Part shown: positions 1-64,000 of the stretch, in pieces
How the letters are laid out: each line of letters opens with the position of its first letter
Position numbering within the stretch: position 1 is the first letter of the stretch
DNA from: Halopiger xanaduensis SH-6
GTDB lineage: Archaea; Halobacteriota; Halobacteria; Halobacteriales; Natrialbaceae
Direction of reading: 5' to 3'
DNA length: 64,000 bases
NCBI RefSeq assembly: GCF_000217715.1
Contig: NC_015666.1
Location: forward strand, 1,066,270-1,130,269
The notes under the pieces: generated by a model
The model's database searches: none
What the model saw: only the letters and a program-made list of their open reading frames with translations
What the model was told of the DNA's origin: nothing
Made by a program: the position numbers and the translations under genes

Positions 1-70
1 CGTCGCCACTCTCGGAGGAGTTACCCGCCTGAGTCTCGAGCGCTGTGGGTGCCGGTGTCGTCGTCGCCAT
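1..70 (-). CDS. Possible 5' end of a gene running off the left edge
   Basis: An ATG on the minus strand at position 70 opens a frame that stays open to the window edge and begins MATTTPAPTALETQAGNSSE. The low-complexity, Thr/Ala/Ser-rich start is typical of haloarchaeal N-termini. It lies downstream of, and in the same direction as, the two MgtE-type genes, so it may be co-transcribed with them. Only about 23 codons are visible and no family can be assigned. Confidence 0.35.
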   Translation of the reverse strand, partial: MATTTPAPTALETQAGNSSESGD

Positions 71-118
71 CGAGGCGCGGGACGCGGGACGCGGCGCGCT
101 CGAGGCGGAGTTTCCCGC

Positions 119-721
119 TTAGAGTACGACCCACACCACTGCAAAGAGGATCAAGACGCCGGTGATGTCGCAGACGTTGGTGACGACCGGAATCGTCGTG
201 TCGTCGGGATCGTATCCCAGTTGATAGGAGACGTACACCGAGACGGTGCTGACGATCACGACCCAGACGGCGAGCAGCATGCCGCTGACCATCGTGATCA
301 CCAGCAGCGTACCCAGTCCCAGCGTGCCGCCGAGGAGCGCGCCGATCGCCCACGAAGCGATCCCGAGCAACACGAACACCGTCGCCGCCAGCCCCAGCAC
401 GGCGCCGACGTTCGCCCGGATCCCGGGATTCGCCGGCGAGAACTCGAGGGTCCCCAGGTGTAACTGGGTCGAGAGGCGCGCGCACATGATCGACCCGAGG
501 TTACCCGCGGTGCCGATCATCACCGGCACCAGAACGAGAAGGGAGGGGTTCTCGAGCAGTTCTTCCTCGAAGCTCTCGAGGACGGTCCCCGACACCATTT
601 GCAGCACCGACATGGCGATCAGCAGGGGAACGAGCGTCGTCACGATGTTCCGGACCGCCCAGTCCTCGAGCAGGCCGTCGTCGGGGTCGAGATCCTCGTC
701 GATCCCGCGGTCGCCGCTCAT
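119..721 (-). CDS. MgtE-type divalent cation transporter, membrane domain half (second copy)
   Basis: A 200-residue integral membrane protein that looks like the stand-alone C-terminal membrane domain of the MgtE/SLC41 Mg2+ channel family. It has about five hydrophobic segments and family-like stretches such as TAGNLGSIMCARLSTQLHLG and a conserved acidic DITG near the last helix. The cytoplasmic N and CBS domains of bacterial MgtE are absent. The start at 721 follows the stop of the upstream homologous half by 2 nt, so the two are almost certainly co-translated and probably form a heterodimer equivalent to a full pore. The substrate (Mg2+, Co2+ or other) is inferred from the family only. Confidence 0.8.
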   Translation of the reverse strand: MSGDRGIDEDLDPDDGLLEDWAVRNIVTTLVPLLIAMSVLQMVSGTVLESFEEELLENPSLLVLVPVMIGTAGNLGSIMCARLSTQLHLGTLEFSPANPGIRANVGAVLGLAATVFVLLGIASWAIGALLGGTLGLGTLLVITMVSGMLLAVWVVIVSTVSVYVSYQLGYDPDDTTIPVVTNVCDITGVLILFAVVWVVL

Positions 722-723
722 CG

Positions 724-1296
724 TTACAGGAGCACCCCCGCGACGCTGACGCCGACCAGCAGGAAGACGACGCCGAAGACGTCGCCGACGGTCGTCACGA
801 CCGGCCCGATGACGTTGTCGGGGTCGAGCCCGCGACGGTAGCCCTTGAAGATCACCGTAAGCAGGACGCCGAGCATGGCGAACGCGGAGAGCAACGCGGC
901 GACGAACAGAATGATGACCAGCTCGAGGAGGTTTCCGTTCCGCCCGAGTACGAGCAGGACGACCCAGGCCAGGACCGCGATAAATACGGAGACGATCATG
1001 CCGTTCAGAAACGAGGCGAGGATCGCGTTTCTGAGGGGACCGTTCCACTCGAACTCGGGATCGATGATCCCCTGGTGGAGGCCGCTCGAGAGGCGCGCCC
1101 CGAGCGAGCCGTAGACGCCGCCCCGCGTCGCGAGAAACGCCGGCAGCAACAGCAAGAGACCGGGGACGCTCTCGATTCCGTTTCGCATCGTTTCGGTGCC
1201 GAGCAGCGTCCCCGCGAACAGCCCCGCCACGAGGCTGACGAGGATAACCGGCAACGCCTGTTTGTAGACGTCGACGGTGGAATCGTGGCGCACCAT
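724..1296 (-). CDS. MgtE-type divalent cation transporter, membrane domain half (first copy)
   Basis: A 190-residue membrane protein homologous to its downstream neighbour. It carries the MgtE-like stretch LLPAFLATRGGVYGSLGARL and a terminal GDVFGV motif in place of the partner's CDITGV. It again lacks the gating N/CBS domains, so it represents half of a duplicated pore. The ATG at 1296 sits about 27 bases after a TATA-like element, which fits a leaderless transcript. Gene order and the 2-nt gap to the next half suggest an obligate pair in the cell membrane. An ordinary full-length MgtE is ruled out by length. Confidence 0.82.
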   Translation of the reverse strand: MVRHDSTVDVYKQALPVILVSLVAGLFAGTLLGTETMRNGIESVPGLLLLLPAFLATRGGVYGSLGARLSSGLHQGIIDPEFEWNGPLRNAILASFLNGMIVSVFIAVLAWVVLLVLGRNGNLLELVIILFVAALLSAFAMLGVLLTVIFKGYRRGLDPDNVIGPVVTTVGDVFGVVFLLVGVSVAGVLL

Positions 1297-1322
1297 CTAT
1301 CCGAAGGTGCTCGGCCGAGACA

Positions 1323-1328
1323 TTAAAT
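1323..1328 (-). promoter_or_regulatory. TATA-like box for the MgtE-type pair
   Basis: On the minus strand the sequence reads ATTTAATG, centred about 30 bases upstream of the start codon at 1296. This is the normal haloarchaeal spacing for a leaderless mRNA. Confidence 0.5.
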
Positions 1329-1436
1329 TCTCGTCTTCGCTCGCCCCGTTCCCGTCCGCGGCTTTGGGGTCGCGTAACGACGCCCTCACCCGCCGGCGTC
1401 CACAAGAAATATACCGACTTCCTCGAGTGGTCGGAT

Positions 1437-1679
1437 ATGGTCCTCCACGGCTTTACCTACCTGCCGACGACCTCAGAGGCCCTCTTTCCCGGGACGACCG
1501 TTCGCTACTACTACCGCACCGGCGACTCCCTCGCGACCGTCGTCGAGCGCACCGAGCGCTTCGTGACCTTCATCGGCGACGACTGCGACGGGAAGTTCAC
1601 CCACGACCAGATCGACCGCCTCTTTGAGGGCGGTCGCCTCGAGATCGTCCTCGACGACGAGCGACCGGTTCTCGAGTAA
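1437..1679 (+). CDS. Small conserved haloarchaeal protein, unknown function
   Basis: An 80-residue soluble protein starting MVLHGFTYLPTT and ending in an acidic tail. No catalytic motif, membrane segment or cysteine pair stands out apart from one DDCDGKF stretch. The alternating hydrophobic pattern suggests a small alpha/beta fold. It is divergent from the MgtE pair and convergent with the DUF2391-type gene, so it is probably a single-gene transcript. I do not recognise a family and make no functional claim. Confidence 0.7.
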   Translation: MVLHGFTYLPTTSEALFPGTTVRYYYRTGDSLATVVERTERFVTFIGDDCDGKFTHDQIDRLFEGGRLEIVLDDERPVLE

Positions 1680-1714
1680 TCCTTGACCCTCGGTTCCGAG
1701 GGTCTCGAGACGCG

Positions 1715-2293
1715 CTACGGTTCACTCTCGCCGGGCAGAATGTCGCCCAGCGAGCCGCCGATGGCCATCGCCGTGAAGACGACCGACACCTGACAGAGAT
1801 CGAGCCACGGCTCGTCCCACGCGACGCGTCCCCACAGCGTCATCAGCACGGCGGCCGTCGCGAACGCGATACCCAGCACCCAGACCGGTCGTCGCGGAAC
1901 CACGCCGAAGTAGGGGTTGTGAATCTGGATCTCCCGGAAGTCGGCGACGTAGAGGATCCCGACCACGAGCGCGACCGCCATCGCGAGGTTCGCGACGAAA
2001 AACGCCGGCCGCGTCGCGAGGAACGTCCCGATCTCCATTACGCCGCCCTCGACGAGCATCGGCAGCCCGATGACGACGCTGCCGACGAACGCCTCGGCCT
2101 TGTCCTTGCCCGTAAACCGCGTGATCACGCTGTTCATCGCCCGGTTGTGGGAGAGTCGATTCACGAGTCGCATCGTCCGGCGCACCTCCGTCCGCTCGTC
2201 GGACGTATCGACCGTCTCCTCTAGGGTCTCGAGTTGCTCGTAGAGGTCCTCGATCGTGGCCTCCTCGAGCGACTCGTCTGCTGACAGCGACAT
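1715..2293 (-). CDS. DUF2391-type integral membrane protein
   Basis: 192 residues. The first about 70 residues are soluble and acidic with a predicted coiled coil (LYEQLETLEETVDTS), followed by four to five hydrophobic segments (VGSVVIGLPMLV, FFVANLAMAVALVVGILYV, VLGIAFATAAVLMTL, VVFTAMAIGGSLGDIL). The architecture and the phrase GSVVIGLPMLVEGGVMEIG match what I know of the DUF2391 family in Halobacteria, whose function is unknown. The start codon at 2293 is the first ATG after the upstream stop. No operon partner is visible. Confidence 0.75.
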   Translation of the reverse strand: MSLSADESLEEATIEDLYEQLETLEETVDTSDERTEVRRTMRLVNRLSHNRAMNSVITRFTGKDKAEAFVGSVVIGLPMLVEGGVMEIGTFLATRPAFFVANLAMAVALVVGILYVADFREIQIHNPYFGVVPRRPVWVLGIAFATAAVLMTLWGRVAWDEPWLDLCQVSVVFTAMAIGGSLGDILPGESEP

Positions 2294-2436
2294 ATCTCGT
2301 GTCGGCGCCGGGACGTGATAAGTGCCACCAAGCTCGTCATTCGCGGATCGTTCGCAGGCGTCACGTGCCGACCGCGATCGCGAGGAGGGCCGCTGTGTAT
2401 TCAGTACGGCTTCGACAGCCTATCACCAATTGCGGG

Positions 2437-2448
2437 TTTCAACAGGGC
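2437..2448 (+). repeat. Left copy of a 12-bp direct repeat flanking the iron-binding protein gene
   Basis: TTTCAACAGGGC occurs here and again, same orientation, at 3869-3880, on either side of the substrate-binding protein gene. With flanks included the two copies agree at 14 of 16 positions. The rest of 2294-2535 shows no gene or tRNA. Confidence 0.6.
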
Positions 2449-2535
2449 CAAATTCTCTTTCGTTTGTCCCAACTGCTTCGCACAGAATCCGCCGGTACGG
2501 AGGAGTGCGTCGAGAAAAGAGGGGTGATTCCGGCG

Positions 2536-3768
2536 TTAGATATCTCCGCTGATGATATCCGCGACACGCTGGCGGTCAAACATTTGCTCCTCTTCAGGAA
2601 TCTGTGGATACGGTTCACCGTTCTGGTAGCCGGGCCACTCGCCGAACTGGTCGGGATAGAGCTGTTTCGCGGTCATTTCAAGCTGGAACAGGTTGAGAAT
2701 CGGACCCTGTCGTCGCGCACCCTGGGCGTAGACGTTGCCCTCCTTGACGGCGGTGAGTTCGCTGGCAACCTCGTGGTTTTCGAGGGTCTTCCGAATCTCG
2801 TCAGGGTTGAAATACGCCGTCATCGAACCGAGGATGAGCAACACGTCCGGATCCGCTTCAAGGAGCAGTTCGTAGTCGAACGGCATATTTCGCCCGCTTT
2901 CGCCGTATCCCCCTCCGAAGGCCTCGGACAGCGTGTCGGTGACCCCCATCGGGCGCGTGTGTGCGGCATAGTAGCCCGGATGGTTCATCTTGTAGCCCCA
3001 TCCCTTGTGATCTTCCGACGACGAGAACAACACCAGCGCCGCGGTCGGTCGCCCGCTCTCCGGCGGGCGTTTCTCCGCGATAGTCTGAACCATCGAGTCG
3101 TGGACGGACGCGAGAGCCTCGTACCGTTCGTCTTCTCCGAGCAACTGTGCGACCCTGCCGAAGATTTCCCATAACGTGTAGTACTCGTACTGGTCTTTCC
3201 AGCCCTCTGGCGGCGTCCGATTGGTGCCACTGAGCGCGTTTCCGAACCACGGCGCGACCTTCTCCGCGATCTCTTGCACGTCGTTGTTGTCCCATCCATC
3301 GGCGGTCGCAACTTTCGCCGGGTCAGCGATGTGGACATCGCTGTCGAGTTCGTACAGTTTCTCCTTCTTCGGTGGCCACGAGTTGTACAACCCCTCCCAG
3401 TCGATAGAAATCCCGTCGAAGTGGCGTGTTAACTTCCGGTACAACCCTTGGTGGTATTCTGGCGCGAACATCGCGTTCATATCGTCGCTTCGACCGAGCG
3501 CCAGCACCATGTCGGCGTGGTGGCCTAGCATCGTGAAGATATCTTCGGGTTCCGAGTCGAGCGTGACCTTGCCTGCTGGCGCGAGCGTCGCCGAGTACGA
3601 ACTGTCCTTGGTAGTCGTCTCCTCCTCCGTAGTCGTCTCGGTAGTAGTGTTCTCCGACCCGGAGTCGCTGGCACAGCCGGCAAACAGTCCGCCGCCCATA
3701 ACTGCGCCGCCGTGTTTTATGTAGCCTCTGCGCGTCGGTGCCGTGTGGTTACTGGAATTGTCTGCCAT
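2536..3768 (-). CDS. Iron-siderophore ABC transporter substrate-binding lipoprotein
   Basis: 410 residues. The N-terminus carries a Tat motif (TRRGYIK) and a lipobox (LFAGC, about residues 28-32) followed by a Thr/Glu-rich linker, so the protein is exported folded and anchored on the cell surface. The remainder resembles the FepB/BtuF class III binding proteins: an early beta-strand with SEPEDIFTMLGHHADMVLAL, a middle VALVLF-like strand and a late LLEADPDVLLIL strand. No permease or ATPase gene is adjacent, so it is an orphan component. A perfect repressor-type inverted repeat lies 5 bases before the start. G+C and codon use are visibly lower than in neighbouring genes and a 12-bp direct repeat flanks it, suggesting acquisition. 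The exact ligand is unknown. Confidence 0.85.
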   Translation of the reverse strand: MADNSSNHTAPTRRGYIKHGGAVMGGGLFAGCASDSGSENTTTETTTEEETTTKDSSYSATLAPAGKVTLDSEPEDIFTMLGHHADMVLALGRSDDMNAMFAPEYHQGLYRKLTRHFDGISIDWEGLYNSWPPKKEKLYELDSDVHIADPAKVATADGWDNNDVQEIAEKVAPWFGNALSGTNRTPPEGWKDQYEYYTLWEIFGRVAQLLGEDERYEALASVHDSMVQTIAEKRPPESGRPTAALVLFSSSEDHKGWGYKMNHPGYYAAHTRPMGVTDTLSEAFGGGYGESGRNMPFDYELLLEADPDVLLILGSMTAYFNPDEIRKTLENHEVASELTAVKEGNVYAQGARRQGPILNLFQLEMTAKQLYPDQFGEWPGYQNGEPYPQIPEEEQMFDRQRVADIISGDI

Positions 3769-3772
3769 GTAG

Positions 3773-3788
3773 TTTAGGCCAGCCTAAA
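3773..3788. promoter_or_regulatory. DtxR/SirR-type metal-repressor operator
   Basis: TTTAGGCCAGCCTAAA is a perfect 7-bp inverted repeat with a 2-bp centre, placed between the start codon at 3768 and an A/T-rich TATA-like stretch at about 3800-3812. It matches the TTAGG..CCTAA core known for DtxR/IdeR-family iron and manganese repressors, which haloarchaea encode. Binding would block a leaderless transcript of the iron-binding protein when metal is plentiful. Confidence 0.75.
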
Positions 3789-3868
3789 TAATGTTAGTCT
3801 TTTCGATATTTTTGCCCTCCACACACGATCGCTCCATCATGAATATCCGAGCTATCGCTATTTGAGGA

Positions 3869-3880
3869 TTTCAACAGGGC
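3869..3880 (+). repeat. Right copy of the 12-bp direct repeat flanking the iron-binding protein gene
   Basis: TTTCAACAGGGC, identical to 2437-2448 and about 1.43 kb from it. The stretch 3789-4075 otherwise holds the promoter of the binding-protein gene and no gene I can support. Confidence 0.6.
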
Positions 3881-4075
3881 TGAGTGAGCGGAATCCGACG
3901 TAGACTAAACACACCGAGACGGCGAACGTTCCTCATGCCACCCGCGTCATCGGTGCCTCGAGACCGGTCACGGTATCGACTTATCGACTCGAGATACCGT
4001 CCGGAACTGTTGCTTGGTATCTCTGGCCATCGAATCCTCAGCCTCTCCTCTCCCTCTCGAGGTGTCCGCTCCCGT

Positions 4076-4438
4076 TTAGTCGCGCCGGTCGTCTCGGTTC
4101 CGCCCGTCGTCCGTCTGGTCGTCGGCGTCGGACTCGGCGCCGGATTCGGACGACAGTCGGTCGTCGCCGCGAGACGGCAGCGGCGAGTCGTTGGCCCGCG
4201 AGGGGTGGATGTTGAACTTGTTGCCGCGGTAGGGGTCCTCCTCGGGGTCGTAGTCGAGTTCGCTGCGCTCGAACAGGTAGATGAAGAAGCCGAACAGCGG
4301 GATCAGAAAGGTGATCGCCGTCCACTTCGCCCGCGGCTCGAGGCCGACCCGCCCGGCGTCGTAGTAGGCGACGGCCGTGAGCCCGAGGTGCCAGGCGAGC
4401 GGAATCCCCACGATAACCGCCAGGAGGTGCCAGCTCAT
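4076..4438 (-). CDS. Small two-TM membrane protein with acidic tail
   Basis: 120 residues from the chosen start MSWHLLAVIVGIPLAW. Two hydrophobic helices (about residues 3-25 and 40-58, the latter FLIPLFGFFIYLFERSEL) resemble the N-terminal anchor seen in PLDc_N-type small proteins. They are followed by a soluble, strongly acidic and polar tail of about 55 residues. An upstream in-frame ATG at 4477 would add 13 residues without hydrophobic character and is less likely. It is downstream of the thiolase gene in the same direction. Function unknown. Confidence 0.7.
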   Translation of the reverse strand: MSWHLLAVIVGIPLAWHLGLTAVAYYDAGRVGLEPRAKWTAITFLIPLFGFFIYLFERSELDYDPEEDPYRGNKFNIHPSRANDSPLPSRGDDRLSSESGAESDADDQTDDGRNRDDRRD

Positions 4439-4519
4439 ACCGGTCGTACGGCTCGAGGGTACTAAACGGGCGGCCAAATGCGGGGACTATACTGGAGCGC
4501 GGTTCAGGTATGCGGCGGC

Positions 4520-5656
4520 TCAGTTCACCTCGAACTCGATCGCCGCACCCTGTCCGAAGCCGACGCAGAGCGTCGCCAGCCCGAGCCCGCCGCCGCGCCG
4601 GCGAAGTTCGTTGATCAGCGTCACCGGCAGCCGCGCGCCCGAGGCGCCCAGCGGGTGCCCGATCGCGATCGCGCCGCCGTTGACGTTGAATATCTCGGGG
4701 TCGACGCCGAGTTCGTCGCGGCAGTAGAGCGTCTGGCTGGCGAAGGCCTCGTTGAGTTCCACCTGATCGTAGTCGTCGACCTCGCGCCCGTTGCGCTCGA
4801 GGAGGCCCCGCGTGGCGGGCACCGGGCCGATTCCCATGACGGTCGGGTCGACGCCGGCGACGTTGTTCGCGCCGACTTCTGCGAGGATCTCGAGGTCGTG
4901 GTCCTCGGCGAAGGCCTCGCTGGTGACCAACAGCGCGGCGGCGCCGTCGGAGATCTGGGAGGCGTTGCCGGGCGTGACGGTGCCGTCGGATTTGAAGACG
5001 GTCGGCAGTTCGGCGAGCTTTTCTTTGGTCGTCCCGGGTCGCAGTCCCTCGTCCTCTTCGACGGTGCCGTCCTCGGTTTCGATCGGGACGATTTCCTCGG
5101 CGAACCGCCCGTCTTCGGTGGCTTCGACGGCCCGCTGCTGGCTCCGTGCGGCGTACTCGTCTTGCTGTTCGCGGCTGATGTCGTGCTCCTCGGCGACTTT
5201 CTCGGCGGTCATCCCCATCTGGAGTTCGCCGACGTTGTAGAGGTCGGCCATCCGCGGGTGGATCGACCCCATGTTCTCTCCCATCTGGACGCGGCTCATG
5301 CTCTCGACGCCGCCCGCGAGGACCGCGTCGCGGTTGCCGGCCGCGATCGCGTCCGCCGCCGACATCACCGCCTGCATCGAGGAGGCGCACCAGCGGTTGA
5401 TCGTCGTCGCCGGCACCGCCTCGCCAAGTTCGGAGAGCAGGGCGATGACGCGGGCGACGTTGTTCCCCTGCTCGCCGCGCTGCTGGGCGCAGCCCCACAT
5501 CAGATCGTCGATCTCCTCGCCCGAGAGGCCGGTTTCGGCGAGGATTTCGTCGATCAGCGGGACCGAGAGGTCTTCGCTCCGCACGTCGGCGAACACGCCG
5601 TCCTCTTTCCCCTGTGGCGTTCGGACCGCGGCCGCGACGACTGGCGTCTGTGACAT
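4520..5656 (-). CDS. Acetyl-CoA C-acyltransferase (thiolase)
   Basis: 378 residues, the usual length for class II thiolases. The nucleophile lies in NRWCASSMQA (Cys about residue 87), the catalytic His in GHPLGASGAR (about 335) and the second Cys in CVGFGQG (about 365). Family members condense or cleave acetyl-CoA with acyl-CoA, in beta-oxidation or in acetoacetyl-CoA formation for mevalonate. No SCP-X/OB partner gene is adjacent, unlike many archaeal biosynthetic thiolases, so a beta-oxidation-like role is possible but unproven. A TATA-like box lies about 27 bases upstream. Confidence 0.92.
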   Translation of the reverse strand: MSQTPVVAAAVRTPQGKEDGVFADVRSEDLSVPLIDEILAETGLSGEEIDDLMWGCAQQRGEQGNNVARVIALLSELGEAVPATTINRWCASSMQAVMSAADAIAAGNRDAVLAGGVESMSRVQMGENMGSIHPRMADLYNVGELQMGMTAEKVAEEHDISREQQDEYAARSQQRAVEATEDGRFAEEIVPIETEDGTVEEDEGLRPGTTKEKLAELPTVFKSDGTVTPGNASQISDGAAALLVTSEAFAEDHDLEILAEVGANNVAGVDPTVMGIGPVPATRGLLERNGREVDDYDQVELNEAFASQTLYCRDELGVDPEIFNVNGGAIAIGHPLGASGARLPVTLINELRRRGGGLGLATLCVGFGQGAAIEFEVN

Positions 5657-5681
5657 ATACTACCGCACGGCACTCACGAAC

Positions 5682-5688
5682 TTAAATT
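5682..5688 (-). promoter_or_regulatory. TATA-like box for the thiolase gene
   Basis: Minus-strand AATTTAAG is centred about 28 bases before the ATG at 5656, consistent with a leaderless transcript. Confidence 0.5.
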
Positions 5689-5786
5689 CGGCAGAACTCC
5701 GGAGGATTCGCGCGGAGTTTATCCGTCCCCCGACGCGCGGCCGCTCGAGAACAACCCTTATCTCGCGCGTGTCGGAATAAGCGGGC

Positions 5787-6491
5787 ATGGACGAGGACGG
5801 ACTGAACGTACCCGATTCCGATGCCGATACCGATCCCGCGAGCCATTCTCCCGCCGATTCCGGCTCGAACGCCGACGCCGATTCGGATGCCGATGCGGCG
5901 TCTACAGAGGCCGACGGGACCGACGGGGCCGACGAATCGTCGATGCCCGGCGTCCCCGACCCCGAACCCGAGGAGTCCGACGTCCCCGAGGACGTCCGGA
6001 AGTACGCCCGCTTCAAGAAGATGGACGGCGCGCAGTACGACCGGGTCAACGAGTTCCTCCGCGATCGCACCTACATCACGGCCCGCGAGTGGGCCATCGC
6101 CCGGCTCTGTTCGGACTTCCGGACCGAGACCGGCGTCGAGATGACCAAGATCGGCGAGAACCTGCCCGAACTGGTCCCCTTCATGACCGACACCTACACG
6201 CCGCAGGCGGTCAATCAGGCTCGTTCTTCCTTCGAGGATAAGGTCCGCACCGCCGGCGCGACCTTCCTCTACGGCGCGATGTGTGACTTCTTCACCGCCG
6301 AGGAACTCGACGACGTGATGTACGAGGCCACCGAGGTCGCCAAGTTCCTCCTCGAGGTCGAGGGCGTCGACCTCTCCGTCGAGGAGGAACTCGAGGCCGA
6401 AGAGCGCATCTCGAGCGTGATGCGGGAGGTTCGCGAGGCCAGCGAGGAGTTGCGCGAGCGGGACGCGGACGCCGACGCCGACGAGGAGTGA
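5787..6491 (+). CDS. DUF5806-type haloarchaeal protein
   Basis: 234 residues. The first about 65 residues are a disordered Asp/Ala/Ser stretch. The folded part begins at VPEDVRKYARFKKMDGAQYDR and is largely helical, with FLRDRTYITAREWAIARLCSDFRTETG and a C-terminal Glu-rich helix. This pattern matches the Halobacteria-specific DUF5806 family as I remember it; its role is not known. The gene is divergent from the thiolase and monocistronic. No metal or nucleotide motif can be seen. Confidence 0.75.
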   Translation: MDEDGLNVPDSDADTDPASHSPADSGSNADADSDADAASTEADGTDGADESSMPGVPDPEPEESDVPEDVRKYARFKKMDGAQYDRVNEFLRDRTYITAREWAIARLCSDFRTETGVEMTKIGENLPELVPFMTDTYTPQAVNQARSSFEDKVRTAGATFLYGAMCDFFTAEELDDVMYEATEVAKFLLEVEGVDLSVEEELEAEERISSVMREVREASEELRERDADADADEE

Positions 6492-6538
6492 TCGACGGCG
6501 GCGGCGAGCGGTGCTGCACCGGCGCTACCCCGCTCGCG

Positions 6539-7114
6539 TCAGTCGTCGCCTTCGGCTTCCGTCCCCGTCCGGGCCTGAACGTCCGAGTCCTCGAGAAATA
6601 GCAACGGGTCGTCGTGCGAGAAGGTGACCCGCTGATCGGCGTCCGCGGGGCCGTCGCTCGACCGCACGTGAACCAGCAGTTCGCCGTCGGCGAGCGCGGT
6701 TTCGAAGACGGCGTGCGTCTGCGCCTCGGTGAGCCGGTAGGTCAGCGGCAGACAGACCGCGATTCCGCGACTCGTATCGCGCTCGACCGCCAGCGCGAAC
6801 CGGCGCTCGTCGCCCTCCGAGGGCCGGTAGTACACTTCGGCCTCGTCGACGGCGACGTCGTCGCGCTCGACGAGCGCCTCGAGCAGGCCGTACTCCGTCT
6901 CCGAGACGATCGCCTCGAGGCCGCCTCGCTCGTCGGTCTCCGACGGGGCGGCGTCGACCGCGGCGGGTTCGAGGACGACGGTGTCCCAGCCGTCGTCGCC
7001 GTACTCCTCGGCGATCGCCGCCGCGTCCTCGCGGAGTTCGTCCCAGCGGGGGTCGTCTGTGGGGGCGTCGTCAGTTGTGCCGCTGGTCGTGTCGGCCTCA
7101 GTATCGTCGGTCAT
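6539..7114 (-). CDS. Conserved haloarchaeal acidic protein, unknown function
   Basis: 191 residues: an acidic Thr/Asp-rich leader, then DPRWDELREDAAAIAEEYGDDGWDTVVLEP, which looks like a helix followed by a beta-strand, and a compact alpha/beta region ending in an acidic tail. One Cys and no membrane segment. The protein looks cytosolic. It lies upstream of, and co-directional with, nothing closely spaced: the lipoate ligase-like gene on the same strand is 133 bases away. I do not recognise the family with confidence. Confidence 0.7.
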   Translation of the reverse strand: MTDDTEADTTSGTTDDAPTDDPRWDELREDAAAIAEEYGDDGWDTVVLEPAAVDAAPSETDERGGLEAIVSETEYGLLEALVERDDVAVDEAEVYYRPSEGDERRFALAVERDTSRGIAVCLPLTYRLTEAQTHAVFETALADGELLVHVRSSDGPADADQRVTFSHDDPLLFLEDSDVQARTGTEAEGDD

Positions 7115-7247
7115 CGGACCGCCTCCTGGTCAGCGGGTAGCCGCACCATGCTCGAGTCCGACGCCGTCGAGCGGCAAAATAGTACCTCCGCGTTGCACGC
7201 GCGGTTTCGGCTATTCTCCAGAAACGATCAGCGACCTCTCCGAACCG

Positions 7248-7985
7248 CTACCGCTCGCTCCCGTCTTCGTCTCCGCCACCGTCCTCGAGCGCCGAAATCG
7301 GTTCGATCGTCGGCTCCGCGTCTCCGACGAGCGCCGCCTCGAGCGCCGTCCGAACGCGGTCCGAATCCGCCGGCCCGCCGGCCGACGCGATCGTGCCCAC
7401 GGTTTCGGGATCGAGCGGCACCGAGAGCGCGTCGTAGACTGCCTCGAGGACGTCGGCGAGTTCCTCGCGAGCGTCGACGAGGACGATGCCGGCGCCGACC
7501 GCGGCGTCCTGCCGAACGCGCTGGGCGATGCCGACGATTTTTCGACGCTCGCCCGCCGGTCCCTCGACCGACAGCGAGTGCGTCCCGGGGCAGAACGAAT
7601 CGTCGGGTTCGCCGCGCTCGGTCGCGACGCCCAGGTCTGCGAGCGCTCGTTTGACGTCGTCGGTCAGTCGCTCGTAGCGGGCAGTCGTCCCGCGTCGGAA
7701 GTCCGCAACCGGTTCGGCCCGAGCGAAGGCGAGCGTCGCGTCGCCGTCGTAGGCGACCGCCCGGCCGCCGACGTCGCGCTCGACCGGCGGAAACCCCGCG
7801 GCGCGGGCGGCCTCGCTAGCGCGGTCGTACCCCTCGAGTCGCGCGTCGCGACGACCGAACGCGACCTGCCGGTGCGGACACCAGACTCGCACCGCGGGCT
7901 CGCCGGCAGCGGCGACCTCGAGCAGTCGCTCGCTCGCCGCGCGGTCGGCCTCGATAGTCGCCGCGCGGCCGCGGAACACGCGCAT
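7248..7985 (-). CDS. Lipoate-protein ligase A family protein
   Basis: 245 residues with the BPL/LplA/LipB fold. The motif RDVGGRAVAYDGDATLAF corresponds to the substrate-binding RRxxGGGxVxHD region, and RKIVGIAQRVRQDA carries the conserved Lys that contacts lipoyl-AMP. FCPGTHSLSV fits the middle motif. Family members attach lipoate or octanoate to E2/GcvH proteins; some archaeal ones are single-domain and require a separate partner subunit. No lipoylated-enzyme gene is nearby, so the in vivo target is inferred only. Confidence 0.82.
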   Translation of the reverse strand: MRVFRGRAATIEADRAASERLLEVAAAGEPAVRVWCPHRQVAFGRRDARLEGYDRASEAARAAGFPPVERDVGGRAVAYDGDATLAFARAEPVADFRRGTTARYERLTDDVKRALADLGVATERGEPDDSFCPGTHSLSVEGPAGERRKIVGIAQRVRQDAAVGAGIVLVDAREELADVLEAVYDALSVPLDPETVGTIASAGGPADSDRVRTALEAALVGDAEPTIEPISALEDGGGDEDGSER

Positions 7986-8048
7986 AGCGGGGGTTCACGG
8001 CGACGGGCCTAAACGGTCCCGCTGCCCAGTAGGACTCGAGGCGAACCG

Positions 8049-8966
8049 ATGGCCGGCTCTCCCACACCCACCGCGTCCGATTCCGGATCCGTCACGCTAC
8101 CCGAGTCGCTACTCTCGCAGTACGCCCGGTTCTCGCTGTACAACTCGCCGTATCCGGCCCACGACGCCGGCTGTGCGATCGATCTGTACCCCGGCACGCT
8201 TCGCGACGGTCGGACGACCGCCGCGCCAAGCCCCCTCGCCGGCGTCGTCCGGGAAACGCGGACCGTCCGCGCGCCGCCGAAACCCTACGCGCCCGAGCAC
8301 GACCACCTGATCCTGCTCGAGCCCGCCGATCCCGCGTTCGACGGGCTCACGGCTCGCATCCTTCACGTCGAGCCGACGGTCGAGGCCGGCGACCGCGTCC
8401 GGCGCGGCGAGTCGCTGGGCCGGCTCGTCCGCGCGGGCTTTTTCGCCCCATGGGTCGACAACCACCTCCACCTGGGTTTCCGCGGTCCCGAGCAGAACCC
8501 CTACCGCGCGTCGGGGTCGCTGCCGCTCGCGATCGACGCCGAGGTACGGCCGCTCGAGTGGGACGGCACCGGAACCGTCGTCTCGACGGGCGAGACGTAT
8601 GCGGTTCTCGACGCGCCGAGCCATCCGGCGCCCGGCGAGACATTCGTCGGGATCGGGGCTGACGATGGGGGCATCCTCGACGGCGGACTGCCGCACTACG
8701 ACGGCGGCGGCCTGCTAGCTGCCGGTGATCTTGGCGGGAATGGACGCGACACCGTCTCGTTGAACGGTGACCGGCTCGGAACCCGAGAGGGGCGAACGAT
8801 CGAATGGGACGACGTGGTCGTGACCGCCAACGGCGACCCGATCACCGGGCTCTCGCTGTTTTGCGCTCGAGACGCCGATTTCGGTGCCAAGCTGATCTGT
8901 CCCGATCGGTCGTTTGCGGTGAGCGAGCGGGTACGAGTTCGCGTCCGACCGACGGAGACCGCATGA
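8049..8966 (+). CDS. LytM/M23-like domain protein with degenerate metal site
   Basis: 305 residues without a recognisable signal peptide. The N-terminal half reads like a LytM/M23 beta-sandwich: AHDAGCAIDLYPG (His38 and Asp45), PLAGVVRETRTV, VEAGDRVRRGESLGRL and DNHLHLGFRG (HxH, about 136-144). Canonical M23 spacing is HxxxD; here six residues separate the pair, so zinc binding and peptidase activity are uncertain. Archaea lack murein, so a glycan or protein substrate, or a purely structural role, is possible. The C-terminal half has no match I know. It is divergent from the lipoate ligase-like gene. Confidence 0.65.
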   Translation: MAGSPTPTASDSGSVTLPESLLSQYARFSLYNSPYPAHDAGCAIDLYPGTLRDGRTTAAPSPLAGVVRETRTVRAPPKPYAPEHDHLILLEPADPAFDGLTARILHVEPTVEAGDRVRRGESLGRLVRAGFFAPWVDNHLHLGFRGPEQNPYRASGSLPLAIDAEVRPLEWDGTGTVVSTGETYAVLDAPSHPAPGETFVGIGADDGGILDGGLPHYDGGGLLAAGDLGGNGRDTVSLNGDRLGTREGRTIEWDDVVVTANGDPITGLSLFCARDADFGAKLICPDRSFAVSERVRVRVRPTETA

Positions 8967-8991
8967 CGCGCGACCGGATCTGTCAGTTGTT

Positions 8992-10428
8992 CTATAACGT
9001 CTTTCCGTCGACGATGCGGCCGACGAACAGCGGCGTCTCGGTCGGCCGGTCGCGGATGTAAAAGAGGAACGGCCGATCGACGGTCATCTCGACGCGATCG
9101 GCCGGACCGCCACCACTACCGTCCGTACCCATTACCACTGCCGTCGCCGCCGAGGCTTCCGTCCCGTCTTCGTCGACCTCGATAAAGCTTTGATGGACGA
9201 TTTCGTCGATGGACAGTCCACTGCCGTCGCTCTCGACCATTCCGCTGAAGTCAGCGTCGCGGCCGAAGGCCCGTTCCATACCCAGTTTCTTCATCTCGGC
9301 CGCGAGCTCGAACTTCGATTCGATTCCGAACTTCGGCATCGTAAGGTCGACCCGCGGTCGGGACGTCTCCTCGAGCATCGTCGCGAGTCGGTCGGTCGTA
9401 AGCGACTCCTCGAAGGACTCGAACTCGCCTTCGGCGGGTAAGATGACGACCATGCTCGTGTCGTCGTTTGCGTAGGGCAGCTCGACGAGTTGGTGGCCGC
9501 CGATCTCGGCGTAGGGAAGTTCCGTCGTCTGGTGCATCATCTCGACTTCGGTTTCGCTCCCGTCTATCCCCGCAAACGGCGCCGGTTCTGTGGAGGCGGA
9601 AGCGAAGTCGTGTTCCCAGGCGGCGCGGAAGTAAACCGCGTTCGTGAGCACGAGCCGAGTCGTCCGGTTGACCGCAGACGCCGAGAGGAGGTCTTCGATA
9701 CGGTCGTTCGTCCGCTCTTCGACCCACCCGTTGATCTCTCGACGCGCCTCGTCCGGACTCCCCGAAAAGTCGACGCGATGCTGGCCGCTTCCGTAATGCG
9801 CTTCGAGTAGGTCGACGTAGGCCTCGTCCAACTGAAAGCTCTCGTCAGGCCAGACGGCGTTCGCGCTCGAGATTTGGAAGCCGAGGTCATCCTCGTCCTC
9901 CTCGTTTTCCTCGTCCGTCTGTCCCGCCGTCTCGACCGTCCGACCGTCCTCGTTGCGCTGCTCGAGTTCGGCCTCGAGCGAGCCGAAGGCGCCGTGGAGG
10001 GATTCGCCCTCGAGTTCGTAGTGGAGGGCGTCGGCCATCTCCGTCGCCGTCTCGTCGCGCGCACCGCCGTAGGTCATCGCCAGCGCGACCGAGACGCTGT
10101 ACGGTGAGAAAAAGAGGTTCTCGTCGGGCGTAGTAGCGCGTAATCGCGCGAGCAGGTCGAACGAAAAGGCGACGTTGCCGCGAACCTGCTCGGCGAAAGA
10201 GTCGCGCTCGATCTCCAGGTCGGTGACCGGGTTGGGTTGCGGGAACGAGGGGACGGCGTACTCCTCGAAGGCGGCGTCCTCGTCGGCGGCGGTACCGTTC
10301 GATTGCGAGCCGTCGGGTTGCTGGGATCCGGTACAGCCGGCGACTCCCGCGAGGAGTGCACCGGAAAGGGTGAGCAGCCGTCGCCGACCGTGGCGGATCG
10401 CTCCACTTTCCTGTTTTCTGTCTGTCAT
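8992..10428 (-). CDS. Serpin family serine/cysteine protease inhibitor, Tat lipoprotein
   Basis: 478 residues. The N-terminus has a twin-arginine run (HGRRRLLTLSG) and lipobox (VAGC), so it is predicted to be surface-anchored. The serpin core starts about residue 70: NLFFSPYSVSVALAMTYGGA, SSANAVW, LVLTNAVYFRAAWEHDF, the breach MMHQT, and FIEVDEDGTEASAATAVVM, which is an inhibitory-type hinge rich in small residues, followed by VDRPFLFYIRD. Counting from the hinge Gly (P15) puts Asp (in MGTDG) at P1. An acidic insertion (TDEENEEDEDD) sits in the middle. Serpins trap proteases irreversibly; the target could be a foreign or self extracellular protease. Confidence 0.9.
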   Translation of the reverse strand: MTDRKQESGAIRHGRRRLLTLSGALLAGVAGCTGSQQPDGSQSNGTAADEDAAFEEYAVPSFPQPNPVTDLEIERDSFAEQVRGNVAFSFDLLARLRATTPDENLFFSPYSVSVALAMTYGGARDETATEMADALHYELEGESLHGAFGSLEAELEQRNEDGRTVETAGQTDEENEEDEDDLGFQISSANAVWPDESFQLDEAYVDLLEAHYGSGQHRVDFSGSPDEARREINGWVEERTNDRIEDLLSASAVNRTTRLVLTNAVYFRAAWEHDFASASTEPAPFAGIDGSETEVEMMHQTTELPYAEIGGHQLVELPYANDDTSMVVILPAEGEFESFEESLTTDRLATMLEETSRPRVDLTMPKFGIESKFELAAEMKKLGMERAFGRDADFSGMVESDGSGLSIDEIVHQSFIEVDEDGTEASAATAVVMGTDGSGGGPADRVEMTVDRPFLFYIRDRPTETPLFVGRIVDGKTL

Positions 10429-10577
10429 GAACCAACGATACTGCTGGGATAGTAAGTGCTTTCCGAAGCGTGAAAGAAAGACGGGAAGTAGGAACGAGTT
10501 CGAGTCGACCGGCGACCTCGAGTGTCCGCACGACACCAGATCCTCGCAGCATAATGTTAGTAAATCTGAGCGTCGAG

Positions 10578-11969
10578 TTATTCCCGCGGCTCGACGCGCA
10601 GTTCGATCGGCTCGAGCGGCCGCGTGGTGATGCTCACGGAGAGGTCGACGTTCGGGTCGGAGACGAGCACGGGGTGGTACCGGCGGGCCAGCGTCGCGAG
10701 GATCAGCGTCCCCTCCACGAGGGCGAACTGCTGGCCGATGCACCGCCGCGGACCGGCGCCGAACGGGAAGTACGCCAGGTCCGGCCGCTCGGCCTCGTCT
10801 CCCAGGAACCGGTCGGGATCGAACGTCAGCGGCTCGTCCCAGAAGCGCTCGTCGCGGTGGATCGTCCACTGCATCGGCGCCACGGTCGCGCCCTCGGGGA
10901 TCGAGTACCCGCCGAGGGTGAGCGGCTCCGTCGTCTCCCGCGGGATCGACGGCACCGGCGGGTAGAGCCGCATCGCCTCGCGCAGCACCGCCTCGGTGTA
11001 CTCCAGGTCGGGAACGTCCGCGACGGTCGCGCGGTCGCCGTCCAGCACCGCCTCGAGTTCGTCGACGAGCCGCCGCTCGACGTCCGGATGTTGAGCGAGC
11101 AATAGCCAGGTAAACGTCAGCGCCGTCGCCGTCGTCTCGTGCCCGGCGAACAGGAACGTCATCAGCTCGTCCCGGAGCAGCCGCTCGGACATCGTCTCCC
11201 CCGCCTCGTCGGTGGCGGTCAGCAGCCGCGAGAGGAGGTCGTCGCGGGTCTCCGGTCCCTCGGCTCGACGGCGGTCGACGAACGCCTCGATGAGCCCCTC
11301 CATCTCGCGGATGCCCCGCTCGTACCGGCGCCACATCGGAATCGGGACCCACTTCGGCACCAGCCGCGCGATCGGCTGCTTTACCGGCTCGCCGGGCTCC
11401 TGCAGCTTGGCCACGATATCGGGAATCCCTGCGGCCTCGTAGTCGATCTCCGAGCCGAACATCGCTTTCACGAGGATCCCCAGCGTGAGCGCCTTCATCT
11501 CGCGCTCGACGTTCACGGTCGCTTTTTCGCCCCACTCGTCGGCCGCCGCCCGCGCCTCGGCGGTCATCACGTCGGCGTAGTCCGCGATCTGGTCCATGTA
11601 GAAGGCCGGCTGGATCCGCTCGCGCTGTCGCTCCCACAGATCGCCCTCGCTGAGGACCAGCCCCTGTCCGAGGAGGTCGCCGAGGTCGTCACGGCTCAGG
11701 CTGGCCTTCCGGAACCGGTCGCGGTCGTCGACGAGAATGTGCTCGGCCAGATCGGGGTGGTTCACCTGGTAGAACTCGCCGAACCCGAGAATCCGAAGCT
11801 CCACGACGTCGCCGCGCTCGGCCGCGTCCTCGTACAGCCCGCCCTGCTCGAGAACGAGTTGGTGCGTGTTGCCGATGACGGGCAGCCCCTCGTGGGTCGG
11901 CGGCGCCGTCCCTCGGGTGGGCGGGGACCGCGGTCGAGCTCGCGTTCGCGGGGTCGATCGGTCGGCCAT
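10578..11969 (-). CDS. Cytochrome P450
   Basis: 463 residues from the ATG at 11969; longer upstream readings lack P450 character. Diagnostic motifs are present: the I-helix oxygen-binding groove AGHETTATA, the K-helix EAMR (ExxR), the PDRF-like segment DPDRFLG, and the heme-binding loop [13 protein letters not shown] with the axial Cys. Overall it resembles the soluble CYP102-like class seen in haloarchaea (CYP174-type by general resemblance, not verified). No ferredoxin or reductase gene is adjacent, so redox partners are elsewhere. The substrate is unknown. The start lacks a membrane anchor. Confidence 0.93.
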
Positions 11970-12111
11970 ACGCGACCGTACGGGCGCCGCACACTTCGGT
12001 GTACGCGTGAAACGGTTAGTCCCGCCTCGAAATCCGCTTCGGAACAAACGCACGACAACCGGAAAACAGTGAAACGCAGCGATAAAGGGCGTCCCCGTCG
12101 GACGAGGGTGC

Positions 12112-12612
12112 ATGACCGACGCCGACGAGTTCAGCGCGGCGATGGACGAGTTCGGGGAACACGGCGACCTCGAGGGGTTCGTGCAGTACTTCATCGACGA
12201 GCACCAGGAGTTCCTCTCGTGGATCGGTACCAGCGTCGACAACGTCGGGCCGGGGACAATGACGCTCTCGGTGCCCTACGACGAGAAACTGACCAACACG
12301 CGCCCGCACGCGCCGGACGGCCGCCGGGCGGACATCCACGGCGGCATCGCCGCCACGCTGCTGGATACCGCCGGTGGACTGGCGCTGCGGACTGAAATCG
12401 AGAACCCTTTCGCTGCCAGCATCGCAACGATCAACCTCAACGTCAACTACCTGCGGCCGGCGACGGGCGACCTCACGGCGACGGCGAATGTGGTCCGGGC
12501 TGGCTCGAGCGTCGGCGTCAGCGAGATCGTCGTCGAGAGCACGTCGCCCGACGGCGAGACGTGCGAGGTCGCGATCGGCCAGGGCGCGTATCGTATTTTC
12601 CGGGACGCCTGA
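12112..12612 (+). CDS. PaaI-type hotdog thioesterase
   Basis: 166 residues. The hotdog core appears in ADIHGGIAATLLDTAGGLAL, where the HGG start of the central helix is the PaaI/YbgC-type active-site region, followed by strands INLNVNYLRPA and VGVSEIVVES. It probably hydrolyses acyl- or aryl-CoA thioesters in the cytosol. It is divergent from the P450 gene, 142 bases away, which might reflect shared aromatic or lipid metabolism, though this is only proximity. The N-terminal 35 residues form an acidic helical extension. Confidence 0.85.
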   Translation: MTDADEFSAAMDEFGEHGDLEGFVQYFIDEHQEFLSWIGTSVDNVGPGTMTLSVPYDEKLTNTRPHAPDGRRADIHGGIAATLLDTAGGLALRTEIENPFAASIATINLNVNYLRPATGDLTATANVVRAGSSVGVSEIVVESTSPDGETCEVAIGQGAYRIFRDA

Positions 12613-12722
12613 GCGGCTCGTCGGTTCCGTCTCGCTGCTACTGCCGGCGCGACGTGGCAACCGGACCGAACGATCGTTGTCCCATAACCACTGTTTTGCC
12701 GAACGGGTTCGCGTGACTTCCT

Positions 12723-12785
12723 ACACCGTAAGAATTGCTCTCACCCCGTAGGAATTCCGATCCTGCTCTAATACCCCGTAGTTCC
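12723..12785 (+). promoter_or_regulatory. Three helically phased direct repeats upstream of nosZ
   Basis: ACACCGTAAGAATT (12723-12736), CACCCCGTAGGAATT (12742-12756) and ACCCCGTAGTTCC (12773-12785) share a CCGTA core. The cores begin at 12727, 12747 and 12777, exactly 20 and 30 bp apart, that is two and three DNA turns on the same helical face. They lie 65-127 bases before the nosZ start, the right place for binding of an activator responding to oxygen or nitrogen oxides. No regulator gene is adjacent and the binding protein is unknown. Confidence 0.55.
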
Positions 12786-12810
12786 GAGGTCTATCTGTGA
12801 TGATCGGGGG

Positions 12811-12826
12811 CGCCCGCTGTCGGGCG
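12811..12826 (+). promoter_or_regulatory. Hairpin in the presumed nosZ 5' leader
   Basis: CGCCCG and CGGGCG form a perfect 6-bp stem with the tetraloop CTGT, 24 bases before the ATG at 12850. If transcription starts upstream, near the phased repeats, this would be a leader hairpin; it does not cover the start codon. Confidence 0.4.
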
Positions 12827-12849
12827 TCACTCCGACATCTGTCAGGACA

Positions 12850-14751
12850 ATGACCGACGAACCTACTTCCCCCACGCAGGACTCGAGCGAGACCGACGCG
12901 GGCACCGAGCGAGAACCGCTGTTCGATCGCATTCCGCGCCGCGACTTCATGAAGGCAGGTGCAGCCGCCGGTGCGATGGGCTCGCTCGCCGGCTGTACGG
13001 GCCTGCTCAGCGACCAGGACGACGGGCTGGCCTCGGCGTCCGACGTCGATGCGAGCGTGCCGCCGGGCGAGCACGACGACTACTACGCGTTCCTCTCCGG
13101 CGGTCACTCCGGCGAGATCCGCGTCTACGGCGTGCCGTCGATGCGGCAACTGATGCGCATTCCCGTCTTCGGCCGGGAGAGCGCCCGCGGCTACGGCTTC
13201 GACGACCGAACGAGCGAGATGCTCGAGGACGCGGGCGGCTACTCGTGGGGCGACACCCACCACCCGCGCGTGAGCCAGACGGACAACGACTACGACGGCC
13301 GCTGGGCGTTCGTCAACGACAAGGCGAACGGCCGGATGGCCCGGATCAACCTCAAATACTTCGAGACGGACGCCATCGTCGACATTCCGAACCAGCAGGG
13401 GACCCACGGCGCCTGCTGTCTGCTGCCGGACACGAAGTACGTCTTCGGCGTCGGCGAGTTCCGCGTCCCGATGCCCAACGACGGGCGGGACCTCACCGAT
13501 CCCGACAGCTACACGTCGACTATCGCCGCCATCGACCCCGAGACGATGAACGTCGAGTGGGAGGTGCTGGTCGACGGTAACATGGACAACGGCGACGGCG
13601 GCAAGGAGGGACGGTGGTTCTTCGCGACCGGCTACAACAGCGAGAACGCCACCACCGAAAGCGAGATGTCCTCCTCGGACACCGACTGGCTGAAAGCCTT
13701 CGACGTGCCCGCCATCGAGGAGGCCGTCGAGAACGGCCAGTACGAGGAGATCGGCGGCGTCCCGGTCGTCGACGGCACCCGCGACAGCGACCTGAACGGC
13801 GGCGACCGACCGATCGTCCGCTACATCGACGTTGCGAAGAGCCCCCACGGGGTCAGCGTCACGCCGGACAACAAGTACGCGATCGCCAGCGGCAAGCTCG
13901 ACCCCACGTGCTCGGTGATCGACATCGAGCAACTCGCCGAGGTCGACGACCCCAACGACGCGATCGTCGGCCGGCCGAGCCTCGGAATGGGGCCGCTGCA
14001 CACCGCCTACGACGGCCGCGGCCACGCCTACACGACGCTGTTTATCGACTCGCAGGTCGTCAAGTGGGACATCGAGGCCGCCGTCGAGGCCGAGGCCCAG
14101 TCCGAAGATCCGGTCGTCGAGAAGATCGACGTCCACTACAACCCCGGCCACCTGATCGCCAGCGAATCGTACACGGCCGATCCGCAGGGCGACTGGCTGA
14201 TCTCGCTGAACAAGCTCTCGAAGGACCGGTTCCTGAACGTCGGCCCGCAAAAACCCGAAAACGACCAGCTGATCTACATCGGGGACGACGAGGAGGGGAT
14301 GCAGCTCGTGAAGGACACGCCCTCCTACGCCGAACCGCACGACGCGTCGATCGTCAGCGCGGACAAGATCCAGCCCGCGGACATCTACGACCCCGCGGAC
14401 TACGAGGAGGAGTACGTCGACCACGGCGAGTCTGAAGTCGTTCGCGAGGACGGGAGGGCCCACGTGAAGATGTACTCGACGCGCAACGAGTTCGGCCTCC
14501 ACGAAGTGACCGTCCAGGAGGGCGACGAGGTGACGATGACCGTCACCAACATCGAGCAGACGCCGGACATCCTCCATTCGCTGGCGATCCCCGAGCACGA
14601 CATCAACATCAAGCTCGCACCGCAGGAAACCCGCGAGGTCACCTTCACGGCCGACGAGCCCGGCGTCTACTGGATGTACTGTGCGTTCTTCTGCAGCGCG
14701 CTGCACCTCGAGATGCGCTCGCGACTGATCGTCGAACCCGCGGACGAGTAA
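12850..14751 (+). CDS. nosZ: Nitrous oxide reductase
   Basis: 633 residues. NosZ reduces N2O to N2 outside the cytoplasmic membrane. The N-terminus has a Tat motif (PRRDFMK) with a lipobox-like LAGC. A seven-bladed propeller follows, with His ligands of the CuZ cluster in segments such as DTHHPRVS, HGVSVTP, HTAYDGRGHAYT, NPGHL and EPHDASIV. The C-terminal cupredoxin domain carries the CuA site in CAFFCSALHLEM (CxxxCxxxHxxM). It is the first gene of a six-gene run that supplies maturation proteins. Length and both copper sites are complete, so the enzyme should be functional. Confidence 0.97.
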   Translation: MTDEPTSPTQDSSETDAGTEREPLFDRIPRRDFMKAGAAAGAMGSLAGCTGLLSDQDDGLASASDVDASVPPGEHDDYYAFLSGGHSGEIRVYGVPSMRQLMRIPVFGRESARGYGFDDRTSEMLEDAGGYSWGDTHHPRVSQTDNDYDGRWAFVNDKANGRMARINLKYFETDAIVDIPNQQGTHGACCLLPDTKYVFGVGEFRVPMPNDGRDLTDPDSYTSTIAAIDPETMNVEWEVLVDGNMDNGDGGKEGRWFFATGYNSENATTESEMSSSDTDWLKAFDVPAIEEAVENGQYEEIGGVPVVDGTRDSDLNGGDRPIVRYIDVAKSPHGVSVTPDNKYAIASGKLDPTCSVIDIEQLAEVDDPNDAIVGRPSLGMGPLHTAYDGRGHAYTTLFIDSQVVKWDIEAAVEAEAQSEDPVVEKIDVHYNPGHLIASESYTADPQGDWLISLNKLSKDRFLNVGPQKPENDQLIYIGDDEEGMQLVKDTPSYAEPHDASIVSADKIQPADIYDPADYEEEYVDHGESEVVREDGRAHVKMYSTRNEFGLHEVTVQEGDEVTMTVTNIEQTPDILHSLAIPEHDINIKLAPQETREVTFTADEPGVYWMYCAFFCSALHLEMRSRLIVEPADE

Positions 14752-14757
14752 CTCACC

Positions 14758-15627
14758 ATGATCCCATCCCGCCTCAAGCGACTGACCGAACTCCGGCGCG
14801 CCCTCCCGTTGACAGCGGCGGGGCTGTTCCTGCTCGCACTGGCGCTGCCGGTGTGGCGGATCACGTTCGAGGCGCCCCAGTACGTCGAGACGCTGGTCGT
14901 CGAACTGTACGCCTACCCGCGGATCGGCGGCGACTTCGGCGAGGTCGCGGCGCTCAACAAGTACGTCGGGTTCTACTACCCGGACCCGGTGTACGTCGAG
15001 CCCAACTACGAGGTCCACGAGAAGGCGATCGACGTGCCCGAGTGGGTGCTCGGTCCGGTAGCCTTTATCGGCCTCGCCGGCGCGTCCGCGGCCGTCTCCG
15101 TGCTCCCCAGCGGGAAACTCGAGCGCGGACTGGTCGCGCTGCTGGGCGGGACGGTTGCGATCTTCGGGACGATGGCCGCGATCATCCAGTACCGGCTCTA
15201 CCAGGCCGGCCACACCCTCGATCCGGCCGCACCGCTCAACGGCGTCGACGGCTTCACGCCGCCGCTGCTGGGCAACTACGCGGTCGCCAACATCGACGGG
15301 AACGCCTGGTTCGGTCCCGGCGGCTACCTGCTGGTGGTCGCGGTCGCCTTGCTGGCGGTCGCCGTCGCGCTGCGCCACTCGCCGGCGACGGTCGGCGACG
15401 CGCCGTCGCTCGTCCGCGGGGGCTGGGAGCGGCTCCGGGACCGGATCGGGCGCAGCGACAGAGAGGACTCGAGCGGCGACGGCCGCCCGACGGACGAGCG
15501 GCCGACCGGCGAACGCGAGCAACCCGGTGCGACGCGGACGTCCGACGGCCACAGCCCGCGGACGGACGGGGGCTCCCGATCGGATGGACCGAACGACGCA
15601 GGCGGAACGGGCGGTGATCCGCCGTGA
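14758..15627 (+). CDS. Four-TM membrane protein between nosZ and nosD
   Basis: 289 residues. Four hydrophobic segments: LTAAGLFLLALALPVW, VLGPVAFIGLAGASAAVSVL, LVALLGGTVAIFGTMAAII and GGYLLVVAVALLAVAVAL. A large extracytoplasmic loop lies after the first helix (YVETLVVELYAYPRIGGDFG), and a charged, disordered 70-residue tail after the last. It starts 6 bases after the nosZ stop and overlaps nosD by 4 bases, so it belongs to the operon. I know of no bacterial Nos homologue with this shape. A role in electron delivery to NosZ or copper-site assembly is an inference from position only. Confidence 0.85.
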   Translation: MIPSRLKRLTELRRALPLTAAGLFLLALALPVWRITFEAPQYVETLVVELYAYPRIGGDFGEVAALNKYVGFYYPDPVYVEPNYEVHEKAIDVPEWVLGPVAFIGLAGASAAVSVLPSGKLERGLVALLGGTVAIFGTMAAIIQYRLYQAGHTLDPAAPLNGVDGFTPPLLGNYAVANIDGNAWFGPGGYLLVVAVALLAVAVALRHSPATVGDAPSLVRGGWERLRDRIGRSDREDSSGDGRPTDERPTGEREQPGATRTSDGHSPRTDGGSRSDGPNDAGGTGGDPP

Positions 15628-17006
15628 CCGAGCGCTACTTCGCCGTCCTCGCCGCAGCCGTGCTCGTCGCCTCGCTGGCCGGCGCCGCCGTCGCCGCGAC
15701 GGACGGCTCGAGCGGCGACGAAAGCGTCGACGACTGGAGCGCTGATGTGCCGGACGTCCACGACGCCGACGTCCCCGAAGCCGACGGGACGGCGACGCTC
15801 GACGGACAGCAGTTCGACTCGCTGCAGGCCGCCGTCGACGCCGCCGAGCCCGGCGACGAGATCATAGTCGAGGGCCGGTTCGACGAGCGCGTCACCGTCG
15901 ACACGCCGAACGTGACCGTCGCGGCCGTCGAGCGCGACGCCGCGGTGATCGACGGCGGGGAGAACGGCACGGTCGTCGAGATCGCCGCCGACGACGTGAC
16001 CCTCGAGGGGGTCTGGATCCGCAACTCCGGGCTCGACAAGAGCGCCGGCGACAGCGGCGTCCTCGTGAACGGCTCAAGCGCGACGCTCTCGGAGCTTCGC
16101 CTGACCGAGATCGCGTTCGGGGTCTGGATCGGGAGCGTCGACGACGCGACCGTCGAGGACAGCCTGATCGCGGGCCGCGAGGACGTCCAGACGGTCCAGC
16201 GCGGCAACGGCATCCACCTCTGGGAGTCGACGGACGCCGAGATCCACAACAACTCGATCACGACCGTCCGCGACGGGATCTACTACCAGTGGGCCGAGGG
16301 CGTCCACGCCGAGGGCAACACGATGTGGGACATGCGCTACGGCGTCCACTACATGTACTCGAACGACAACCGGCTCGTCGACAACACCGCCTTCGACAAC
16401 GACGTCGGCTTCGCGCTGATGGTCTCGAAGGGGCTGACCCTCGAGAACAACACGGCGGTGAACAACGACGGCACGAGCGGCCACGGCATCCTGTTGAAGG
16501 ACGTCGAGGACAGCGCGATCGTTGGCAACGAGGTCGTCGGCAACGATAACGGCCTGTACGTCTACAACGCGCAGGATAATCGCTTAGCGGACAACCTCGT
16601 GCTCGAGAACGAGATCGGCGTCCACGTCACGGCCGGCAGCGCCAACGCCGTCGTGGCGGGCAACAGCTTCATCGCCAACGACCAGGCCGCGTTCGCGGAG
16701 ACGACCTCGCAGGCCCACTGGAACGCCACCGACCGGGGCAACTACTGGGCGGACGCCCGCACGACCGACCTCGACGAGGACGGCGTCAGCGAGCTCCGCC
16801 ACCAGCCCGCCGGCGCCGTCGAAAAGCTGGTCCACGAGCGACCGCAGGCGGCGGCCTTCGCCGAGAGCCCCGCCTTCGACGCGGTCCGGATGGCCGAGAG
16901 TTCGTTCCCGGTCCTCGAATCGCCCGGCATCGTCGACCACCGACCGCTCGCCGAACCGCTACACGACAACTGGAAGGACTACTACAATGCAGATCACGAT
17001 CACTGA
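15624..17006 (+). CDS. nosD: NosD, copper-site maturation protein (beta-helix)
   Basis: 460 residues, starting at a GTG that overlaps the previous TGA (GTGA), which favours translational coupling. A Sec-type signal (VLAAAVLVASLAGAAVAA) directs export. The body is a right-handed parallel beta-helix (CASH/NosD repeats) visible as N-rich rungs such as AEIHNNSITTVRDGIYY, NRLVDNTAFDNDVGFAL and NRLADNLVLENEIGVHV from about residue 100 to 350. NosD delivers copper to or assembles the CuZ cluster of NosZ with the NosFY transporter. The C-terminal NADHDH end overlaps nosF by 20 bases. Confidence 0.95.
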   Translation: MTERYFAVLAAAVLVASLAGAAVAATDGSSGDESVDDWSADVPDVHDADVPEADGTATLDGQQFDSLQAAVDAAEPGDEIIVEGRFDERVTVDTPNVTVAAVERDAAVIDGGENGTVVEIAADDVTLEGVWIRNSGLDKSAGDSGVLVNGSSATLSELRLTEIAFGVWIGSVDDATVEDSLIAGREDVQTVQRGNGIHLWESTDAEIHNNSITTVRDGIYYQWAEGVHAEGNTMWDMRYGVHYMYSNDNRLVDNTAFDNDVGFALMVSKGLTLENNTAVNNDGTSGHGILLKDVEDSAIVGNEVVGNDNGLYVYNAQDNRLADNLVLENEIGVHVTAGSANAVVAGNSFIANDQAAFAETTSQAHWNATDRGNYWADARTTDLDEDGVSELRHQPAGAVEKLVHERPQAAAFAESPAFDAVRMAESSFPVLESPGIVDHRPLAEPLHDNWKDYYNADHDH

Positions 17007-17970
17007 CGTCCGCAAGCGATACGGCGACGTCGTCGCCCTGGACGGACCCTCGTTTACGGTGCCGTCCGGGTCGACGTTCGGCGTCCTCGGAACGAACGGC
17101 GCGGGAAAGACGACGCTCTTCGAGCTGCTGGTCGGCCACGACCGGCCCGACGAGGGGCGGATCGAAGTCGGCGGCATCGACGTCGCCGAGGCCGGCCACC
17201 GCGTCCGCGAGCGCGTCGCCTTCCTGCCCGAACACGCCGGCTTCCCGCCGGCGATGACCGGCCGGGAAGTGCTCGACGTCCACGCCCGCATCCGCGGGCT
17301 CACGAACCAACGGGAACGCATCGACGACGCCCTCGAGACGGTCGGGCTCGCCGACGCGGCCGACCGCGCCGTGGAGGGCTACTCCAACGGGATGGGCCGA
17401 CGGCTCGGCCTCGCGGCGGCGCTGATCGCCGATCCGCCGGTGCTCGTGCTCGACGAACCGACCGCCGGGCTCGACCCGCGAGGCGTCGCGGCGTTCCACC
17501 AAACCATCGAGCGGCTCGGCCGCGAAACGGACACGACGATCGTCCTCTCCTCGCACGTATTGAGCGAGGTCGAGCGGCTCTGCGACGACGTCGCGATCCT
17601 CGAGGACGGCCACCTGCGCGCGGCCGGGCCGATCGACGATCTCCGGTCGGAAACGGACACGGACGACCGAGTTACCGTCTCGCTCCGACCGGCGAACGAC
17701 CAGGCTCGTCCGGACCTGCTCGAGGCCGTTCAGGACTGCGGCGACGTTACCGAAACCGACGACGCGATCGAAGTTACCTGCGATCGGGAGGCCGCGTTCG
17801 GCGTCTGCGGCACCGTCGATCCGTCGCTGCTCGACGGCTTCGAGGTCCGAGAGCCGGGCCTCGAGGCGGTGTTCCAGGACGTGCTGACGGACGAGGCGCC
17901 TGATCTCGAGGACGAAGATGCGGACGAGGACGCGGGGCCGATCCGGGCGACCGAGGAGGTGAGCGCGTAA
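16987..17970 (+). CDS. nosF: NosF, ABC ATPase of the Nos maturation transporter
   Basis: 327 residues. Walker A GTNGAGKTT (about 32-40), signature region YSNGMGRRLGLA (about 135), Walker B VLVLDEPTAGLDP (about 150) and the switch His in LSSHVLSEVERL. The signature is SNGMG rather than LSGGQ, as is common in NosF/CcmA-type ATPases. It pairs with NosY to energise export or handling of a sulfur or copper-related factor used by NosD. It overlaps nosD at the 5' end and ends TAATGA, overlapping the nosY start by 1 base. An acidic C-terminal extension of about 30 residues is a halophilic feature. Confidence 0.94.
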   Translation: MQITITDVRKRYGDVVALDGPSFTVPSGSTFGVLGTNGAGKTTLFELLVGHDRPDEGRIEVGGIDVAEAGHRVRERVAFLPEHAGFPPAMTGREVLDVHARIRGLTNQRERIDDALETVGLADAADRAVEGYSNGMGRRLGLAAALIADPPVLVLDEPTAGLDPRGVAAFHQTIERLGRETDTTIVLSSHVLSEVERLCDDVAILEDGHLRAAGPIDDLRSETDTDDRVTVSLRPANDQARPDLLEAVQDCGDVTETDDAIEVTCDREAAFGVCGTVDPSLLDGFEVREPGLEAVFQDVLTDEAPDLEDEDADEDAGPIRATEEVSA

Positions 17971-18890
17971 TGACCGACGCCGATCCGCGACCCGACGGCG
18001 GGTACACCACGGCGATGGCGCCCGACACCGACGCCGACGTCGAGACCGTCCACGAGTCCGAGACCGACGATCTCGAGTCCGGCGCGTGGTACCGCCAGCT
18101 GCTGGTCGTCGCCGAGACCGAGTACCGCCTCGCGGTGCGGGGCCGGTGGGCGATCGCGCTGACCGCGATCTTCGCCGCCTTCGCGCTCGGGCTGACGACG
18201 TTCAGCGGCGCGAGCGTGAGCCCCGAGGGGTTCGAGCGGACCGTCGGCAGCCTCGCCGTGCTCGCGGTCTACCTCGTGCCGCTGGTCGCACTCGCGTTCA
18301 GTTACGACGTTATTGTCGGCCGGAAGGAGAGCGGGTGGCTCCAGACCCTGTTCTCGCTGCCGGTCGACCGCGCCTGGATCGTCGTCGGCGCCGCCGCCGG
18401 CCGCGCCGTCGTGCTCGCGAGCGCGACGATCATCGGCTTCGGCGTCGCCGGCGGCTTCCTGCTGCGCGAGTACGGCCTCGACGGGTTCGACGCCTACGCG
18501 ACCTTCATGCTGGGGGCCGTCGGACTCGGCCTAGTCTTCCTCGCGGTCGGCGTCCTCGTCTCGACGCTGGCCCGCGAGAAGACCCACGCGCTCGGCGTCT
18601 CGCTGCTGGCGTGGGCGTGGTTCGTCCTCGTCCACGACCTGCTCGCGCTCGGCCTGATCGGCGCGCTCGAGCTCTCGGAGACGGCCGTCTCCGCGATGCT
18701 GCTGGCGAACCCGACCGGGGTCTTCCGGGCGCTCGTGCTGGGATCGCTGGGGGCCGGCGGCAACGCCGGGTTCGCGTCGGTGCTGGCCGAGTCCGGCCTC
18801 TCGACTGGCGTCCTAAGCGGAGCCCTGCTGGCCTGGATCGCCGTCCCGATCGCAATCGCCGCGCTCGCGATCCGGAGGCGACGGCTGTGA
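17970..18890 (+). CDS. nosY: NosY, ABC permease of the Nos maturation transporter
   Basis: 306 residues with about six membrane helices after an acidic, cytosolic N-terminal 45 residues. Family-typical stretches include WAIALTAIFAAFALGLTTFSG, YDVIVGRKESGWLQTLFSLPV and GVLVSTLAREKTHALGVSLLAWAWFVLVHDLL. NosY forms the membrane part of the NosFY transporter. The ATG at 17970 overlaps the nosF stop, and the gene's own TGA is overlapped by the nosL GTG, so the run nosD-nosF-nosY-nosL is fully overlapped. Confidence 0.93.
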   Translation: MTDADPRPDGGYTTAMAPDTDADVETVHESETDDLESGAWYRQLLVVAETEYRLAVRGRWAIALTAIFAAFALGLTTFSGASVSPEGFERTVGSLAVLAVYLVPLVALAFSYDVIVGRKESGWLQTLFSLPVDRAWIVVGAAAGRAVVLASATIIGFGVAGGFLLREYGLDGFDAYATFMLGAVGLGLVFLAVGVLVSTLAREKTHALGVSLLAWAWFVLVHDLLALGLIGALELSETAVSAMLLANPTGVFRALVLGSLGAGGNAGFASVLAESGLSTGVLSGALLAWIAVPIAIAALAIRRRRL

Positions 18891-19465
18891 CGCACCCCCG
18901 GGACCGTCTCTCGCGCCGTCGCATCCTCGCCGGCGTCGGTCTCGCAGCCGTCGGCGGACTCGCCGGCTGTCTCGCGGGCGGGAGCGGGGACGAATCCGCC
19001 GAGCCGGCCGAACCGATCGCCTTGACCGACGGCCAGGCCTGCGACGCCTGCGGGATGACCGTCGCCGACCACTACGGCCCCGCCGGCCAGCTGTTCTACG
19101 CGGACGGCTACCCCGAGGACCGCGACGGACCGGCGCGGTTCGACAGCGTCCACGAACTCGTCGCCGCCCACGCTGCACAGGCCCGGCGCGGTCGGGAGCT
19201 GCGCGCGGCCTTCGTCACCGACTACTCGAGCGTCGACTACGACCTCGACGAACGCGAGGGAACGACGTACATCTCGAGTCACGTACGAGCCGAGGATTTC
19301 ACCGACGCGACGGCGGCATCGTTCGTCGTCGACGGCGGGATCGAAGGCGCGATGGGCGAGGACGTCGTCCCGTTCTCGAGCACCGATGACGCCGAGGCGT
19401 TCGCCGCCGAGCACGGCGGATCGGTTGCGACGTGGGAGGAGCTCTCGTCGGACGAATCGGCATAG
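18887..19465 (+). CDS. nosL: NosL, copper chaperone lipoprotein
   Basis: 192 residues from a GTG at 18887 overlapping the nosY stop. Tat-like run SRRRILAG and lipobox LAGC place it on the outer face of the membrane. CDACGM is the conserved NosL Cu(I)-binding motif (CxxCGM), followed by DGYPEDRDGPARFDSVHEL and a second NosL-like half with YISSHVRAEDF and AMGEDVVPFSS. NosL supplies Cu+ to NosD/NosZ. It is the last gene on this strand; the two small genes beyond it are in the opposite direction. Confidence 0.93.
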   Translation: MTHPRDRLSRRRILAGVGLAAVGGLAGCLAGGSGDESAEPAEPIALTDGQACDACGMTVADHYGPAGQLFYADGYPEDRDGPARFDSVHELVAAHAAQARRGRELRAAFVTDYSSVDYDLDEREGTTYISSHVRAEDFTDATAASFVVDGGIEGAMGEDVVPFSSTDDAEAFAAEHGGSVATWEELSSDESA

Positions 19466-19518
19466 CGACGGCTAGCCAGTTCGGCGTCGAACGAGCCTGC
19501 TATGACGGGGACGGCGGT

Positions 19519-19680
19519 CTACGAATTTTGTCCTGAGACCGAGCCGTCGTCGGACCGGCCGGCCGCACTGCGAGCGCCGAACCAGAGCCGACCGTGGAGG
19601 TAACGGCCGATCGTTGCGACCGTCGCGAAGTAGAGGTAGATGACGACGTCGACGTACGGCGGAACGGCACCCGGTTCCAT
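19519..19680 (-). CDS. 53-residue single-TM protein
   Basis: MEPGAVPPYVDVVIYLYFATVATIGRY begins a 53-residue frame with one hydrophobic helix (about residues 9-27), then a basic HGRLWFGARSAAGR stretch and a polar tail. It was found by reading the minus strand between nosL and the hydrolase gene. The length equals that of the neighbouring small gene at 19775-19936 and both are on the same strand, so they may form a pair. Convergent with nosL. No family known to me; it could be a small membrane subunit or regulator. Confidence 0.55.
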   Translation of the reverse strand: MEPGAVPPYVDVVIYLYFATVATIGRYLHGRLWFGARSAAGRSDDGSVSGQNS

Positions 19681-19774
19681 ACGCGCCGCATCCCGTTCGC
19701 GGCCGATACGCGCCGGGCTGTACTGGTTCGCCGTTCAAATAAGCCTCTGTTCCTGACTGCTCGAGCGCCTGCAC

Positions 19775-19936
19775 TCAGGATCGTGCGATCATCCAGTACC
19801 GCGCTCCCAGATAGACCGTCACGAGGCCGAAGGTGACGGCGTACAGCATCGCACCGGTCGAGGCTGCACTCGCCATCGCGACGAGGTTGAACGCGATGCC
19901 GACGACGTAGAGCCAGCGGAGGTGCCGCTGGTTCAT
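19775..19936 (-). CDS. 53-residue two-TM protein
   Basis: MNQRHLRWLYVVGIAFNLVA starts a 53-residue frame consisting almost wholly of two short hydrophobic helices (about residues 9-24 and 30-47) with basic ends (NQRHLR, ARYWMIARS), the hallmark of a real small membrane protein rather than a chance frame. It is the upstream member of two consecutive 53-residue genes beside the nos operon, and downstream of the cysteine hydrolase on the same strand. Function unknown. Confidence 0.6.
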   Translation of the reverse strand: MNQRHLRWLYVVGIAFNLVAMASAASTGAMLYAVTFGLVTVYLGARYWMIARS

Positions 19937-20039
19937 GCGCGATCACTCGCCGCGCGGTCGGTCCCCTCTATCAGATTTCGGCACATACGCCTCCCTTCGG
20001 AGGTACCGGTAAAAATCCTCCCGTCTCAGCGAGACAGTC

Positions 20040-20618
20040 TTACGCGAACTCGAGGTCGTCACCCTCAACAACCTCACCGAACAGCCACTCGGCGTGCTCC
20101 AGGGCGTACTCCTTGTGGTCGTCCTCGATCGCGCCGATACAGTCCTCGACGAGGATCGGTCGGAAATCGAGAAGCCCGGCGCTGCCGCCCGTGTGGAGCA
20201 CGCAGACGTTCGCGAGCGTGCCACAGATCACGAGGTCGTCGATCCCGCGGGCGTTCAGCCACCCCTCGAGCTCCGTGTTGTAGAAGGCGTCGTAGGTGTG
20301 TTTCTCGACGACGTTGTCGGCGGCCTCGACCGGCAGTTCGTCGACGATTTCGGCGTCCCACGACCCCTCGAGGACGTGTTCGCCCCACTGTTCGAACTCG
20401 TCGTAGTAGTGGGCGTCCTCGAACTGTTCGGGCGGGTGGACGTCCCGCGTGAACAGCAGGGAGGCGCCGGCCTCGCGAGCGCGCTCGACGAGGGCGGCGA
20501 TCGGTTCGATGGCCCGTTCGCTGCCCGGCGCGTACAGCGAGCCGTCGGGATGGCAGAAGCCGTTTTGCATGTCCACGACCACGATCGCGGTGCGCTCTGG
20601 CTCGAGTTCGACGCTCAT
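20040..20618 (-). CDS. Isochorismatase-fold cysteine hydrolase, probable nicotinamidase
   Basis: 192 residues. The fold's catalytic Asp is in VVVDMQNGFC, the Lys in VVEKHTYDAF and the nucleophile Cys in GTLANVCVLHT. Two features favour nicotinamidase over isochorismatase: the metal-binding DVHPPEQFEDAHYYD segment (DxH) and WGEHVLEGSWDAEI, equivalent to the WPxHCxxGTxGA stretch of PncA enzymes. It would deaminate nicotinamide to nicotinate, and nicotinate phosphoribosyltransferase is encoded 3.6 kb away on the other strand, which supports an NAD-salvage role. A different amide substrate cannot be excluded. Confidence 0.8.
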   Translation of the reverse strand: MSVELEPERTAIVVVDMQNGFCHPDGSLYAPGSERAIEPIAALVERAREAGASLLFTRDVHPPEQFEDAHYYDEFEQWGEHVLEGSWDAEIVDELPVEAADNVVEKHTYDAFYNTELEGWLNARGIDDLVICGTLANVCVLHTGGSAGLLDFRPILVEDCIGAIEDDHKEYALEHAEWLFGEVVEGDDLEFA

Positions 20619-20780
20619 GTGTCAACCTACGAAGGAGGCGGTAAAAACGTTCGTGCGAGTGCGACCAGCGGGGCGGCTGACCGTCCCGGAACCGCAGCCG
20701 GCGCGACGCACCCTGGGAGCCGGCCCGCCGACCGCCGTGCTTTTTGCGGGTGCTTCCGTACGGTCTTCCATTCAGTTCGA

Positions 20781-22589
20781 ATGAAATCAACGCGAACGCG
20801 CGCCGCCGTCGCGGTCGTCGTCGCGCTTGTCCTCCTGACGGTCGTCGGAGTCGGACTCGGAGTCGGACTCGGCGTTTTCGGTCCGCTATCGGACGACACC
20901 CCCGCTAATTCGACCGACAGCGACCGCAACGAGACGTCTGCCGCCGCCGACGACCGCCCCGACGATCCCTCGACGAACGAGACGATCGGCTACGTCGAGG
21001 GCTACTGGTACGATGACTCCCTCCCCGCCGACAACCGTAGCGACGCCGCCCTCGAGGAGGGCGAACTCGAGCCGGCCGTCTACCGCTCGATGGCCCGCGT
21101 CGAGCGGCTGCGGAACGCGACCTTCGACGAGGAGGTGCCCGTCGACGTGGTCTCCCGGGCGGAGTTTCAGGCAAACAACGACGACTTATTCGTCAACGTG
21201 ACGGCCGAGCGGCGCCTGCAGGAGAACGTCAACTACGAGGCGCTCTTTACGGTCGATCGGGACACCGACGCGATCGACGAAGCCGAGGCGCTCTACGGCG
21301 ATTCCGTCGGCGGCTACTACGAACCGACCGAGGACCGGATCGTGATCGTCTCCAACACGCCCGACACGCCGGAGCTGAACGAGGTCGTGCTGGGCCACGA
21401 ACTGGTCCACGCGCTGCAGGACCAGCGGTTCGATCTGACGAGCTACGAGCGGCCGACCATCGACGAGGACAACGCCAAGAACGGCCTCATCGAGGGCGAC
21501 GCCTCGTGGATCGAATCCCGGTACGAGCGCGAGTGCGGCGACGAGTGGGACTGCGTGCTCCCCGCGAACGGCGGGCAAACGGGCTCGAGCGGCGACGGCG
21601 CGCTCGATCCGAACTGGGGGCTCTACCTCAGCATCTACCTCCCCTACGACGAGGGGCCGGAGTACGTCGACTACCTCTACGAGCAGGGCGGCTGGGAGCG
21701 GCTCAACGGCGCCTACGACGATCCGCCGACAACCAGTTCGGCGGTGATCCACCCCGGCTCGGAGCGCGAACCGGCCGGCGTCGACGTGCCGGACCGGTCG
21801 AACGACGACTGGACGCAGTATCAGGTGGACGGCGAACCCGCGACCGAGACCGTCGGCGAGGCCGGGATGGTCGCAATGTTCGCCGGCGGGGCGTTCGAGT
21901 CCGGCGAGCCGTCGGTGATCGGCCGGAACGCGCTCCTCGAGTCGGGCGAGCCCGGCTACGAGTACGACCAGCCCCAGACGGACGGCTGGGCCGGCGACAC
22001 GCTGGTCACCTACGTCAACGAAAGCCGGGACGTGGACGCGAACGCGACGATGGACGCCGTCGACCACGCCGGCTACGTCTGGCGGACCGAGTGGCTCTCG
22101 AGCGACGATAGCCGGGAGTTCGCGGACGCCTACCTCGAGTTGCTCGAGGGGTACGGCGCCGAGCCGGTCGATGATCGACGGAACACCTACGCGATCGACG
22201 GGGCCGACTACCCCGGCGCCTACTACGTCGACCGCGACGGCGAGACCGTGACGATCGTCCGCGCGCCGTCGGTCGACGACCTCGACGCGCTCGAGGCGGA
22301 TGCCGCCCCGAGCGGGGAGGATACGCTCGCGTTCGGTGATACCGGGGACGAAAACACAGCCGAACCCGCGAGCGCCGAAACGAACGCGGATCGCGACGGC
22401 GGCGTCCTCGCCGCATTCGGTCGGATCGGTGCGGCGCCGGCACTGCTCGCGCTCGCTGCTAGTCTCTTGCTCGTGATCGGCGTCTCGATAACCACCCTCC
22501 GCGGCCGCAGCGCGATCGCGACCGCTGGCAGCGTCGCGGACCCGGTGCCGTCGGGCGACCGACGGGACTTTGCACCCGCTCGCGAATAA
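20781..22589 (+). CDS. Hvo_1808-type surface metallopeptidase, first tandem copy
   Basis: 602 residues. An N-terminal signal-anchor (AVAVVVALVLLTVVGVGLGVG), a long Thr/Asp/Asn linker, then a domain with the zinc-peptidase motif HELVHALQDQ (HExxH) followed by a downstream acidic IEGDASWIESRYE that could supply the third ligand. The C-terminus has a second hydrophobic helix (IGAAPALLALAASLLLVIGVS) and a short basic tail, giving a membrane-tethered extracellular protein. The next gene, 8 bases downstream, is a paralogue. The substrate is unknown; activity is inferred from HExxH. Confidence 0.85.
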   Translation: MKSTRTRAAVAVVVALVLLTVVGVGLGVGLGVFGPLSDDTPANSTDSDRNETSAAADDRPDDPSTNETIGYVEGYWYDDSLPADNRSDAALEEGELEPAVYRSMARVERLRNATFDEEVPVDVVSRAEFQANNDDLFVNVTAERRLQENVNYEALFTVDRDTDAIDEAEALYGDSVGGYYEPTEDRIVIVSNTPDTPELNEVVLGHELVHALQDQRFDLTSYERPTIDEDNAKNGLIEGDASWIESRYERECGDEWDCVLPANGGQTGSSGDGALDPNWGLYLSIYLPYDEGPEYVDYLYEQGGWERLNGAYDDPPTTSSAVIHPGSEREPAGVDVPDRSNDDWTQYQVDGEPATETVGEAGMVAMFAGGAFESGEPSVIGRNALLESGEPGYEYDQPQTDGWAGDTLVTYVNESRDVDANATMDAVDHAGYVWRTEWLSSDDSREFADAYLELLEGYGAEPVDDRRNTYAIDGADYPGAYYVDRDGETVTIVRAPSVDDLDALEADAAPSGEDTLAFGDTGDENTAEPASAETNADRDGGVLAAFGRIGAAPALLALAASLLLVIGVSITTLRGRSAIATAGSVADPVPSGDRRDFAPARE

Positions 22590-22596
22590 GCCGGCA

Positions 22597-24162
22597 ATGG
22601 GACGCGTCCGACCCGGAGGCGGGCTGAAGCTACGACTGATCGCCGTCGTCGCGCTCGTCCTGCTGGCGGGCTGTACGGTGCCGAGTTCGCCGGACGAGTT
22701 CGACGCCGACCGCGACCCCGGCGATCTCGGCGACTACTCCCCCGACGACGAGTTCGCTTTCAACGCCAGCGACGGACTCACCGAATCGGAGCTTCGCGAC
22801 CTCAAGTACCGCTCGATGGCGCGGATCGAGGTGCTCCGCGGCCTCAAGTACGAGCACGACGTGGAACTCGAGGTGATCGACCGGTCGGAGTTCCGGGAGC
22901 AGCGGTCCGGCGGCGGCCCGGCGTCCGCCTTCCGGAACGAACTCTGGCGCGGCGCGTTCGTCGTCGACGGGGAGACGGACGTCAACCGGGCGATGGACGA
23001 CCTCTACGGGACCTCCGTGCAGGGCTACTACGTCGACGATCGGATCGTCATCGTCACCGACGACAGCGACGAGATCCGGATCGATCGGCGCACGCTGGTC
23101 CACGAGTTGGTCCACGCGCTGCAGGACCAGCGGTTCGGCCTCGAGCGCCGCGGCGAGACGCTCGACGAGCAGCGCGCCGAAACCGGACTGATCGAGGGCG
23201 AGGCGAGCTACGTACCGCAGTTGTACGCCGAGCGCTGCGGCGCGGAGTGGCAGTGTCTCTCCCGGCCCGGGGCGGCGACCGCCGACGCGGACGCGGCGAA
23301 CGAAACCGACGGCGATGCCACTGTCGACGCCTCGAGCGACGACGCGGTCAGAACCACCCTCGAGCAGCGCCCGTACAACGTCGGTCTCTACCTCTCGATC
23401 TACGCGCCATACTCGGAAGGTCCGGCGTTCGTCGACGCGCTGTACGAGCGCGACGGGTGGGCCGCCGTCGACCGCGCCCACGACCGGCGACCCGCGAGCA
23501 CGACGCAGTTGATTCACCCCGACCACTACCCCGACGTCGAACCCGTCGACGTCGAAATCGAGGACCGCTCGAGCGACGCGTGGGAGCCGGTTCTCGAGGG
23601 TGGCGGCGACGGCGACAGCGGGGGTGACGGCGACGGTGACGGCGGCGACCCCCGTGCCGAAACGGTCGGCGAAGCGACCCTGTTCGCGACCCTCTGGGCC
23701 GACGGCGTCGTCGACCGACCGCTCACGCAGGGGGCGACCGACCGGTCGCCGTACAATTACTCCGCCCCCGCGACCGCGGGCTGGGCCGGCGACACGTTCC
23801 ACGTCTATCAGGACGCGGCCGACGAGAACCGGACCGGCCACGTCTGGCGCCTCGCCTGGGAGAGCGAGGCCGACGCCGACGAGTTCGCGACCGCCTACCG
23901 ATCGCTGCTCGAGACCCACGGCGGCGACCGGGTCGACGCCGACGCGGCGACCGCCGGCGACGTCTACCGGATTCCCGACGACGAACCGTTCGCCGGCGCG
24001 TACCGCCTTACTGTGACCGGCGACACCGTCGAAATCGTCGGCGCGCCGACGGTCGACACGCTCGAGGAAATCCACGCGCCCCGCGCCGAAGCGACGCCGT
24101 CGGTTGCCGTTGCGGGCGCTTCCGGCGCCGGATCAGCGTGCTCCTCGCCGGCACCGGCGTGA
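22597..24162 (+). CDS. Hvo_1808-type surface metallopeptidase, second tandem copy (lipoprotein)
   Basis: 521 residues from the ATG at 22597, 7 bases after the upstream stop. It has a lipobox (VLLAGCT) instead of the C-terminal membrane helix of its paralogue, so its anchoring differs. The shared core includes KYRSMARIEVLR, GTSVQGYYVDDRIVIVTDD, the zinc motif HELVHALQDQ, LIEGEASYV, LYLSIYAPYSEGPAFVDALYE and GWAGDTFHVY. The pair arose by duplication and is surely an operon. Both are expected to act outside the cell. Confidence 0.85.
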   Translation: MGRVRPGGGLKLRLIAVVALVLLAGCTVPSSPDEFDADRDPGDLGDYSPDDEFAFNASDGLTESELRDLKYRSMARIEVLRGLKYEHDVELEVIDRSEFREQRSGGGPASAFRNELWRGAFVVDGETDVNRAMDDLYGTSVQGYYVDDRIVIVTDDSDEIRIDRRTLVHELVHALQDQRFGLERRGETLDEQRAETGLIEGEASYVPQLYAERCGAEWQCLSRPGAATADADAANETDGDATVDASSDDAVRTTLEQRPYNVGLYLSIYAPYSEGPAFVDALYERDGWAAVDRAHDRRPASTTQLIHPDHYPDVEPVDVEIEDRSSDAWEPVLEGGGDGDSGGDGDGDGGDPRAETVGEATLFATLWADGVVDRPLTQGATDRSPYNYSAPATAGWAGDTFHVYQDAADENRTGHVWRLAWESEADADEFATAYRSLLETHGGDRVDADAATAGDVYRIPDDEPFAGAYRLTVTGDTVEIVGAPTVDTLEEIHAPRAEATPSVAVAGASGAGSACSSPAPA

Positions 24163-24257
24163 TCGGTCTGAGCCGCTTGCGCTTTCCTGTGCTCCGTTCA
24201 GGACCTGCAGCGCCCGCAGACGGGTAGCTTTTTTGCGTCCCGCGAAAAGTCGCCGAT

Positions 24258-25460
24258 ATGTCAAACCCGTTCGGCACCGTCCCCTCGGAGGCGATTCTCG
24301 AGGGGACCGCAACCGACGCCTACTTCGAGCGCACCCGGGCGACGCTCGAGCACGCGGACAAGAACCCGACCGTCGTCGCCGAAGTGACCGCCGACCAGTT
24401 TCCGACCGGCGAGTTCGACGTCTTCACCGGCGTGAAAGACGTCGCGACGCTGTTCGAGGGGCGCAGTGTCGACGTCGACGCGCTGCCGGACGGCCAGCTG
24501 TTCGACGGCGGCCCGGTCCTGCGGATCGAGGGGCCGTACCTCGAGTTCGCCGAACTCGAGACCTCCCTGTTGGGCTTCCTCTCCCAGCCCAGCGGCTTCG
24601 CGACGGCCGCGCTCGAGGCGCGTCTGGCCGCGCCCGACTCGCTCGTGCTCTCCTTCGGCGCGCGCCACGTCCACCCCTCGATCGCCGCGACGGTCGAACG
24701 GGCCGCCCTGCTCGCCGGGCTCGACGGCTTCTCCCACGTCGCCGCGGGCGAGATCCTCGACCGGGAGGCGAGCGGCACGATGCCCCACGCCCTGATGTTC
24801 TGCTTCGGCGAGGGGAACCAGGCCGAGGCCTGGACGGCCTTCGACGAGGCCGTCCCCGAGGACGTCCCCCGCATCGCGCTGGTCGACACCTTCTGGGACG
24901 AGAAAAGCGAGAGCCTGCTGGCCGCCGAGACGCTCGGCGACGATCTCGACGGCGTCCGCATCGACACCACCGGCTCCCGACGCGGCGACTTCCGCCACAT
25001 CATCCGCGAGGTCCGCTGGGAACTCGACGCGCGCGGCCACGAGGATGTCGACATCTTCTGCAGCGGCGGGCTCGATCCCGAGGCGATCCGAAATCTGCGC
25101 GACGTCGCCGACGGGTTCGGCGTCGGCAGCCACATCACCGGCGCCGACTCGGTGGATTTCAGCCTCGACATCGTCGAAATCAGCGAGGGATCGGAAGATC
25201 CCTCGAGCAGCCGGACGCAGTCCGGCGACGACGGCCAACCGATCTCCAAGCGCGGCAAGCTTTCGGGCGTCAAAGAGGTCTATCGTACGCCCGACGGCGG
25301 CCACCACGTCGCCCTCGCCGACCGCGACGGCCCCGACGAGGGCGAGGCGCTGCTCGAGCCGCTCGTCCGCGACGGCGAGATCGTTCGGGAGTTCGACCTC
25401 GCGGACGCCAGCGAACGCTGCCTCGAGGACGCCGAGGCGGTCGGATTCGGCTCGGAATAG
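24258..25460 (+). CDS. pncB: Nicotinate phosphoribosyltransferase
   Basis: 400 residues. The enzyme makes nicotinate mononucleotide from nicotinate and PRPP, the committed step of the Preiss-Handler NAD salvage route. Sequence support: TDAYFERT at the N-terminus, ESSLLG-like ETSLLGFLSQPSGFATAA, SFGARHVHP (catalytic His), and the phosphoribosyl-binding end FCSGGLDPEAIRNLRD with GVGSHITGA. The Cys-containing C-terminal region is short, as in archaeal type enzymes. A T-run at about 24228-24233 between this gene and the peptidase pair probably terminates upstream transcription. Confidence 0.92.
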   Translation: MSNPFGTVPSEAILEGTATDAYFERTRATLEHADKNPTVVAEVTADQFPTGEFDVFTGVKDVATLFEGRSVDVDALPDGQLFDGGPVLRIEGPYLEFAELETSLLGFLSQPSGFATAALEARLAAPDSLVLSFGARHVHPSIAATVERAALLAGLDGFSHVAAGEILDREASGTMPHALMFCFGEGNQAEAWTAFDEAVPEDVPRIALVDTFWDEKSESLLAAETLGDDLDGVRIDTTGSRRGDFRHIIREVRWELDARGHEDVDIFCSGGLDPEAIRNLRDVADGFGVGSHITGADSVDFSLDIVEISEGSEDPSSSRTQSGDDGQPISKRGKLSGVKEVYRTPDGGHHVALADRDGPDEGEALLEPLVRDGEIVREFDLADASERCLEDAEAVGFGSE

Positions 25461-25660
25461 ACTCCCCCAGCGCCGTCGGCGCGGGCGTCGATCCCGCTTC
25501 GGTGCCGCGGCGACTCGAACTCGAGCCGGCTGTCGGCGGTCGATCGCGGACACAGGACTCGCTCGCGAATTCCGATGCGCCGCTCGTACTCGCGCAGAAA
25601 CAGCGAATCGATAGGCCCCAACCCCCTACGGACGCGTATCGACCGTGCTCGCGTCCGCCG

Positions 25661-26260
25661 TTATAGTTCTTCGATGCTGCCGTCGGCGTCGCGCTCGCGG
25701 AAGACCTGCCCCTCGAACAGCGTCACGACGACGTCGTCGTTCTGCCAGGCCCCCGGCGCGAGTTTCGCCTTCCGGCAGGTTCGATCCAGGTACTCGCGCG
25801 GACTCCAGCCGTTTTCGACCGGCACGGTCGGGTAGAGCCAGCCACCTTCGCCGCCGTCGATGGCGACGCCGTGCGTGCCGATCTCGAGGTCGGCCAGCGG
25901 ATCGTCGGTGAGAACGACGTTCTTGACCGTACAGACCGAAACCGTGAGGTTCGGCAGCTCCGAGGGGCTGACCTCGGAGCCGCAGGAGTCTTCGCTGGCG
26001 GCTTCGATCGCCGCGTCGACGATGACGTGCCCGAGTTGGTCGCCCGATCGGTAGCCGCCGGCGCAGCCGCGCAGGCTCCCCCGGCCGCGCGTCGACTCGA
26101 GGCGGACGAACGCACCCGTTCGCTCGTAGAAGGCTTCCCGCATGCTGCCCGGTTGTTCTCGTTGCCCGTGTTGTACGTAGGATTCGACGGCTTCGCGCGC
26201 GAGTTCGACGGCGCGCGCGCCGTCCTCGTAGGAGAGGTCGACGCCCTGTCGCTGGGACAT
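25661..26260 (-). CDS. AMMECR1 family protein
   Basis: 199 residues from the chosen start MSQRQGVDLSYEDG; upstream in-frame ATGs would add 4 or 30 residues but the homologous region begins here. Conserved family hallmark: LRGCAGGY (the LRGCIG box), with DAAIEAASED and a YPTVPVENGWSPREYLDRTCRKAKLAPGAW segment near the C-terminus. The family (TIGR00296/AMMECR1) is universal in archaea and of unresolved biochemistry; its eukaryotic members interact with the MEMO1 family. It is divergent from the RNase P RNA gene about 100 bases away. Confidence 0.9.
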   Translation of the reverse strand: MSQRQGVDLSYEDGARAVELAREAVESYVQHGQREQPGSMREAFYERTGAFVRLESTRGRGSLRGCAGGYRSGDQLGHVIVDAAIEAASEDSCGSEVSPSELPNLTVSVCTVKNVVLTDDPLADLEIGTHGVAIDGGEGGWLYPTVPVENGWSPREYLDRTCRKAKLAPGAWQNDDVVVTLFEGQVFRERDADGSIEEL

Positions 26261-26362
26261 ACAGATGTACATGGGGATAGTTCTCCTAAAACGCTTCCAT
26301 TCCGTTCGAGAGTCGTACCACGGATCGACCGGGGCACTTATTCCGGCCAAGGTCCTACGGAA

Positions 26363-26886
26363 ACCCGGAGAGAGAGCCCGGCTGCCGCGGTGGCCGCGCC
26401 GGCGACGGCGCGGTCACACAACGTTGCCCGACTCTCCGAGTCGCGCAACGCGCGCGCGAGGAAAGTCCCCCCACCAGTTCGGGCGGGTGACCGGACGCAA
26501 GTCCGGAGCGGGAGACCGCTGGCTCTGGAACAGAAACGACACGTCTCGGCCCGACCGATGATGCGCGCGAACCCGACCGCGAGGAAGGGGAGCTAACCCG
26601 CAGAGGACGGGCGTTTCTCGCACCCTCGGTGCGAGAGCCGCCGACAGGCGAGCGGCGGACGCCGCGCGCCGCGTGCGGTCGTTCGACGCGGTTCGAACCC
26701 GCGGGTCGCGCTCGGCGCGACTGACCGCACTGCGACGGCCGAGGATCGATGGAACGGCGAACCCTCACCGGTGCAAGCCCGCGCCGTGGTAGCCCGAACG
26801 CCCCGCGGCCCTTCGGGTCGCGGACGGCGCGGACGCTCAGCCGAATGCCGGGCCGAACAGAAGGGGGCTTACTCCTCTCACCGATT
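26363..26886 (+). ncRNA. rnpB: RNase P RNA
   Basis: The catalytic RNA that removes tRNA 5' leaders. Conserved elements: GAGGAAAGTCCCC at about 26458-26470 (CR I, 5' strand of P4), the CR II/III-type AACAGAAACGACA at about 26529, ACCGGTGCAAGCCCG near 26767, and GAACAGAAGGGGGCTTAC at about 26854-26871 (CR V, 3' strand of P4; GGGGG pairs with CCCCC of CR I). I could also pair the ends: CGGAGAGAG at 26366-26374 with CTCTCACCG at 26875-26883 (8 of 9 pairs) as P1. The ends are therefore approximate to a few bases. Several long G+C-rich helices explain the about 520-nt length. Confidence 0.93.
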
Positions 26887-26962
26887 CCACCCGCTGAGCG
26901 GCGCTGCTCGACTGCTCGTGTTGCTACTGTGTCACCTCGACTAATACACCATTATTGACATA

Positions 26963-26976
26963 CCAAATCATTTTGG
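26963..26976. promoter_or_regulatory. Inverted repeat upstream of winged-helix gene
   Basis: CCAAA TCAT TTTGG is a perfect 5-bp inverted repeat, 41 bases before the ATG at 27017, in an A/T-rich stretch that also contains the likely TATA region. It is a plausible operator for autoregulation by the encoded winged-helix protein. Confidence 0.4.
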
Positions 26977-27016
26977 AGCGGCCCTTTTCCTCATCGGTTT
27001 TGAACTATTTCCATCC

Positions 27017-27352
27017 ATGAACACTGCCGAGGCGCTTACCCTCCTCGCCGATACCGATCGCAGACGTGCGGTTGCTGCACTCCTCGAGACCGAGACGACG
27101 ACGATCGACGCCCTCTCCGAGCGACTTGCGGACGCTCGCCGACAGGACGACGCGGGTGTCGAGTCGGATGCCGACCGCTTCGAGCGCACGAAAATTGGGC
27201 TGATTCACGATCACCTGCCGCGACTCGCCGATCACGGCGTCCTCGAGTACGACGCGCGCAACGGCGACGTCGTCCTCGAGGACGCGAGCGATCTCGAGCC
27301 CTATCTCGCCGTCGACGAGACGACCGTCTCGATCGCGCCGCAAAACGAGTGA
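27017..27352 (+). CDS. DUF7344-like winged-helix regulator
   Basis: 111 residues. The N-terminal part reads LADTDRRRAVAALLETETTTIDALSERLADARR, typical of the small ArsR-like winged-helix proteins abundant in haloarchaea (helix, helix, recognition helix). A KIGLIHDHLPRLADHGVLEYD segment follows, corresponding to the winged HLPKL..G..EYD signature, then a short acidic tail. It should bind DNA as a dimer. It opens a 2.5-kb group of small regulatory genes. The ligand or targets are unknown. Confidence 0.8.
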   Translation: MNTAEALTLLADTDRRRAVAALLETETTTIDALSERLADARRQDDAGVESDADRFERTKIGLIHDHLPRLADHGVLEYDARNGDVVLEDASDLEPYLAVDETTVSIAPQNE

Positions 27353-27365
27353 CGACGTCGTCCCG

Positions 27366-27674
27366 CTACGTCCCGTCGGGCGTTACCGTCACGGTCACGC
27401 GCGGCCCGCCCTGAACGACGACCTCGTGGTCGGCGTACGAAAAGGCAACGCGGACCGATTCCCCGTCCGACGATCCCGCATCGAACACTCCATCGAGTGC
27501 GTCCGGATCGATCGTCTCGTACAGCGGCGGCAGGGCGGTCGGCGCTACCCCTGCTACCCTCGAAACGGCGTCAATAACGGCGACCGTAATCGGTTCGTTG
27601 TCGTCGCAGTCCCGCCGAAGCAGCGATTCTCCGTCGGCGTCGCCTCGGGAAGAGTCACGAAGTTTCGATCCCAT
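27366..27674 (-). CDS. HalOD1 output domain protein
   Basis: 102 residues. Pattern VAVIDAVSRVAGVAPTALPPLYETIDPDALDGVFDAG followed by VRVAFSYADHEVVVQ matches the halobacterial output domain 1 (HalOD1), a Halobacteria-specific module often fused to response-regulator or PAS proteins and here stand-alone. A TATA-like TTTTTTATAAG on the minus strand about 30-40 bases before the start supports this ATG. A paralogue lies 300 bases away in the opposite direction. The domain's biochemical role is not established. Confidence 0.8.
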   Translation of the reverse strand: MGSKLRDSSRGDADGESLLRRDCDDNEPITVAVIDAVSRVAGVAPTALPPLYETIDPDALDGVFDAGSSDGESVRVAFSYADHEVVVQGGPRVTVTVTPDGT

Positions 27675-27703
27675 ACGGTTCTCTGCCTGAGAGGCAACAT
27701 CCT

Positions 27704-27714
27704 CTTATAAAAAA
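27704..27714 (-). promoter_or_regulatory. TATA-like box of the minus-strand HalOD1 gene
   Basis: Minus-strand A/T-rich run with TTTTTTATAAG, 30-40 bases before the start at 27674. The interval 27675-27970 between the two divergent HalOD1 genes contains this and a second TATA-like CTTTTAC at 27944-27950 (for the plus-strand gene) and no other gene. Confidence 0.5.
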
Positions 27715-27970
27715 TTATCTAAACCGATCGTACCGCACTAAAAATAGACATAATCGCGCTTGAGCGGACTCCAATGCGGGTGCGTGTTCCGTCAGACAGT
27801 ACGGATTCAAAGGTTTCGGATTCTGTCTTTGAGAGTCGTTACTGGCTGTTTTGTCCGCTTCGGCTCTCGAAACCCTCGCTCCGACGGTCGGTCCGAACGA
27901 TATGCGCCAAAGAAAATGATGGATGTATTTTGACAGTGATACTTTTACGCAGTCGGTAGCTAGGCGGGGT

Positions 27971-28345
27971 ATGCCCACTCAGTATTCCGTCGCCGCTGAC
28001 GAGTCCCTCACCGTCCAGCTCGTACAGGCGATCGCGGACGCGGCGGACGTCGATCCGGTCGATCTCTCGCCGCCGCTGTACGACGCCGTCGATCCCGAAG
28101 CGCTCGAGGCGCTTTTCGCACCGACGGCGAGCGGGACGACGCGGCGCGGACGGATCGAGTTCTCGTATGCCGAGTATCGCGTCACCGTCAGCGTGGACGG
28201 CGATTCCGAGACTCCGATCACCATCACGGTCTCCGACGCCGACGACGAGACGACGCGGATCCGATCGCGAGCGCAGGCGCCGGAGCGGATTCACGACCGA
28301 CAGTCCTCGGCGCTCGAGTCTCCGCAGCGATCGGACGGGGTGTAA
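27971..28345 (+). CDS. HalOD1 output domain protein, second copy
   Basis: 124 residues from the ATG at 27971, which lies about 21 bases after the TATA-like CTTTTAC (27944-27950), consistent with leaderless transcription. The core VQLVQAIADAADVDPVDLSPPLYDAVDPEALEALF and IEFSYAEYRVTVSVDGD is the same HalOD1 module as in the divergent neighbour, with a longer charged C-terminal tail. The pair is a head-to-head duplication, with the Bat-type regulator gene directly downstream of this copy. Confidence 0.8.
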   Translation: MPTQYSVAADESLTVQLVQAIADAADVDPVDLSPPLYDAVDPEALEALFAPTASGTTRRGRIEFSYAEYRVTVSVDGDSETPITITVSDADDETTRIRSRAQAPERIHDRQSSALESPQRSDGV

Positions 28346-28391
28346 TGGCTCCGTTCGACTGCTCGAGCGGAGCGAGAACGAGAGGCCAACG

Positions 28392-29063
28392 ATGAGTCTC
28401 TTCGGCGAATTCCACGTTCCCGCCGAGGCGTTCGCGCTCGCCGAGACGCTCGCGGCCGCGCCCGAACTCGTCGTCGAGACGGAACGGGTCGTCGCGACCG
28501 AAGAGGTGCTCACCCCGTACTTCTGGGTGTCGGGCGACGACGGCGTTGCGTTCGAGGACGCCGCCGCGGACGATCCCTCGATTCGACACCTCCGACACAT
28601 CGACGACGTCGACCGGGCGTCGCTGTACCGCGCCGAGTGGACCGAGAACGTCGAGTCCATCGTCTACGCGTACGCGACCGTCGGAGCGACGATCCTCGAG
28701 GCCTCGGCGCAGGGCGACGAGTGGGAACTCAGCATCCGCTTCAACAACCGCGATCGGCTCGACCAGTTCCGCGAGTACTGCGACGAGCACGACATCCCCT
28801 TCCAGCTCACGCAGCTGTACGAACGCGCCCATCCCCGCGGCGGTGGCCAGTACGGGCTGACGAGGAAACAGCACGAGGCGCTGGTCACCGCCTGGGAGAT
28901 GGGGTACTACCGCTCGACGGACGTCTCGCTAACTGATGTCGCCGACTCGCTAGAGATCAGCCAGCAGTCGCTGTCCCGGCGACTCCAGCGCGGCTACGAG
29001 AACCTGATTCGACACGCGCTGGCCGTGACGCCGCCGAGCGACGATCCGAAACTCGAGGAGTGA
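28392..29063 (+). CDS. Bat-type helix-turn-helix transcriptional regulator (HTH_10)
   Basis: 223 residues. The C-terminal 55 residues carry the bacterioopsin-activator HTH: LTRKQHEALVTAWEMGYY, then DVSLTDVADSLEISQQSLSRRLQRGYENLI. The N-terminal half has the alpha/beta sensor-like module common to this family (FHVPAEAFALAETLAAAPELVVETERVVATEEVLTPYFWVSG). It lies 46 bases after the second HalOD1 gene on the same strand, so the two may be co-transcribed. Targets and signal are unknown; the family usually controls metabolic or membrane-protein genes in haloarchaea. Confidence 0.88.
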   Translation: MSLFGEFHVPAEAFALAETLAAAPELVVETERVVATEEVLTPYFWVSGDDGVAFEDAAADDPSIRHLRHIDDVDRASLYRAEWTENVESIVYAYATVGATILEASAQGDEWELSIRFNNRDRLDQFREYCDEHDIPFQLTQLYERAHPRGGGQYGLTRKQHEALVTAWEMGYYRSTDVSLTDVADSLEISQQSLSRRLQRGYENLIRHALAVTPPSDDPKLEE

Positions 29064-29097
29064 GCCCGCGCTGCGGAGTTCGGGCCGCGAGCGGCTA

Positions 29098-29115
29098 TAT
29101 ATACCCGTGTATATA
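29098..29115. promoter_or_regulatory. Perfect palindrome overlapping a TATA region
   Basis: TATATAC CCGT GTATATA is a perfect 7-bp inverted repeat with a 4-base centre, 45 bases before the GTG at 29160. It contains TATA sequences on both strands, so a dimeric repressor bound here would occlude TBP. It is the most A/T-rich spot of the regulator cluster. Confidence 0.6.
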
Positions 29116-29159
29116 CAACCGGCGGTGTCATCCCCGTCAGGAGCCTAGACTGACCACTC

Positions 29160-29507
29160 GTGTCTCACACTGTGTCACCGGACGATCACCTCTTTCGCGC
29201 GCTGAGCCACCCGTACCGTCGCCACGCGATCGCCGCGCTCGCGAGCACGAACTCGATGACGCTTCGCGACGTCTCCAACACCGTCGTCAGCCGGACGTAC
29301 GGGGCGCCGCTCACCGACGTCCCGTCCGACGCCGTCACGGACGTCTACCTCTCGCTGGTCCACGTTCACGTCCCGCTGCTCGAGGATGCGGGGCTGCTCG
29401 AGTACGATCCGCACCGGGAACGAATCGAGGCGGTCGACCTCGAGGGGGCTATGCGATTGCTTTCGGTGGTGGCCGACGACCGGTCGCCGGTGGGTTCCGC
29501 GCGGTAA
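29160..29507 (+). CDS. DUF7344-like winged-helix regulator, second copy
   Basis: 115 residues starting at a GTG (SHTVSPDDHLFRALSHPYRRHAIAAL). The PYRRHAIAAL helix and LVHVHVPLLEDAGLLEYDPHRE segment are the standard haloarchaeal ArsR-like winged-helix signature. It differs from the copy at 27017 by an insertion (VVSRTYGAPLTDVPSDA). A perfect palindrome upstream is a candidate autoregulatory site. No ATG is available in a better position, so the GTG start is preferred. Confidence 0.75.
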   Translation: MSHTVSPDDHLFRALSHPYRRHAIAALASTNSMTLRDVSNTVVSRTYGAPLTDVPSDAVTDVYLSLVHVHVPLLEDAGLLEYDPHRERIEAVDLEGAMRLLSVVADDRSPVGSAR

Positions 29508-29565
29508 GATCGGACTCGAGGCTTTTCTTCCCTTCCCGTACAGTCGACAGAATTCGTCTCGAGAA

Positions 29566-29735
29566 CGTCCTGACGAGGGTTTAGATATAGAAGACATCAG
29601 CTTCGCTTCGCTCGCGGTTTGGTAGCAGCAGAAACGTCCTGACGGAGTCTCACGCGAACGAAGTGAGCGTGAGGCACGTCAGGACCGAACGCAAGAGCAG
29701 GCGCTGAGTAATGCGAAGCGCCTGCGATAAGTGAG
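29566..29735 (-). repeat. tRNA-Arg 3'-end-derived palindromic repeat array
   Basis: Downstream of tRNA-Arg (leftward on this strand). A 13-base copy of the tRNA end (T-stem 3' strand, acceptor 3' strand, discriminator) lies at 29635-29647, a 10-base copy at 29566-29575, and an inverted 9-base copy at 29677-29685. Hairpin stems: CTCACGC (29649-29655) with GCGTGAG (29667-29673), loop GAACGAAGTGA; and GCAGGCGCT (29697-29705) with AGCGCCTGC (29717-29725). Direct and inverted tRNA copies alternate around the hairpins. Spacings between direct copies are 101 and 69 bp. Confidence 0.8.
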
Positions 29736-29808
29736 CGTCCTGACGGAGATTTGAACTCCGGTCCCTGGCTCCGCAAGCCAAGAGGATAGTCCACTACCCT
29801 ATCAGGAC
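29736..29808 (-). tRNA. tRNA-Arg (GCG)
   Basis: A full cloverleaf on the minus strand: acceptor GTCCTGA with TCAGGAC, discriminator G, anticodon stem TTGGC/GCCAG around loop TTGCGGA giving anticodon GCG, and T-arm CGGAG TTCAAAT CTCCG. CCA is not encoded. It reads CGC codons. Its 3' flank carries a palindromic array built from copies of its own 3' end. Confidence 0.95.
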
Positions 29809-30192
29809 TCATCTCTCAGTACCCGCCTCGACATTAAAGCCCTTTCGAAAGTACCCCGCTCTGGGTTGCACTCTCGTCCGTCACGGGACCGATACCCACA
29901 CGACGGCGGCGACGCGCCGGCGATCGACTCGAGTCGCGGAAGGGAGGGCCGAGCCGCAGGTTTATCTACCGGGGCGCGGCCAGCAGCGGTATGCCATCGT
30001 CAGCAGGCCCGGAGCGCTCGAGTCGGTATTCCGCGCGATCGTCTCGGCGTCGAATCAGGAACCGGCCTCGAGACCGATATTTTCGCGCCCGATATCGCTG
30101 TCACGACGGCCGACGGAACCGCCGTGTCAGCAGGCGGACCGCACACCGAATGGGCAATGCTTATGCGCGGCCTACCCATGCACGAGCATAGA
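29809..30192. other. Intergenic stretch between tRNA-Arg and RPA2
   Basis: No supported gene. A long frame through here is just a 5' extension of the RPA2 frame without halophilic protein character. Near the right end, CTTATG at about 30159-30164 is a candidate TATA-like element about 30 bases before the RPA2 ATG. Confidence 0.5.
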
Positions 30193-31665
30193 ATGAGCGA
30201 CATCGAGGGCGTGTACGAGGACCTCGAGGCCGACGTCTCTCTCGAGGAGTTTCGCGAGGCCGTCGAGGCGAAAGTCGAGCAGATGGGGGGACTCGCGGAC
30301 GAGGAGACGGCGGCGATGCTCGTCGCTCACGAGGTCGGCGAGAGCGAGGTCGGCGGGGTCGCCGACATCGAACCCGGGATGGAGGAAGCGAAGTTCGTCG
30401 CGAAGGTGCTCTCGATCGGCGAGGTTCGTACCTTCGAGCGCGACGGCGAGGACGAGGACGGCCGCGTCGTCAACGTCGAAGTCGCCGACGAAACCGGTTC
30501 CGTCCGTGCGGCCTTCTGGGACGAGCACGCCGAGGCGGCGATCGAGGAACTCGAGGAGGGCCAGGTGCTGCGGGTCAAGGGCCGTCCGAAAGAGGGGTTC
30601 TCGGGCGTCGAGGTCAGCGTCGACGAGGTGGAACCGGATCCGGACACCGAAGTCGACGTGCAGGTGTCGGACACCCACACCGTCGAGGACCTCTCGCTCG
30701 GTCTCTCGAACGTCAACCTCGTCGGCGTCGTGCTCGACACCGACAGCGTGCGCACGTTCGACCGCGACGACGGCTCCGAGGGGAAGGTCTCGAACCTCGC
30801 GGTCGGCGACGAAACCGGCCGCGTGCGCGTGACGCTGTGGGACGAGCAGGCGGACCTCGCCACGGAACTCGAGCCCGGCACGACCGTCGAGGTCGTCGAC
30901 GGCTACGTCAAGGAGCGGGACGGCAACCTCGAGCTTCACGTCGGCAACCGCGGCACCGTCGAGGAGGTCGACGAAGACGTCGAGTACGTCCCGGAGAGCA
31001 CGCCGATCGAGGAGGTCGAGATCGGCCAGACGGTCGACCTCGCGGGCGTCGTTCGCTCCGCGGATCCCAAGCGGACCTTCGACCGCGACGACGGCTCCGA
31101 AGGGCAGGTCCGGAACATCCGCGTGCAGGACGCGACCGATGACATCCGCGTCGCCCTCTGGGGCGAGAAGGCCGACATCGACATCGGTCCCGGCGACGAG
31201 GTCGCGCTCGGCGACGTCGAGATCCAGGACGGCTGGCAGGACGATCTCGAGGCCTCCGCGGGCTGGCAGTCGACGATTACGGTGCTTGAGTCCGATTCGG
31301 ACGCGGCCGAGGCGGGCGGCGACGGCGGGGCCGGCGACGCCAACGCGGGGCTGTCGGCGTTCGCCGGCGACGATTCCGGTTCCGATGATGCTGCTGCCGC
31401 CACCGACACCCCGACCGACTCGAGTGCGAGCGACGACGCGGCGACGGACACTGATACCGATGGGACTCCCGCCGATGACGAGCCCACGGACGGCGAGGAA
31501 ATCGAGTTCACCGGCGTCGTCGTCCAGGCCGGCGACCCGGTCGTCTTAGACGACGGCGAGACGACCATGAGCGTCGCCACCGAGGCTGACGTCGGCCTCG
31601 GCGAGGAGGTCACCGCCCGGGGGGTCGTCCGCGACGGTCGCCTCGAGGCGAGCGACGTCTTCTGA
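30193..31665 (+). CDS. rpa2: RPA2-type replication protein A (single-stranded DNA-binding)
   Basis: 490 residues. At least three OB folds are visible as repeats: FVAKVLSIGEVRTFERDG.. (about 65-140), LVGVVLDTDSVRTFDRDDGSEG (about 175-265) and LAGVVRSADPKRTFDRDDGSEG (about 285-370). An Asp/Thr/Ala-rich disordered linker precedes a small fourth strand-rich domain, EIEFTGVVVQAGDPVVL. The stand-alone gene without an associated RPAP gene matches Haloferax RPA2, which is essential for replication. It protects ssDNA in replication and repair. The histone and deacetylase-family genes follow in the same direction. Confidence 0.88.
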   Translation: MSDIEGVYEDLEADVSLEEFREAVEAKVEQMGGLADEETAAMLVAHEVGESEVGGVADIEPGMEEAKFVAKVLSIGEVRTFERDGEDEDGRVVNVEVADETGSVRAAFWDEHAEAAIEELEEGQVLRVKGRPKEGFSGVEVSVDEVEPDPDTEVDVQVSDTHTVEDLSLGLSNVNLVGVVLDTDSVRTFDRDDGSEGKVSNLAVGDETGRVRVTLWDEQADLATELEPGTTVEVVDGYVKERDGNLELHVGNRGTVEEVDEDVEYVPESTPIEEVEIGQTVDLAGVVRSADPKRTFDRDDGSEGQVRNIRVQDATDDIRVALWGEKADIDIGPGDEVALGDVEIQDGWQDDLEASAGWQSTITVLESDSDAAEAGGDGGAGDANAGLSAFAGDDSGSDDAAAATDTPTDSSASDDAATDTDTDGTPADDEPTDGEEIEFTGVVVQAGDPVVLDDGETTMSVATEADVGLGEEVTARGVVRDGRLEASDVF

Positions 31666-31731
31666 ACCGCCGAGCAACCTCCTCGAGCGGCTAGGAAAAG
31701 CGTTAAGGGAGTTAGCTTCGCCTATCATGAT

Positions 31732-32163
31732 ATGAACGTCGAACTCCCGTTCGCCCCGGTTGATACGATCATCCGGCGGAACGCGGGCGATCTTCGGGTG
31801 AGCGCTGACGCGTCGAAGGAACTCGCAACGCGGATTCAAGAACACGGGAGCGAGCTGGCCATCGACGCCGCCGAACGGGCGACCGAAGACGGCCGCAAGA
31901 CGCTGATGGCCGAGGACTTCGGCGTCGAGACGGTCGTCGACAAGGACGACCTCGAGCTCCCGGTCGCGCCGGTCGACCGGATCGCCCGACTGGAGATCGA
32001 CGACCGCTACCGCGTCTCGATGGACGCCCGGGTCGCCCTCGCCGACATTCTCGAGGCGTACGCCGACAACGTCGCCGAGTCGGCGGCGATCCTCGCACAC
32101 CACGCCGATCGGCGAACCATCACCGAGGACGACATCGAGACCTACTTCTCGCTGTTCGAGTGA
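31732..32163 (+). CDS. Archaeal histone, tandem (doublet) form
   Basis: 143 residues with two fused histone folds. The first is LPFAPVDTIIRRNAGDLRVSADASKELATRIQEHGSELAI.. (about 5-68); the second, LPVAPVDRIARLEIDDRYRVSMDARVALADILEAYADNVAE.. (about 76-140). Haloarchaeal histones are typically such doublets, equal to an H3-H4-like dimer in one chain. It is notably acidic. The gene starts about 67 bases after rpa2 and ends 7 bases before the deacetylase gene, suggesting co-transcription with the latter. In halophiles this protein may act more as a regulator than as a bulk chromatin packager. Confidence 0.93.
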   Translation: MNVELPFAPVDTIIRRNAGDLRVSADASKELATRIQEHGSELAIDAAERATEDGRKTLMAEDFGVETVVDKDDLELPVAPVDRIARLEIDDRYRVSMDARVALADILEAYADNVAESAAILAHHADRRTITEDDIETYFSLFE

Positions 32164-32170
32164 CCGCGCG

Positions 32171-33199
32171 ATGCAATTTGGTTACAGCGAGGTCTGTCTC
32201 GAACACGATCCTGGGTCGCGCCACCCCGAGACGCCGGACCGGCTGCGGGCGATCAGGGAGCGCCTGAAGAAGAAACACGGCGTCGAGTACGTCGACGCCG
32301 ACCCAGTCGATATCGACACGATCGCCGCCGTCCACGACCGGGAGTACGTCGAGTCGGTCGAGCAGTTCTGCGCCGACGGCGGCGGCGACTGGGATCCCGA
32401 TACCTCCGCCGTCGCGGAAACCTGGGACGCGATCCGCCACAGCAGCGGGCTCGCCTGCTGGGCCGTCGAGGCCGCACTCGAGGGCGCGACGGGACGCAAG
32501 ACGCCGTTTTCGATCGGGCGACCGCCGGGGCATCACGCAGTTGTCGACGACGCGATGGGGTTTTGCTTCGTCAACAACGCGGCGGTCGCAGCCCAGCACG
32601 CGCTCGACCACGACGAGTACGACATCGATCGCGTCGCCGTCGTCGACTGGGACGTCCACCACGGCAACGGCACGCAGGACATCTTCTACGAGCGCGAGGA
32701 CGTCTTCTTCGTCTCGATCCACGAGAAGGGGCTGTACCCCGGCACCGGTGCGATCGACGAGATCGGCGAGGGTGACGGGCACGGAACGACGATGAATATC
32801 CCGATGCCGGCCGGGACCGGCGACGAAGCCTACCTCGCCGCCGCTGAGGGACCGATTGCAACCGCCCTCGAGGCCCACGATATCGACCTGCTGCTCGTCA
32901 GCGCGGGGTTCGACGCGCACCGCCACGATCCGATCTCGCGCATTCGGCTCTCGACGGAGGCGTACGCGCTACTAACGGATCGCCTCCGAACTATCGCCGA
33001 CAACTGTGACGCCGCGCTGGCGTTCGTTCTCGAAGGCGGCTACGGGCTCGACGTGCTCGCCGACAGCGTCGCGATGGTCCACGAGACCTTCGACGGTCGC
33101 GAGCCGATCGCGCCCGACGGCGAATGCAGCGACGACGCCGTCGAAACGCTCGAGCAGGTCGTCGACGCGCACGGATTGGATCTCGAGATCGACTGTTAA
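32171..33199 (+). CDS. Histone deacetylase family protein
   Basis: 342 residues with all class II-like HDAC active-site features: GRPPGHHAVVDDAMGFCFVNNAA (tandem His), VAVVDWDVHHGNGTQDIFY (Asp and His zinc ligands), YPGTGAIDE, and SAGFDAHRHDP (second Asp ligand). LEGGYGLDVLADSV closes the pocket. Substrate is acetyl-lysine or another acyl-amine. The gene begins 7 bases after the histone stop, but haloarchaeal histone doublets have short tails, so the true target might be another protein. The set RPA2, histone and HDAC is conserved in Haloferax as I recall. Confidence 0.93.
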   Translation: MQFGYSEVCLEHDPGSRHPETPDRLRAIRERLKKKHGVEYVDADPVDIDTIAAVHDREYVESVEQFCADGGGDWDPDTSAVAETWDAIRHSSGLACWAVEAALEGATGRKTPFSIGRPPGHHAVVDDAMGFCFVNNAAVAAQHALDHDEYDIDRVAVVDWDVHHGNGTQDIFYEREDVFFVSIHEKGLYPGTGAIDEIGEGDGHGTTMNIPMPAGTGDEAYLAAAEGPIATALEAHDIDLLLVSAGFDAHRHDPISRIRLSTEAYALLTDRLRTIADNCDAALAFVLEGGYGLDVLADSVAMVHETFDGREPIAPDGECSDDAVETLEQVVDAHGLDLEIDC

Positions 33200-33227
33200 T
33201 AACTCGCTGCGGCCACCCTTGCAGTTC

Positions 33228-34619
33228 TCAGGGTCGGGGTTCGAAGTACTCCCGAAGCTCTCGCCCGAACTCCTCGAGCAGCGCCGCGACCCCGTCGTCG
33301 ACCAGCACTTCGTAGTCGTCCTCGAGGGCCGTCTCGATGTGCGCGCCGAGGCCGACGTCGAACAGGCGGTCGCTCTCCAGAAAGTCGCGGGCGGCGGTGA
33401 ACTCCCGCTCGCGCTCGGTGACGTATCGGTCGTCCGCGATGAACGGTCCGTAGGCGTCGGGGTCGTCGGCGTAAGCCTCGTAGAACCCTTCCGCGTGGCC
33501 CTGGACGTGGACCGGCGGCCCCTCGTGGCGCTCGACGGCGGGGCGCTCGGCAACTGCGAGTTCAGCGAATACCACGGCCGTATCATCGGCGAACGTCGTC
33601 GCGCGGAACACGTCGAAGCCGCGGTCGTCCAACCCCTGCGTGATCCCTGCCAGCGATTTCCGGAGCTGCGGATAGAGCTGGTCCTCGACGAGGTCCGGCG
33701 CGTCGAACCGCACCGCGACCGGCGTCGTCCCGCGCCGCTCGAGGTGGTCGCGGAGTTCCGATTCGGAGAGCGGGTCGGGGTCGACCGATTTGAAGTATTC
33801 GACGGCCGGCTCGGCGAGGAACTCGCGGGCGTAGTGCTGGAACCGGGCGACGTTGTCGGGCGAGCAGACAGCGGCGACGTTGCGCTCGGGATCGGTCGGG
33901 TCGATGACGACGAGCGGGTCATCAAAGGTTTCTCGCCCGTGGACCTCCGGATCGAGTTCGACTTGGGGATGCCAGTCGACCGCGGCCTCGAGCAGGTCGC
34001 GGAAGCCGCCGTACTCGCAGACCAGCAGCTCGGTGAGGTAGCCGCTGAACCCCCGCGTCCGGAGGTCGCTGCCGTAGGCGCCGATCCCCTTCAGGAACTG
34101 CTTCGCGAGGCGCACGTCACCCGCGAGGTCGTCGTCGAGCCGTTCCTCGAGGTACTGCGTGTGGAAGGGAGTCCGATCGACGGCCGAGCGGATCTCGGTC
34201 GCCGACTCGAGCCGGAAGCAGGGGACGACGTCGACGTCGAACCCCTCGACGGTCCCCTTGACGTAGGGGTGTTCGGCGTACTCCTCGTGGCCCTCCGGCA
34301 GCGTGGCGTGGCCGACCTCGAGACCGTACTGCTCGAGCGTCTCGCGGTCCAGTTCCGGCGGAAAGCGGACGAAGATATCGATATCGCGGTCGCCGCTGAT
34401 CCACGTGTTCCGTGCGGTCGAACCCACCTGCAACACGTCGGCGTCCGGACACAGGTCGGTCGCGGCCGCCTCGGCGCGCTCGGCGAGCCGCTCGGCGACC
34501 TCGCGCAACCGCTCGCGCTCGTCCGCGTCGGGGTCGACGCGCTCGCGAACCGTCGCGAGGACGGCCTCGAGGTCGTCGCGCTCGCCCGTCTCGTCGCCGT
34601 CTGCCTGCTCGTCGCTCAT
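33228..34619 (-). CDS. cca: CCA-adding enzyme (archaeal class I tRNA nucleotidyltransferase)
   Basis: 463 residues. Motifs: QVGSTARNTWISGDRDIDIFV (GS then DxD catalytic site, about 55-75), VEGFDVDVVPCFRLES (third Asp), RLAKQFLKGIGAYGSDLRTRGFSGYLTELLV (central domain). It adds CCA to tRNA 3' ends, which fits that none of the tRNAs seen here encode CCA. The start at 34619 is chosen because the protein shows halophilic composition only from MSDEQADGDETG. It is divergent from the tRNA-Asn gene, 146 bases away. Confidence 0.93.
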   Translation of the reverse strand: MSDEQADGDETGERDDLEAVLATVRERVDPDADERERLREVAERLAERAEAAATDLCPDADVLQVGSTARNTWISGDRDIDIFVRFPPELDRETLEQYGLEVGHATLPEGHEEYAEHPYVKGTVEGFDVDVVPCFRLESATEIRSAVDRTPFHTQYLEERLDDDLAGDVRLAKQFLKGIGAYGSDLRTRGFSGYLTELLVCEYGGFRDLLEAAVDWHPQVELDPEVHGRETFDDPLVVIDPTDPERNVAAVCSPDNVARFQHYAREFLAEPAVEYFKSVDPDPLSESELRDHLERRGTTPVAVRFDAPDLVEDQLYPQLRKSLAGITQGLDDRGFDVFRATTFADDTAVVFAELAVAERPAVERHEGPPVHVQGHAEGFYEAYADDPDAYGPFIADDRYVTEREREFTAARDFLESDRLFDVGLGAHIETALEDDYEVLVDDGVAALLEEFGRELREYFEPRP

Positions 34620-34765
34620 TACCGGCACCTTCTCGAGCGGCCGGGGAAAGGATATCGAACCGCTCGAGCGGCGGGTGAACGGGTACCAAATCGCAGGAAG
34701 CGAAAGCCCTACCAGGGAACGGAAAACGAAAGCTCTATCAAATACAGCCCCCAATCAGGAGATGA

Positions 34766-34871
34766 GCCGAAGTAGCTCAGATGGTAGAGCACCTCGCTGT
34801 TACGGCGATTCAGGTCTTGCCTGTTCGCCGCAGATACGAGGTTGTCCCAGGTTCGAGTCCTGGCTTCGGCG
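34766..34871 (+). tRNA. tRNA-Asn (GTT) with intron
   Basis: Cloverleaf: acceptor GCCGAAG with CTTCGGC, discriminator G, D-arm GCTC..GAGC, anticodon stem CCTCG/CGAGG, and T-arm CCAGG TTCGAGT CCTGG. The anticodon loop starts CTGTTA (anticodon GTT at 34799-34801), and about 33 bases at 34803-34835 intervene before the last loop base. The insertion sits after position 37, the canonical archaeal site, and can form a BHB with CGGCG and CGCCG stems. No CCA encoded and, unlike the other four tRNA genes here, no 3'-end repeat array follows. Confidence 0.93.
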
Positions 34872-34976
34872 CTTCTTCATAACCCTTTTCCAACCAATAG
34901 TCGCGACGCTCCTCGAGCCTCGCATCCGTTCACTTTCGGACGCGGATTTATCTCGGATACCGCGGCGAGTATCGGC

Positions 34977-35441
34977 ATGGCAGAGCGAACGGGGCCCTAC
35001 GACGAGCTTCGAGAACCGCAGAAGCGCGGACAGGCAACCGAGGCCATTCTCCGATCCGCATTCGTTGTCCGTGACATCCCCATTCTCGTTCCCGCCTACG
35101 ATAACGAGCCGTACGATCTGGTCGTCGAGGTCGGCGGTCGATTTCACCGCATTCAGTGCAAAACGGCCTACCGGAAAAGCGAGGGAACGGTAGCGTTCGA
35201 AACGGTCAGTACACGCAAACGAGGCGACGGTTACGACAGGGAGGACTACGACGGGCGGGCGGAGTACTTCGCGGTCTACGATCCGGTCAACGACAGTTGC
35301 TACCTAATCTCGGTTTCCGACGCCGCGACCGGAAAAATGGAGATCCGGTTCAGAGAGCCAAAGAACGGGCAACGGGTCGGCATCAATTGGGCTGAGGACT
35401 ATCGACTCGACGAGCAACTCGAGGAACTTCGGCAGCCGTAA
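34977..35441 (+). CDS. PD-(D/E)XK nuclease-fold protein
   Basis: 154 residues. EPYDLVVEVGGRFHRIQCKTAY shows the PD-(D/E)XK core: Asp in PYDLVVE, then a strand ending QCK in place of (D/E)xK, with Arg/Lys-rich TRKRGDGYDREDYDG after it and WAEDYRLDEQLEEL at the end. The shape matches the small archaeal group annotated as group I intron-type PD-(D/E)XK endonucleases. It lies 106 bases after the intron-containing tRNA-Asn, same direction. It could nick DNA or RNA. QxK instead of ExK may alter metal binding, so activity is uncertain. Confidence 0.72.
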   Translation: MAERTGPYDELREPQKRGQATEAILRSAFVVRDIPILVPAYDNEPYDLVVEVGGRFHRIQCKTAYRKSEGTVAFETVSTRKRGDGYDREDYDGRAEYFAVYDPVNDSCYLISVSDAATGKMEIRFREPKNGQRVGINWAEDYRLDEQLEELRQP

Positions 35442-35531
35442 CCGGCCGGTCGAGTCGGCCGGTCCGCTTTCGAGGCGGCCGACCGTCGTCCGAGGGGAGC
35501 TATTATCGCCCTCCGGCGTGCACACACGCGT

Positions 35532-36122
35532 ATGACAGTCGATCAGGACGACAGGCGGAGTACCGACGATCACGGCCACGACGTCATCGATCCGCTCTGC
35601 GTCGGGATCGTGACGGTCTCGAGTTCGCGCGCGCAGGCGGACGAAGCAGACCCGGACGATCCGGGCGGCGACACGATTCGGGAGTGTTTCGAGGACGAGG
35701 GCCACGAAGTACAGGAGCGCGTGCTCGTCCGCGACGACTACTCGGCGATCCGGACGGCCGTGCGCGGCCTCGTCGCGCGCCGGGATATCGACGTCGTACT
35801 CACGACCGGCGGGACTGGCGTCACCGCCGACGACGTCTCGCCGGAGGCGACCTCGTCGCTGTTCGAGCGCGAACTGCCAGGCTTCGGCGAACTCTTCCGC
35901 TCGCTCTCGTGGGAGGAGGTCGGCACCCGCGCGATGGCCTCGCGCGCGACGGCCGGCATCGCGGTCGATACGCCTGTCTTCTGCCTGCCGGGGAGCAAGA
36001 GCGCCTGCCGAACCGCCTGCGAGGAACTGATCGTCCCCGAGGCGCCCCACCTCGCGGGGCTGGCCACGCGCCACCGGAAGGATACGACCGACCGGTCGCT
36101 GTCGGCCTACGGCGACGAGTAA
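35532..36122 (+). CDS. moaB: MoaB/MogA molybdopterin adenylyltransferase family protein
   Basis: 196 residues. Two family motifs are clear: LTTGGTGVTADDVSPEAT (MPT-binding GGTG loop) and FCLPGSKSACRTACEELIVPEAPHL (PGSxxA). In archaea this protein adenylates molybdopterin on the way to molybdenum or tungsten cofactors. An acidic N-terminal extension of about 22 residues precedes the fold. No other moa gene lies nearby in the window. The single-copy gene upstream of rpa3 is in the same direction, with a 137-base gap. Confidence 0.9.
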   Translation: MTVDQDDRRSTDDHGHDVIDPLCVGIVTVSSSRAQADEADPDDPGGDTIRECFEDEGHEVQERVLVRDDYSAIRTAVRGLVARRDIDVVLTTGGTGVTADDVSPEATSSLFERELPGFGELFRSLSWEEVGTRAMASRATAGIAVDTPVFCLPGSKSACRTACEELIVPEAPHLAGLATRHRKDTTDRSLSAYGDE

Positions 36123-36259
36123 TCCGTCGCCGGCCCCTACGCGAGATTCTGGCGACTCAGGCCTGCTGTCTACTTTCGCTCCGGTGCCGGAGGTTTAAAT
36201 ACCATCCGGCGCGAATGGGCGTATGCCTCCCGTTGAAACGAAAGAGGAGGCGTGACACA

Positions 36260-37189
36260 ATGAGCGACGTACGACAGCACGCAGACGATATTCACGACCA
36301 GTTTTCGGACCACATAGACGTCAGCGTCGACGACATCGAGGAGCGGCTGACGACCCTCGTCGACGAGTACAAAGTCCCGATCGACGAGGCCCGGCGCAGC
36401 GTCACCAATCACTACCTCGAGGAAGCCGGCTTAGAGCGCGAGGACATCGCGGGCGGCTCGAGCGAGGCCGCCAACATCGAGGACGTCGACGAGCCCGAGG
36501 AGTGGATCGACCTCACCGCGAAGGTCATCGAACTGTGGGATCCCCGCAGCGATTCCGTCGCGCAGGTCGGCCTGCTCGGCGACCCGACGGGGACGATCAA
36601 GTTCACCAAGTGGGCCAAATCCGACCTGCCGACGCTCGAGGAGGGCGGCGTTTACGAACTTCGCAACGTCGTCACCGACGAGTACCAGGGCCGGTACTCG
36701 GTCAAACTCAACTCGACGACCGTCGTCGAGGAACTCGACGAGGAGCTCGAGGTCGGCGACGACACGAGCGAGATCGAGGGCGCGCTCGTGGACATGCAAA
36801 GCGGCAGCGGCCTGATCAAGCGCTGCCCGAAGGAAGACTGCACCCGCGTCCTGCAGAACGGCCGCTGTAACGAACACGGCGAGGTCGAGGGCGAGTTCGA
36901 CCTCCGGATCAAGGCCGTCGTCGACGACGGCATCGACGCCCACGAGGTCATCTTCGACAAGGACGCCACCGAGGAACTGACCGGCCTGAGCCTCGAGGAG
37001 GCCAAGGACATGGCGATGGACGCCTTGGACACGACCATCGTCGCCGACGAGATCGCGGACGATATCGTCGGCACCTACTACCGCATCGAGGGGCCGACCT
37101 TCGGCCGGTACGTGCTGGCCGACGAGGTTGAGGAACTCGACGGGCCGGCGGATGCAGAGGACCTGCTGATCAAAGCGAGGTCGATGTGA
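36260..37189 (+). CDS. rpa3: RPA3-type replication protein A with zinc finger
   Basis: 309 residues from ATG 36260, preceded by a GGAGG element at about 36247-36251. The N-terminal about 70 residues are helical (VSVDDIEERLTTLVDEYKVPIDEARRSVTNHYLEEAG), then an OB fold beginning WIDLTAKVIELWDPRSDSVAQVGLLGDPTGTIKFTKW, a zinc motif CPKEDCTRVLQNGRCNEHG (two CxxxxC/CxxH half-sites), and a C-terminal domain with YYRIEGPTFGRYVLADEV. Length and the adjacent partner gene match Haloferax RPA3 (about 311 residues) rather than RPA1 (about 430). A ssDNA-binding role in repair is expected. Confidence 0.86.
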   Translation: MSDVRQHADDIHDQFSDHIDVSVDDIEERLTTLVDEYKVPIDEARRSVTNHYLEEAGLEREDIAGGSSEAANIEDVDEPEEWIDLTAKVIELWDPRSDSVAQVGLLGDPTGTIKFTKWAKSDLPTLEEGGVYELRNVVTDEYQGRYSVKLNSTTVVEELDEELEVGDDTSEIEGALVDMQSGSGLIKRCPKEDCTRVLQNGRCNEHGEVEGEFDLRIKAVVDDGIDAHEVIFDKDATEELTGLSLEEAKDMAMDALDTTIVADEIADDIVGTYYRIEGPTFGRYVLADEVEELDGPADAEDLLIKARSM

Positions 37190-37190
37190 T

Positions 37191-37826
37191 ATGAGCCAGG
37201 CAGAACTCACCCGCGAAGTCGCTCGCCGCGTCTTCGCATCGGAATTCAACGACTCGACGTACTCGTTCAAGGAAAGCGACGACGAACGCGCACCTAACTA
37301 CGCGCTGCTCCCGACGGGCGACCGCGCGAACCGCGTGTTCATCGTCGGCACGCTCACCGAGACCGAGGACGTCGGCGAGGACAGCGAGTACTGGCGCGGC
37401 CGGGTCGTCGACCCGACCGGGACGTTCTTCGTCTACGCCGGCCAGTACCAGCCCGAGGCGGCCGCGACGCTTCGCGACACGGAGCCGCCGGCCTACGTCT
37501 CGGTCGTCGGCAAACCCCGCACCTACGAGACCGAGGACGGCACGGTCAACGTCTCGGTCCGCCCCGAGAACATCGCGGTCGTCGACGACGACACCCGCGA
37601 CCGCTGGGTCGTCGAAACCGCAGAGCGCACGCTCGAGCGCATCGAGGCCTTCCAGGAGTGGGAAAGCGAGCAGGAAGCGCCCGAGAGCGGTTCGACCGCC
37701 CCGACCAACGAGTACGCCGAGATGGCGCGCGACCGGTACGACTCGCCCGTCGAGAACTACCGCCGCGACGTGATCCAGGCGCTCGAGAGTCTGGAGGAGG
37801 TCGAGGACGCGGAAGCGACGGCCTGA
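37191..37826 (+). CDS. rpap3: RPA-associated protein (RPAP3)
   Basis: 211 residues, beginning 2 bases after the rpa3 stop. COG3390-type protein: NH2 helices (LTREVARRVFASEFNDSTYSF), an OB-like core with RVFIVGTLTETEDVGEDSEYWRGRVVDPTGTFFVYAGQYQPEA, then AYVSVVGKPRTYETEDGTVNVSVRPENI and C-terminal helices. In haloarchaea each RPAP pairs with its own RPA and the pair acts in DNA repair. A third gene (phosphoesterase) found in the RPA1 operon is absent here. Confidence 0.88.
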   Translation: MSQAELTREVARRVFASEFNDSTYSFKESDDERAPNYALLPTGDRANRVFIVGTLTETEDVGEDSEYWRGRVVDPTGTFFVYAGQYQPEAAATLRDTEPPAYVSVVGKPRTYETEDGTVNVSVRPENIAVVDDDTRDRWVVETAERTLERIEAFQEWESEQEAPESGSTAPTNEYAEMARDRYDSPVENYRRDVIQALESLEEVEDAEATA

Positions 37827-37876
37827 CGATCGACGATCGTCGTCGAACGCTGACGCGATCGGTTTTTTGTTTTGAC

Positions 37877-38584
37877 CTACGTCGACAACAGCCCCTCGAG
37901 CAGCGCGGCTATCGCGTCGAACTCGTCGTCCGTAACCTCGTGTCCGGTATCGGAATAGACCCGCTCGTCGACGGTTGCGCCCGCATTCTCGAGCGTCCGA
38001 ACCGTTCTCGCGACTCGTTCGGGATCGAGGTGCGGATCGTCCTCGCCGTACCCGAAGAGGACCGGCGTTCGCTCGAGCGGGTCGTCGCCACTGCCTTCGC
38101 CGATCGTCCAGTCGTCGTCGACTGCTCCCGGTAGCACACCGGAGAGACAGCAGAGCCCGCCGTATCGCCGCGGATTCCGACGGACGAATTCCGCGGCGAC
38201 GCAAGCGCCCTGCGAGAAGCCGCCAATGACGGTCCGTTCAGGGGGAATGTCGATTTCTCGAGCAGCCTCGAGCGCCGCCGCGACGCACTCGACGCTCGAG
38301 GTGAGCCACGGTTCGTTGTCGGCCCGCGGCGCGGATGCGGGCTTCGGATACCAGCGGCTGCGTTCGGCTTGCGGTGCGAGGACGGCAACGCCGTGTCGGT
38401 AGACGGGGTCGAAGAGGTTGACGACGCCCTGTGCGGTGGCGCCGCGACCGTGGCAGAGGATGAGCGCCGCCTCGGCTGCCAGTGCGGGGGCGCCGGCGGT
38501 CAGCAGTGGGTGGCCGCTGTGAGGGCCTGAAACCGAATTCAGCGCGTGGCCGTTGCCGTCGCTCGACTCGTTTGCGCCGGGCAT
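37877..38584 (-). CDS. Alpha/beta-hydrolase, MhqD-like carboxylesterase
   Basis: 235 residues from ATG 38584, 2 bases after the stop of the upstream dioxygenase gene. ALILCHGRGA (oxyanion hole), GGFSQGACVAAEF (nucleophile elbow GFSQG), DDPHLDPE (Asp) and DTGHEVTDDEF (His) form the phospholipase/carboxylesterase catalytic triad. In Bacillus the quinone-inducible mhqNOD genes pair MhqO dioxygenase with MhqD hydrolase; the same order here suggests a quinone or thiol-stress detoxification role, by analogy. A TGTCA..TGACA box is in the shared upstream region. Confidence 0.85.
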   Translation of the reverse strand: MPGANESSDGNGHALNSVSGPHSGHPLLTAGAPALAAEAALILCHGRGATAQGVVNLFDPVYRHGVAVLAPQAERSRWYPKPASAPRADNEPWLTSSVECVAAALEAAREIDIPPERTVIGGFSQGACVAAEFVRRNPRRYGGLCCLSGVLPGAVDDDWTIGEGSGDDPLERTPVLFGYGEDDPHLDPERVARTVRTLENAGATVDERVYSDTGHEVTDDEFDAIAALLEGLLST

Positions 38585-38586
38585 CG

Positions 38587-39561
38587 TCACGCCGAATCGA
38601 AATCCGATATCGCCAGTTCCGGCAACTGGCTCTCGATCAGGTCGCGATCCCGTTCGAACCACTCGGGAAGGGACAGCGATGTGCTTGGCTCGGCCGTGTC
38701 GTTCGCGGCGACGCCGTCAGTTTCGGTCGCCAACTCGAAGAGCACGCCGCCCGGCTCGCGGACGTACAGCGAGTGGAAGAAGTGTCGGTCCTTCACGCGG
38801 GAGACGTCGTACCCGCGCTCGTCGAACAGTTTCCGCCACTCGTAGAGGTCGTCCTCCTCTTCGACGCGAACCGCGACGTGGTGGTGCGTGCCGATCCCCT
38901 CGCGGCCGAACGATGCCTCGCGATCGAGCACGTCGACGACTGTCGCCCGATCGCACGGCGCTCGGTACCGAACGCGCTCGTCGGTTTCGGCCTCGTACTC
39001 GAATCCCAGCGTCTCGAGCGTGCTCGCGGTCGCGTAGGGGTTGACCGAGAGCGCCGAGACGCCGTGCAGGCCGCGAATTGCGGCGTCATCCGGGATCGGG
39101 CCGGCAGTCCACGGCTCGACGGCGGCGGCCTCGATTTCGGCGGGCGAGCCGCCGACGAGTTCGAGGCGCGTTCCGACCGGGTCCTCGAAGCGGAGAACGC
39201 GTTCGTCGAACCGCTCGCGCTCGAGCGGCTCGCCGTCCTCTCCCTCGAGCGCAATGTCGTGCTCTCGGAGCCGATCGCGCCAGTACTCGAGGCTGCCGTC
39301 CGGAACGAGAAACGAAACTCGCTCGACCTGTGGCTTACCGACGCGTCCCGGATCGCCGTGGGGATCGGCGAAGACGGTAAAGACCGTCCCCGGCGTGCCG
39401 GCCGCGTCGCCGAAGTAGAGGTGGTGCTGGAGGATGTCCTCGAAGTTCACCGTCTGCGTGTCGAGGGCGAGTCCGAGCGTCCCGACGTAGAAGTCGACGG
39501 CCTGCTGGGCATCGCCGACGATGCCCGTGACGTGGTGGATCCCCGGCGTGTCCGTCAGCAT
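38587..39561 (-). CDS. VOC-family ring-cleaving dioxygenase, MhqO-like
   Basis: 324 residues built from two glyoxalase/VOC repeats. Iron ligands are visible: GIHHVTGIVGDAQQAVDFY (His near the N-terminus), VRVE..-type GTHHHVAVRVEEEDDLYEW (His in the second half), and a Glu in GGVLFELATE. Family members, such as MhqA/MhqO, open aromatic hydroquinone rings with Fe2+ and O2. The gene leads the pair with the MhqD-like hydrolase. An HIHHVTG-like start fixes the N-terminus at the ATG 39561. Confidence 0.85.
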   Translation of the reverse strand: MLTDTPGIHHVTGIVGDAQQAVDFYVGTLGLALDTQTVNFEDILQHHLYFGDAAGTPGTVFTVFADPHGDPGRVGKPQVERVSFLVPDGSLEYWRDRLREHDIALEGEDGEPLERERFDERVLRFEDPVGTRLELVGGSPAEIEAAAVEPWTAGPIPDDAAIRGLHGVSALSVNPYATASTLETLGFEYEAETDERVRYRAPCDRATVVDVLDREASFGREGIGTHHHVAVRVEEEDDLYEWRKLFDERGYDVSRVKDRHFFHSLYVREPGGVLFELATETDGVAANDTAEPSTSLSLPEWFERDRDLIESQLPELAISDFDSA

Positions 39562-39646
39562 AGGATAGCTCGGAGTAGGGGCTCGAGGCGGATAGCGTTC
39601 GGGTCTCGTCGCAGATTCGCCGGCAATTCCCGGTGAAACCGTCGCC

Positions 39647-39660
39647 TGTCAAGTCTGACA
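39647..39660. promoter_or_regulatory. Inverted repeat in divergent promoter region
   Basis: TGTCA AGTC TGACA is a perfect 5-bp inverted repeat with a 4-base centre, 38 bases before the RHH protein start and 86 bases from the MhqO-like start on the other strand. It could be an autoregulatory site of the ribbon-helix-helix protein or a stress-regulator operator for the dioxygenase pair. Confidence 0.45.
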
Positions 39661-39697
39661 AACTGTTAAGTGAGACGAACCGAGATTCATAGTGAGA

Positions 39698-40123
39698 ATG
39701 GGCAACAAGAACAAGACGATCTCGTTTCGCGTCAACGAGGACGCGTTCGAATCGCTCCAGGACATCGCCGAGGAGCGCGACATCTCGTTGTCCGCGGTCT
39801 TCCGTGACTACGTCGACCAACTCGTCGAACACGACGGGCAGGTCGCGGTCGTGCCGGAGGACGAACTCGGCGCCGGCCCGGCGACCGGCGACGCTGAGGA
39901 CGGCGAGGGCGAAGACCTCTCCTTCCCGCCGACAGTCGAAGTCCCCAAGAGCTTCATCCGCGAGCACGAGCGCCTCGAACTCGAGGCGGACCACCTCCGG
40001 GAACAACTCGACGAGTACAAGTCCTACGTGACCGAGCTCCAGGACCGCCTCGAGGACGAACAGGACGAGGTGCTGTTGCTCGACGAACTCGACGAGGACG
40101 ACGAATCGTATCCGCTCCGATAG
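39698..40123 (+). CDS. Ribbon-helix-helix DNA-binding protein with coiled coil
   Basis: 141 residues. The N-terminal MGNKNKTISFRVNEDAFESLQDIAEERDISLSAVFRDYVDQL is a CopG/MetJ-type RHH module (strand TISFRV, two helices). After an acidic linker, the C-terminal FIREHERLELEADHLREQLDEYKSYVTELQDRLED is a coiled coil of about 40 residues. The protein is likely dimeric, with the coiled coil mediating further contacts. It is divergent from the dioxygenase pair. I found no toxin partner next to it. The ATG at 39698 is preferred over a GTG six bases upstream. Confidence 0.82.
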   Translation: MGNKNKTISFRVNEDAFESLQDIAEERDISLSAVFRDYVDQLVEHDGQVAVVPEDELGAGPATGDAEDGEGEDLSFPPTVEVPKSFIREHERLELEADHLREQLDEYKSYVTELQDRLEDEQDEVLLLDELDEDDESYPLR

Positions 40124-40129
40124 TCTGGG

Positions 40130-40585
40130 CTACCGCGCGAGATCTCCCTTCGCCCGCCGAATCTCGTCTCGCTTCTCCGATTCGCCGTCGACCCGCGCGA
40201 GTCCCTCGGCCGCCTCGAGCGTTCGAACCGCGTCGTCGAGGAACGAGAGGACGTCGCCGGGGTAGGCGTAGACCATGTAGTCGTCGGTCATCACGTCGAC
40301 GATCGCGTCCGGGCCGAGCCCCTCCGCGCGCAACTCGAGGAGGTAGCGAATGAACTTGCGTTCGGGGCAGCCGCAGTAGGGGTTGTTGTCGCAGCTACAG
40401 TCGAGGAAGTCGCTCGAGAAGTCGAGCACCCGCTCTTGGGTCGCGTCGTCTAACTTCTCGAGGCCGTCCCCCTGAAAGAGCATGTCCAGCGTCGCCCCCT
40501 TGAACGCCCCTTTCGGGATGTTGGTCTCGAGCTGGGAGCTCAACTGCTGGTGATTCTTGACGTAGATCTTGTCGGTGATGGCCAC
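40130..40585 (-). CDS. DUF5814-like conserved protein with Cys-rich motif
   Basis: 151 residues from a GTG (VAITDKIYVKNHQQLSSQLETNIP). The region FSSDFLDCSCDNNPYCGCPERKFIRYLLELR contains five clustered Cys residues (CSC..CGC), suggesting a bound metal, and is followed by GLGPDAIVDVMTDDYMVYAYPGDVLSFLDD. I recall this sequence type as the stand-alone DUF5814 protein related to the C-terminal part of archaeal helicase-like proteins; that identification is from memory. A role in nucleic-acid handling is possible. Confidence 0.75.
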   Translation of the reverse strand: MAITDKIYVKNHQQLSSQLETNIPKGAFKGATLDMLFQGDGLEKLDDATQERVLDFSSDFLDCSCDNNPYCGCPERKFIRYLLELRAEGLGPDAIVDVMTDDYMVYAYPGDVLSFLDDAVRTLEAAEGLARVDGESEKRDEIRRAKGDLAR

Positions 40586-40762
40586 GCGTTGACGGGTATA
40601 GGATCGGACTCCCGAAAAGCGTCTCGGTCGAGATTTCCGTTGCCAGAGTGTGCGCCGCATACGACGGCGCGACTCGAGGGTGGCCCTGTTCCGGTTTCTC
40701 ACGGCGTTTCGCGAGTCGTAACGTATTTCAGTTCGACCGGTCCTACATAAGCACGCAAGCGT

Positions 40763-40835
40763 GTCCGGGTTGGGGTAGTGGTTATCCTTCAGCCTTGTGG
40801 AGGCTGAGACGCGGGTTCGATTCTCGCACCCGGAC
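40763..40835 (+). tRNA. tRNA-His (GTG)
   Basis: Acceptor TCCGGGT pairs with ACCCGGA, with the His-specific extra G(-1) at 40763 paired to C73 at 40835. Anticodon stem AGCCT/AGGCT around loop TGTGG-type sequence gives anticodon GTG. T-arm GCGGG TTCGATT CTCGC. No CCA encoded. Its 3' flank starts immediately with a hairpin and contains two further degraded copies of its own T-arm and acceptor end. Confidence 0.95.
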
Positions 40836-41092
40836 CTTCTGTGGCGAACAACTTTGTGAGCCACAGAAGTCGTCAGAGAATCGAATCAGGGAGCGACGCG
40901 AACGAAGTGAGCGGAACGACCGTGGTTCGATTCTTGTACCCGGACTTTTTGCCGCGAGCAAATCCGTGAGCGGCGCAAATTCGACCGAGATCGAACCGTA
41001 GCCAGACGGTCGATCTCACTCCGTTCGGCCGCTGCGACTGGCAGGGTTCGATTCTCGCACCCGGCCGTTTTGTGACGAGCAAACCGGCGAGT
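40836..41092 (+). repeat. tRNA-His 3'-end-derived palindromic repeat array
   Basis: Direct copies of the tRNA segment T-stem to base 73 lie at 40921-40945 (20 of 25 matches) and 41042-41066 (22 of 25). Inverted copies: GAGAATCGAA at 40876-40885 (exact) and GAGATCGAACC near 40987. Hairpins: TTCTGTGGC (40837-40845) with GCCACAGAA (40860-40868), loop GAACAACTTTGTGA; GCCGC with GCGGC near 40951-40974, loop GAGCAAATCCGTGA; and a third after the last copy with loop GAGCAAACCGGCGA. GAACGAAGTGA occurs at 40900-40910. Spacings are 110 and 121 bp. No gene is supported in 40836-41234. Confidence 0.85.
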
Positions 41093-41234
41093 CGCAGGTA
41101 TCGTCAGAACGGGCCTCGAGGCGGCGCGATGATGGTGCGGCCGTCGTACCGACGAGTCGAGGTCGGCTTGCGTATCGAGGGCGGCGGCGTAGTCATGCCC
41201 TCGCGTTTAGACGGGGCGTCTCGTACCGACGGGT

Positions 41235-42530
41235 ATGGCGGACGTTCGGCGCGGTGCGCGGCGCGAGGAGCCGAGACGGAACGCGGCGCTGGCGTGGCTC
41301 GTCACGATCGTCCTCGTCGTGCTGGCGATCGGCCACGGCGGGACGGGCTCGTACCGCTGGTTCGCCTTCACTATCGCCGCGGTCGCGATCGTCATGCTTC
41401 CGGTGATCGCGCGCCGCGATCCGCTCGCGATGCCGCCGTGGACGCTGTTGGCGCTCGTGCTCCTGCCCGTCGTCCACGCGACGGTGCTCGGCGAGTCGTT
41501 CCTGACGACCGTCGAAACGTACGTCGCCGTCGCCGCGATCGCGCTCGTCGCGGTCGTCGAGATCGACCGGTTCACGGCGGTGCGGATGAACCACGCCTTC
41601 GCGATCGCGCTGGTCGTCCTGACGACGTTGGCCGCCGCCGGCGCGTGGAACGTCGCCCAGTGGGTCGCCGACGTGACTCTCGGGACCGACTACATCCTGA
41701 CGGGCCGATCGGAGGACGTGGCCAACCGCGCGATGATGATCGACTTCGGCTACGCGGCAGTTTCGGGCCTCGCGGCCGGCGTCCTCTTCGATCGCCTCTT
41801 CAAGACGTACTCGGAACCGGCTTCCGAACGATCGCCGACGACCGAGGGGGCGGTGCCCGACACCGGTTCCGAATCCGATCCAGTCCCGCCGCTGCTTCGC
41901 GATCGGCTGGACGTCCCCGACGAGATCGTTCGCCGCCTCGCTCGAGTCATGCAGGTCGCGCTCGCGGGGATCTTGCTGTACGGCCTCGTCGCGCGGGACC
42001 TGCCGACCGTCGCCAACGCCGCCATCGCGCTGGCGATCACCTTCCTGCCCGCCGTTCTCGAGCGCGACGCTCGCCTCCCGCTCGAGCCGGGGGTCGTCTT
42101 CTGGCTGACGGCGGCCGTCTTCCTCCACGCGCTGGGCTCGGCCGGGTTCTACGGACTGATCGGGCAGTGGGACAGTCTGACGCATACGATGTCGGCTTCG
42201 GTCGTCGCGGCGGCCGGCTACGCGGTCGTGCGGGCGATCGATCTCTACACCGACGAGGTTCACTTCCCGCCGGCGATGTTGTTTACCTTCATTCTCGTCT
42301 TCGTCCTCGCCTTCGGCGTCGTCTGGGAACTCTTCGAGTTCGGCATCGACTGGAGCGCGCGGGTGCTCGGCATCGATGCGGTCGTCTCCCAACACGGCCT
42401 GAGCGACACGATCGTCGACCTCGTCTACGACGTCGTCGGCGCCGTCGTCGCGGCGGTCTGGGGGTCGTTCTACCTCACCGACCTCACGCACCGTCTCGCC
42501 GGCCGACTCGAGAGCGAAAACAGCGGGTAG
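41235..42530 (+). CDS. Multi-TM membrane protein, DUF2238-like
   Basis: 431 residues with about eleven hydrophobic helices in two blocks separated by a polar loop (SEPASERSPTTEGAVPDTGSE). The C-terminal block has GQWDSLTHTMSASVVAAAGYAVVRA and FILVFVLAFGVVWELFEFGIDW with the HT, WE and D..YD residues (DTIVDLVYDVVGAVV). These match the DUF2238/YjdF-like membrane family, of unknown function. The N-terminal block shares a weaker form of the same pattern (MNHAFAIALVV.., MMIDFGYAAVSGL), so it may be an internal duplication. Cytoplasmic membrane. Confidence 0.75.
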   Translation: MADVRRGARREEPRRNAALAWLVTIVLVVLAIGHGGTGSYRWFAFTIAAVAIVMLPVIARRDPLAMPPWTLLALVLLPVVHATVLGESFLTTVETYVAVAAIALVAVVEIDRFTAVRMNHAFAIALVVLTTLAAAGAWNVAQWVADVTLGTDYILTGRSEDVANRAMMIDFGYAAVSGLAAGVLFDRLFKTYSEPASERSPTTEGAVPDTGSESDPVPPLLRDRLDVPDEIVRRLARVMQVALAGILLYGLVARDLPTVANAAIALAITFLPAVLERDARLPLEPGVVFWLTAAVFLHALGSAGFYGLIGQWDSLTHTMSASVVAAAGYAVVRAIDLYTDEVHFPPAMLFTFILVFVLAFGVVWELFEFGIDWSARVLGIDAVVSQHGLSDTIVDLVYDVVGAVVAAVWGSFYLTDLTHRLAGRLESENSG

Positions 42531-42551
42531 CGGGCCGCAGGTGGGTACGGT

Positions 42552-43412
42552 TTACTCCGCGACGTCCGTCAGCCGCTGGACTTCGTCGTCCGACAGCGAG
42601 AGCTGCGTGGCAGCGACGTTCGACTCGAGGTGCTCCGGGTCCGACGTCCCGGGAATCGGGAGCACGACGTCGGAGTGGTCGAGCAGCCAGGCGAGCGCGA
42701 CCTGCCGGCGCGTCGCGTCGTGGTCGTCGGCGATCTCGTCCAGCACGTCGCCGTGGCCGTCGAGATCGTCGCCGTCGATCGGCGCCCACGGGATGAAGCC
42801 GATGTCCTCGTCCTCGCAGACCTCGAGCACGTCCGCGCTCGAGCGGTCGTCGAGATTGTACCGGTTCTGGACGGTGGCGACGTCGACGTGCTCGCGGGCG
42901 GTCTCGAGTTGCTCGACGGAGACGTTGCTGACGCCGACCTGGTCGACGAGGCCGTCGTCCTGCAGTTCGGCGAAGGTCTGGATGGAGTCCTCGTAGGGGA
43001 CGTCCTCGTCGGGGCGGTGGAACTGGTAAAGGTCGATCGTGTCGGTTCCCAGCCGGTCGAGGGAGGTCAGCACCTGGTTGCGGATGTAGTCCGGGTCGCC
43101 GTGGGCGAGCCAGTCGCCCTCGCGGTTGCGCAGGAGGCCCGCCTTGGTCGCGACCAGCACGTCGTCGCGGTCGCCGATCGCCTGACGGATGAGCCGTTCG
43201 CTCACGCCCGGGCCGTAGGAGTCGGCGGTGTCGATGAGATCGACGCCGAGGTCGACCGCGTGCTGGACGACCTCGCGCGCGGTGTCCTCGTCGTCCGGCG
43301 CCCCGATAATGTCTTCGCCGCAGAGACGCATCGCACCGAAACCCAGTCGGTGGACGGTCGTCTCGCCGATCTCGAACGTCTCGCTCTCGTTTTCGATCGT
43401 GTTGCTGCTCAC
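42552..43412 (-). CDS. Aldo/keto reductase
   Basis: 286 residues. TIM-barrel motifs: RLGFGAMRLCG, the catalytic Asp and Tyr in DLIDTADSYGPGVSE, Lys in VLVATKAGLLR and His in YQFHRPDEDVP. GVSNVSVEQLE and IPGTSDPEHLESNV complete the NAD(P)H site. It reduces a carbonyl with NADPH or NADH; the substrate is not predictable. It is closest in style to the small AKR enzymes widespread in haloarchaea (AKR11/13-like). Convergent with the membrane protein gene. Confidence 0.92.
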   Translation of the reverse strand: MSSNTIENESETFEIGETTVHRLGFGAMRLCGEDIIGAPDDEDTAREVVQHAVDLGVDLIDTADSYGPGVSERLIRQAIGDRDDVLVATKAGLLRNREGDWLAHGDPDYIRNQVLTSLDRLGTDTIDLYQFHRPDEDVPYEDSIQTFAELQDDGLVDQVGVSNVSVEQLETAREHVDVATVQNRYNLDDRSSADVLEVCEDEDIGFIPWAPIDGDDLDGHGDVLDEIADDHDATRRQVALAWLLDHSDVVLPIPGTSDPEHLESNVAATQLSLSDDEVQRLTDVAE

Positions 43413-43740
43413 GGCACTAGGTCCGGGCGACAGCCTGATAGATGTGGTCGTTGCGGTAGCGCCGTGGGGTTCGTCGGCGGCCGTTTGGCCCTGAAACGCC
43501 GATCCGTTCCACTGCCGAACGCAGGTGAGGTCCCGTACGAATGTGTCGGCCGCCGTCGCCAGGGATACAAAATGCCATTCTCAACGTCTCGATATCGCTT
43601 CTCGAGCCGTCCCGTCCGTGGGGCCGCTCTGCGGGCCGTTCGTCGCCGACGCGCCGGGACTCGAGCCCGTACTGGAACCGGTGCCACGTTCCCTCTTCCC
43701 ACGGTTTTATGTACTCAGTACCGAAAGACGGCACGACCGA
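43413..43740. other. Intergenic stretch with promoter of the ABC exporter
   Basis: No supported gene. TTTTAT at 43705-43710 is 31 bases before the ATG at 43741 and is a good TATA box for a leaderless transcript. It is followed directly by GTACTCAGTAC (43711-43721), a perfect 5-bp inverted repeat with one central base, placed where a repressor would block RNA polymerase. Confidence 0.55.
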
Positions 43741-45723
43741 ATGGCTGTCGAGAAGAGTACGTTTGAGGCCTATCGCGACCGCGTCTCCAAGCCGTTGGTT
43801 CGGATCTTTACGACGTTCGGTCGCGACCACTGGGCCGTTTTCGGTGTCGGATTGGTGTTGAACCTGATTCAGCGGGGCGCGTCGCTGGTACCGCCGTTTA
43901 TCCTCGGCGTTGCGATCGACGCCGTCTTCAACCAGACGCAGGCCTACGAACTCCCCTTGCTTCCCGCGGCGTGGATTCCGGGCGACCGAGCCGGACAGCT
44001 CTGGCTCTCCTTCGGCCTGATTATCGGGAGTTACCTCCTGTTGGCGGTTTCCTCGCTGGCGCGCGGTCTCTGCATGGATTACTTCTCCCACCGCGTCATG
44101 CACGATGTCCGGACCACTACGTACCGGAAGTTACAGCGGCTCGACATGGGCTTTTTCGAGTCCGAGGACACCGGGGAACTGATGAGCGTGCTCAACAACG
44201 ACGTCTCGAACTTCGAGCGGTTCTTCGACGACGCGTTCGTCAGGGCGACCCGGATCGCGGCAGTCCTCCTCGGCGTCACGGCCATCCTCGTCTATCTGAA
44301 CTGGCAACTCGCGCTGGTAACGCTGAGCGCGCTCCCGCTGTTGGCCGTCGGAACCCTCCTCTACCACCGCCTCGTCGAACCCGCCTACGACGCGATTCGG
44401 TCGGCCGTCGGTTCGATGAACACGCGCCTCGAGAACAACCTCGGCGGGATGCAACTCATCAAGTCGACGGCGACCGAGGAGTACGAGAACGAGCGGGTTC
44501 GCGACGTTTCCTGGGACTACTTCGAGTCGAACTGGTGGCGGATCAAGCTCGAGCTCTTCTACCATCCCGGCTCGCGGTTCCTCACCAACGTCGCGTTCGG
44601 GATGACGTTCCTGGTCGGCGGCGTTTGGCTCGTCAGCGGGCCGCCGGGGCCGTTTACCGGCGAGCTGTCGGTCGGGACGCTCGTCACTTTCCTGTTCATG
44701 AGCCAGCGGATTCGCAATCCGATGCGGGACATCGCCAGCGTCGTCGACCTCTACGAGAACGCCCGCGCGTCCGGGAAGCGCGTCTTCGGGCTGCTCGACA
44801 TGCCAGTCAGGATCACGGACGCGCCCGACGTCGAGAAACTCCCCGCGGTCGACGGCCACGTCGAGTACGATTCCGTCACCTTCGACTACGAGAACGCCGT
44901 CCCGTCGCCGGCGGACGCCGAACCCGACGGCGGCACCGTCGCGACCGACACGCAGGACGGCTGGAACTCGAGCGACGACGAGACCGACCCGGTACTGAAG
45001 GACGTCTCCTTCGAGGCCGAACCGGGCGAGACGGTCGCGCTCGTCGGCGCGACCGGCGCGGGGAAGTCGACGGTGCTGAAGCTGCTGCTCCGCCTCTACG
45101 ACGTCGACGAGGGCGCGATCCGCATCGACGGCTACGACCTGCGGGACGTGACCCTCGCGAGTCTGCGCGAATCGATCGGCTACGTCAGTCAGGAGACGTA
45201 CCTCTTCGGCGGGACGATCCGCGAAAACATCGCGTACGGCCGGTTCGACGCGACCGACGAGGAGATCCGCGAGGCCGCGAAGATCGCCGAGGCCCACGAG
45301 TTCATCGAGCGACTCCCCGAGGGCTACGATACGCAGGTCGGCGAGCGCGGCGTCCGAGTCTCCGGCGGCCAGCGCCAGCGGATCTCGATCGCCCGCACCG
45401 TCGTCGGTGATCCCGACATCCTGATCTTCGACGAGGCGACCTCCGCGGTCGACACCGAGACGGAGATGCTCATCCAGCGCTCGCTCGACCGCCTCAGCGC
45501 CGACCGAACCACGTTCATCATCGCCCACCGCCTCTCGACCATCCGCGACGCCGACAAGATCCTCGTGCTCGACGACGGCGAGATCGTCGAACGCGGAACT
45601 CACGAGGAACTCCTCGAGCGGGACAGCCTCTACGCGAACCTCTGGCGCGTCCAGGCGGGCCAGATCGACGAACTACCGGAGGAGTTCATCGACGACGCGA
45701 TCGATCGGACGTCCGGGCAGTAG
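43741..45723 (+). CDS. ABC exporter half-transporter (TMD-NBD), first paralogue
   Basis: 660 residues. Type IV exporter fold: six TM helices in the first about 330 residues (including MDYFSHRVMHDVRTTTYRKLQRLDMGFFE, an intracellular coupling region), then an ATPase domain. Walker A GATGAGKST (about 436), Q-loop SQETYLF, signature VSGGQRQR (about 540), Walker B ILIFDEATS with the catalytic Glu, and switch IAHRLST. An Asp/Gly-rich insertion lies just before Walker A. All ATPase motifs are intact. The substrate is unknown (drug, lipid or peptide). It has a homologue about 2.5 kb downstream. Confidence 0.93.
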   Translation: MAVEKSTFEAYRDRVSKPLVRIFTTFGRDHWAVFGVGLVLNLIQRGASLVPPFILGVAIDAVFNQTQAYELPLLPAAWIPGDRAGQLWLSFGLIIGSYLLLAVSSLARGLCMDYFSHRVMHDVRTTTYRKLQRLDMGFFESEDTGELMSVLNNDVSNFERFFDDAFVRATRIAAVLLGVTAILVYLNWQLALVTLSALPLLAVGTLLYHRLVEPAYDAIRSAVGSMNTRLENNLGGMQLIKSTATEEYENERVRDVSWDYFESNWWRIKLELFYHPGSRFLTNVAFGMTFLVGGVWLVSGPPGPFTGELSVGTLVTFLFMSQRIRNPMRDIASVVDLYENARASGKRVFGLLDMPVRITDAPDVEKLPAVDGHVEYDSVTFDYENAVPSPADAEPDGGTVATDTQDGWNSSDDETDPVLKDVSFEAEPGETVALVGATGAGKSTVLKLLLRLYDVDEGAIRIDGYDLRDVTLASLRESIGYVSQETYLFGGTIRENIAYGRFDATDEEIREAAKIAEAHEFIERLPEGYDTQVGERGVRVSGGQRQRISIARTVVGDPDILIFDEATSAVDTETEMLIQRSLDRLSADRTTFIIAHRLSTIRDADKILVLDDGEIVERGTHEELLERDSLYANLWRVQAGQIDELPEEFIDDAIDRTSGQ

Positions 45724-45860
45724 TTGCCCGGTCCGCGTCGACGCGTCAGACGGTGCTCCCGCTCGTCTCCTTCCTGCAAAACGACAACTCGCTAGCACGA
45801 TCTACTTGCGGTTCGGTCCTGCGACTTCTCGAGTCGAATCTCGTAAAATTGGCTGGCAAC

Positions 45861-45977
45861 TCCGGGTTTGAACCACGCGAACACGGTCGCTCGCGGCGCT
45901 CGCACTGCGTGTTCTCTAGTTCAAATTCGTTCGGCGTCGTTTCTGCGCCTCCTCACTTCATCCGTCGCCGCAGAATA
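45861..45977 (-). repeat. tRNA-Phe 3'-end-derived palindromic repeat unit
   Basis: Downstream of tRNA-Phe on its own strand. TTCTGCG (45941-45947) and CGCAGAA (45969-45975) form a 7-bp stem that begins 2 bases from the tRNA's discriminator, with GATGAAGTGA in the loop on the tRNA strand. Further away a degraded direct T-arm copy, TTTGAAC at 45867-45873, faces an inverted copy GTTCAAA at 45919-45925. They enclose GAACAC (45879-45884) and GTGTTC (45909-45914). It is the most degraded of the four arrays. The rest of 45724-45860 shows nothing recognisable. Confidence 0.7.
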
Positions 45978-46051
45978 TGCCGCCTCCCGGATTTGAACCG
46001 GGGACAGCTCGATCTTCAGTCGAGTGCTCTCCCAGTCTGAGCTAAGGCGGC
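45978..46051 (-). tRNA. tRNA-Phe (GAA)
   Basis: Acceptor GCCGCCT with AGGCGGC, discriminator A, anticodon stem CTCGA/TCGAG with loop CTGAAGA giving anticodon GAA, and T-arm CCCGG TTCAAAT CCGGG. No CCA encoded. Two bases past the 3' end, a TTCTG-type hairpin starts. Confidence 0.95.
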
Positions 46052-46275
46052 TTACTCATGCCTCGGTCGATGATATAAAAAAGGATTTCGAATCGGGAGC
46101 GCCGTTCGAGTCGTTCTCATAGGTGCCGTGGTACCACCTAGTCAACAGATGTCACGGTGGCAATAAAACGAACAGTAATTTCTCATATGCTCCGATTTCT
46201 CGCAGTTAGCGGCTGCCTGTCGGATTTGCGGATATTCAAGACACCCTTTTCCGCACCGGGGAGTAACATCGTGTT

Positions 46276-46722
46276 ATGGAAGCACTTACCTCGAGACAGG
46301 AGGCGCAAGAGCTTTCGGCCGACACCATCCTCGAGTTACTCGCGAATCGGCGTCGGCGATACCTCCTCTACGCGCTCCGGGGTCGCGAAGACCCGATCGA
46401 ACTCTCGACGCTGGCCGAGCAAGTTGCGGGCTGGGAACACGACGTTCACCCGGACGAGGTCGAGAAAAACGAGTACAAGAGCGTCTACGTCTCCTCCGTC
46501 CAGTGTCACGTCCCGAAACTGGCCGACGCGGGCGTCGTCGACCACGACGAGGACAACCACACGGTCGTCCTCGCGGACAACTTCGAGCAACTCGAGCCGT
46601 ACCTCCGCGTCGTCGTCAAGGACGAACCGGAGAACTCGACGCTGCACGCGGCGCTGAAGGCCGAATCCGGCGATGGATTCTTCAGTTCGATCCGCGAGAA
46701 CGTCGCACGTCTCAAGCAGTAG
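46276..46722 (+). CDS. DUF7344-like winged-helix regulator, third copy
   Basis: 148 residues. LSADTILELLANRRRRYLLYALRGREDPIELSTLAEQVAGWE is the typical first half of the haloarchaeal winged-helix type, with VYVSSVQCHVPKLADAGVVDHDEDNHTVVLADNFEQLEPYL the second. A C-terminal about 35-residue extension (STLHAALKAESGDGFFSSIREN) differs from the two copies at 27 and 29 kb. The gene sits between tRNA-Phe and the array of tRNA-Val, without an obvious operon partner. Upstream 46052-46275 is A/T-richer and contains the promoter. Confidence 0.85.
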   Translation: MEALTSRQEAQELSADTILELLANRRRRYLLYALRGREDPIELSTLAEQVAGWEHDVHPDEVEKNEYKSVYVSSVQCHVPKLADAGVVDHDEDNHTVVLADNFEQLEPYLRVVVKDEPENSTLHAALKAESGDGFFSSIRENVARLKQ

Positions 46723-47164
46723 GCGGTAGACAGTCGGCGATCGCACGGCCACGTGCGATCACGGGAGGATAGCCGAGCGGATGGTCTGAACTCGAGGTTG
46801 GCGGTCACCGGCTCGAGGCCGTATCGGAGCGCGCCCGGCTGCTTGCTTTTGAACCGTTGCTTGCGGGAGGAAGGGAGACGATACGGAGTTGTAAGATTAC
46901 GGATGTGTCCTGCAGACTGAAACCGGCTGAAACGGACGCCGTCGCGATGTTATCCTTGGTTACTAACTGATTAGCCGACGCGACTTGGTGACTCGCTCTC
47001 GGGCTGTTGCACTGATTATGACGTAGTCTCGTCACGATCGCAGACAGTGCTACTGTTGCGAGTAGGCTCGAGCGATCGTTGGGTCGTAGATCGGTTCGGG
47101 CGGCATCGGGACGACTCGAGCGGTGCCGGACTCGAATAGCGCCGGACGACTCGAGGAGAGTGAA
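46723..47164. other. Non-coding stretch with a hairpin
   Basis: No supported gene. GATCGCAC (46739-46746) and GTGCGATC (46753-46760) form a perfect 8-bp stem with a 6-base loop, 17 bases after the regulator's stop codon, possibly a transcript-end structure. GGATAGCCGAGCGG at 46767-46780 looks like a tRNA D-arm start but has no cloverleaf around it. The right part leads into the tRNA-Val array. Confidence 0.5.
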
Positions 47165-47505
47165 CGGCTCGGGCGGGTTCGAACAACGCGAAGACGGTCG
47201 CTCACTGCGTTCGCGCCGTCTTCTCTCGTTCGAATCGCCCTCGGCCACGTATCCGTTGCTCTCGAGTTTGCTCGCAGTGGGAACTGGGCTCGGGCGGGTT
47301 CGAACCACGGTCGGAGCAAGCTCCTCCCTGATTAGAACCTGCCCTCAGATACATTTCTGTGGCTCACGCGTTGTTCACCACAGAAATGGGCTCGGGCGGG
47401 TTCGAACCACCTGAACTTCGCTCGCTGTCGCTCGCTCGTTCCGTCGTTCGAACCGCCGCTCGCATCACGATACTGTCGCTCACGAGTTGTTCGCGACAGA
47501 AGTAG
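47165..47505 (-). repeat. tRNA-Val 3'-end-derived palindromic repeat array (best preserved)
   Basis: Three direct copies of the tRNA-Val end: 47387-47411 (25 of 25 bases: T-stem, T-loop, acceptor strand and discriminator), 47285-47308 (24 exact) and 47166-47184 (19 exact). Starts are spaced about 102-120 bp, like the distance to the tRNA itself. Inverted degraded copies lie near 47448-47464, 47332-47344 and 47229-47247. Hairpins: CTGTCGC (47473-47479) with GCGACAG (47493-47499); TTTCTGTGG (47354-47362) with CCACAGAAA (47378-47386); GAAGACGG (47190-47197) with CCGTCTTC (47216-47223). Loops on the tRNA strand contain GAACAACTCGTGA, GAACAACGCGTGA and GCGAACGCAGTGAG. Confidence 0.9.
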
Positions 47506-47579
47506 TGGGCTCGGGCGGGTTCGAACCACCGACCTCGGCCTTGTAAAGGCCGCGTCATGACCAGCTAGACCACGAGCCC
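47506..47579 (-). tRNA. tRNA-Val (TAC)
   Basis: Acceptor GGGCTCG with CGAGCCC, discriminator A, anticodon stem CGGCC/GGCCG with loop TTTACAA giving anticodon TAC, and T-arm GGTGG TTCGAAC CCGCC. No CCA encoded. Six bases after the discriminator begins a hairpin, followed by three copies of the tRNA's own 25-nt end. Confidence 0.95.
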
Positions 47580-47639
47580 GCATTCGGACCAAGTCCCGCC
47601 GTCCGAATAACCTTTACTTTCTCGCTGCGCAGTTCACGT

Positions 47640-48131
47640 ATGGCACTCGAGCGCGTCTGGCAAGCGCTGCTCGCCGTCGTTTTGGTCCTGCTCGTCGGCG
47701 TTGTTCTCGTCCAGGCGGGCTACGTCTCGGCCCCCTGGCACATCGATCACGGCGAAGTTCGCGTGCTCGACGATCGGAGCGAGCCGAAAGCCGTCATCGA
47801 CGTCGAGGTCGCGGATACCCGGCAGGAACAGTACACCGGTCTGAGCGATCACGACTCCCTCGAGCCGGGCGCGGGAATGCTGTTCGTCCACTCGAGCGAG
47901 GACGACCGCACGTACGTCATGCGGGAGATGGACTTCCCCATCGACATCGTCTTCATCGGGGCCGACCGCGAGATCACGGGAATCGAACACGCACGCGCAC
48001 CCGAGCCCAGCGAGGACGGCGAAAGCCTGCAGTACACCGGCCGAGCGAAGTGGGTGCTCGAGGTGCCCCGCGGCTACGCCAACGAGACCGGGATGGCGGT
48101 CGGCGATGAAGTCGAGATCGAGTACGAGTGA
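47640..48131 (+). CDS. DUF192 family exported protein
   Basis: 163 residues. An N-terminal signal-anchor (LLAVVLVLLVGVVLVQAGYV) is followed by the DUF192 domain: VIDVEVADTRQEQYTGLSDHDSLEPGAGMLFVHSSEDDRTYVMREMDFPIDIVFIGADREITGIE. These match the family's LADTPEERARGLMGR and MWMKNTFIPLDILFID positions. Function of the family is unknown; most members are secreted or membrane-attached. It begins 60 bases from the tRNA-Val 5' end, in the opposite direction to the tRNA, and precedes the second ABC exporter. Confidence 0.9.
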   Translation: MALERVWQALLAVVLVLLVGVVLVQAGYVSAPWHIDHGEVRVLDDRSEPKAVIDVEVADTRQEQYTGLSDHDSLEPGAGMLFVHSSEDDRTYVMREMDFPIDIVFIGADREITGIEHARAPEPSEDGESLQYTGRAKWVLEVPRGYANETGMAVGDEVEIEYE

Positions 48132-48207
48132 GTATCCGATCTAGCCTGGAACCGAACTGTTTCGATTCGTAGCAACCCTTATTGGTGCGGATCCCAAATT
48201 CGAGCCG

Positions 48208-50172
48208 ATGAGCGGGAGCGGCGTCGATTGGGAGGAGGACGACCCGTTCGAGGAGCAACGCGAAGAGATCGAGAACCCGATGAAGCGCCTGTTCCTCGAG
48301 TACGGGCGCGACTACGCGTTTCCCGCGATCGTCGGGATCCTCGCGAGCACCGTCGCCCGCATCCTCGATCTGTTGCCGCCGATCATGCTGGCGGTCGCGC
48401 TCGACGCGGTGTTTCGCAACGAAGTCGACAGCTACGCCGGTGCGCTGCCCTTCGGCGGCGGGCTGGTCGAACCGTACATTCCCGCGACGCAGCTCGGGCA
48501 GTTCTACCTGACTATCGGCGTCATCGCCGGCGCCTTCTTCTTCGGCGCGACGTTCCACTGGCTTCGCAACTGGGGCTTCAACGCCTTCGCCCAGAATATC
48601 CAGCACGACATCCGGACCGACACCTACGACAAGATGCAGCGGCTGAACATGGACTTCTTCGCCGACAAGCAGACCGGCGAGATGATGTCGATCCTCTCGA
48701 ACGACGTCAACCGCCTCGAGCGCTTCTTGAACGACGGGATGAACTCCCTGTTCCGGATGGCGGTGATGATCGTCGGGATCGGCGTCATCCTCTTCGCCTA
48801 CAACTGGCAACTCGCGTTAGTGGCGCTGCTCCCGGTGCCGCTGATCGCCGGGTTCACCTACCTGTTCGTCAAGATCATCCAGCCGAAGTACGCCGCCGTC
48901 CGCTCGACCGTCGGCAAGGTCAACTCCCGCCTCGAGAACAACCTCGGCGGGATCCAGGTGATCAAGTCGAGCACCACCGAGGAGTACGAGTCCGAGCGCG
49001 TCGAGGACGTTTCACAGGACTACTTCGACGCCAACTGGGACGCCATCGAGACCCGGATCAAGTTCTTCCCAGGGCTGCGCGTCCTCGCGGGGATCGGCTT
49101 CGTCGTCACGTTCCTCGTCGGCGGCCTGTGGGTCTTCCAGGGGCCGCCCGGTCCCTTCACCGGCACGCTGAGCGAGGGCGAGTTCGTCGTCTTCATCCTC
49201 TACACGCAGCGGTTCATCTGGCCCATGGCGCAGTTCGGGCAGATCATCAACATGTACCAGCGCGCCCGCGCCTCCTCGGCGCGCATGTTCGGCCTGATGG
49301 ACGAACCGAACCTCGTCGGGGAGAACCCCGACGCGGCCGACCTCGAGGTGTCGGCGGGGCGCGTCGAGTACGACCGCGTCACGTTCGGCTACGACGACGA
49401 GGAGACGATCGTCGACGACATCGACTTCACCGTCGCGGGCGGCGAGACGCTGGCGCTGGTCGGGCCCACGGGCGCGGGCAAGTCGACCGTCCTCAAACTC
49501 CTGTTGCGGATGTACGACGTCGACGAAGGCGCGATCACCGTCGACGGCCAGGACATCCGCGACGTGACCCTCGAGAGCCTCCGCGACTCGATCGGCTACG
49601 TCAGCCAGGACACGTTCCTCTTCTACGGCACCGTCGAGGAGAACATCAAGTACGGCACCTTCGACGCCGACCGCGAGGACGTCGTCGAGGCTGCGAAGAT
49701 GGCCGAAGCCCACGATTTCATCCAGAACCTGCCCGACGGCTACGACACCGAGGTCGGCGAGCGCGGCGTCAAACTCTCCGGCGGGCAGCGCCAGCGCATC
49801 TCGATCGCCCGCGCGATCCTCAAGGACCCAGACATCCTCGTGTTAGACGAGGCGACCAGCGACGTCGACACCGAGACCGAGATGCTCATCCAGCGCTCGA
49901 TCGACGAACTCGCCGAGGACCGGACCACGTTCGCCATCGCCCACCGGCTTTCGACGATCCGCGACGCCGATCAGATACTCGTCCTCGAGGACGGCGAAAT
50001 CGTCGAACGCGGCACGCACGGGGAACTGCTGGAAAACGAAGGTCTGTACTCGCACCTCTGGGGCGTGCAGGCCGGCGAGATCGACGAACTCCCCCAGGAG
50101 TTCATCGAGCGCGCCCAGCGCCGGCAGGCGCGGACGGAAGTGGACGCCGACGTCGGCGACGATGACGACTGA
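48208..50172 (+). CDS. ABC exporter half-transporter (TMD-NBD), second paralogue
   Basis: 654 residues. Six TM helices in about 1-320 with WLRNWGFNAFAQNIQHDIRTDTYDKMQRLNMDFF, then Walker A GPTGAGKST (about 419), Q-loop SQDTFLFYGT, signature LSGGQRQR (about 524), Walker B ILVLDEATS with catalytic Glu and switch AIAHRLST. It is clearly a paralogue of the exporter at 43741-45723 (same NNLGGIQVIKS.., DVDEGAI.. segments). The two could work as a heterodimer or as separate homodimers; both have intact ATPase sites. Its start is 76 bases after the DUF192 gene. Confidence 0.93.
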   Translation: MSGSGVDWEEDDPFEEQREEIENPMKRLFLEYGRDYAFPAIVGILASTVARILDLLPPIMLAVALDAVFRNEVDSYAGALPFGGGLVEPYIPATQLGQFYLTIGVIAGAFFFGATFHWLRNWGFNAFAQNIQHDIRTDTYDKMQRLNMDFFADKQTGEMMSILSNDVNRLERFLNDGMNSLFRMAVMIVGIGVILFAYNWQLALVALLPVPLIAGFTYLFVKIIQPKYAAVRSTVGKVNSRLENNLGGIQVIKSSTTEEYESERVEDVSQDYFDANWDAIETRIKFFPGLRVLAGIGFVVTFLVGGLWVFQGPPGPFTGTLSEGEFVVFILYTQRFIWPMAQFGQIINMYQRARASSARMFGLMDEPNLVGENPDAADLEVSAGRVEYDRVTFGYDDEETIVDDIDFTVAGGETLALVGPTGAGKSTVLKLLLRMYDVDEGAITVDGQDIRDVTLESLRDSIGYVSQDTFLFYGTVEENIKYGTFDADREDVVEAAKMAEAHDFIQNLPDGYDTEVGERGVKLSGGQRQRISIARAILKDPDILVLDEATSDVDTETEMLIQRSIDELAEDRTTFAIAHRLSTIRDADQILVLEDGEIVERGTHGELLENEGLYSHLWGVQAGEIDELPQEFIERAQRRQARTEVDADVGDDDD

Positions 50173-50198
50173 CGACGGTCGCGGTCGGCACCCCTCCG

Positions 50199-50546
50199 TT
50201 AGAACGACTCCTGTTCCTCCTGGCCGCCCTGCTCCGGAGCACCCTCGTCCTGTCGCTGTTCGCCCGACGCCGGCGGCGTCCGGTCGCTGTAATTTTTCCG
50301 CCCGATCGCGTCGTCGCTGACCATGTTCATGATCGACTGCTCGACTTCGCCGTAATCCTGGTACTCGTCTTCGTTCATCGGACCGATGAGGTCCTCGAGG
50401 GTCATCGTCTCCTCGCCGCCCATCCCGACCTCCTCGTCGCCGTACTTCTCGAGCAGATCGTCCTGGCTGATCGGATACTCCTGATTCCGGAGTTCGTCGC
50501 CGAGGTCGCCGAGTTCGACGCCGAGTTCGCGATCTTCGTCTGGCAT
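50199..50546 (-). CDS. DUF5789 family protein
   Basis: 115 residues, from the ATG at 50546. LGVELGDLGDELRNQEYPISQDDLLEKYGDEEVGMGGEETMTLEDLIGP, followed by IMNMVSDDAIGRKNYSDR, matches the Halobacteria-specific DUF5789 pattern as I remember it. The fold is probably a small helical bundle, with a Gln/Glu-rich tail. Very acidic. Convergent with the second ABC exporter. No function is known for the family. Confidence 0.8.
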   Translation of the reverse strand: MPDEDRELGVELGDLGDELRNQEYPISQDDLLEKYGDEEVGMGGEETMTLEDLIGPMNEDEYQDYGEVEQSIMNMVSDDAIGRKNYSDRTPPASGEQRQDEGAPEQGGQEEQESF

Positions 50547-50683
50547 ACCCGAGGATACGTCAACGGACCGGAAACCGGTTGACCCTGCGTTCGCCACGAA
50601 CGGAGCCGACTACCGCCTGCGGTTCCTGCGGATCGATCCGGGCTACCGACGGTTTCATGTCCGCGCGCTCGGAGTACTCGCGC

Positions 50684-51427
50684 ATGGATCTACGCGCCGC
50701 GACGTGGACGGACGTTCGCGACTGCGACTCCGATCTCGCGGTCGTCCCCGTCGGTAGCACGGAACAGCACGGCCCCCACGCACCGCTCGGAACCGACGTC
50801 CTGACCGCCGAGGCGATCGCCGACGCCGGCTGCGACCGAATCGACCGCGAGGTCGTCCGGGCGCCGGCGGTTCCCGTCGGTATCGCCGAGGAACACCGCC
50901 AGTTCCCCGGGACGATGTGGGTTTCGGAGGACACGTTCCGAAACTACGTCCGCGAGGCCGTCGAGAGCCTCGCCCATCACGGCTTCGACCGCGTCGTCAT
51001 CGTCAACGGCCACGGCGGCAACGTCGACGCCCTGCGGGAGGTCGGCGGGACGATCACGCGCAGCGCCGACACCGACGCCTACGCCGTCCCCTTCACCTGG
51101 TTCGAGGCCGTCGGCGAGCACGCGAGCGACATGGGTCACGGCGGCCCCCTCGAGACGGCCCTCCTCCGACACCTCGAGCCGGACCTGGTCCGCGAGGATC
51201 GCATCGAGGAGGCGCAGGCCGGCGCCGCCGATCGGTGGGGTGAGTGGGTCAGCTACGCGAATCTGGCCTACGATTCGGCGGAATTCACGGAAAACGGCGT
51301 GGTCGGCGACCCCGACGACGGCGACGCACGACGGGGCGAAGAACTGCTCGAGCTGGCGGCGGACGCGCTGGCCCGGCTGCTCGAGGCGGTCGCCGAGCGC
51401 GACGTCTCGCGACCCGAGCGGCGGTAG
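50684..51427 (+). CDS. Creatininase-family amidohydrolase, possible ArfB-like deformylase
   Basis: 247 residues. Metal-site motifs of the creatininase fold: VPVGSTEQHGPHAPLGTD (Glu and His), IVNGHGGNVDALRE (His and Asn), and ASDMGHGGPLETALLRHLEPDLV (His, Glu). In archaea, members make creatinine hydrolysis unlikely; one (ArfB) removes the formyl group from a riboflavin/F420 precursor. That is a plausible role here but not provable from sequence. An in-frame ATG at 50657 would add 9 residues; the homologous region starts at MDLRAATWTDV. Confidence 0.85.
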   Translation: MDLRAATWTDVRDCDSDLAVVPVGSTEQHGPHAPLGTDVLTAEAIADAGCDRIDREVVRAPAVPVGIAEEHRQFPGTMWVSEDTFRNYVREAVESLAHHGFDRVVIVNGHGGNVDALREVGGTITRSADTDAYAVPFTWFEAVGEHASDMGHGGPLETALLRHLEPDLVREDRIEEAQAGAADRWGEWVSYANLAYDSAEFTENGVVGDPDDGDARRGEELLELAADALARLLEAVAERDVSRPERR

Positions 51428-51524
51428 CCGCGGTCGACGCCGCTACGGGACTCGAGCGGGCGCGGATGAACCTGACGGGTGGCCGGCGACCGAGACGGTT
51501 CGGTACGTCGATCGGAAGGGCAGG

Positions 51525-51995
51525 TTACTCCTCGTCTTCGTCGTCCTCGGACTCGGCGTCGGCCTCCTCTGTTTCGTCTTCCGCGTCGTCACCGTCGTCG
51601 CTCGGGCCTGCGTCCTCGAGCGTGCCGCGAAGCGCCGGAATCGTCGAGGTGAGTTCGCCCACCTGCTCGCCGGCCGCCGAGATGTCTTCGATGGCTTCCT
51701 CGAGGTCGGCGATCTCCGCCTCTAAGTCGTCGGCGTCCTCGAAGGCGTCGGCGCGCTGGCCCATGGTGAACCACTTCTTGGCGTCGCGGAGGTGGTCCTC
51801 GGCGTCGCCGGCGTCCAGCGCGGAGTTGAGACCGTTGAGCACGCCCAGCACGTTGTCGGCGTCGGCTTCCCAGACGTCGTCGGCGTCGGGTAGTGCCGCC
51901 CAGGCCTCGGCCAGCGAGGATTCGACGTCCTCGCGCATTTCGTTGGCTGCTTCGCCGAACAGTTCCTCGTCGTCGCCGAACGTCGCTTGGCTCAT
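51525..51995 (-). CDS. DUF5790 family protein
   Basis: 156 residues. MSQATFGDDEELFGEAANEMREDVESSLAEAWAALPD starts a mostly helical domain, with VLGVLNGLNSALDAGDAEDHLRDAKKWFTMGQRADAF in the centre; this is the DUF5790 pattern in Halobacteria as I recall. The last about 35 residues are a Glu/Asp tract, disordered. No catalytic residues or metal sites. The gene is convergent with the creatininase-family gene. Confidence 0.78.
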   Translation of the reverse strand: MSQATFGDDEELFGEAANEMREDVESSLAEAWAALPDADDVWEADADNVLGVLNGLNSALDAGDAEDHLRDAKKWFTMGQRADAFEDADDLEAEIADLEEAIEDISAAGEQVGELTSTIPALRGTLEDAGPSDDGDDAEDETEEADAESEDDEDEE

Positions 51996-52166
51996 GTGTC
52001 CACCTTCACGGGGCCCGAGGTTAAAAGGTCGCCCGAAAGTGAAAGTGAAACCGGGGTCGTGAGGGTCGATACGCGCCGAACGGCAAGGTAATTTCGAAAG
52101 CCTTCTCGAGGGTCGATCGGATCGACAGTCGATCGTTCGACCGTCGGCCGATCAGCCGGCGGCGCG

Positions 52167-52535
52167 CTAGTTCGCGTCGGCGTCGCGAACCGAGACCACC
52201 GTCATCAGCGGGTAGCCGTCCTCCATCGCCATCCGCGTGACGACCTCGCAGCCCTCGTAGTCGACGACGATCTCCACCTCGAGGAAGCGGCCCGTCAGTT
52301 CGGTGTAGTCGGCGGCCGAGTCGGCGAGTTCGGCCTCGAGGGCGTCGCGCTGCACCTCGACGGTGACGTCGGTACAGTGGGGCTGGTTCTCGATGGCCTC
52401 CTCCATGGCGGTCTCGATGCTCGCGGCGCTGTGGGGCGAGAGCGGGGTGCCCGCGAACTGGTGGTAGAGCGTGCCGAACTTGATGCCGGCCTCGAAGCAG
52501 GCGGCTTCGCCGGTGGTCGGCGCGGTGTCCGTCAT
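52167..52535 (-). CDS. mptD: Archaeal dihydroneopterin aldolase (MptD-like)
   Basis: 122 residues from ATG 52535. ACFEAGIKFGTLYHQFAGTPLSPHSAASIETAMEEAIENQP is the signature of the archaeal DUF372/MptD family, which is unrelated to bacterial FolB. It cleaves 7,8-dihydroneopterin to 6-hydroxymethyl-dihydropterin for tetrahydromethanopterin or folate cofactors. Length agrees with the Methanocaldococcus enzyme. Haloarchaea use folates, so the product should feed that pathway. The C-terminal strand ends PLMTVVSVRDA. Confidence 0.85.
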   Translation of the reverse strand: MTDTAPTTGEAACFEAGIKFGTLYHQFAGTPLSPHSAASIETAMEEAIENQPHCTDVTVEVQRDALEAELADSAADYTELTGRFLEVEIVVDYEGCEVVTRMAMEDGYPLMTVVSVRDADAN

Positions 52536-52696
52536 ACGGGTGTCCTCGCGTGCGGCCGGCAAGGGGGTTCCGGTCCCGATTCCTCGGCCCCGGTCCCCGT
52601 CCGCTCGAGTGCTCTGTGACGCGCGTGTCAGCGACGACCGTGCCGGCGTGGAACCGCATGGTACTTATCGCCGCTTTCCCTTCCACCGAACAACGA

Positions 52697-53440
52697 ATGG
52701 CACAGTCAGTCCTGCTCACGGGGGCTGCGGGGCGGGTCGGAGACGCCATCCTCGGGGGCCTCGCAGACGAGTACGAGTGGCGATTACTGGATCGAGATCC
52801 GCCGACGGAGGACTACCCTGGCGAGTTCGTCGTCGCGGATATCACCGACGACGAGGCCGTCCGCGAGGCGATGGAGGGAATCGACGCCGTGATCCACCTC
52901 GCCGGCGACCCGCGTCCGGACGCGCCGTGGGACAGCGTCCTGACGAACAACATCGACGGCACGCAGACCGTCTTCGAGGCCGCCGTCGACGCCGGCGTCG
53001 AGAAGGTCGCGTTCGCCTCCTCGAACCACGCCGTCGGCCACTACGAGACCGAGGAACGGACCCCCGAGATGTACCGCGCGGACGACGACTACCTGCTCGA
53101 CGGCACCGAACTCCCCCGGCCGGGCAACCTCTACGGCGTCTCGAAGGCCGCCGGCGAGTCGCTGGGCCGGTACTACCACGACGAACACGACCTCTCGGTC
53201 GTCTGCGTCCGGATCGGCAACCTCACCGAGGACCACCCGCCGATCGACTACGAGCGCGGCCAGGCGATGTGGCTCTCCTACCGCGACTGTGCCCGCCTCT
53301 TCGACCGCTGTCTCTCGGCCGACTACGGCTACGAAATCGTCTACGGTATCTCCGACAACGATCGCAAGTACTACTCCATCGACCGCGCTCGAGCGGTGCT
53401 CGGCTACGAGCCTCAGGACAACTCCGCGCGCCACGACTGA
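52697..53440 (+). CDS. azf: SDR-type NAD-dependent sugar dehydrogenase, Azf-like glucose-6-phosphate dehydrogenase
   Basis: 247 residues. Extended-SDR features: nucleotide-binding LLTGAAGRVGDAILGGL, DRDPPTED, adenine pocket VVADITDD, active-site SSNHAVG and YGVSKAAGE (YxxxK). The whole-length pattern, including APWDSVLTNNIDGTQTVFEA and LPRPGNLYGVSK..YYHDEHDLSVVCVRIGN, agrees with my memory of the Haloferax archaeal zwischenferment (Azf), an NAD-dependent glucose-6-phosphate dehydrogenase of the oxidative pentose route. The related uronate dehydrogenases are the main alternative. Confidence 0.82.
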   Translation: MAQSVLLTGAAGRVGDAILGGLADEYEWRLLDRDPPTEDYPGEFVVADITDDEAVREAMEGIDAVIHLAGDPRPDAPWDSVLTNNIDGTQTVFEAAVDAGVEKVAFASSNHAVGHYETEERTPEMYRADDDYLLDGTELPRPGNLYGVSKAAGESLGRYYHDEHDLSVVCVRIGNLTEDHPPIDYERGQAMWLSYRDCARLFDRCLSADYGYEIVYGISDNDRKYYSIDRARAVLGYEPQDNSARHD

Positions 53441-53567
53441 CTCGCTTTTATTCCCGCCAGCCGCGTCTATCGAACGTCAGGCGCCAAAATAACCCGTCCG
53501 ACTCGGGTTCGACGACGATTCCCGTCGGACGTCTCGAGATGGGTTCGTTCGTCCTCTTCGTCGGACG

Positions 53568-53687
53568 TTACGCGTCCTCGAGCGCGCACGCGGGACTGCA
53601 GAACTCGCGGTCGGCCGCGTTCGCGTCGGGGTATGCCTTGAACTCGTCACCACACTCGTTGCACGTGACGGAAACGAAGTCGGACAT
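53568..53687 (-). CDS. 39-residue zinc-finger microprotein
   Basis: Reading the minus strand from ATG 53687 gives MSDFVSVTCNECGDEFKAYP and on to a stop at 53568. Cysteines form CNEC..CSPAC, a treble-clef or rubredoxin-like CxxC..CxxxC pair with DREF before the second pair. Haloarchaeal genomes encode many such small zinc-finger proteins that affect biofilm or stress traits; this one resembles that class. It is too short for most gene finders. The stop is 127 bases from the azf stop, and the two are convergent. Confidence 0.75.
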   Translation of the reverse strand: MSDFVSVTCNECGDEFKAYPDANAADREFCSPACALEDA

Positions 53688-53752
53688 AGCTCAGTTTGTA
53701 ATTCGGGTTTCCGGTAGGAAAACGTACTGACTTCCGCTGAGCCCAAGGCTGG

Positions 53753-54367
53753 TTAAAACAGCCCCTCGACGTCCGACTCTCGCGCGGCCCGCCGATCGAC
53801 GTGCTGGCTGAGCCGCTGGAAGACGATTCCTCGAGCGTCGGCCTCGCGGACGAAGTCGAACAGCAGGGAGATGAATCGGCTGTCGTCGTCGCCCGCGGCC
53901 AGATCCCGCTGTGCGTACTCGCACGCGCGTTCGATCGGGTCCTCGTCGTACCCCAGTTCGTCGGCGATGACGGGTGCGGCGACGATCGTTGCCTCGAGAT
54001 CGAGCGTCGACAGTCGGGGCACCTCGCCGTCGTGCTCGAGTCGCACTGGCGGCCGGCGCTCGATCACCTCCGGGTCGGCCGCGAGCGCGCCGAGGTACCC
54101 GCGGATCGGCTCGAGATGCAGGTCGCGGTAGTCTCCGGGGAGCCCCTCGAGGTACTCGCCGGCGCTTTCTGCCAGTCCGACGGCACCCACCCAGTTGCGC
54201 TCGTGAGCGTGGTGGACCGCGGCGGCGAGTTGAATCAGGCCGTGGAGCAGCCGCTCGTCGTCGGTCCCGTCTTCGCACTCGAGCCACCGGTCCTCCCAGG
54301 CGTCGTGGGCGGCGTGGTAGTAGCCGTCGTTGTAGATGGCGGCGCCGGCCCGGAGCTGGTTGCGCAT
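53753..54367 (-). CDS. DUF309 family protein
   Basis: 204 residues from the first good ATG (54367). YNDGYYHAAHDAWEDRWLECEDGTDDERLLHGLIQLAAAVHHAHERNWVGAVGL is the DUF309 signature (ExHExxExxW and LIQxAAAxHH). The rest is acidic and of unclear fold, ending in FDFVREADARGIVFQRL. A helical extension upstream (LHRLQRRVRDVLESRVP) is open in frame and might begin at a TTG near 54438, so the N-terminus is not certain. Function unknown. Confidence 0.8.
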   Translation of the reverse strand: MRNQLRAGAAIYNDGYYHAAHDAWEDRWLECEDGTDDERLLHGLIQLAAAVHHAHERNWVGAVGLAESAGEYLEGLPGDYRDLHLEPIRGYLGALAADPEVIERRPPVRLEHDGEVPRLSTLDLEATIVAAPVIADELGYDEDPIERACEYAQRDLAAGDDDSRFISLLFDFVREADARGIVFQRLSQHVDRRAARESDVEGLF

Positions 54368-54723
54368 ACCCGTGGTTGGGACTCGAGACTCGAGAACGTC
54401 ACGGACGCGGCGCTGCAGTCGATGCAACGTCGCTGTATCGACTTCGACAGTAGTGCGTCGCCGTCGAGGGGGATGGGGTATAAAAAGTGCCGGATACGTG
54501 CCGCCTCCGGCGGGGCGGGCAGACAACTGTCGAAACGGGGAGCGGGACGCCGAGCATCCCGACCGGTTATTCGCCGCCACCGGTCAAGGCGGTACCTGAT
54601 GCAAGGCCGGAATCACCCATTAGTATGGGCCCGGTTCCGTCTCTAGGCACCGGCAACGACGAGCGTAAACGCCGTCTAATAGGTTCGTTCGCTCGAGTTA
54701 CCCTCAATTCAGTTCCGACAGCG
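54368..54723. other. Intergenic stretch between DUF309 gene and aminopeptidase
   Basis: No supported gene in its right-hand two thirds. TATAAAAA at about 54479-54486 reads TTTTTATA on the minus strand and may be the TATA box of the DUF309 gene, with a leader of about 85 bases unless translation begins upstream at a TTG. Confidence 0.4.
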
Positions 54724-55821
54724 CTACTCCTCGAAGCCGTCCTCCCACCGGAACTGCCCGTTCCGTTGGACGACGTCGCCGTCGATTTCGATCCGCGAAT
54801 CCTCGCTCATGTCGGTGATCATGTCGACGTGGACCGCCGACTCGTTGCCCGACTCGCCCTCCGGGAGGCAGGCGTCGTAGGCCCGACCGAGCGCCAGGTG
54901 GACCGTCTCGCCCATCTTCTCGTCGAAGAGGATGTTGTCCGTGTATTGGTCGATACCGCGGTTCATCCCGATACCGAGTTCACCCAGCCGTCGGGCACCG
55001 TCGTCGGTCTCGAGGATTTCGCTGATCACCTCTTCGCCCTGTTCGGCGCCGTAATCGACGACCTCGCCGTCGTCGAACTCGAGGCGGACGTTGCGGACGG
55101 CCTCGCCGCGCAGCGTCATCGGGACGTCGAAGGTGACCTCGCCCTCGGTGGCATAGGGCGCGGTGAAGACCTCGCCGCTGGGGAGGTTGTGCGAGTCGTA
55201 GGCGACCGAGGCGGCGCTGTTGACCGCGGTGCGGTCATCGATCGCCATCGTGAGGTCGGTGCCGTCGGAGACGAGTCGAACTTCCGAACCGGCGTCGAGC
55301 AGGTCCTTCATGTTCGCCATCTCGTCGGCCAGCGACTCCCAGTCGCGCAGGATGGCGTCGTAGGCAAAGTCCTGGTACTCCTCGTAGGCCATGTTGGCCT
55401 GCTGGGCGAGCGACCGCGTCGGGTGGACCGTCGAGACCCACCGCGCGTCGAAGCGCGCCTCGCGGATCTCCGTGCGGGCGTTGCTGTAGGCCCGCCGGGT
55501 GTCGCCCGGCACGTCGGCCGTCGCGCTCGTGTTCCGGCCGCCGCCCAGCGAGAGGTAGACGTCCGCGTTCTCGAACAGCGCGCGCTCGTGGGCCGGATTC
55601 TCGTCGAAGTCGCCGTCGTGGGCCCGCAGGTACGCGCGCGTGATCTCCCCGGATCCGTAGGTCGCGAGCAGGTTCGCGCCCCGCTCGCCGAGCTTCTCGG
55701 CGACGGCGACGGCGAGTTCGTGGGCGTCGGGTCCGACCGAGAGAACGACGTCGTCCCCCGCTTCGACTCGAGCGCTCCAGTCGACCAGTACGTCGGCGTG
55801 TTCGCGGACGCGTTCGTCCAT
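54724..55821 (-). CDS. M29-family aminopeptidase (AmpS/AP-T type)
   Basis: 365 residues from ATG 55821. The M29 pattern is visible in DVVLSVGPDAHELAVAVAEKLGERGANLL, TAPYATEGEVTFDVPM, GEEVISEILETDDGARRLGELGIGMNRGID, ILFDEKMGETVHLALGRAYDACL and SAVHVDMITDMSEDSRIEIDG. The metal-binding Glu, Glu, His, His and Asp residues of the family map to E(GEEV), E(GELG), H(TVHLALG), H(AVHVD) and D. It is a cytosolic cobalt or zinc aminopeptidase. The N-terminal MARSRGTG alternative 24 bases upstream is less likely. Confidence 0.9.
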   Translation of the reverse strand: MDERVREHADVLVDWSARVEAGDDVVLSVGPDAHELAVAVAEKLGERGANLLATYGSGEITRAYLRAHDGDFDENPAHERALFENADVYLSLGGGRNTSATADVPGDTRRAYSNARTEIREARFDARWVSTVHPTRSLAQQANMAYEEYQDFAYDAILRDWESLADEMANMKDLLDAGSEVRLVSDGTDLTMAIDDRTAVNSAASVAYDSHNLPSGEVFTAPYATEGEVTFDVPMTLRGEAVRNVRLEFDDGEVVDYGAEQGEEVISEILETDDGARRLGELGIGMNRGIDQYTDNILFDEKMGETVHLALGRAYDACLPEGESGNESAVHVDMITDMSEDSRIEIDGDVVQRNGQFRWEDGFEE

Positions 55822-55905
55822 ACCCGTTCCTCTCGAGCGCGCCACTAAACGCTCTCCGTTCTCGGAACCGGTGCAGAACGAGTAGGATCGACCCGAGCCG
55901 GCAAA

Positions 55906-56631
55906 TCAGGCCGTATGAGCGTCGTCAGGTGCGATTCCCTCTCGAGAGCGGACGAGCGAGACGACGGCGTAGACGATCGGCGTGTCCAGCAGCGCGATCG
56001 CGAACTTCAGCAGGTACTGGCCGACGATCAGCGAGAGCAGGACGTTCGTCGGGAGCACGGCGCCGACGCCGAGTACGGCGGGCGCGATCGCGAACGCGAC
56101 CGAGACGAAGATGACGGTGTCGATCGCCTGGCTGGTCGCCGTCGAACCGATGTTGCGCAGCCAGAGCATCCGCGCGCCGGTCGCCTCGCGAATGCGATGA
56201 AAGACGATCACGTCCCAGTTCTGGCTGACGACGTAGGCCAGCAGGCTCCCGATGACGACGTTCGTCGACGCGCCAAGCGCCGTCTCGAAGGCGCCGGGAT
56301 CGACGCTCGAGGGTGCAGCGGGCGCGGCGATCGTCGACCAGACGAGCGCGAGGACGATAAAGTTCAGCAGGAAACCGACGTTGACGACGATCTGGGCCGC
56401 GCGGCGGCCGTAGAGTTCCGTGTAACAGTCGCTCGCGAGGAACGTGAGCGCGTACGCGAGCGCGGCGCCGGGCAGCGCGAGCTGCGAGCCCGTGACCGGG
56501 AGCGCGAACGGCAGTTCGAACGCGAGCACCTTCGACGCGGTGAGCTGTGCGGTGACGAGCGCCGCGACGAACAGGCCGATCAGCGCGACCTGCGCGATCG
56601 TCGGCGCGGCAGTTGTCCGTGAGCGACTCAT
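55906..56631 (-). CDS. Queuosine precursor transporter (YhhQ/DUF165 family)
   Basis: 241 residues with about six TM helices. Family signatures: ASDCYTELYGRRAAQIVVNVGFLLNFI (the SDxxxExYG motif), VVSQNWDVIVFHRIREATGARMLWLRNIGSTATSQAIDTVIF (fully YhhQ-like), and LLKFAIALLDTPIVYAVVSL. In bacteria the family imports queuosine or preQ0 precursors; in archaea it would supply a precursor for archaeosine in tRNA. It sits in a tRNA-rich chromosome region. The N-terminus is MSRSRTTAAPTIAQVALIGLF. Confidence 0.9.
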   Translation of the reverse strand: MSRSRTTAAPTIAQVALIGLFVAALVTAQLTASKVLAFELPFALPVTGSQLALPGAALAYALTFLASDCYTELYGRRAAQIVVNVGFLLNFIVLALVWSTIAAPAAPSSVDPGAFETALGASTNVVIGSLLAYVVSQNWDVIVFHRIREATGARMLWLRNIGSTATSQAIDTVIFVSVAFAIAPAVLGVGAVLPTNVLLSLIVGQYLLKFAIALLDTPIVYAVVSLVRSREGIAPDDAHTA

Positions 56632-56815
56632 ACCGTCGGCTCGCCGTCGAACGCACCTAAACGATACTATTCGAGTCGGACTCGAGTACGACGTCGTTAC
56701 TCTCGAGTGCGGATCGTAGGGTGACCGAACGATGGCTGCGCGATCATACAACTCGATCGGATTCGCGTTCGAGCCGGGTGTCCCCACTCGAGCGACGGGG
56801 ACTTTTGACCGATCG

Positions 56816-56829
56816 GTCACTATCGAAAT
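56816..56829. promoter_or_regulatory. Isolated perfect 14-bp palindrome
   Basis: TGACCGATCGGTCA reads identically on both strands, about 185 bases from the transporter start and 280 bases from the cold-shock start. It may be an operator for one of these genes or an unannotated transcript. Confidence 0.45.
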
Positions 56830-57075
56830 CGGCGCCCTCATCGCTCATCTCGCGAAATTCTGTTACAGGACGAATCGCCAGTACAGTCGCTACTCGCTCG
56901 AGCGCCCCGGTGGGGGTCGATCGCGGGCGAACTGCAGTTGCTCGCCGGACCGAGTAACGACGTCGTATCGAGTTCGAATACAATCGTTTCCGTCCGATTC
57001 CGTCCCGATCGAGGACTGTTTGCCCAGTTCTATCGAAAATTATCTTCGTTTCAGAATTCTAATTGTAGCACAACT

Positions 57076-57082
57076 GTTATAC
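57076..57082 (+). promoter_or_regulatory. TATA box for the cold-shock gene
   Basis: GTTATAC lies 27 bases before the ATG at 57109, so the mRNA is probably leaderless. An A/T-rich run precedes it. Confidence 0.6.
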
Positions 57083-57108
57083 GTGTGGCCCCGGTTCGTA
57101 CGGTTGCA

Positions 57109-57303
57109 ATGGCGAAAGGCAACGTTGATTTCTTCAACGACACAGGCGGTTACGGTTTCATTTCGACTGAGGACGCGGACGAGGACGTATTCTTCCACAT
57201 GGAAGACGTTGGCGGCCCGGACCTCGAAGAAGGCACAGAGATCGAATTCGACATCGAACAGGCCCCCAAGGGCCCCCGCGCCACCAACGTCACCCGCCTG
57301 TAA
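57109..57303 (+). CDS. Cold-shock domain protein
   Basis: 64 residues, a typical single CSD. MAKGNVDFFNDTGGYGFISTEDADEDVFFHMEDV holds the RNP1-like GYGFIS and RNP2-like DVFFH motifs with aromatic residues for ssRNA/ssDNA binding, ending IEQAPKGPRATNVTRL. Acidic, as halophilic CspA proteins are. It is an RNA chaperone in the cytosol. A TATA box is 27 bases upstream and a T-run follows the stop by about 45 bases, defining a short monocistronic transcript. Confidence 0.95.
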   Translation: MAKGNVDFFNDTGGYGFISTEDADEDVFFHMEDVGGPDLEEGTEIEFDIEQAPKGPRATNVTRL

Positions 57304-57347
57304 AACGGTGCTTCGCGTTCGGTAACGGGTTTCAGTATACAAACCAG

Positions 57348-57353
57348 TTTTTT
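57348..57353 (+). terminator. T-run terminator after the cold-shock gene
   Basis: A run of six T at 57348-57353, 45 bases past the stop, without a preceding strong hairpin, is of the type used by archaeal RNA polymerase to stop. Confidence 0.5.
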
Positions 57354-57543
57354 GGCGACCCTCCCTCCCAGTGACGACGCCCCGCAGCCGATCGGTCGGG
57401 GCTCGAGCAGCGCTATCGTATCATAATCTGGAGGGGTGTACGATACCGGAAACGCCGAGTACGCGGTCTAACGCTGTATTAGTCCGTTTGAAACCGTCTA
57501 CGGGGCCGTGATACGCGATAGATAACAAATAGTCGCTCTCTTG

Positions 57544-57555
57544 GTGTGATCACAC
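57544..57555. promoter_or_regulatory. Perfect palindromic operator before the PadR gene
   Basis: GTGTGATCACAC is a perfect 12-bp palindrome 10 bases before the ATG at 57565. In a leaderless transcript it overlaps the transcription start, so autorepression by the encoded PadR-type protein is likely. Confidence 0.6.
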
Positions 57556-57564
57556 GGGTGAAAC

Positions 57565-57840
57565 ATGGACGATCTGACCGGATTCCAGCGGGATCTCCTG
57601 TACGTCATCGCCGGCGCCGACCAACCGTCGGGCCAAGACGTCAAAGACGAAATCGAGTCGTACTACAGCGCCGATATCAACCACGGACGACTGTATCCGA
57701 ATCTGGACACCCTCGTCAACAAGGGGCTCGTCGAGAAGGGACAGCTCGACCGGCGGACGAACTATTACGAGATCAGCGACCAGGGAGTACAGGCGATCGA
57801 AGAGCGCCGCGAGTGGGAGCGCCAGTACATCGAGGAGTGA
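57565..57840 (+). CDS. PadR-family transcriptional regulator
   Basis: 91 residues. FQRDLLYVIAGADQPSGQDVKDEIESYYSADINHGRLYPNLDTLVNKGLVEKGQLDRRTNYYEISDQG is a classic PadR winged helix: helices, the HGRLYPNLDTL recognition helix and a wing with the conserved RTNYYEISDQG. The short C-terminal helix (EERREWERQYIEE) gives dimerisation. It has no partner membrane gene beside it, so the target is unknown. A perfect palindrome lies immediately upstream. Confidence 0.92.
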   Translation: MDDLTGFQRDLLYVIAGADQPSGQDVKDEIESYYSADINHGRLYPNLDTLVNKGLVEKGQLDRRTNYYEISDQGVQAIEERREWERQYIEE

Positions 57841-58022
57841 CTGCGGCGGCTCACCGTCCGTTCTAGTTCGCGTCGCTCGACGGCCGATCGAGATCGGGAG
57901 TCCAGTCTCGAATCGAGCGCGACTGCAGGAGCGTCTCGTACCGGGAGATCCGTCGGCTGGGCCGGGATCGTAACTGGCAGTCACACGCAGAACCGGGTGC
58001 GTAATCGCCAGCAGCGGCCGTC

Positions 58023-58481
58023 TTACTCTTGATGGCGAACGCGAACCATCCCGTTCGAGGTGACGCCGATGATAAGCGGCGTCGACACTTCGCGCCCCGA
58101 GACGGCCGAGCCCGCCGAGTCGCTGACGACCTTCATCAGGTCCGGCGCGGTGTAATCGACCTTGACGCCGGCCTCGTCGCAGGCCTCGTAGACCAGGTCG
58201 GGCACGTCGTAGAGGTCGGTGCCCGCGGGCACGCGGACGCGAACCGGCGCTCGGAGCGCCTCCGCGAACGCGACCGTCTCGCGGGCCTTCTCCAAGTTTT
58301 CCCGCGCGCTCGACTCGATCGAGGAGACGTTCGCGCGCGAGGTGCCGAGCGCCCCGGCGATGTCGGCCTGCGAAATCCCTCGCTCCCGCAGCGCGAGTAC
58401 CTGCGCCTGACGGTACGTCAACACGCTCGAGTCGGGATCGAACCCGATCTCCTCGAGGAGCTCCTCGACGTCGTCGATCAT
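58023..58481 (-). CDS. Tfx-family DNA-binding protein
   Basis: 152 residues. VLTYRQAQVLALRERGISQADIAGALGTSRANVSSIESSARENLEKARETV is the Tfx HTH (LTxxQxxVLxLRxxGxSQxxIAxxLGTSRANVSxIE). The C-terminal part, VRVPAGTDLYDVPDLVYEACDEAGVKVDYTAPDLMKVV, is the family's conserved regulatory domain. The first Tfx protein was described as regulating molybdenum-related genes in Methanothermobacter; here moaB is far away, so no target is implied. The start MIDDVEELLEEIG is the best ATG. Confidence 0.88.
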   Translation of the reverse strand: MIDDVEELLEEIGFDPDSSVLTYRQAQVLALRERGISQADIAGALGTSRANVSSIESSARENLEKARETVAFAEALRAPVRVRVPAGTDLYDVPDLVYEACDEAGVKVDYTAPDLMKVVSDSAGSAVSGREVSTPLIIGVTSNGMVRVRHQE

Positions 58482-58697
58482 GGCCACGGTGACCACCGCC
58501 GATCGGATCGGCTCGGCCGCACGCTCATACCGGTGGTATGACGCGGTAGGATCAAAGCTTCCCCGGTCTCGAGGCGTCCGCGTCGCTCGGTCGTGGGTTC
58601 GTGGCCGAAAACGATCTCCAACGAGTCGATACACGACGGCCGATCGCCGCGGTTCCGAGTGCGGCGACCGGCGACTGTCTGTCGCTGTCCGCGCCGA

Positions 58698-59183
58698 CTA
58701 CGAGCCCCAGAAGTTCTCGCGACTGCCGAGCCGTTCGCGAGCGCGGCTCTTCCTGTCCGTCTCCTCGCTCTCGTCGTCCGCTGCGGCCTCGTCTGCGTCC
58801 GCGTCGCCGTCCGCATCCGAGTCGGCATCGTCGCCCTCCTCGTCGCCGTCCATCGGGAGCTGCTCGAGAGTTTCCGCGCGAGCGTGGTTGCTGTGGACTT
58901 GCGTGATCTCGACGCGGGCGCGACACTCGGGCAGCAGGCCGTCGACGAGGACGATGAAGCCGTCCTCGGTGCGGCCGACGCCGGCGCCGCTCTCGTGCAT
59001 GTCGACGATGTCGAGTTCGACCTCCTCACCGGATTTGACGGGCTGAGTCTTCAGGTCCTCGATGGGCTGGCTGTAGTGTTGACACCACTCTTTGCCCCCT
59101 CGATCACCGTAGTGTTGGCACCCCATTCCCGAGATCGGTTCGGAGAAGCTCGGACAGTCGTCGGCGAGCGGACAGTCTGCCAT
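58698..59183 (-). CDS. TRAM-domain protein with N-terminal Cys cluster
   Basis: 161 residues. The first 40 residues include CPLADDCPSF.., CQHYGD.. and WCQHY, a Cys/His cluster that probably binds zinc. A TRAM domain follows at about 50-110: VKSGEEVELDIVDMHESGAGVGRTEDGFIVLVDGLLPECRARVEITQVHSNHARAE. The C-terminal tail is Asp/Ala-rich and disordered with an Arg-rich end. TRAM proteins bind RNA and act as chaperones in archaea. The rest of 59184-59480 shows only the promoter of the ETF genes. Confidence 0.88.
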   Translation of the reverse strand: MADCPLADDCPSFSEPISGMGCQHYGDRGGKEWCQHYSQPIEDLKTQPVKSGEEVELDIVDMHESGAGVGRTEDGFIVLVDGLLPECRARVEITQVHSNHARAETLEQLPMDGDEEGDDADSDADGDADADEAAADDESEETDRKSRARERLGSRENFWGS

Positions 59184-59480
59184 GAATCGTAGTACCAGTG
59201 GCGACGTTAAACCGTTTCCGTCTCGTACGCGGGGGAACGACGTCCGTTCGGCTACTCCGCCGTTACTGCGGTGTCGGTCGTGACGGGCGCCGTCGCGTCG
59301 ATGGGCCGCCACGTTCGCTGGCGGATGCCTCGAGACGATCGGCTATCGACTCGAGGCGTTGTCCCAATCGCTCTGACCGACGTCCGGTTCGACCGGACCG
59401 TTACTGGAGCGCGCAAAAACGGTAAACGCGGTGTAAATTGTTTCGAAAACGTTTACGGCTGGGGCGTGGAGTCGTATCCC

Positions 59481-60272
59481 ATGAAAATACTCGTCACGGT
59501 CAAGGAAGTCGTCACCGTGGACGACGAGTTCGAGATCGAAGGCACCGAGATCGCCGAGCGGTATCTCGGCGCCGACCTGAACGAGTGGGACGACTACGCC
59601 GTCGAGGAGGCCGTTCAACTGCAGGAAGCGGGGATCGCCGACGAGGTCGTCACCGTCACCATCGGCCCCGAAGACTGCGAGCAGACGATCCGCCAGGCGC
59701 TCGCGAAGGGCGCCGACCGCGCGATCCGCGTCTGGGACGACGCCCTCGAGGAGTTCGACCTCCTCGACGTCGGGGCGAAGCGGGAACTCCTCGGCGCGGT
59801 CATCGCCGAGGAGGACCCCGATCTCGTCCTGACCGGCGTCCAGTCCGGCGACGACAACTTCGGCGCGACCGGCGTCTCGGTCGCCGAGGCGCTCGGCTAC
59901 GAGTGGGCGGCCGTCGTCAATCACTTGGAACACGACTTCGAGGGCGGCACCGCGTCGGTCCGGCGCGAACTCGAGGGCGGCGTCGAGGAGCTCACCGAGG
60001 TGGAGCTGCCGGCCGTCCTGACCGTCCAGACGGGGATCAACGAACCCCGGTACGCCAGCCTGCGTGGAATCCGCCAAGCCCAGCGCAAGGAACTCGACGT
60101 CGTCGGACTCGCGGACCTCGGCGTCGACGCGGCGGCGATCGAACCAAAACTCTCGCTGACGGACATGTACGAACCCGAAAGCGAGAGCGACGTGACGGTC
60201 TGGGAGGGTGACGCCGAGCAGACGGCGACGGAACTCGCCGACCTGCTTCGCGATAAGGGGGTGGCACAATGA
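59481..60272 (+). CDS. etfB: Electron transfer flavoprotein subunit beta
   Basis: 263 residues. MKILVTVKEVVTVDDEFEIEG at the N-terminus, LNEWDDYAVEEAVQLQEA and the AMP-binding region DLVLTGVQSGDDNFGATGVSVAEALGYEWAAVV are all ETF-beta signatures, with VQTGINEPRYASLRGIRQAQRKEL near the C-terminus. With EtfA it accepts electrons from acyl-CoA or other dehydrogenases and passes them to the quinone pool. A TATA-like CGTTTACGG precedes the ATG by about 25-32 bases. The stop overlaps the etfA start (ATGA). Confidence 0.95.
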   Translation: MKILVTVKEVVTVDDEFEIEGTEIAERYLGADLNEWDDYAVEEAVQLQEAGIADEVVTVTIGPEDCEQTIRQALAKGADRAIRVWDDALEEFDLLDVGAKRELLGAVIAEEDPDLVLTGVQSGDDNFGATGVSVAEALGYEWAAVVNHLEHDFEGGTASVRRELEGGVEELTEVELPAVLTVQTGINEPRYASLRGIRQAQRKELDVVGLADLGVDAAAIEPKLSLTDMYEPESESDVTVWEGDAEQTATELADLLRDKGVAQ

Positions 60273-61222
60273 CTGATATCCTCGCGGTCGCCGACCACCG
60301 ACGCGGCGAGCTCCGCGACGTCAGCTACGAACTGCTCACCGCCGGCCGGCGGCTCGCCGACGAAACCGGCGGCGACCTCCACGTTGCCGTCATCAGCGGC
60401 ACCGTCGACGACTTCGCCTCGAAGCTCGACCGGGAGGGCGTCGACGTCGTCCACACCGTCGACTACGGCGAGGAGTTCAACCACGGCGTCTACGCGCAGG
60501 CGATTACCCAGCTCTACGACCGGCTCGCGCCGCAGTACGTCCTCGCCCCCAACAGCGTCAACGGACTGGACTACGCGCCCGCCGTGGCGACCGCCCTCGA
60601 CGTGCCGATCGTCACCGACGTCGTCGGCCTCGAGACCGACGGCGAGACGCTGACCGCCACCCGCGAGATGTACGGCGGGAAAGTCGAGACGACGAGCGAG
60701 CTCGAGGGCCCTGCGGTCGTCACGATCCGCGGCGCGGAGTGGCCCGCCGCCGAGGGAACCGGCGACGCCGCGATCGAAGCCGCCGACGTGACGATCGACG
60801 AGGACGCGCTCGGGTCGACCGTCAACGGGTTCGAGGAGGTGGCCGGCGGCGACGTCGACATCAGCGACGCCGACGTGCTCGTCTCCGTCGGTCGCGGAAT
60901 CGAGGAGGAGGAGAACCTGGACCTCATCTTCGACCTCGCGGAGGCGCTGGACGCGACGGTGTCGTCCTCTCGGCCGATCGTCGATAACGGCTGGCTGCCC
61001 AAGAACCGACAGGTCGGCCAGTCCGGAAAGGTCGTCACGCCGGACGTCTACATCGCGATCGGCATCTCCGGTGCCGTTCAGCACGTTGCCGGGATGAAAG
61101 GCTCGGATACCATCGTCGCGATCAACACCGACCCCAACGCGCCGATCATGGACATCGCGGACTACGCGATCGTCGACGACCTGTTCGACGTCGTGCCGGC
61201 GCTGACGGCGGAATTTAGCTAA
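60269..61222 (+). CDS. etfA: Electron transfer flavoprotein subunit alpha
   Basis: 317 residues, start overlapping the etfB stop by 4 bases. The N-terminal half is the ETF-alpha/beta domain, YVLAPNSVNGLDYAPAVATALDVPIVTDVVGLETDG. The C-terminal FAD-binding half carries ADVLVSVGRGIEEEENL, SSRPIVDNGWLPKNRQVGQSGKVVTPDVYIAIGISGAVQHVAGMKGSDTIVAINTDPNAPI and FDVVPAL. Every FAD contact motif I know is present. It is cytosolic and pairs with EtfB. An EtfQO partner is not in the window. Confidence 0.95.
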   Translation: MTDILAVADHRRGELRDVSYELLTAGRRLADETGGDLHVAVISGTVDDFASKLDREGVDVVHTVDYGEEFNHGVYAQAITQLYDRLAPQYVLAPNSVNGLDYAPAVATALDVPIVTDVVGLETDGETLTATREMYGGKVETTSELEGPAVVTIRGAEWPAAEGTGDAAIEAADVTIDEDALGSTVNGFEEVAGGDVDISDADVLVSVGRGIEEEENLDLIFDLAEALDATVSSSRPIVDNGWLPKNRQVGQSGKVVTPDVYIAIGISGAVQHVAGMKGSDTIVAINTDPNAPIMDIADYAIVDDLFDVVPALTAEFS

Positions 61223-61329
61223 TTCGACCCCAGAGTATTCGCTACGGCTATCTCTATCGGTTTCTCCATCCGCTGACCGTGGTGTCTATTCGAGATATTC
61301 GGTTCCAGCGTCGTTCTGCGAACACGAAG

Positions 61330-61337
61330 ATTTATTA
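61330..61337 (+). promoter_or_regulatory. TATA box for the transducer gene
   Basis: TTTATTAT lies 24-31 bases before the ATG at 61361, the normal distance for a leaderless haloarchaeal mRNA. Confidence 0.55.
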
Positions 61338-61360
61338 TCTGCTGATAGTCACCTCTGCCT

Positions 61361-64000
61361 ATGTCTCCAAGGATTCGGGCTATCGTGCCGAAATTTATAC
61401 GACGGAGTTATTCACTAAAGTTTGCGATTATCTTGCTGGTCATCGGCGTCTCGGTGGGTGCAATCGGGGTCGTCGGGACCGCACAGATCGAAGACGGCGT
61501 CCAGTCGAACGTCTACGAGAACTACGAAACGCTCGCCCTCCAGCAGTCGGAGGCGGTCCAGGAGTTCCACGCGGACAATCGGCGGACGGTCCAATCGATC
61601 GCTCGCTACAGCGGGCTCGATTCTGCCAATCAATCCGAAGCGCAGGCCTACATCGACAGCGAGGTCGCCGATCTCGACGGCGGCGGTGCAGGCGAGGTGA
61701 ACGTCCACTACCTCGAGGAGAACGGCGACGTCGTCGCGAGCTCGCTGGTCGAACCGGGAACCGACCTCGAGGGTGACTGGGTCGACGAGCTCGACCAGCA
61801 AAGCGGGACGTACGTGACTGACGCGTACCAGAGCGGCGAGTACGACGACTCCACGGCGCGCGTCGCGTACGTGACCGATTCCGGCGACGTGCCCGACGGA
61901 AGGGTGCTGGTCTATACGGTTCCCGTGAGCGACTACTCCATCAGCAGCACCGACGGCACGCGGACGATGGTCGTCGACTCGAGCGGCACGGTCGCGTTCG
62001 GCGAGACCAGAAGCGGCCTTCTCGAACCGTACGACGAATCGGACGAGCTGATGAGCGATGCCGACTCGCTCGAGTCCGGCGGCATGGAGGCCGGCCCGGC
62101 CCAGGGAGTGCTCGCAACTGACGACGCGTTCGCCGGCGAGTCCTACGTCGTCGGCTACGCGTCGGTCCCCGGAACGGACTGGGTGACGCTCGTCCACACG
62201 CCGACCGAGCAGGCCTACGGGTTCGTCGAGGACGTCCGCACGTACGGCACGTTCGCGACGGCCGGCGCCGTGTTGCTCATCGGCCTCGTCGGCGCGGGCT
62301 TCGGCTGGAACACCTCCAGATCGATCGACCGGCTGACCACGAAGGCCGCCCGCATGGAGGAGGGCGACCTCGACGTCGATCTCGACTCCCCCCGGATCGA
62401 CAGCATCGGGCGGCTCTACGACGGGTTCGACAGCATGCGCGACTCCCTGCAGACCCAGATCGAGGAGACCACTCAGGCCCGCGAGGAGGCCGAAGCGGCC
62501 CGCGCCGAGGCCGAACGGCTCAACGACCACCTCGAGGCGAAAGCCGACGAGTACAGCGACGTGATGCAGACCGCGGCCGACGGCGACCTCACCGCGCGGA
62601 TGGACCCCGAGAGCGAGAACGAGGCGATGACCGAGATCGCCGCGGAGTTCAACGACATGATCGCCGAAATCGAGGCGACGACGGCCGAGGTCAAGTCCTT
62701 CGCGACCGAGGTCGCGACGGCCTCCGAGGAAGTGACCGCCTCGAGCGAAGAAGTTCGGTCCGCGTCCGGTCAGGTCGCGGAGTCCATTCAGGAGATTTCC
62801 GAGGGTGCCGACCGGCAGAACGACAGCCTCCAGTCGGTCACCCAGGAGATGAACGGCCTCTCGACGACGATCGAGGAGATCGCCGCCTCCTCGAACCAGG
62901 TCGCCGAACTCGCCGAGCGGACGGCCGAGACCGGCGAACGCGGTCGCGAAGCCGCCCAGGAGGCCATCGAGGGGATGCAGGAGATCGAAACCGACTCCGA
63001 GTCCGCCGTCGAGGAGATCGAACGCCTCGAGGAGGAGATGGCGCAGATCGACGACCTGCTCGAGTTCATCACCGAGGTCGCCGAGCAGACCAACATGCTG
63101 GCGCTGAACGCCAACATCGAGGCCTCGCGCTCGAGCAGTTCCAACGAGGGCTTCTCGGCGGTCGCCGGCGAGGTCAAGGAACTCGCCGAGGACACCCGCG
63201 AAGCCGCGGCCGACATCGAAGACCGACTCGAACAGATCAAGGAACAGACCGACCGCACCGCGACGGAGGTCCAGCGCACCAGCGACCGGGTCTCCGAGCA
63301 CACCGACTCGGTCGAACGCGCCGCGGACGCGCTCGACGAGATCGCCGACTACGCGACCGAGACCAACACCGGCGTGCAGGAAATCTCCAACGCCAGCGAC
63401 GAGCAGGCGGCCTCGACCCAGCAGGTCGTCGCGATGGTCGACGACGTCGCGGCGATCGCCGAGCAGACCAGTTCCGAGAGCGAGACGGTCGCCGCCGCCG
63501 CCGAGGAGCAGACGACCGCGCTCACCGAGGTCTCCCGCAGCGCCGGCGAACTCGCGAACCGCGCCTCCCACCTCTCGGAGACGCTCGACAACTTCGAGAC
63601 CGACGCGGACGTCGAACCCGGCGCCGCTGCTGACCTCGAGTCCGAACCGGAGTTCGATTCCGATTCCGTTTCGGACGCCGGATTCGACGCGGCCGACGGC
63701 GACGCGCTCGAGACCGACCTATCGAACGGGACGTGGAGCAACGAGGACGACGATTCGGACGCCGAGACCGTGATCGGCGGTACGGACGGTGACGACGTGA
63801 TCGGCGGTCACGGTGACGATGATGATGACGGGGACGCCGGATTCAAACTCGCCGAAGACGCCGCGAATGAGTCGGACGAGGACGTCGCGGAGGGCGACGA
63901 GGTCATCTCCTTCGACGAATCGGGCGTCGAACTGAACGAATCGGACAACGAACCCGACCAGTCGCAGAAATCCGCGGCCGACGCGGAGAACGCGGACGAC
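61361..64000 (+). CDS. Halobacterial transducer (methyl-accepting chemotaxis protein), partial
   Basis: At least 880 codons with no stop before the window edge. TM1 (KFAIILLVIGVSVGAIGVVGT, about 21-41), an extracellular Cache-type sensor of about 250 residues, TM2 (ATAGAVLLIGLVGAGFGW, about 297-315), then HAMP (SIDRLTTKAARMEEGDLDVDL) and a coiled coil. The signalling tip FITEVAEQTNMLALNANIEASR.. (about 570-590) interacts with CheA/CheW. Glu/Gln methylation sites flank it. After residue about 740 comes a very acidic, disordered tail that is still open at the edge. Signal ligand unknown. The start follows a TATA box. Confidence 0.92.
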   Translation, partial: MSPRIRAIVPKFIRRSYSLKFAIILLVIGVSVGAIGVVGTAQIEDGVQSNVYENYETLALQQSEAVQEFHADNRRTVQSIARYSGLDSANQSEAQAYIDSEVADLDGGGAGEVNVHYLEENGDVVASSLVEPGTDLEGDWVDELDQQSGTYVTDAYQSGEYDDSTARVAYVTDSGDVPDGRVLVYTVPVSDYSISSTDGTRTMVVDSSGTVAFGETRSGLLEPYDESDELMSDADSLESGGMEAGPAQGVLATDDAFAGESYVVGYASVPGTDWVTLVHTPTEQAYGFVEDVRTYGTFATAGAVLLIGLVGAGFGWNTSRSIDRLTTKAARMEEGDLDVDLDSPRIDSIGRLYDGFDSMRDSLQTQIEETTQAREEAEAARAEAERLNDHLEAKADEYSDVMQTAADGDLTARMDPESENEAMTEIAAEFNDMIAEIEATTAEVKSFATEVATASEEVTASSEEVRSASGQVAESIQEISEGADRQNDSLQSVTQEMNGLSTTIEEIAASSNQVAELAERTAETGERGREAAQEAIEGMQEIETDSESAVEEIERLEEEMAQIDDLLEFITEVAEQTNMLALNANIEASRSSSSNEGFSAVAGEVKELAEDTREAAADIEDRLEQIKEQTDRTATEVQRTSDRVSEHTDSVERAADALDEIADYATETNTGVQEISNASDEQAASTQQVVAMVDDVAAIAEQTSSESETVAAAAEEQTTALTEVSRSAGELANRASHLSETLDNFETDADVEPGAAADLESEPEFDSDSVSDAGFDAADGDALETDLSNGTWSNEDDDSDAETVIGGTDGDDVIGGHGDDDDDGDAGFKLAEDAANESDEDVAEGDEVISFDESGVELNESDNEPDQSQKSAADAENADD

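Follow-up and report, generated by a model that had tools for sequence, protein, structure and literature searches.

The nuclease SegB is a GIY-YIG enzyme. Together with other free-standing homing endonucleases of T-even phages it is associated with tRNA genes, cuts within them and co-converts their neighbours, according to the accessible part of PMC13096335. A second nuclease, I-Ssp6803I, has its gene in a group I intron inside a tRNA gene (Synechocystis tRNA-fMet; PDB 2OST), and its specificity for the anticodon region has been published; both points are taken from the available portion of PMC1995217. Randau and Soll have proposed that archaeal tRNA introns shield tRNA genes from mobile elements (excerpts of PMC4390854 and PMC3293823), and the available part of the latter article acknowledges no direct evidence tying disrupted tRNA genes to mobile-element integration.

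The gene described here, from the haloarchaeon Halopiger xanaduensis SH-6, can be set beside each of these. On sequence grounds, it looks like a small selfish DNA cutter. It has the Pfam family, fold and Q-x-K core of I-Ssp6803I; unlike that enzyme's gene, it stands free downstream of its tRNA gene, and the tRNA intron is either a 33-nt archaeal-type intron with no ORF or, at other loci, absent. Like SegB it is free-standing and associated with a tRNA gene; cutting and co-conversion are properties of SegB that are proposed here, and immunity through an intron or a stem swap is not described for SegB in the accessible part of PMC13096335. With Randau and Soll, as represented in those excerpts, the present reading shares the idea that the intron protects the tRNA gene, but their enemy is the integrating plasmid or virus, whereas the enemy proposed here, which would also be the carrier, is an intron-linked homing nuclease that cuts at the anticodon. 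Family membership and the protective-intron idea are already known.

The window, a stretch of 64,000 nucleotides (NC_015666.1, positions 1,066,270 to 1,130,269), has the following features at and around the nuclease gene, in window coordinates:

33231 to 34619, minus strand: cca, CCA tRNA nucleotidyltransferase (TIGR03671, E 8e-155); conserved host neighbour, outside the element
34766 to 34871, plus strand: tRNA-Asn(GTT) gene with intron (Rfam RF00005, 59.3 bits; ARAGORN gtt i(38,33)); proposed homing target, in its anticodon arm
34803 to 34835, plus strand: 33-nt intron after anticodon-loop position 37 (ARAGORN); absent from the congener G001
34884 to 35488, no strand: approximate extent of the insert by comparison with the empty G001 site, with the nuclease gene as its sole content; edges placed by eye
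34977 to 35441, plus strand: PDDEXK_5 (I-Ssp6803I-type) nuclease gene, 154 aa (PF11645, 2OST profile, Foldseek, VIA); proposed free-standing homing endonuclease
35040 to 35162, plus strand: catalytic codons E22 (35040-35042), D47 (35115-35117), Q60 (35154-35156) and K62 (35160-35162), from conservation in relatives
35532 to 36122, plus strand: moaB-like gene (molybdenum cofactor synthesis domain; TIGR00177 above cut-off); conserved downstream host neighbour

Rfam, ARAGORN and the ORF coordinates agree that the nuclease ORF starts 106 bases after the end of the tRNA-Asn gene, on the same strand, and the initial annotation was also correct that this is the only intron-bearing tRNA of the window, the other four tRNAs being detected as intronless. 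The intron, called by ARAGORN with introns allowed on locus L002 (the same place), is of the archaeal tRNA type and carries no ORF; the pre-tRNA folds with a z of -4.57 relative to shuffles. An endonuclease encoded by a group I intron is ruled out, since the nuclease ORF lies outside the tRNA gene and the intron is only 33 nt long. A group I intron as such was also rejected: at the gathering threshold, the Rfam matches in the window are tRNAs and RNase P RNA alone. The archaeal RNase P RNA gene lies at 26366-26883.

The window nuclease belongs to the PF11645 / I-Ssp6803I family and shares its fold. It matches PF11645 (PDDEXK_5) at 103.3 bits against a cut-off of 26.1 bits (E 1.4e-29), and a profile built from 18 relatives has 2OST as its sole match among PDB sequences (E 6.5e-12). 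With an AlphaFold2 model (pLDDT 84.6), 2OST is the best Foldseek match (E 4.7e-8) and stands apart in VIA, with a Z of 15.6 over 141 residues at 2.8 A, all other structures reaching at most 9.5. The suspected kinship to intron-associated endonucleases is therefore borne out, I-Ssp6803I being the nearest by both profile and fold. Identity as a Holliday junction resolvase was rejected, because resolvases are among the structures at or below 9.5 and none is found among the sequence matches. Across 228 non-redundant relatives, E22 is kept in 223, D47 in 226, and Q60 and K62 in 222 each. The D, Q and K align with their 2OST counterparts, and E22 aligns with a Q in 2OST that was presumably engineered into the crystallised protein. 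The initial annotation had singled out a QxK core; it is present (Q60-C-K62) but is no departure, since the conservation of Q60 and K62 in the relatives, and the occurrence of the motif in I-Ssp6803I as well, make QxK the normal active site of the family. The further suggestion of a role at tRNA 3' ends found no support: for the window nuclease Pfam gives PF11645 only and NCBIfam nothing above cut-off, hence no 3'-end enzyme family, and the 3'-end enzyme at this locus is the divergently oriented neighbour cca (TIGR03671). Median dN/dS is 0.11 over 342 pairs of nuclease genes, and in-frame stops occur in 12 of the 228 relatives. Two- or three-domain versions are found at ten tRNA-Pro loci (L175, L177, L186, L188, L195, L196, L199, L201, L252 and L313), each with a motif-bearing nuclease domain followed by one or two repeats that have no catalytic motif; these repeats are perhaps a built-in second DNA-binding half.

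About half of the Halobacteria genomes searched (193 of 391, E 1e-4) have at least one relative. The starting alignment was picked by similarity, independently of tRNA proximity, and the loci scanned for tRNA genes (252, then 20 more) were reduced to the 228 non-redundant domains. A tRNA gene lies on the same strand within 1.2 kb upstream in 203 of them (Asp 121, Asn 49, Pro 20, Lys 8, Gly 3, Val 1 and Tyr 1), with a median gap of 204 bases between the tRNA end and the nuclease domain; eight further relatives have a tRNA within 150 bp downstream, seven on the same strand and one on the opposite strand. Adjacency in roughly 1% of relatives would be expected by chance, an estimate that assumes about 50 tRNA genes per genome, and chance is therefore no reasonable account of it. 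The search for homologues beside tRNA genes that had been suggested as a check thus came out clearly in favour of an association. Of the 17 relatives with no nearby tRNA, 14 score below 90 bits (six from Acidobacteria-group bins and eight distant haloarchaeal ones); of the other three, L306 lies near a contig end, and L009 and L092 are genuine exceptions as far as the retrieved sequence reaches. The six bacterial relatives, at 44-58 bits, have no tRNA beside them in stretches of up to 2 kb on each side. Expressed by score, linkage is found in 210 of 213 relatives at 90 bits or more and in 1 of 15 below 90 bits, and because the weak relatives are mostly away from tRNAs, linkage to tRNA genes is a trait of one branch of the superfamily.

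At three Arg(TCT) loci (L179, L183 and L180, the last called tRNA Gly by ARAGORN and grouped here with the others) a gap of 3 bases separates the end of the nuclease domain from the intron-containing tRNA that follows. Phages also encode relatives: a tRNA gene lies within 340 bp of the match in all 13 loci inspected, of 20 records found, several of the 13 being close kin. In eight of them, from halophages as well as enterobacterial phages, it is a tRNA-Asn situated 2-30 bases upstream. A tblastn search with the window protein found no plasmid-borne relatives. In Enterococcus phage EFP01 (L281) a ROOL RNA, at 3412-3998, adjoins the relative and its tRNA cluster. Some relatives lie in long reading frames of up to 962 aa; an intein reading was rejected for the two longest (L059 and L060), which are ordinary genes beside tRNA-Asp, and five other long-frame loci (L061-L065) adjoin tRNA-Asn.

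A gene serving the host in housekeeping or repair, such as one resembling a Holliday-junction resolvase, might be kept beside tRNA genes by happenstance, and both the low dN/dS and the resemblance of the fold to archaeal resolvases (VIA Z up to 9.5) would be in keeping with that. Presence in only 193 of 391 genomes, the existence of empty sites, linkage to several different tRNAs, specificity for tRNA alleles (see below) and occurrence in phage tRNA clusters all argue the other way, and we regard a housekeeping role as extremely unlikely.

An empty counterpart of the window locus exists within the same genus. Genome G001 has no relative of the window nuclease at E 0.001, and keeps the order cca, tRNA-Asn, moaB, with about 120 bp from tRNA to moaB. 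The exons of its tRNA-Asn are identical to those of the window, its moaB-like gene is 93% identical, and both the intron and the nuclease gene are absent. Identity between the two flanks stops about 13 bases past the tRNA, and a shared motif, TCCGAGGGGAGCTATTATCG, precedes moaB by roughly 40 bases in both genomes; this right edge of the insert was judged by eye, the alignment program having not placed it. Among 25 genomes of the family selected for having no Asn-type nuclease, cca adjoins the nuclease-free tRNA-Asn in all 25, and five of them have the intron.

Twelve empty tRNA-Asp loci compared with occupied relatives show the same kind of boundary: homology runs through the tRNA and, in nearly all pairs, ends 2 to 75 bases beyond it (172 bases for L295 against L052). 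The far side could be aligned in six of the twelve. In five of these (L299, L300, L301, L303 and L304) homology is picked up again 26 to 263 bases past the nuclease domain, and in the sixth, L298, there is a tRNA-Asp on each side. The other six (L286, L290, L291, L294, L295 and L305) did not align on the far side, so that a clean insert is visible only in some loci. Related genomes thus carry occupied and empty versions of a single locus, as expected of a free-standing homing endonuclease. In the tightest pairs (L033/L304, L037/L300 and L053/L301) the occupied block is 519-647 bp and just fits the nuclease gene. In the empty genomes the site is filled by 136 to 272 bp of unrelated sequence, which indicates replacement rather than bare insertion.

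At tRNA-Asp loci (for example L013, L028, L128, L288 and L297), short copies of the tRNA 3' end, 22-26 nt long, lie downstream of the gene, in most cases at a distance of 75-150 bp and at times more than once. If tRNA genes were simply general insertion hot spots, the nuclease gene could be debris of integrated elements, and such fragments are what one would cite for it: they accompany 29 of 118 occupied loci. They also accompany 11 of 20 empty ones, the tightest inserts barely hold the nuclease gene, and the association is with particular tRNA types in an orientation that is nearly always the same, leaving the debris explanation only a very slim chance. Duplicated tRNA-Asp genes were rejected as an insertion footprint because tandem copies also occur in nuclease-free loci. 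In one nuclease-free genome (G288, locus L297) tRNA-Asp is present three times at a spacing of 803 bp, which probably reflects tandem amplification in the recent past.

The intron and the nuclease go together beyond the genus of the window. An intronless tRNA-Asn match, with a missing pattern scored as intron or variant, is lacking in 31 of 49 genomes with an Asn-type nuclease and in 54 of 342 others (Fisher p 1e-11, uncorrected for kinship); L306 (genome G190), an Asn-type gene judging from its sequence, lies outside the 49, and counting it gives 31 of 50. Within genus g33 the match is lacking in 19 of 25 genomes with the nuclease and 2 of 21 without it (p 6e-6), and within family f1 in 8 of 18 and 13 of 83, respectively (p 0.01), the counts behind both tests, like the genus and genome lists used for the Asn comparison above and the Asp comparison below, having been transcribed by hand. 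At tRNA-Lys, the intronless site is absent from nine of nine Lys-type genomes, compared with 8 of 27 chosen relatives (p 3e-4). The counts are phylogenetically non-independent, and only the within-genus contrasts take kinship into account; the nuclease types per genome rest on fetched hits and are possibly incomplete, given second or weaker hits in several genomes.

The state of the nuclease also differs with the intron. Across 53 non-redundant Asn-type loci, the nuclease is intact in 32 of 33 with an intron and in 10 of 20 without one (Fisher p 8e-5). The four catalytic residues are preserved in all 33 intron-bearing loci, one of which carries an in-frame stop; the 20 intronless loci include eight with an altered Q60 or K62, one interrupted by a stop and one whose start region is gone. 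This tally takes in L092 and L306, whose retrieved sequence contains no tRNA and whose class was taken from the genome. L086 belongs to the Asn type on sequence, although its tRNA is called Val by ARAGORN. Judged by kind and genus, the eight catalytic losses look like about six separate events. Three of the eight are Q60E, which restores the commoner ExK motif, so that the active site may still function. Ten intact-looking Asn nucleases sit beside an intronless tRNA-Asn (L006, L008, L066, L083, L084, L125, L131, L133, L210 and L212), two of which, L083 and L084, have a different anticodon stem. Full-length ORFs with altered catalytic residues are retained at L071, L090, L092, L143, L145, L148 and L306, possibly because of a secondary role or because inactivation is recent. 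The initial annotation had raised a mobile-intron origin for the gene. The joint absence of intron and nuclease in G001, and the way an intact active site tracks the intron, speak for a mobile-intron connection in an unexpected form, the intron itself being ORF-less. The intron as a universal requirement was rejected, since the commonest hosts are intronless tRNA-Asp genes.

In the tRNA-Asp genes adjacent to a nuclease, the anticodon-stem pair 28:42 has two common states, A-T or G-C, and these follow the nuclease phylogeny. Clade A, with 73 of the 118 non-redundant nucleases in the tree, has A-T at 68 loci, CGGCC at 2, TCACC at 1, G-C at 1 (L087, on the longest branch) and one unread. The remaining 45 nucleases (the G clades) have G-C at 43 loci and A-T at 2, namely L108, a pseudogene, and L264, from a metagenome bin in which both alleles occur once each and the nuclease is intact. 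Clade therefore predicts the 28:42 state at 111 of 114 loci having either pair. The Asp-type fragments L197 and L275, too short for the tree, and L318, not placed in it, have the adjacent alleles CAACC, CGACC and CGACC, respectively. Parsimony on the tree requires 6 changes for positions 28 and 42, where shuffling gives 37 on average, and 17 for 7:66, where it gives 34. Both clades occur in 13 genera, and the allele follows the clade in each, L108 being the exception in one. When every exact tRNA-Asp copy in a genome is considered, clade A loci have A only in 58 cases, neither in 3 and G only in 1, and G-clade loci have G only in 36 and A only in 1, so that all exact copies agree with the clade at 94 of 99 loci; L019 (genome G027), from outside the class sample, was omitted from this and from the genus comparison. 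Five genomes have both alleles (G130, G300, G308, G324 and G336), and none of them has an Asp-type nuclease, G308 having the Asn-type L092. Window nuclease residues 75, 79 and 117 separate the Asp clades, being N, Q and T in clade A and mostly K, K or S, and G elsewhere, and are candidates for reading pair 28:42.

A mobile or homing nuclease whose target lies elsewhere near the tRNA 3' end might have the tRNA allele and the intron as mere passengers. Co-conversion during homing would drag nearby tRNA variants along in just this manner, and introns or variants do also occur in 54 of the 342 genomes that have no Asn nuclease. However, the association of allele with clade is strong at 28:42 (Cramer V 0.91) and near zero at 7:66 (0.10), and position 66 sits between 42 and the nuclease gene, so that plain linkage would predict the opposite. 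Moreover, none of the five genomes listed above with both alleles has an Asp-type nuclease, and active-site losses concentrate where the intron is absent. We consider the passenger explanation improbable, if the most serious of the alternatives. Association with anticodon-stem alleles might instead be expected of a protein acting on RNA, such as an anticodon nuclease or toxin, with the stem swap making the tRNA resistant. An intron leaves the mature tRNA unaltered, yet intact nucleases track introns at Asn and Lys, which makes a tRNA-cleaving toxin unlikely; the protein has the fold and motif expected of a DNA endonuclease, and patchy presence with empty sites is better suited to a mobile gene. 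We give this possibility very little credence.

We think it likely, with good though not full confidence, that the window gene family consists of free-standing homing endonucleases whose hosts are immune through an intron or a compensatory stem swap. Counting against this are the ten intact-looking Asn nucleases beside an intronless tRNA-Asn, the Asp exceptions L087, L108 and L264, and the possibility that Q60E proteins stay active. The 28:42 pattern at Asp and the intron pattern at Asn and Lys together point to the anticodon arm as the proposed cut site. A dimer or, on the model of I-Ssp6803I, possibly a larger assembly would recognise the anticodon-arm DNA of one tRNA gene, DNA that would be an imperfect palindrome given that the RNA forms a stem there. 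The nuclease would cut copies of the tRNA gene that do not have the element, and repair from an element-bearing chromosome would copy both the tRNA allele and the nuclease gene just downstream. Protection could then arise in two ways. An intron at 37/38 would split the site, as proposed for the window tRNA-Asn, for Lys and probably for Arg-TCT. At Asp, a swapped anticodon-stem pair would change both half-sites with the tRNA unharmed; at the DNA level the stem forms an inverted repeat, so that a single compensatory change affects both palindromic halves. Family, fold, linkage to tRNA genes, empty sites and the allele and intron associations are observed; that the nuclease cuts, where it does so, that it homes and that immunity accounts for the associations is what we infer from these sequence patterns. 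In combination with the anticodon-region specificity published for I-Ssp6803I (PMC1995217, in part), the patterns are most simply explained by homing. Purifying selection, patchy presence and scattered pseudogenes also fit the gain-decay-loss cycle known for homing genes.

We further favour, with rather less assurance, a broader proposal: that the haloarchaeal introns at 37/38, in at least tRNA-Asn and tRNA-Lys and perhaps Arg(TCT), are immunity alleles both spread and maintained by homing nucleases that cut the anticodon arm and are encoded just outside the tRNA gene, with loss of the intron forcing loss of the active site; and that at tRNA-Asp two rival lineages each carry a self-resistant allele, attack the other's, and convert tRNA-Asp back and forth within genera. 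In the open PMC literature, most subscription journals lying outside that scope, we found no account of a free-standing, tRNA-gene-bound archaeal branch with immunity through an intron or stem swap.

Why archaeal tRNA genes have introns, and why these turn over so fast, is an old question. The nuclease family is a common, small agent that could make a tRNA intron advantageous, and its association with introns would supply a candidate agent for the protective-intron idea, with occupied and empty genomes paired within one genus. At tRNA-Asp, a compensatory RNA base pair could be selected for changing both halves of a palindromic DNA target.

Follow-up and report, generated by a model that had tools for sequence, protein, structure and literature searches.

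The 3' ends of tRNA genes are the usual archaeal attachment (att) sites (PMC8371274), and islands of Haloquadratum are flanked by duplications of 22 nt of tRNA-Ala and 43 nt of tRNA-His (PMC3119063). The casposase of Aciduliprofundum boonei likewise targets a tRNA 3' end, where it reads a TCAAATC motif and duplicates the 14-15 bp lying 8 bp beyond that motif (PMC6614799). Haloquadratum also carries dispersed repeats of REP-like or palindromic type as well as small mobile repeats, which form short, non-coding multicopy families (PMC3119063). Archaeal intrinsic terminators include T-stretches, such as the T5C stretches that terminate transcription in Haloferax volcanii (PMC7237163).

Behind the tRNA-His gene of Halopiger xanaduensis SH-6 lies an array that resembles each of these systems in part. 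As in the att duplications of tyrosine integrases (Haloquadratum GI3, SNJ2), partial copies of the tRNA 3' end are found downstream of the gene, but here they are 20 nt long, start at T54, recur every ~120 nt with hairpin cores and inverted T-arms, and have no element between them. The array shares its short palindromic, non-coding and multicopy character with the Haloquadratum repeats, but it is tied to tRNA 3' flanks, keeps one orientation and has ends that match the local tRNA. T-runs like those of archaeal terminators start many of its hairpins at the tRNA 3' end, whereas terminators lack inverted and direct copies of the upstream tRNA end. Integron attC sites are inverted-repeat hairpins ending in GTT that stand in a row beside an anchor site. 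In sequence pattern and strand bias a similar row of inverted-repeat hairpin sites ending in GTT is found here too, with the tRNA as anchor, but unlike integron cassettes the units carry no genes and no integrase is encoded near tRNA-His. No Rfam family other than the tRNA itself matches positions 40000-42000, and no report of such a module was found in the open-access literature searched; on these negatives it appears undescribed.

The array occupies positions 40,763-41,092 of the window, the whole 64,000-nt stretch of DNA that was analysed (GCF_000217715.1, NC_015666.1, 1,066,270-1,130,269). It is built of copies of tRNA positions 54-73 (P), hairpins (T), inverted T-arm copies (P') and core hairpins (C), in the order P-T-P'-C-P-T-P'-C-P-T downstream of tRNA-His, the first core belonging to family A and the second to family B (Table 1). 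Positions 54-73 of tRNA-His (40816-40835) are the template of every P copy in the array. Core A, with GAACGAAGTGA at 40900-40910, forms an extended hairpin together with P'1 and P2. Core B sits between inverted repeats of only ~8-12 bp (ATCGAACC/GGTTCGAT); in genome G001 of the same genus it lies the usual way round and the array has one unit fewer.

Table 1. Positions in the window of the tRNA-His array and of related units behind other tRNA genes.
Feature	Position	Strand	Source
tRNA-His (GTG), G-1 to C73	40763..40835	+	ARAGORN (gives 40764-40836), Rfam RF00005, sequence
T1, perfect 10-bp hairpin with GA...GA loop, directly abutting C73	40836..40869	+	sequence, repeat search, folding
P'1, inverted T-loop/T-stem copy GAGAATCGAA, 100% complementary	40876..40885	+	repeat search
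Core A (TCAGGGAG...GAACGAAGTGA...CGACCGTGG), normal orientation	40886..40925	+	model R2, 1.9e-17
P2, direct copy of tRNA-His 54-73, 18/20	40926..40945	+	repeat search, flank parsing
T2, T-rich start and GA...GA hairpin	40946..40979	+	folding, GA-loop search
P'2, inverted T-arm copy GAGATCGAA	40987..40995	+	sequence, flank parsing
Core B, inverted relative to tRNA-His	40996..41046	-	model R1 match on minus strand, 9.6e-21
P3, direct copy of tRNA-His 54-73, 19/20	41047..41066	+	repeat search, flank parsing
T3, GA...GA hairpin	41067..41098	+	repeat search, folding; also kept in same-genus G001 (L111)
Three more units behind tRNA-Val (47505-47579, minus)	47173..47504	-	G000:C3:1113442-1113725, core models, flank parsing
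One unit behind tRNA-Phe (45978-46051, minus), P copy degenerate	45862..45930	-	G000:C3:1112131-1112199
Two GA-loop hairpins behind tRNA-Arg (29735-29808, minus)	29647..29725	+	L104; weak R1 match, E 0.087

The alternation of direct and inverted tRNA-end copies with hairpins, as described in the original prediction, is real and non-random by repeat search, shuffling and folding, and both the exact 10-base inverted T-arm copy and the direct copies were confirmed. The perfect 9-bp hairpin placed at 40837-40868, one base beyond C73, does exist as a stem, but it is 10 bp long and no base separates it from C73. Three loops of exactly 14 bases are likewise present as quoted and are better read as GA...GA loops with two inner base pairs (AC/GU, GC/GU and GC/GC). 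T1 folds with -20.8 kcal/mol (z -5.8; none of 200 shuffles folded as well) and the whole 330 nt with z -4.5; T2 and T3 folded alone are only modestly better than shuffles (z about -1.6). In the predicted 330-nt fold the 5' acceptor strand of the tRNA pairs with P2 and not with its own end. Among 900 shuffled downstream flanks of tRNA genes of this genome, the best match to the tRNA 3' end reached 16 of 22 positions once and 17 never. GA-loop hairpins number eight in the 64-kb window as compared to 0-3 per shuffle, and six of the eight lie within tRNA 3' flanks. They were also considered as general 3'-UTR terminators, a role rejected on finding 12 in 400 kb sampled against six in the flanks of three tRNAs of the window.

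Decay of the copies with distance, which had been proposed to record the order of events, was not supported. P3 (19/20) is better preserved than P2 (18/20), and over 88 units the identity of P averages 18.83/20 for copies of rank 1 and 18.80/20 for those of rank 2, nearly equal values on which a monotonic decay was rejected. In the 20 arrays with at least two units the first P copy is better in 8, equal in 10 and worse in 2, a weak and non-significant tendency. The hairpin may affect RNase Z processing of pre-tRNA-His, since T hairpins abut many mature 3' ends.

What the original prediction had missed is that the array is not specific to tRNA-His but is a module of many tRNA genes across Halobacteria, and that its second core is inverted. 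Conservation in relatives was examined by a DNA search of 40 of them, and homologous arrays are present behind tRNA-His in nearly all. The stretches between P copies also match many other places in these genomes. Twenty such places were fetched: 19 have a tRNA close by (Val, Arg, Glu, Asn, Ile, Leu, Ser, Thr or Gln), with unit ends that match the T-arm of the adjacent tRNA in each case, and the twentieth lies further along an apparent tRNA-Val array. Species whose tRNA-His carries the variant TTCAATTCTC (L006, L008, L022) have the same variant in the copies. P and P' thus match the local tRNA (His, Val, Leu, Ser, Arg and others), and the cores are common to different tRNAs.

In this genome 13 of 45 tRNA genes are followed by a copy of their own 3' end with 18-22 matches of 22, a count that leaves out neighbouring tRNA genes (two formal matches are neighbouring tRNA-Asp genes). 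The genome G066 of another haloarchaeal family has P copies behind 15 of 30 sampled tRNAs, nine of them at 20/20. Such copies are absent upstream of the 45 and 30 tRNA genes, respectively. A non-haloarchaeal genome of the phylum, taken as outgroup, gave three matches, each of them to a complete tRNA gene nearby. The module is lacking at about half or more of the tRNA genes. The two hairpins behind tRNA-Arg in the window lie on the opposite strand from their tRNA, flanked by inverted and direct copies that are confined to its acceptor end, and form a variant of the module; this is the second local irregularity of the window, beside the inverted core B.

A degenerate core-A pattern searched in 84,980 named species gave 17 matches, all in Halobacteria or haloarchaeal bins. 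All 17 are on the strand of a tRNA, lie 43-208 nt behind it and are followed by that tRNA's own P; 16 of these tRNAs were called by ARAGORN and one, an intron-bearing tRNA-Met, was read by eye. The core-B covariance model matches 51 of 53 haloarchaeal genomes and none of 241 other genomes of the phylum. Among the best 30 core-B loci a tRNA is nearby in 29 and on the same strand in 28, while 24 further matches, lower in the list, are all behind a tRNA on the same strand; the 53 checked loci with a tRNA lie 35-435 nt from it. Taken together, 69 of 70 checked cores of families A and B share the strand of their tRNA, the sole exception being the inverted core B of the window; both the core pattern and the model include T-arm-like ends, which biases them to units with such ends but not to strand or nearness to a tRNA. 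GA-loop hairpins show the same asymmetry and occur on the sense strand only in 59 spacers, on both strands in one and on the antisense strand only in none. The core patterns were not found in plasmids or phages, and in viral contigs they gave only three chance matches inside coding sequence.

Parsing of 110 tRNA flanks, a sample enriched for matches, yielded 90 units at 68 tRNAs with a median period of 121 nt, in arrays of one to three units; the 90 include two false units, a neighbouring tRNA-Asp gene and an acceptor-only case at tRNA-Arg. The P copies begin at the T-loop (position 54) regardless of the preceding base; 37 of 90 are identical to the tRNA over 20 nt and 58 have at most one change. 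Many T hairpins start with TTTTTC. The clearest core families are A (TCAGGGAGTGAAGCGAACGAAGTGAGCGGAACGACCGTGG) and B (CCCTGCCAGTCGCAGCGGCCGAACGAAGTGAGGCCGACCGTCTGGCTNCGG). Most cores have a loop layout of GA, two base pairs, a GNA triloop (65 of 93 three-base loops) and a closing GA. Whole units have been gained or lost between the window and G001, and near-identical tandem units are found in L119 and L120. With these data the presence and the anatomy of the module are practically certain.

Two further palindromic features were seen. Past the fourth and last P of L112 (G016:C2) a stretch opens with TTTCCGGTGGTGTTTAGT and later has ACTAAACACGGCAG just before another T hairpin; it may be an independent palindromic insertion in this array. 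A B-like hairpin (GGAAGTCGCAGC..GCGAACGGAGTGAGC..AACGTCTTCC) followed by a T-run is found at L188 (G000:C3:1151113-1151185) and L190 (G000:C3:1915309-1915378), where it ends a longer dispersed non-coding repeat that starts near GGGGAAGGGCAGGC and is not linked to tRNAs. Pieces of this repeat recur in 19 of 26 genomes searched, and it has no match in Rfam.

Core B displays the compensatory stem changes expected of a structured RNA family. Eight base pairs have double changes (29 cells), 97.9% of cells pair, and the covariation score of 0.292 compares with 0.112 in shuffled alignments (0 of 500 as high) and at most 0.097 in slid ones. The outer stem follows the local tRNA copies; the inner helices 2 and 3 covary too. 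Changes in P' are biased by strand: A>G, which keeps a G-U pair on the tRNA strand, is seen in 24 of 145 cases and T>C, which makes an A-C pair, in 3 of 159 (p 7e-6, an indicative value only because the units are not independent). Base composition does not account for this bias, as both changes raise G+C. There is no strand bias between C>T (8/109) and G>A (14/187) in P'. In the stems G-U against A-C counts are 19 to 8 for T and 15 to 20 for C. Mean core identity within and between genomes is 0.657 and 0.644 for B, and 0.718 and 0.814 for A, where numbers are small; cores are slightly more alike at the same tRNA across different genomes. A recent MITE-like spread was rejected since cores from one genome do not resemble each other more than cores from different genomes do. 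The module has probably descended slowly and in part vertically, with no recent burst.

The reading tentatively preferred, plausible though far from assured, is that the array is one case of a native, haloarchaea-wide, sense-strand structured trailer module of tRNA genes that acts in RNA. Judged from the sequence patterns, its folding seems to matter on the transcribed strand. The module would act within the primary transcript, where T, often with a T-rich start and exactly at the mature end, may help to terminate transcription or to define the 3' end. In read-through RNA, P'-C-P would form a second hairpin masking the spare tRNA 3' end, and the transcript would then meet another T. If left exposed, the spare 3' end could compete for the 5' acceptor strand of the tRNA; an exposed P2 could be harmful, as the 330-nt fold pairs it with that strand. 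Recombination between P copies would add or remove whole units, and either copying or selection would keep P matched to the tRNA. Pairing alone does not explain P, because the conservation of P extends over the acceptor end although P' is degenerate there; the identity of this acceptor part to the tRNA without a good P' partner suggests copying at the DNA level. GNA triloops are very stable in DNA, and their frequency in the cores means that folding of single-stranded DNA may also be involved.

The known use of tRNA 3' ends as att sites and the island duplications of Haloquadratum make scars of integrated plasmids, viruses or islands a candidate, and integrase genes do lie downstream of three tRNAs in this genome. 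The tRNA-Glu locus (L266) carries a true integrated element of ~16 kb (G000:C3, about 631800-647730) whose tyrosine integrase of 350 aa adjoins the far-end att, an exact 15-nt repeat of the tRNA end. Directly beyond this far repeat, 16 kb away, the displaced old trailer still has its T hairpin, P' and core together with a degenerate P, so that the module at tRNA-Glu predates the element and is not its scar. The boundaries differ as well, P being 20 nt from T54 and the tRNA-Glu att 15 nt from about position 59. The left end of the element (TGCGAAGACTATTGTTTTAGGGC) is present once more past the displaced trailer, which suggests that a related element had inserted at tRNA-Glu earlier. A probable second element is found at L263 (G000:C3:2231788-2247360), a tRNA with downstream integrase genes whose 3' end is repeated over 12 nt at a distance of 15.6 kb; neither end has the trailer module. 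No core was found at distal element ends, with all 53 tRNA-linked B cores at most 435 nt away and nothing element-sized between, and tRNA-His has no integrase nearby, so that the scar explanation is largely refuted and very improbable. A CRISPR-like origin, in which a casposase or Cas1-like integrase duplicates its target site, is harder still to credit. The array does resemble a leader-repeat-spacer arrangement and the A. boonei enzyme shares the tRNA 3' end as target, but P is 20 nt long and includes the T-loop motif, unlike a 14-15 bp target beyond the motif, and the spacers are a few recurrent hairpin families with no captured DNA.

Site-specific DNA recombination, with the T-loop as attachment site, the units as tiny cassettes and a recombinase that reads the folded P'-C-P hairpin in loose analogy to integron attC sites, is unlikely but the most serious competitor. 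It would account for the start of P at position 54 whatever base precedes, for the turnover of whole units and the near-identical tandem units, and for the inversion of core B between repeats shorter than ordinary homologous recombination needs; hairpins that are strand-specific and have conserved mismatches also fit recognition of folded single-stranded DNA. Against it, the units of about 120 nt contain no gene, no cognate recombinase and no moving unit were found, 52 of 53 B cores have one orientation, the B identities within and between genomes argue against recent spread, and no core was found in viral contigs, plasmids or phages. A bolder proposal, in which the tRNA genes of haloarchaea are the anchors of a dedicated recombination system whose hairpin cassettes would recognise the T-loop as attachment site on one folded strand, insert next to the tRNA and rebuild its 3' end, the inverted core B being a mis-event caught in the act, is decidedly improbable. 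A functionless by-product of template switching at the palindrome of the tRNA end during replication or repair, combined with REP-like dispersed palindromes, is improbable as well. Template switching yields hairpins between alternating direct and inverted copies, L119 and L120 show evident tandem duplication, and the B-like hairpin does occur in the dispersed repeat of L188 and L190 away from tRNAs; yet the order-wide presence, the core families common to different tRNAs, the covariation and the strand bias all need constraint.

A conserved non-coding module that copies the end of whichever tRNA precedes it is found throughout an archaeal order. Action in RNA, as is tentatively preferred, would make it a new level of archaeal tRNA 3'-end formation, and action in DNA a recombination system anchored on tRNA genes. 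The copies are also a trap for annotation, as they may be taken for att sites of prophages or for fragments of tRNAs. Either way the module bears on the role of tRNA genes as hot spots of integration.

Follow-up and report, generated by a model that had tools for sequence, protein, structure and literature searches.

Tandem two-hairpin units bearing copies of the host tRNA gene's 3' end: a candidate family of small mobile elements in Halobacteria

The tRNA-Val array and its counterparts at other tRNA genes

The stretch of DNA analysed here, 64,000 nucleotides in length and referred to below as the window, contains a gene for tRNA-Val(TAC) that is followed downstream by three tandem units of 102-120 bp, each closing with a copy of the last part of that gene (nt 53-73, GTTCGAACCCGCCCGAGCCCA). 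The genome is haloarchaeal and belongs to the family of Natrialba, Natrinema and Natronorubrum. An earlier sequence-only reading had given the coordinates of the gene and of the tandem copies of its own end, and both proved correct when they were re-located in the sequence and searched for across the genome. Because the segment occurs at two or fewer mismatches only at the tRNA-Val locus (whole genome, search allowing up to three mismatches), the copies are not a product of chance. The inverted T-arm copies and hairpins described between the direct copies are likewise real, with the transcript strand of the array folding at z = -7.2 relative to shuffled sequences. Inverted copies do alternate with direct ones, as had been proposed, but the two are not independent, since an inverted copy, a loop and a direct copy together form one long hairpin. 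At Rfam gathering thresholds the window returned no family except tRNA and RNase P, and no match to RtT.

The array is not peculiar to tRNA-Val, where it was first noticed, and the same anatomy follows many tRNA genes. A second host gene in the window, tRNA-His(GTG), carries two units, and a decayed unit lies downstream of tRNA-Phe(GAA). The features are as follows.

47506..47579 (-): tRNA-Val(TAC), host gene (ARAGORN, Rfam RF00005)
47506-47526 (-): tRNA-Val nt 53-73, the copied segment (ARAGORN, Rfam RF00005)
47387..47505 (-): unit 1, 119 bp; hairpin A, inverted T-arm, hairpin B, direct copy
47473..47499 (-): hairpin A of unit 1, CTGTCGC-GAAC...GTGA-GCGACAG, with a tandem GA mismatch
47396..47459 (-): hairpin B of unit 1; the 5' arm is the inverted T-arm (47446-47463), the 3' arm the direct copy
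47387..47407 (-): direct copy 1 of nt 53-73, exact
47285..47386 (-): unit 2, 102 bp, B1 subfamily (CAGGGAG...CGACCGTGGTTC)
47354..47386 (-): hairpin A of unit 2
47292..47344 (-): hairpin B (B1) of unit 2; inverted T-arm at 47332-47346
47285..47305 (-): direct copy 2 of nt 53-73, exact
47165..47284 (-): unit 3, 120 bp, more decayed than units 1 and 2
47245-47282, 47228-47242 and 47171-47240 (-): weak hairpin A, inverted T-arm and hairpin B of unit 3
47165..47184 (-): direct copy 3 of the tRNA-Val end, a single end mismatch
40764..40835 (+): tRNA-His(GTG), second host gene (ARAGORN, Rfam RF00005)
40836..41066 (+): two units after tRNA-His, 40836-40945 (B1 hairpin) and 40946-41066, each ending in a copy of the tRNA-His end
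41068-41097 (+): extra hairpin A after the tRNA-His units
45854..45977 (-): decayed unit downstream of tRNA-Phe(GAA)
45941-45975, 45863-45929 and 45854-45873 (-): hairpin A, hairpin B and degenerate copy of the tRNA-Phe unit

In addition, the region after tRNA-Arg(GCG) at 29566-29735 holds repeats of an acceptor-end piece, CGTCAGGACG, without the T-loop; these are possibly decayed units.

To compare genomes, an own-end copy was scored where at least 19 of the last 25 nt of a tRNA were matched downstream of it. On this basis own-end copies follow 14 of the 45 tRNA genes collected from the home genome (G000), 15 of 43 in a genome of the same genus (G001) and 24 of 46 in one of the same family (G018), counts that include a few whole-tRNA neighbours (one in G000, two in G018); the swapped-tRNA-end control gave 0.8, 0.5 and 1.0, respectively. 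The same anatomy is found at about one-third of the tRNA genes of the home genome and at up to half in other genomes, and 68 units were listed at 53 tRNAs. A genome from another haloarchaeal family has own copies at 14 of 30 tRNAs (0.3 expected), and a genome from another class of the phylum has own-end copies at 0 of 30. No array contains a copy of a different tRNA's end, the sole exception being an array beyond which comes a genuine tRNA-Asp gene, itself followed by an array. As a separate observation, three tRNA-Gly(CCC) genes in G018 (contig C1, ~1401000; locus L170) stand in an exact 143-bp tandem, which is whole-gene amplification.

Unit anatomy and the local origin of the copies

On the tRNA strand, the order within a unit is hairpin A, a short spacer, an inverted T-arm, hairpin B and the direct copy. 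Hairpin A, of which CTGTCGCGAACAACTCGTGAGCGACAG is an example, shows compensatory variation: 127 motif matches have at least 5 of 6 flanking pairs, as against 29 with shuffled partners, and they comprise 77 distinct stems in which the inner R-Y pair is G-C or A-T in 120 of 127 cases. Pairing between the inverted and direct T-arms makes hairpin B a single long stem, interrupted by an internal loop. Among the listed units, sizes range from 72 to 175 bp, which leaves no room for a gene and so excludes an integrase gene inside the element. Hairpins A and B place palindromes near both ends of the unit; by inspection of the listed units, the ends themselves (T-rich/hairpin A versus CGACCGTGG) are not mutual inverted repeats, and no parent transposon for the units was found.

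As the T-loop is near-invariant among tRNAs, the copies might be ascribed to chance repeats or to a generic T-arm similarity. The swapped controls have already refuted this, and we give it next to no likelihood: own ends were found at 14-24 tRNA genes per genome against about one with swapped ends, and over acceptor nt 62-73, outside tRNA-Val(TAC), own identity is 0.80-0.98 against 0.31-0.64 when swapped. This acceptor portion is without a pairing partner in the unit and is still own-specific. The inverted arm is own-specific solely at nt 57 and nt 62-65, and less strictly than the direct copy.

Comparison of 123 copies located the edges of the copied segment. Own-specific identity starts within the invariant GTTC (nt 53-56), with nt 57 the first variable position to show it, and stops at the discriminator (nt 73); relative to the swapped control there is no excess at nt 49-51, hardly any at nt 52 and essentially none past nt 73. 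Because own-specific identity spans GTTC to nt 73, the copied segment is 17-21 nt long (its left edge being resolvable only to nt 53-57) and the T-stem start is not its edge. The tRNA structural boundary at position 49, taken by the sequence-only reading as the edge, is a coincidence of the tRNA-Val locus, and this identity profile rules it out as a general edge.

Class-wide restriction, module exchange and a non-tRNA insertion

One hairpin-B subfamily, B1, was used for a class-wide survey with the pattern CAGGGAG N4-30 CGACCGTGGTTC, which detects B1 alone. B1 is present in 258 of 391 Halobacteria genomes, representing 72 of 86 genera, and the reversed pattern gave zero matches. In a phylum-wide sample, B1 was found in 51 of 81 Halobacteria and in 0 of 312 other genomes. 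Sampling of 88 B1 loci placed 86 of them 60-430 nt beyond a same-strand tRNA, whose own end most of them bear; some low own-end scores at these loci reflect a 1-nt loop shift, with the acceptor part intact. Different tRNAs share hairpin-B subfamilies, and the tRNA end is in each case the local one. Since the same hairpins recur at many genes and yet every copy agrees with the gene beside it, the target must be the template for the copy. Copies scattered away from tRNAs, which the sequence-only reading had named as the outcome that would count against an array, were looked for in the genome search and at the sampled B1 loci of other genomes, and that was not the pattern seen.

The two exceptions among the 88 loci carry Arg and Pro ends. 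In the Arg case (G309 contig C4, ~36-45 kb; loci L221/L222), tRNA-Arg(TCG) lies 8 kb upstream, and the 8-kb insert that separates it from the array, in which no integrase was identified, is bounded by a 13-nt repeat of the tRNA's end. In the Pro case (locus L294, ~620-650), 14 nt of the tRNA-Pro end stand ahead of the unit and no tRNA lies within 700 bp upstream, which suggests another integrative insertion. Two pattern matches in IMG/VR had no tRNA upstream in the fetched DNA and were followed by sequence unlike any tRNA end; these were taken as chance.

Related genomes differ cleanly in the presence of units. The tRNA-Phe gene of Natrinema hispanicum is followed by one unit in strain DSM 18328 and by none in CDM_6, the flank resuming right after the discriminator; the site is empty in N. 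mahii and N. thermotolerans, and Haloterrigena H1 and N. ejinorense have two different units there between the same flanks. All of the tRNA-Phe empty/filled junctions compared lie directly after the discriminator, and the single events may each be gain or loss. Any one empty site could stem from deletion between direct repeats. The modules are also exchanged: the tRNA-Val units of N. limicola and N. hispanicum have hairpin B and the flank in common but not hairpin A. Natrialba asiatica and Natrialba aegyptia, for their part, have hairpin A and the flank in common and differ in hairpin B. Unit 1 of the tRNA-Val array has its counterpart, at 96% identity, in the second unit of G001, the congener; two units (96% and 85% identity) stand in opposite order in these two genomes. 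At tRNA-Phe, the five copies of Natribaculum breve form a two-unit alternating pattern. In its alternate unit (locus L095, minus strand), hairpin modules break up a tRNA-Phe anticodon-arm fragment, the interruption falling precisely within the T-loop; it looks as though a longer tRNA copy had received a unit insertion.

The element is also found after a protein gene. In G018 and G005, which represent two genera, three tandem units follow a gene whose product ends in ...DWDGYRFEPV-stop (locus L069, 1317-1700, and locus L068, minus strand). The last codons of this gene, GGTTCGAGCC or GGTTCGAACC, are T-arm-like, and the units copy the gene's own end, over 18 nt including the stop codon in G018 and at least 14 nt in G005. 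Of its orthologues, 26 of 29 are without a unit; one (G021) has just a hairpin A-like remnant. Since the element copies the own end of a protein gene, recognition needs no tRNA, and these sequences point decisively to recognition of DNA rather than of tRNA. From the same copies, the far edge would be set by distance from the dyad, at 18-21 nt. The mature tRNA 3' end had been suggested as the substrate. Copying from it is ruled out by this protein-gene occurrence, by the CCA missing from the copies and by the retention of A57 in 37 of 40 A57 cases.

A candidate mechanism, its rivals and known systems

We favour, at a probability of roughly 0.6, a Halobacteria-specific family of non-coding, two-hairpin mobile elements of ~80-125 bp that would insert 3' of T-arm-like dyads with an 18-21 bp target duplication. 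Insertion would take place directly 3' of a T-arm-like DNA dyad (GGTTCRANNCC), in almost all cases within a tRNA gene, and would duplicate the 18-21 bp that reach from the T-loop as far as the 3' end; the host gene would retain a complete end and a new, identical target would arise. Repeated rounds, together with homologous exchange among T-arm copies, would build, shuffle and remove tandem units. We infer that the copy is a target duplication made at insertion, by a staggered cut or repair. Some enzyme would act in trans, presumably recognising the folded hairpins, and the inverted arm may be corrected later. Repeated insertion or copying of a small element, already proposed in the sequence-only reading, fits well with the empty and filled sites, the differing units per site and the own-end copies at many tRNAs. 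G000, G001 and G018 lack Cas1, and the near-complete G000 also lacks a Y1 transposase (Y1_Tnp), so the units can do without a resident casposase or IS200/IS605-type enzyme.

Against this explanation, no mobilising gene was identified, with both Cas1 and the Y1 transposase missing from the home genome, and ~20 bp is an exceptional length for a target duplication. Simple target duplication also does not predict that the inverted T-arm inside the unit should partly match the local tRNA, as it does; this needs later arm-to-arm correction or selection. A very doubtful alternative is a self-addressing element, whose internal inverted T-arm, when single-stranded, would pair with the T-arm-like target and read and copy it. 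If true, this would be a previously unknown mode of site-specific insertion that spares the host gene.

The units might instead be attachment-site relics or mini-cassettes of a tyrosine recombinase, with hairpins A and B as minimal attP arms that such an integrase left behind or moved, in an integron-like arrangement and with crossover at G53^TTC. The premise is that tRNA-targeted integrative elements bear the tRNA 3' end in attP; archaeal integrases typically insert at tRNA 3' ends (PMC8371274), and the G^TTC unit boundaries, head-to-tail array, order shuffling and module swaps are cassette-like. We nevertheless consider this possibility unlikely, because the real integrative elements seen (at tRNA-Arg in G309 and probably at tRNA-Pro in G020) have 13-14 nt att sequences, nt 60/61-73, and displace the array rather than containing it, and these two cases were rejected as parents of the units. 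Conservative recombination would moreover bring foreign acceptor ends to downstream array positions, where none was found, and phage and plasmid records gave no match to the units and no relatives of the array. Distinctly unlikely is a functional RNA of tRNA precursors (a trailer, terminator or processing decoy) maintained by selection, its copy number changing by unequal crossing-over. That stems covary, that arrays are old and class-wide and that hairpin A-like sequences follow several copy-less tRNAs would all agree with such a role; however, about half or more of the tRNA genes are without units, close relatives differ in their presence, the element also follows a protein gene and copies its stop codon, and the own-specific acceptor part has no partner with which to pair inside the unit.

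If the units are indeed mobile elements inserting at T-arm-like dyads, then one-third to one-half of the tRNA genes in many haloarchaea carry downstream mobile-element copies, from an element that enters essential genes harmlessly and remakes its own target. This would account for unannotated partial tRNA copies in haloarchaeal genomes, and empty versus filled sites would provide a ready-made assay for finding the enzyme.

The family is apparently undescribed, and a literature search, with subscription papers and preprints outside its scope, returned no description of such tRNA-end-copying units. By mode of action, the nearest systems are small trans-mobilised repeats (MITEs, PATEs and SMRs), casposons at tRNA ends and tyrT repeats, and the element lacks at least one defining feature of each family tested. 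The tyrT repeats of E. coli (rtT RNA), known at one bacterial operon, are tandem units after a tRNA gene, each with a copy of the tRNA 3' end (~19 bp). Our units share with them the tandem downstream arrangement and the host tRNA 3' end copy, but occur at many tRNA types across an archaeal class and have two hairpins, an inverted T-arm and signs of mobility.

The MITEs, PATEs and SMRs of Haloquadratum walsbyi are short, non-coding, palindromic mobile repeats of ~80-110 bp, trans-mobilised and with target preference; the SMRs and PATEs go into other mobile elements and leave no target duplication, and none of these repeats is described as tRNA-specific or as copying a host gene end (PMC3119063). 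Like MITEs, our units are short, non-coding and high-copy, with empty and filled sites, and have an 18-21 bp target duplication at both tRNAs and the protein gene, its origin at insertion being probable; unlike MITEs, they have no terminal inverted repeats shared with a known transposon. The palindromes near both unit ends recall PATEs and IS200/IS605 elements, from which the units differ in the 18-21 nt copy made and in the lack of Y1_Tnp in G000.

Casposons are archaeal and integrate at tRNA 3' ends with target duplication, but are large, encode Cas1 and make duplications of 14-15 bp, which in M. mazei overlap just the last 4 bp of the tRNA (PMC6977970); our units have the longer 18-21 nt copy, and the three genomes searched lack Cas1. 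Archaeal viruses and plasmids with tyrosine integrases also use the tRNA 3' end (PMC8371274), but are single kb-scale elements; in those seen here, the att measures 13-14 nt and no hairpin array belongs to the element itself. In Methanopyrus kandleri, a palindromic motif reported as specific to that species follows about half of the tRNA genes (PMC5217627); it is a single palindrome of ~18 bp, with no tRNA-end copy and no arrays. The likeness to an integron cassette array is one of architecture only, in the variable hairpin and the conserved G-TT boundary.
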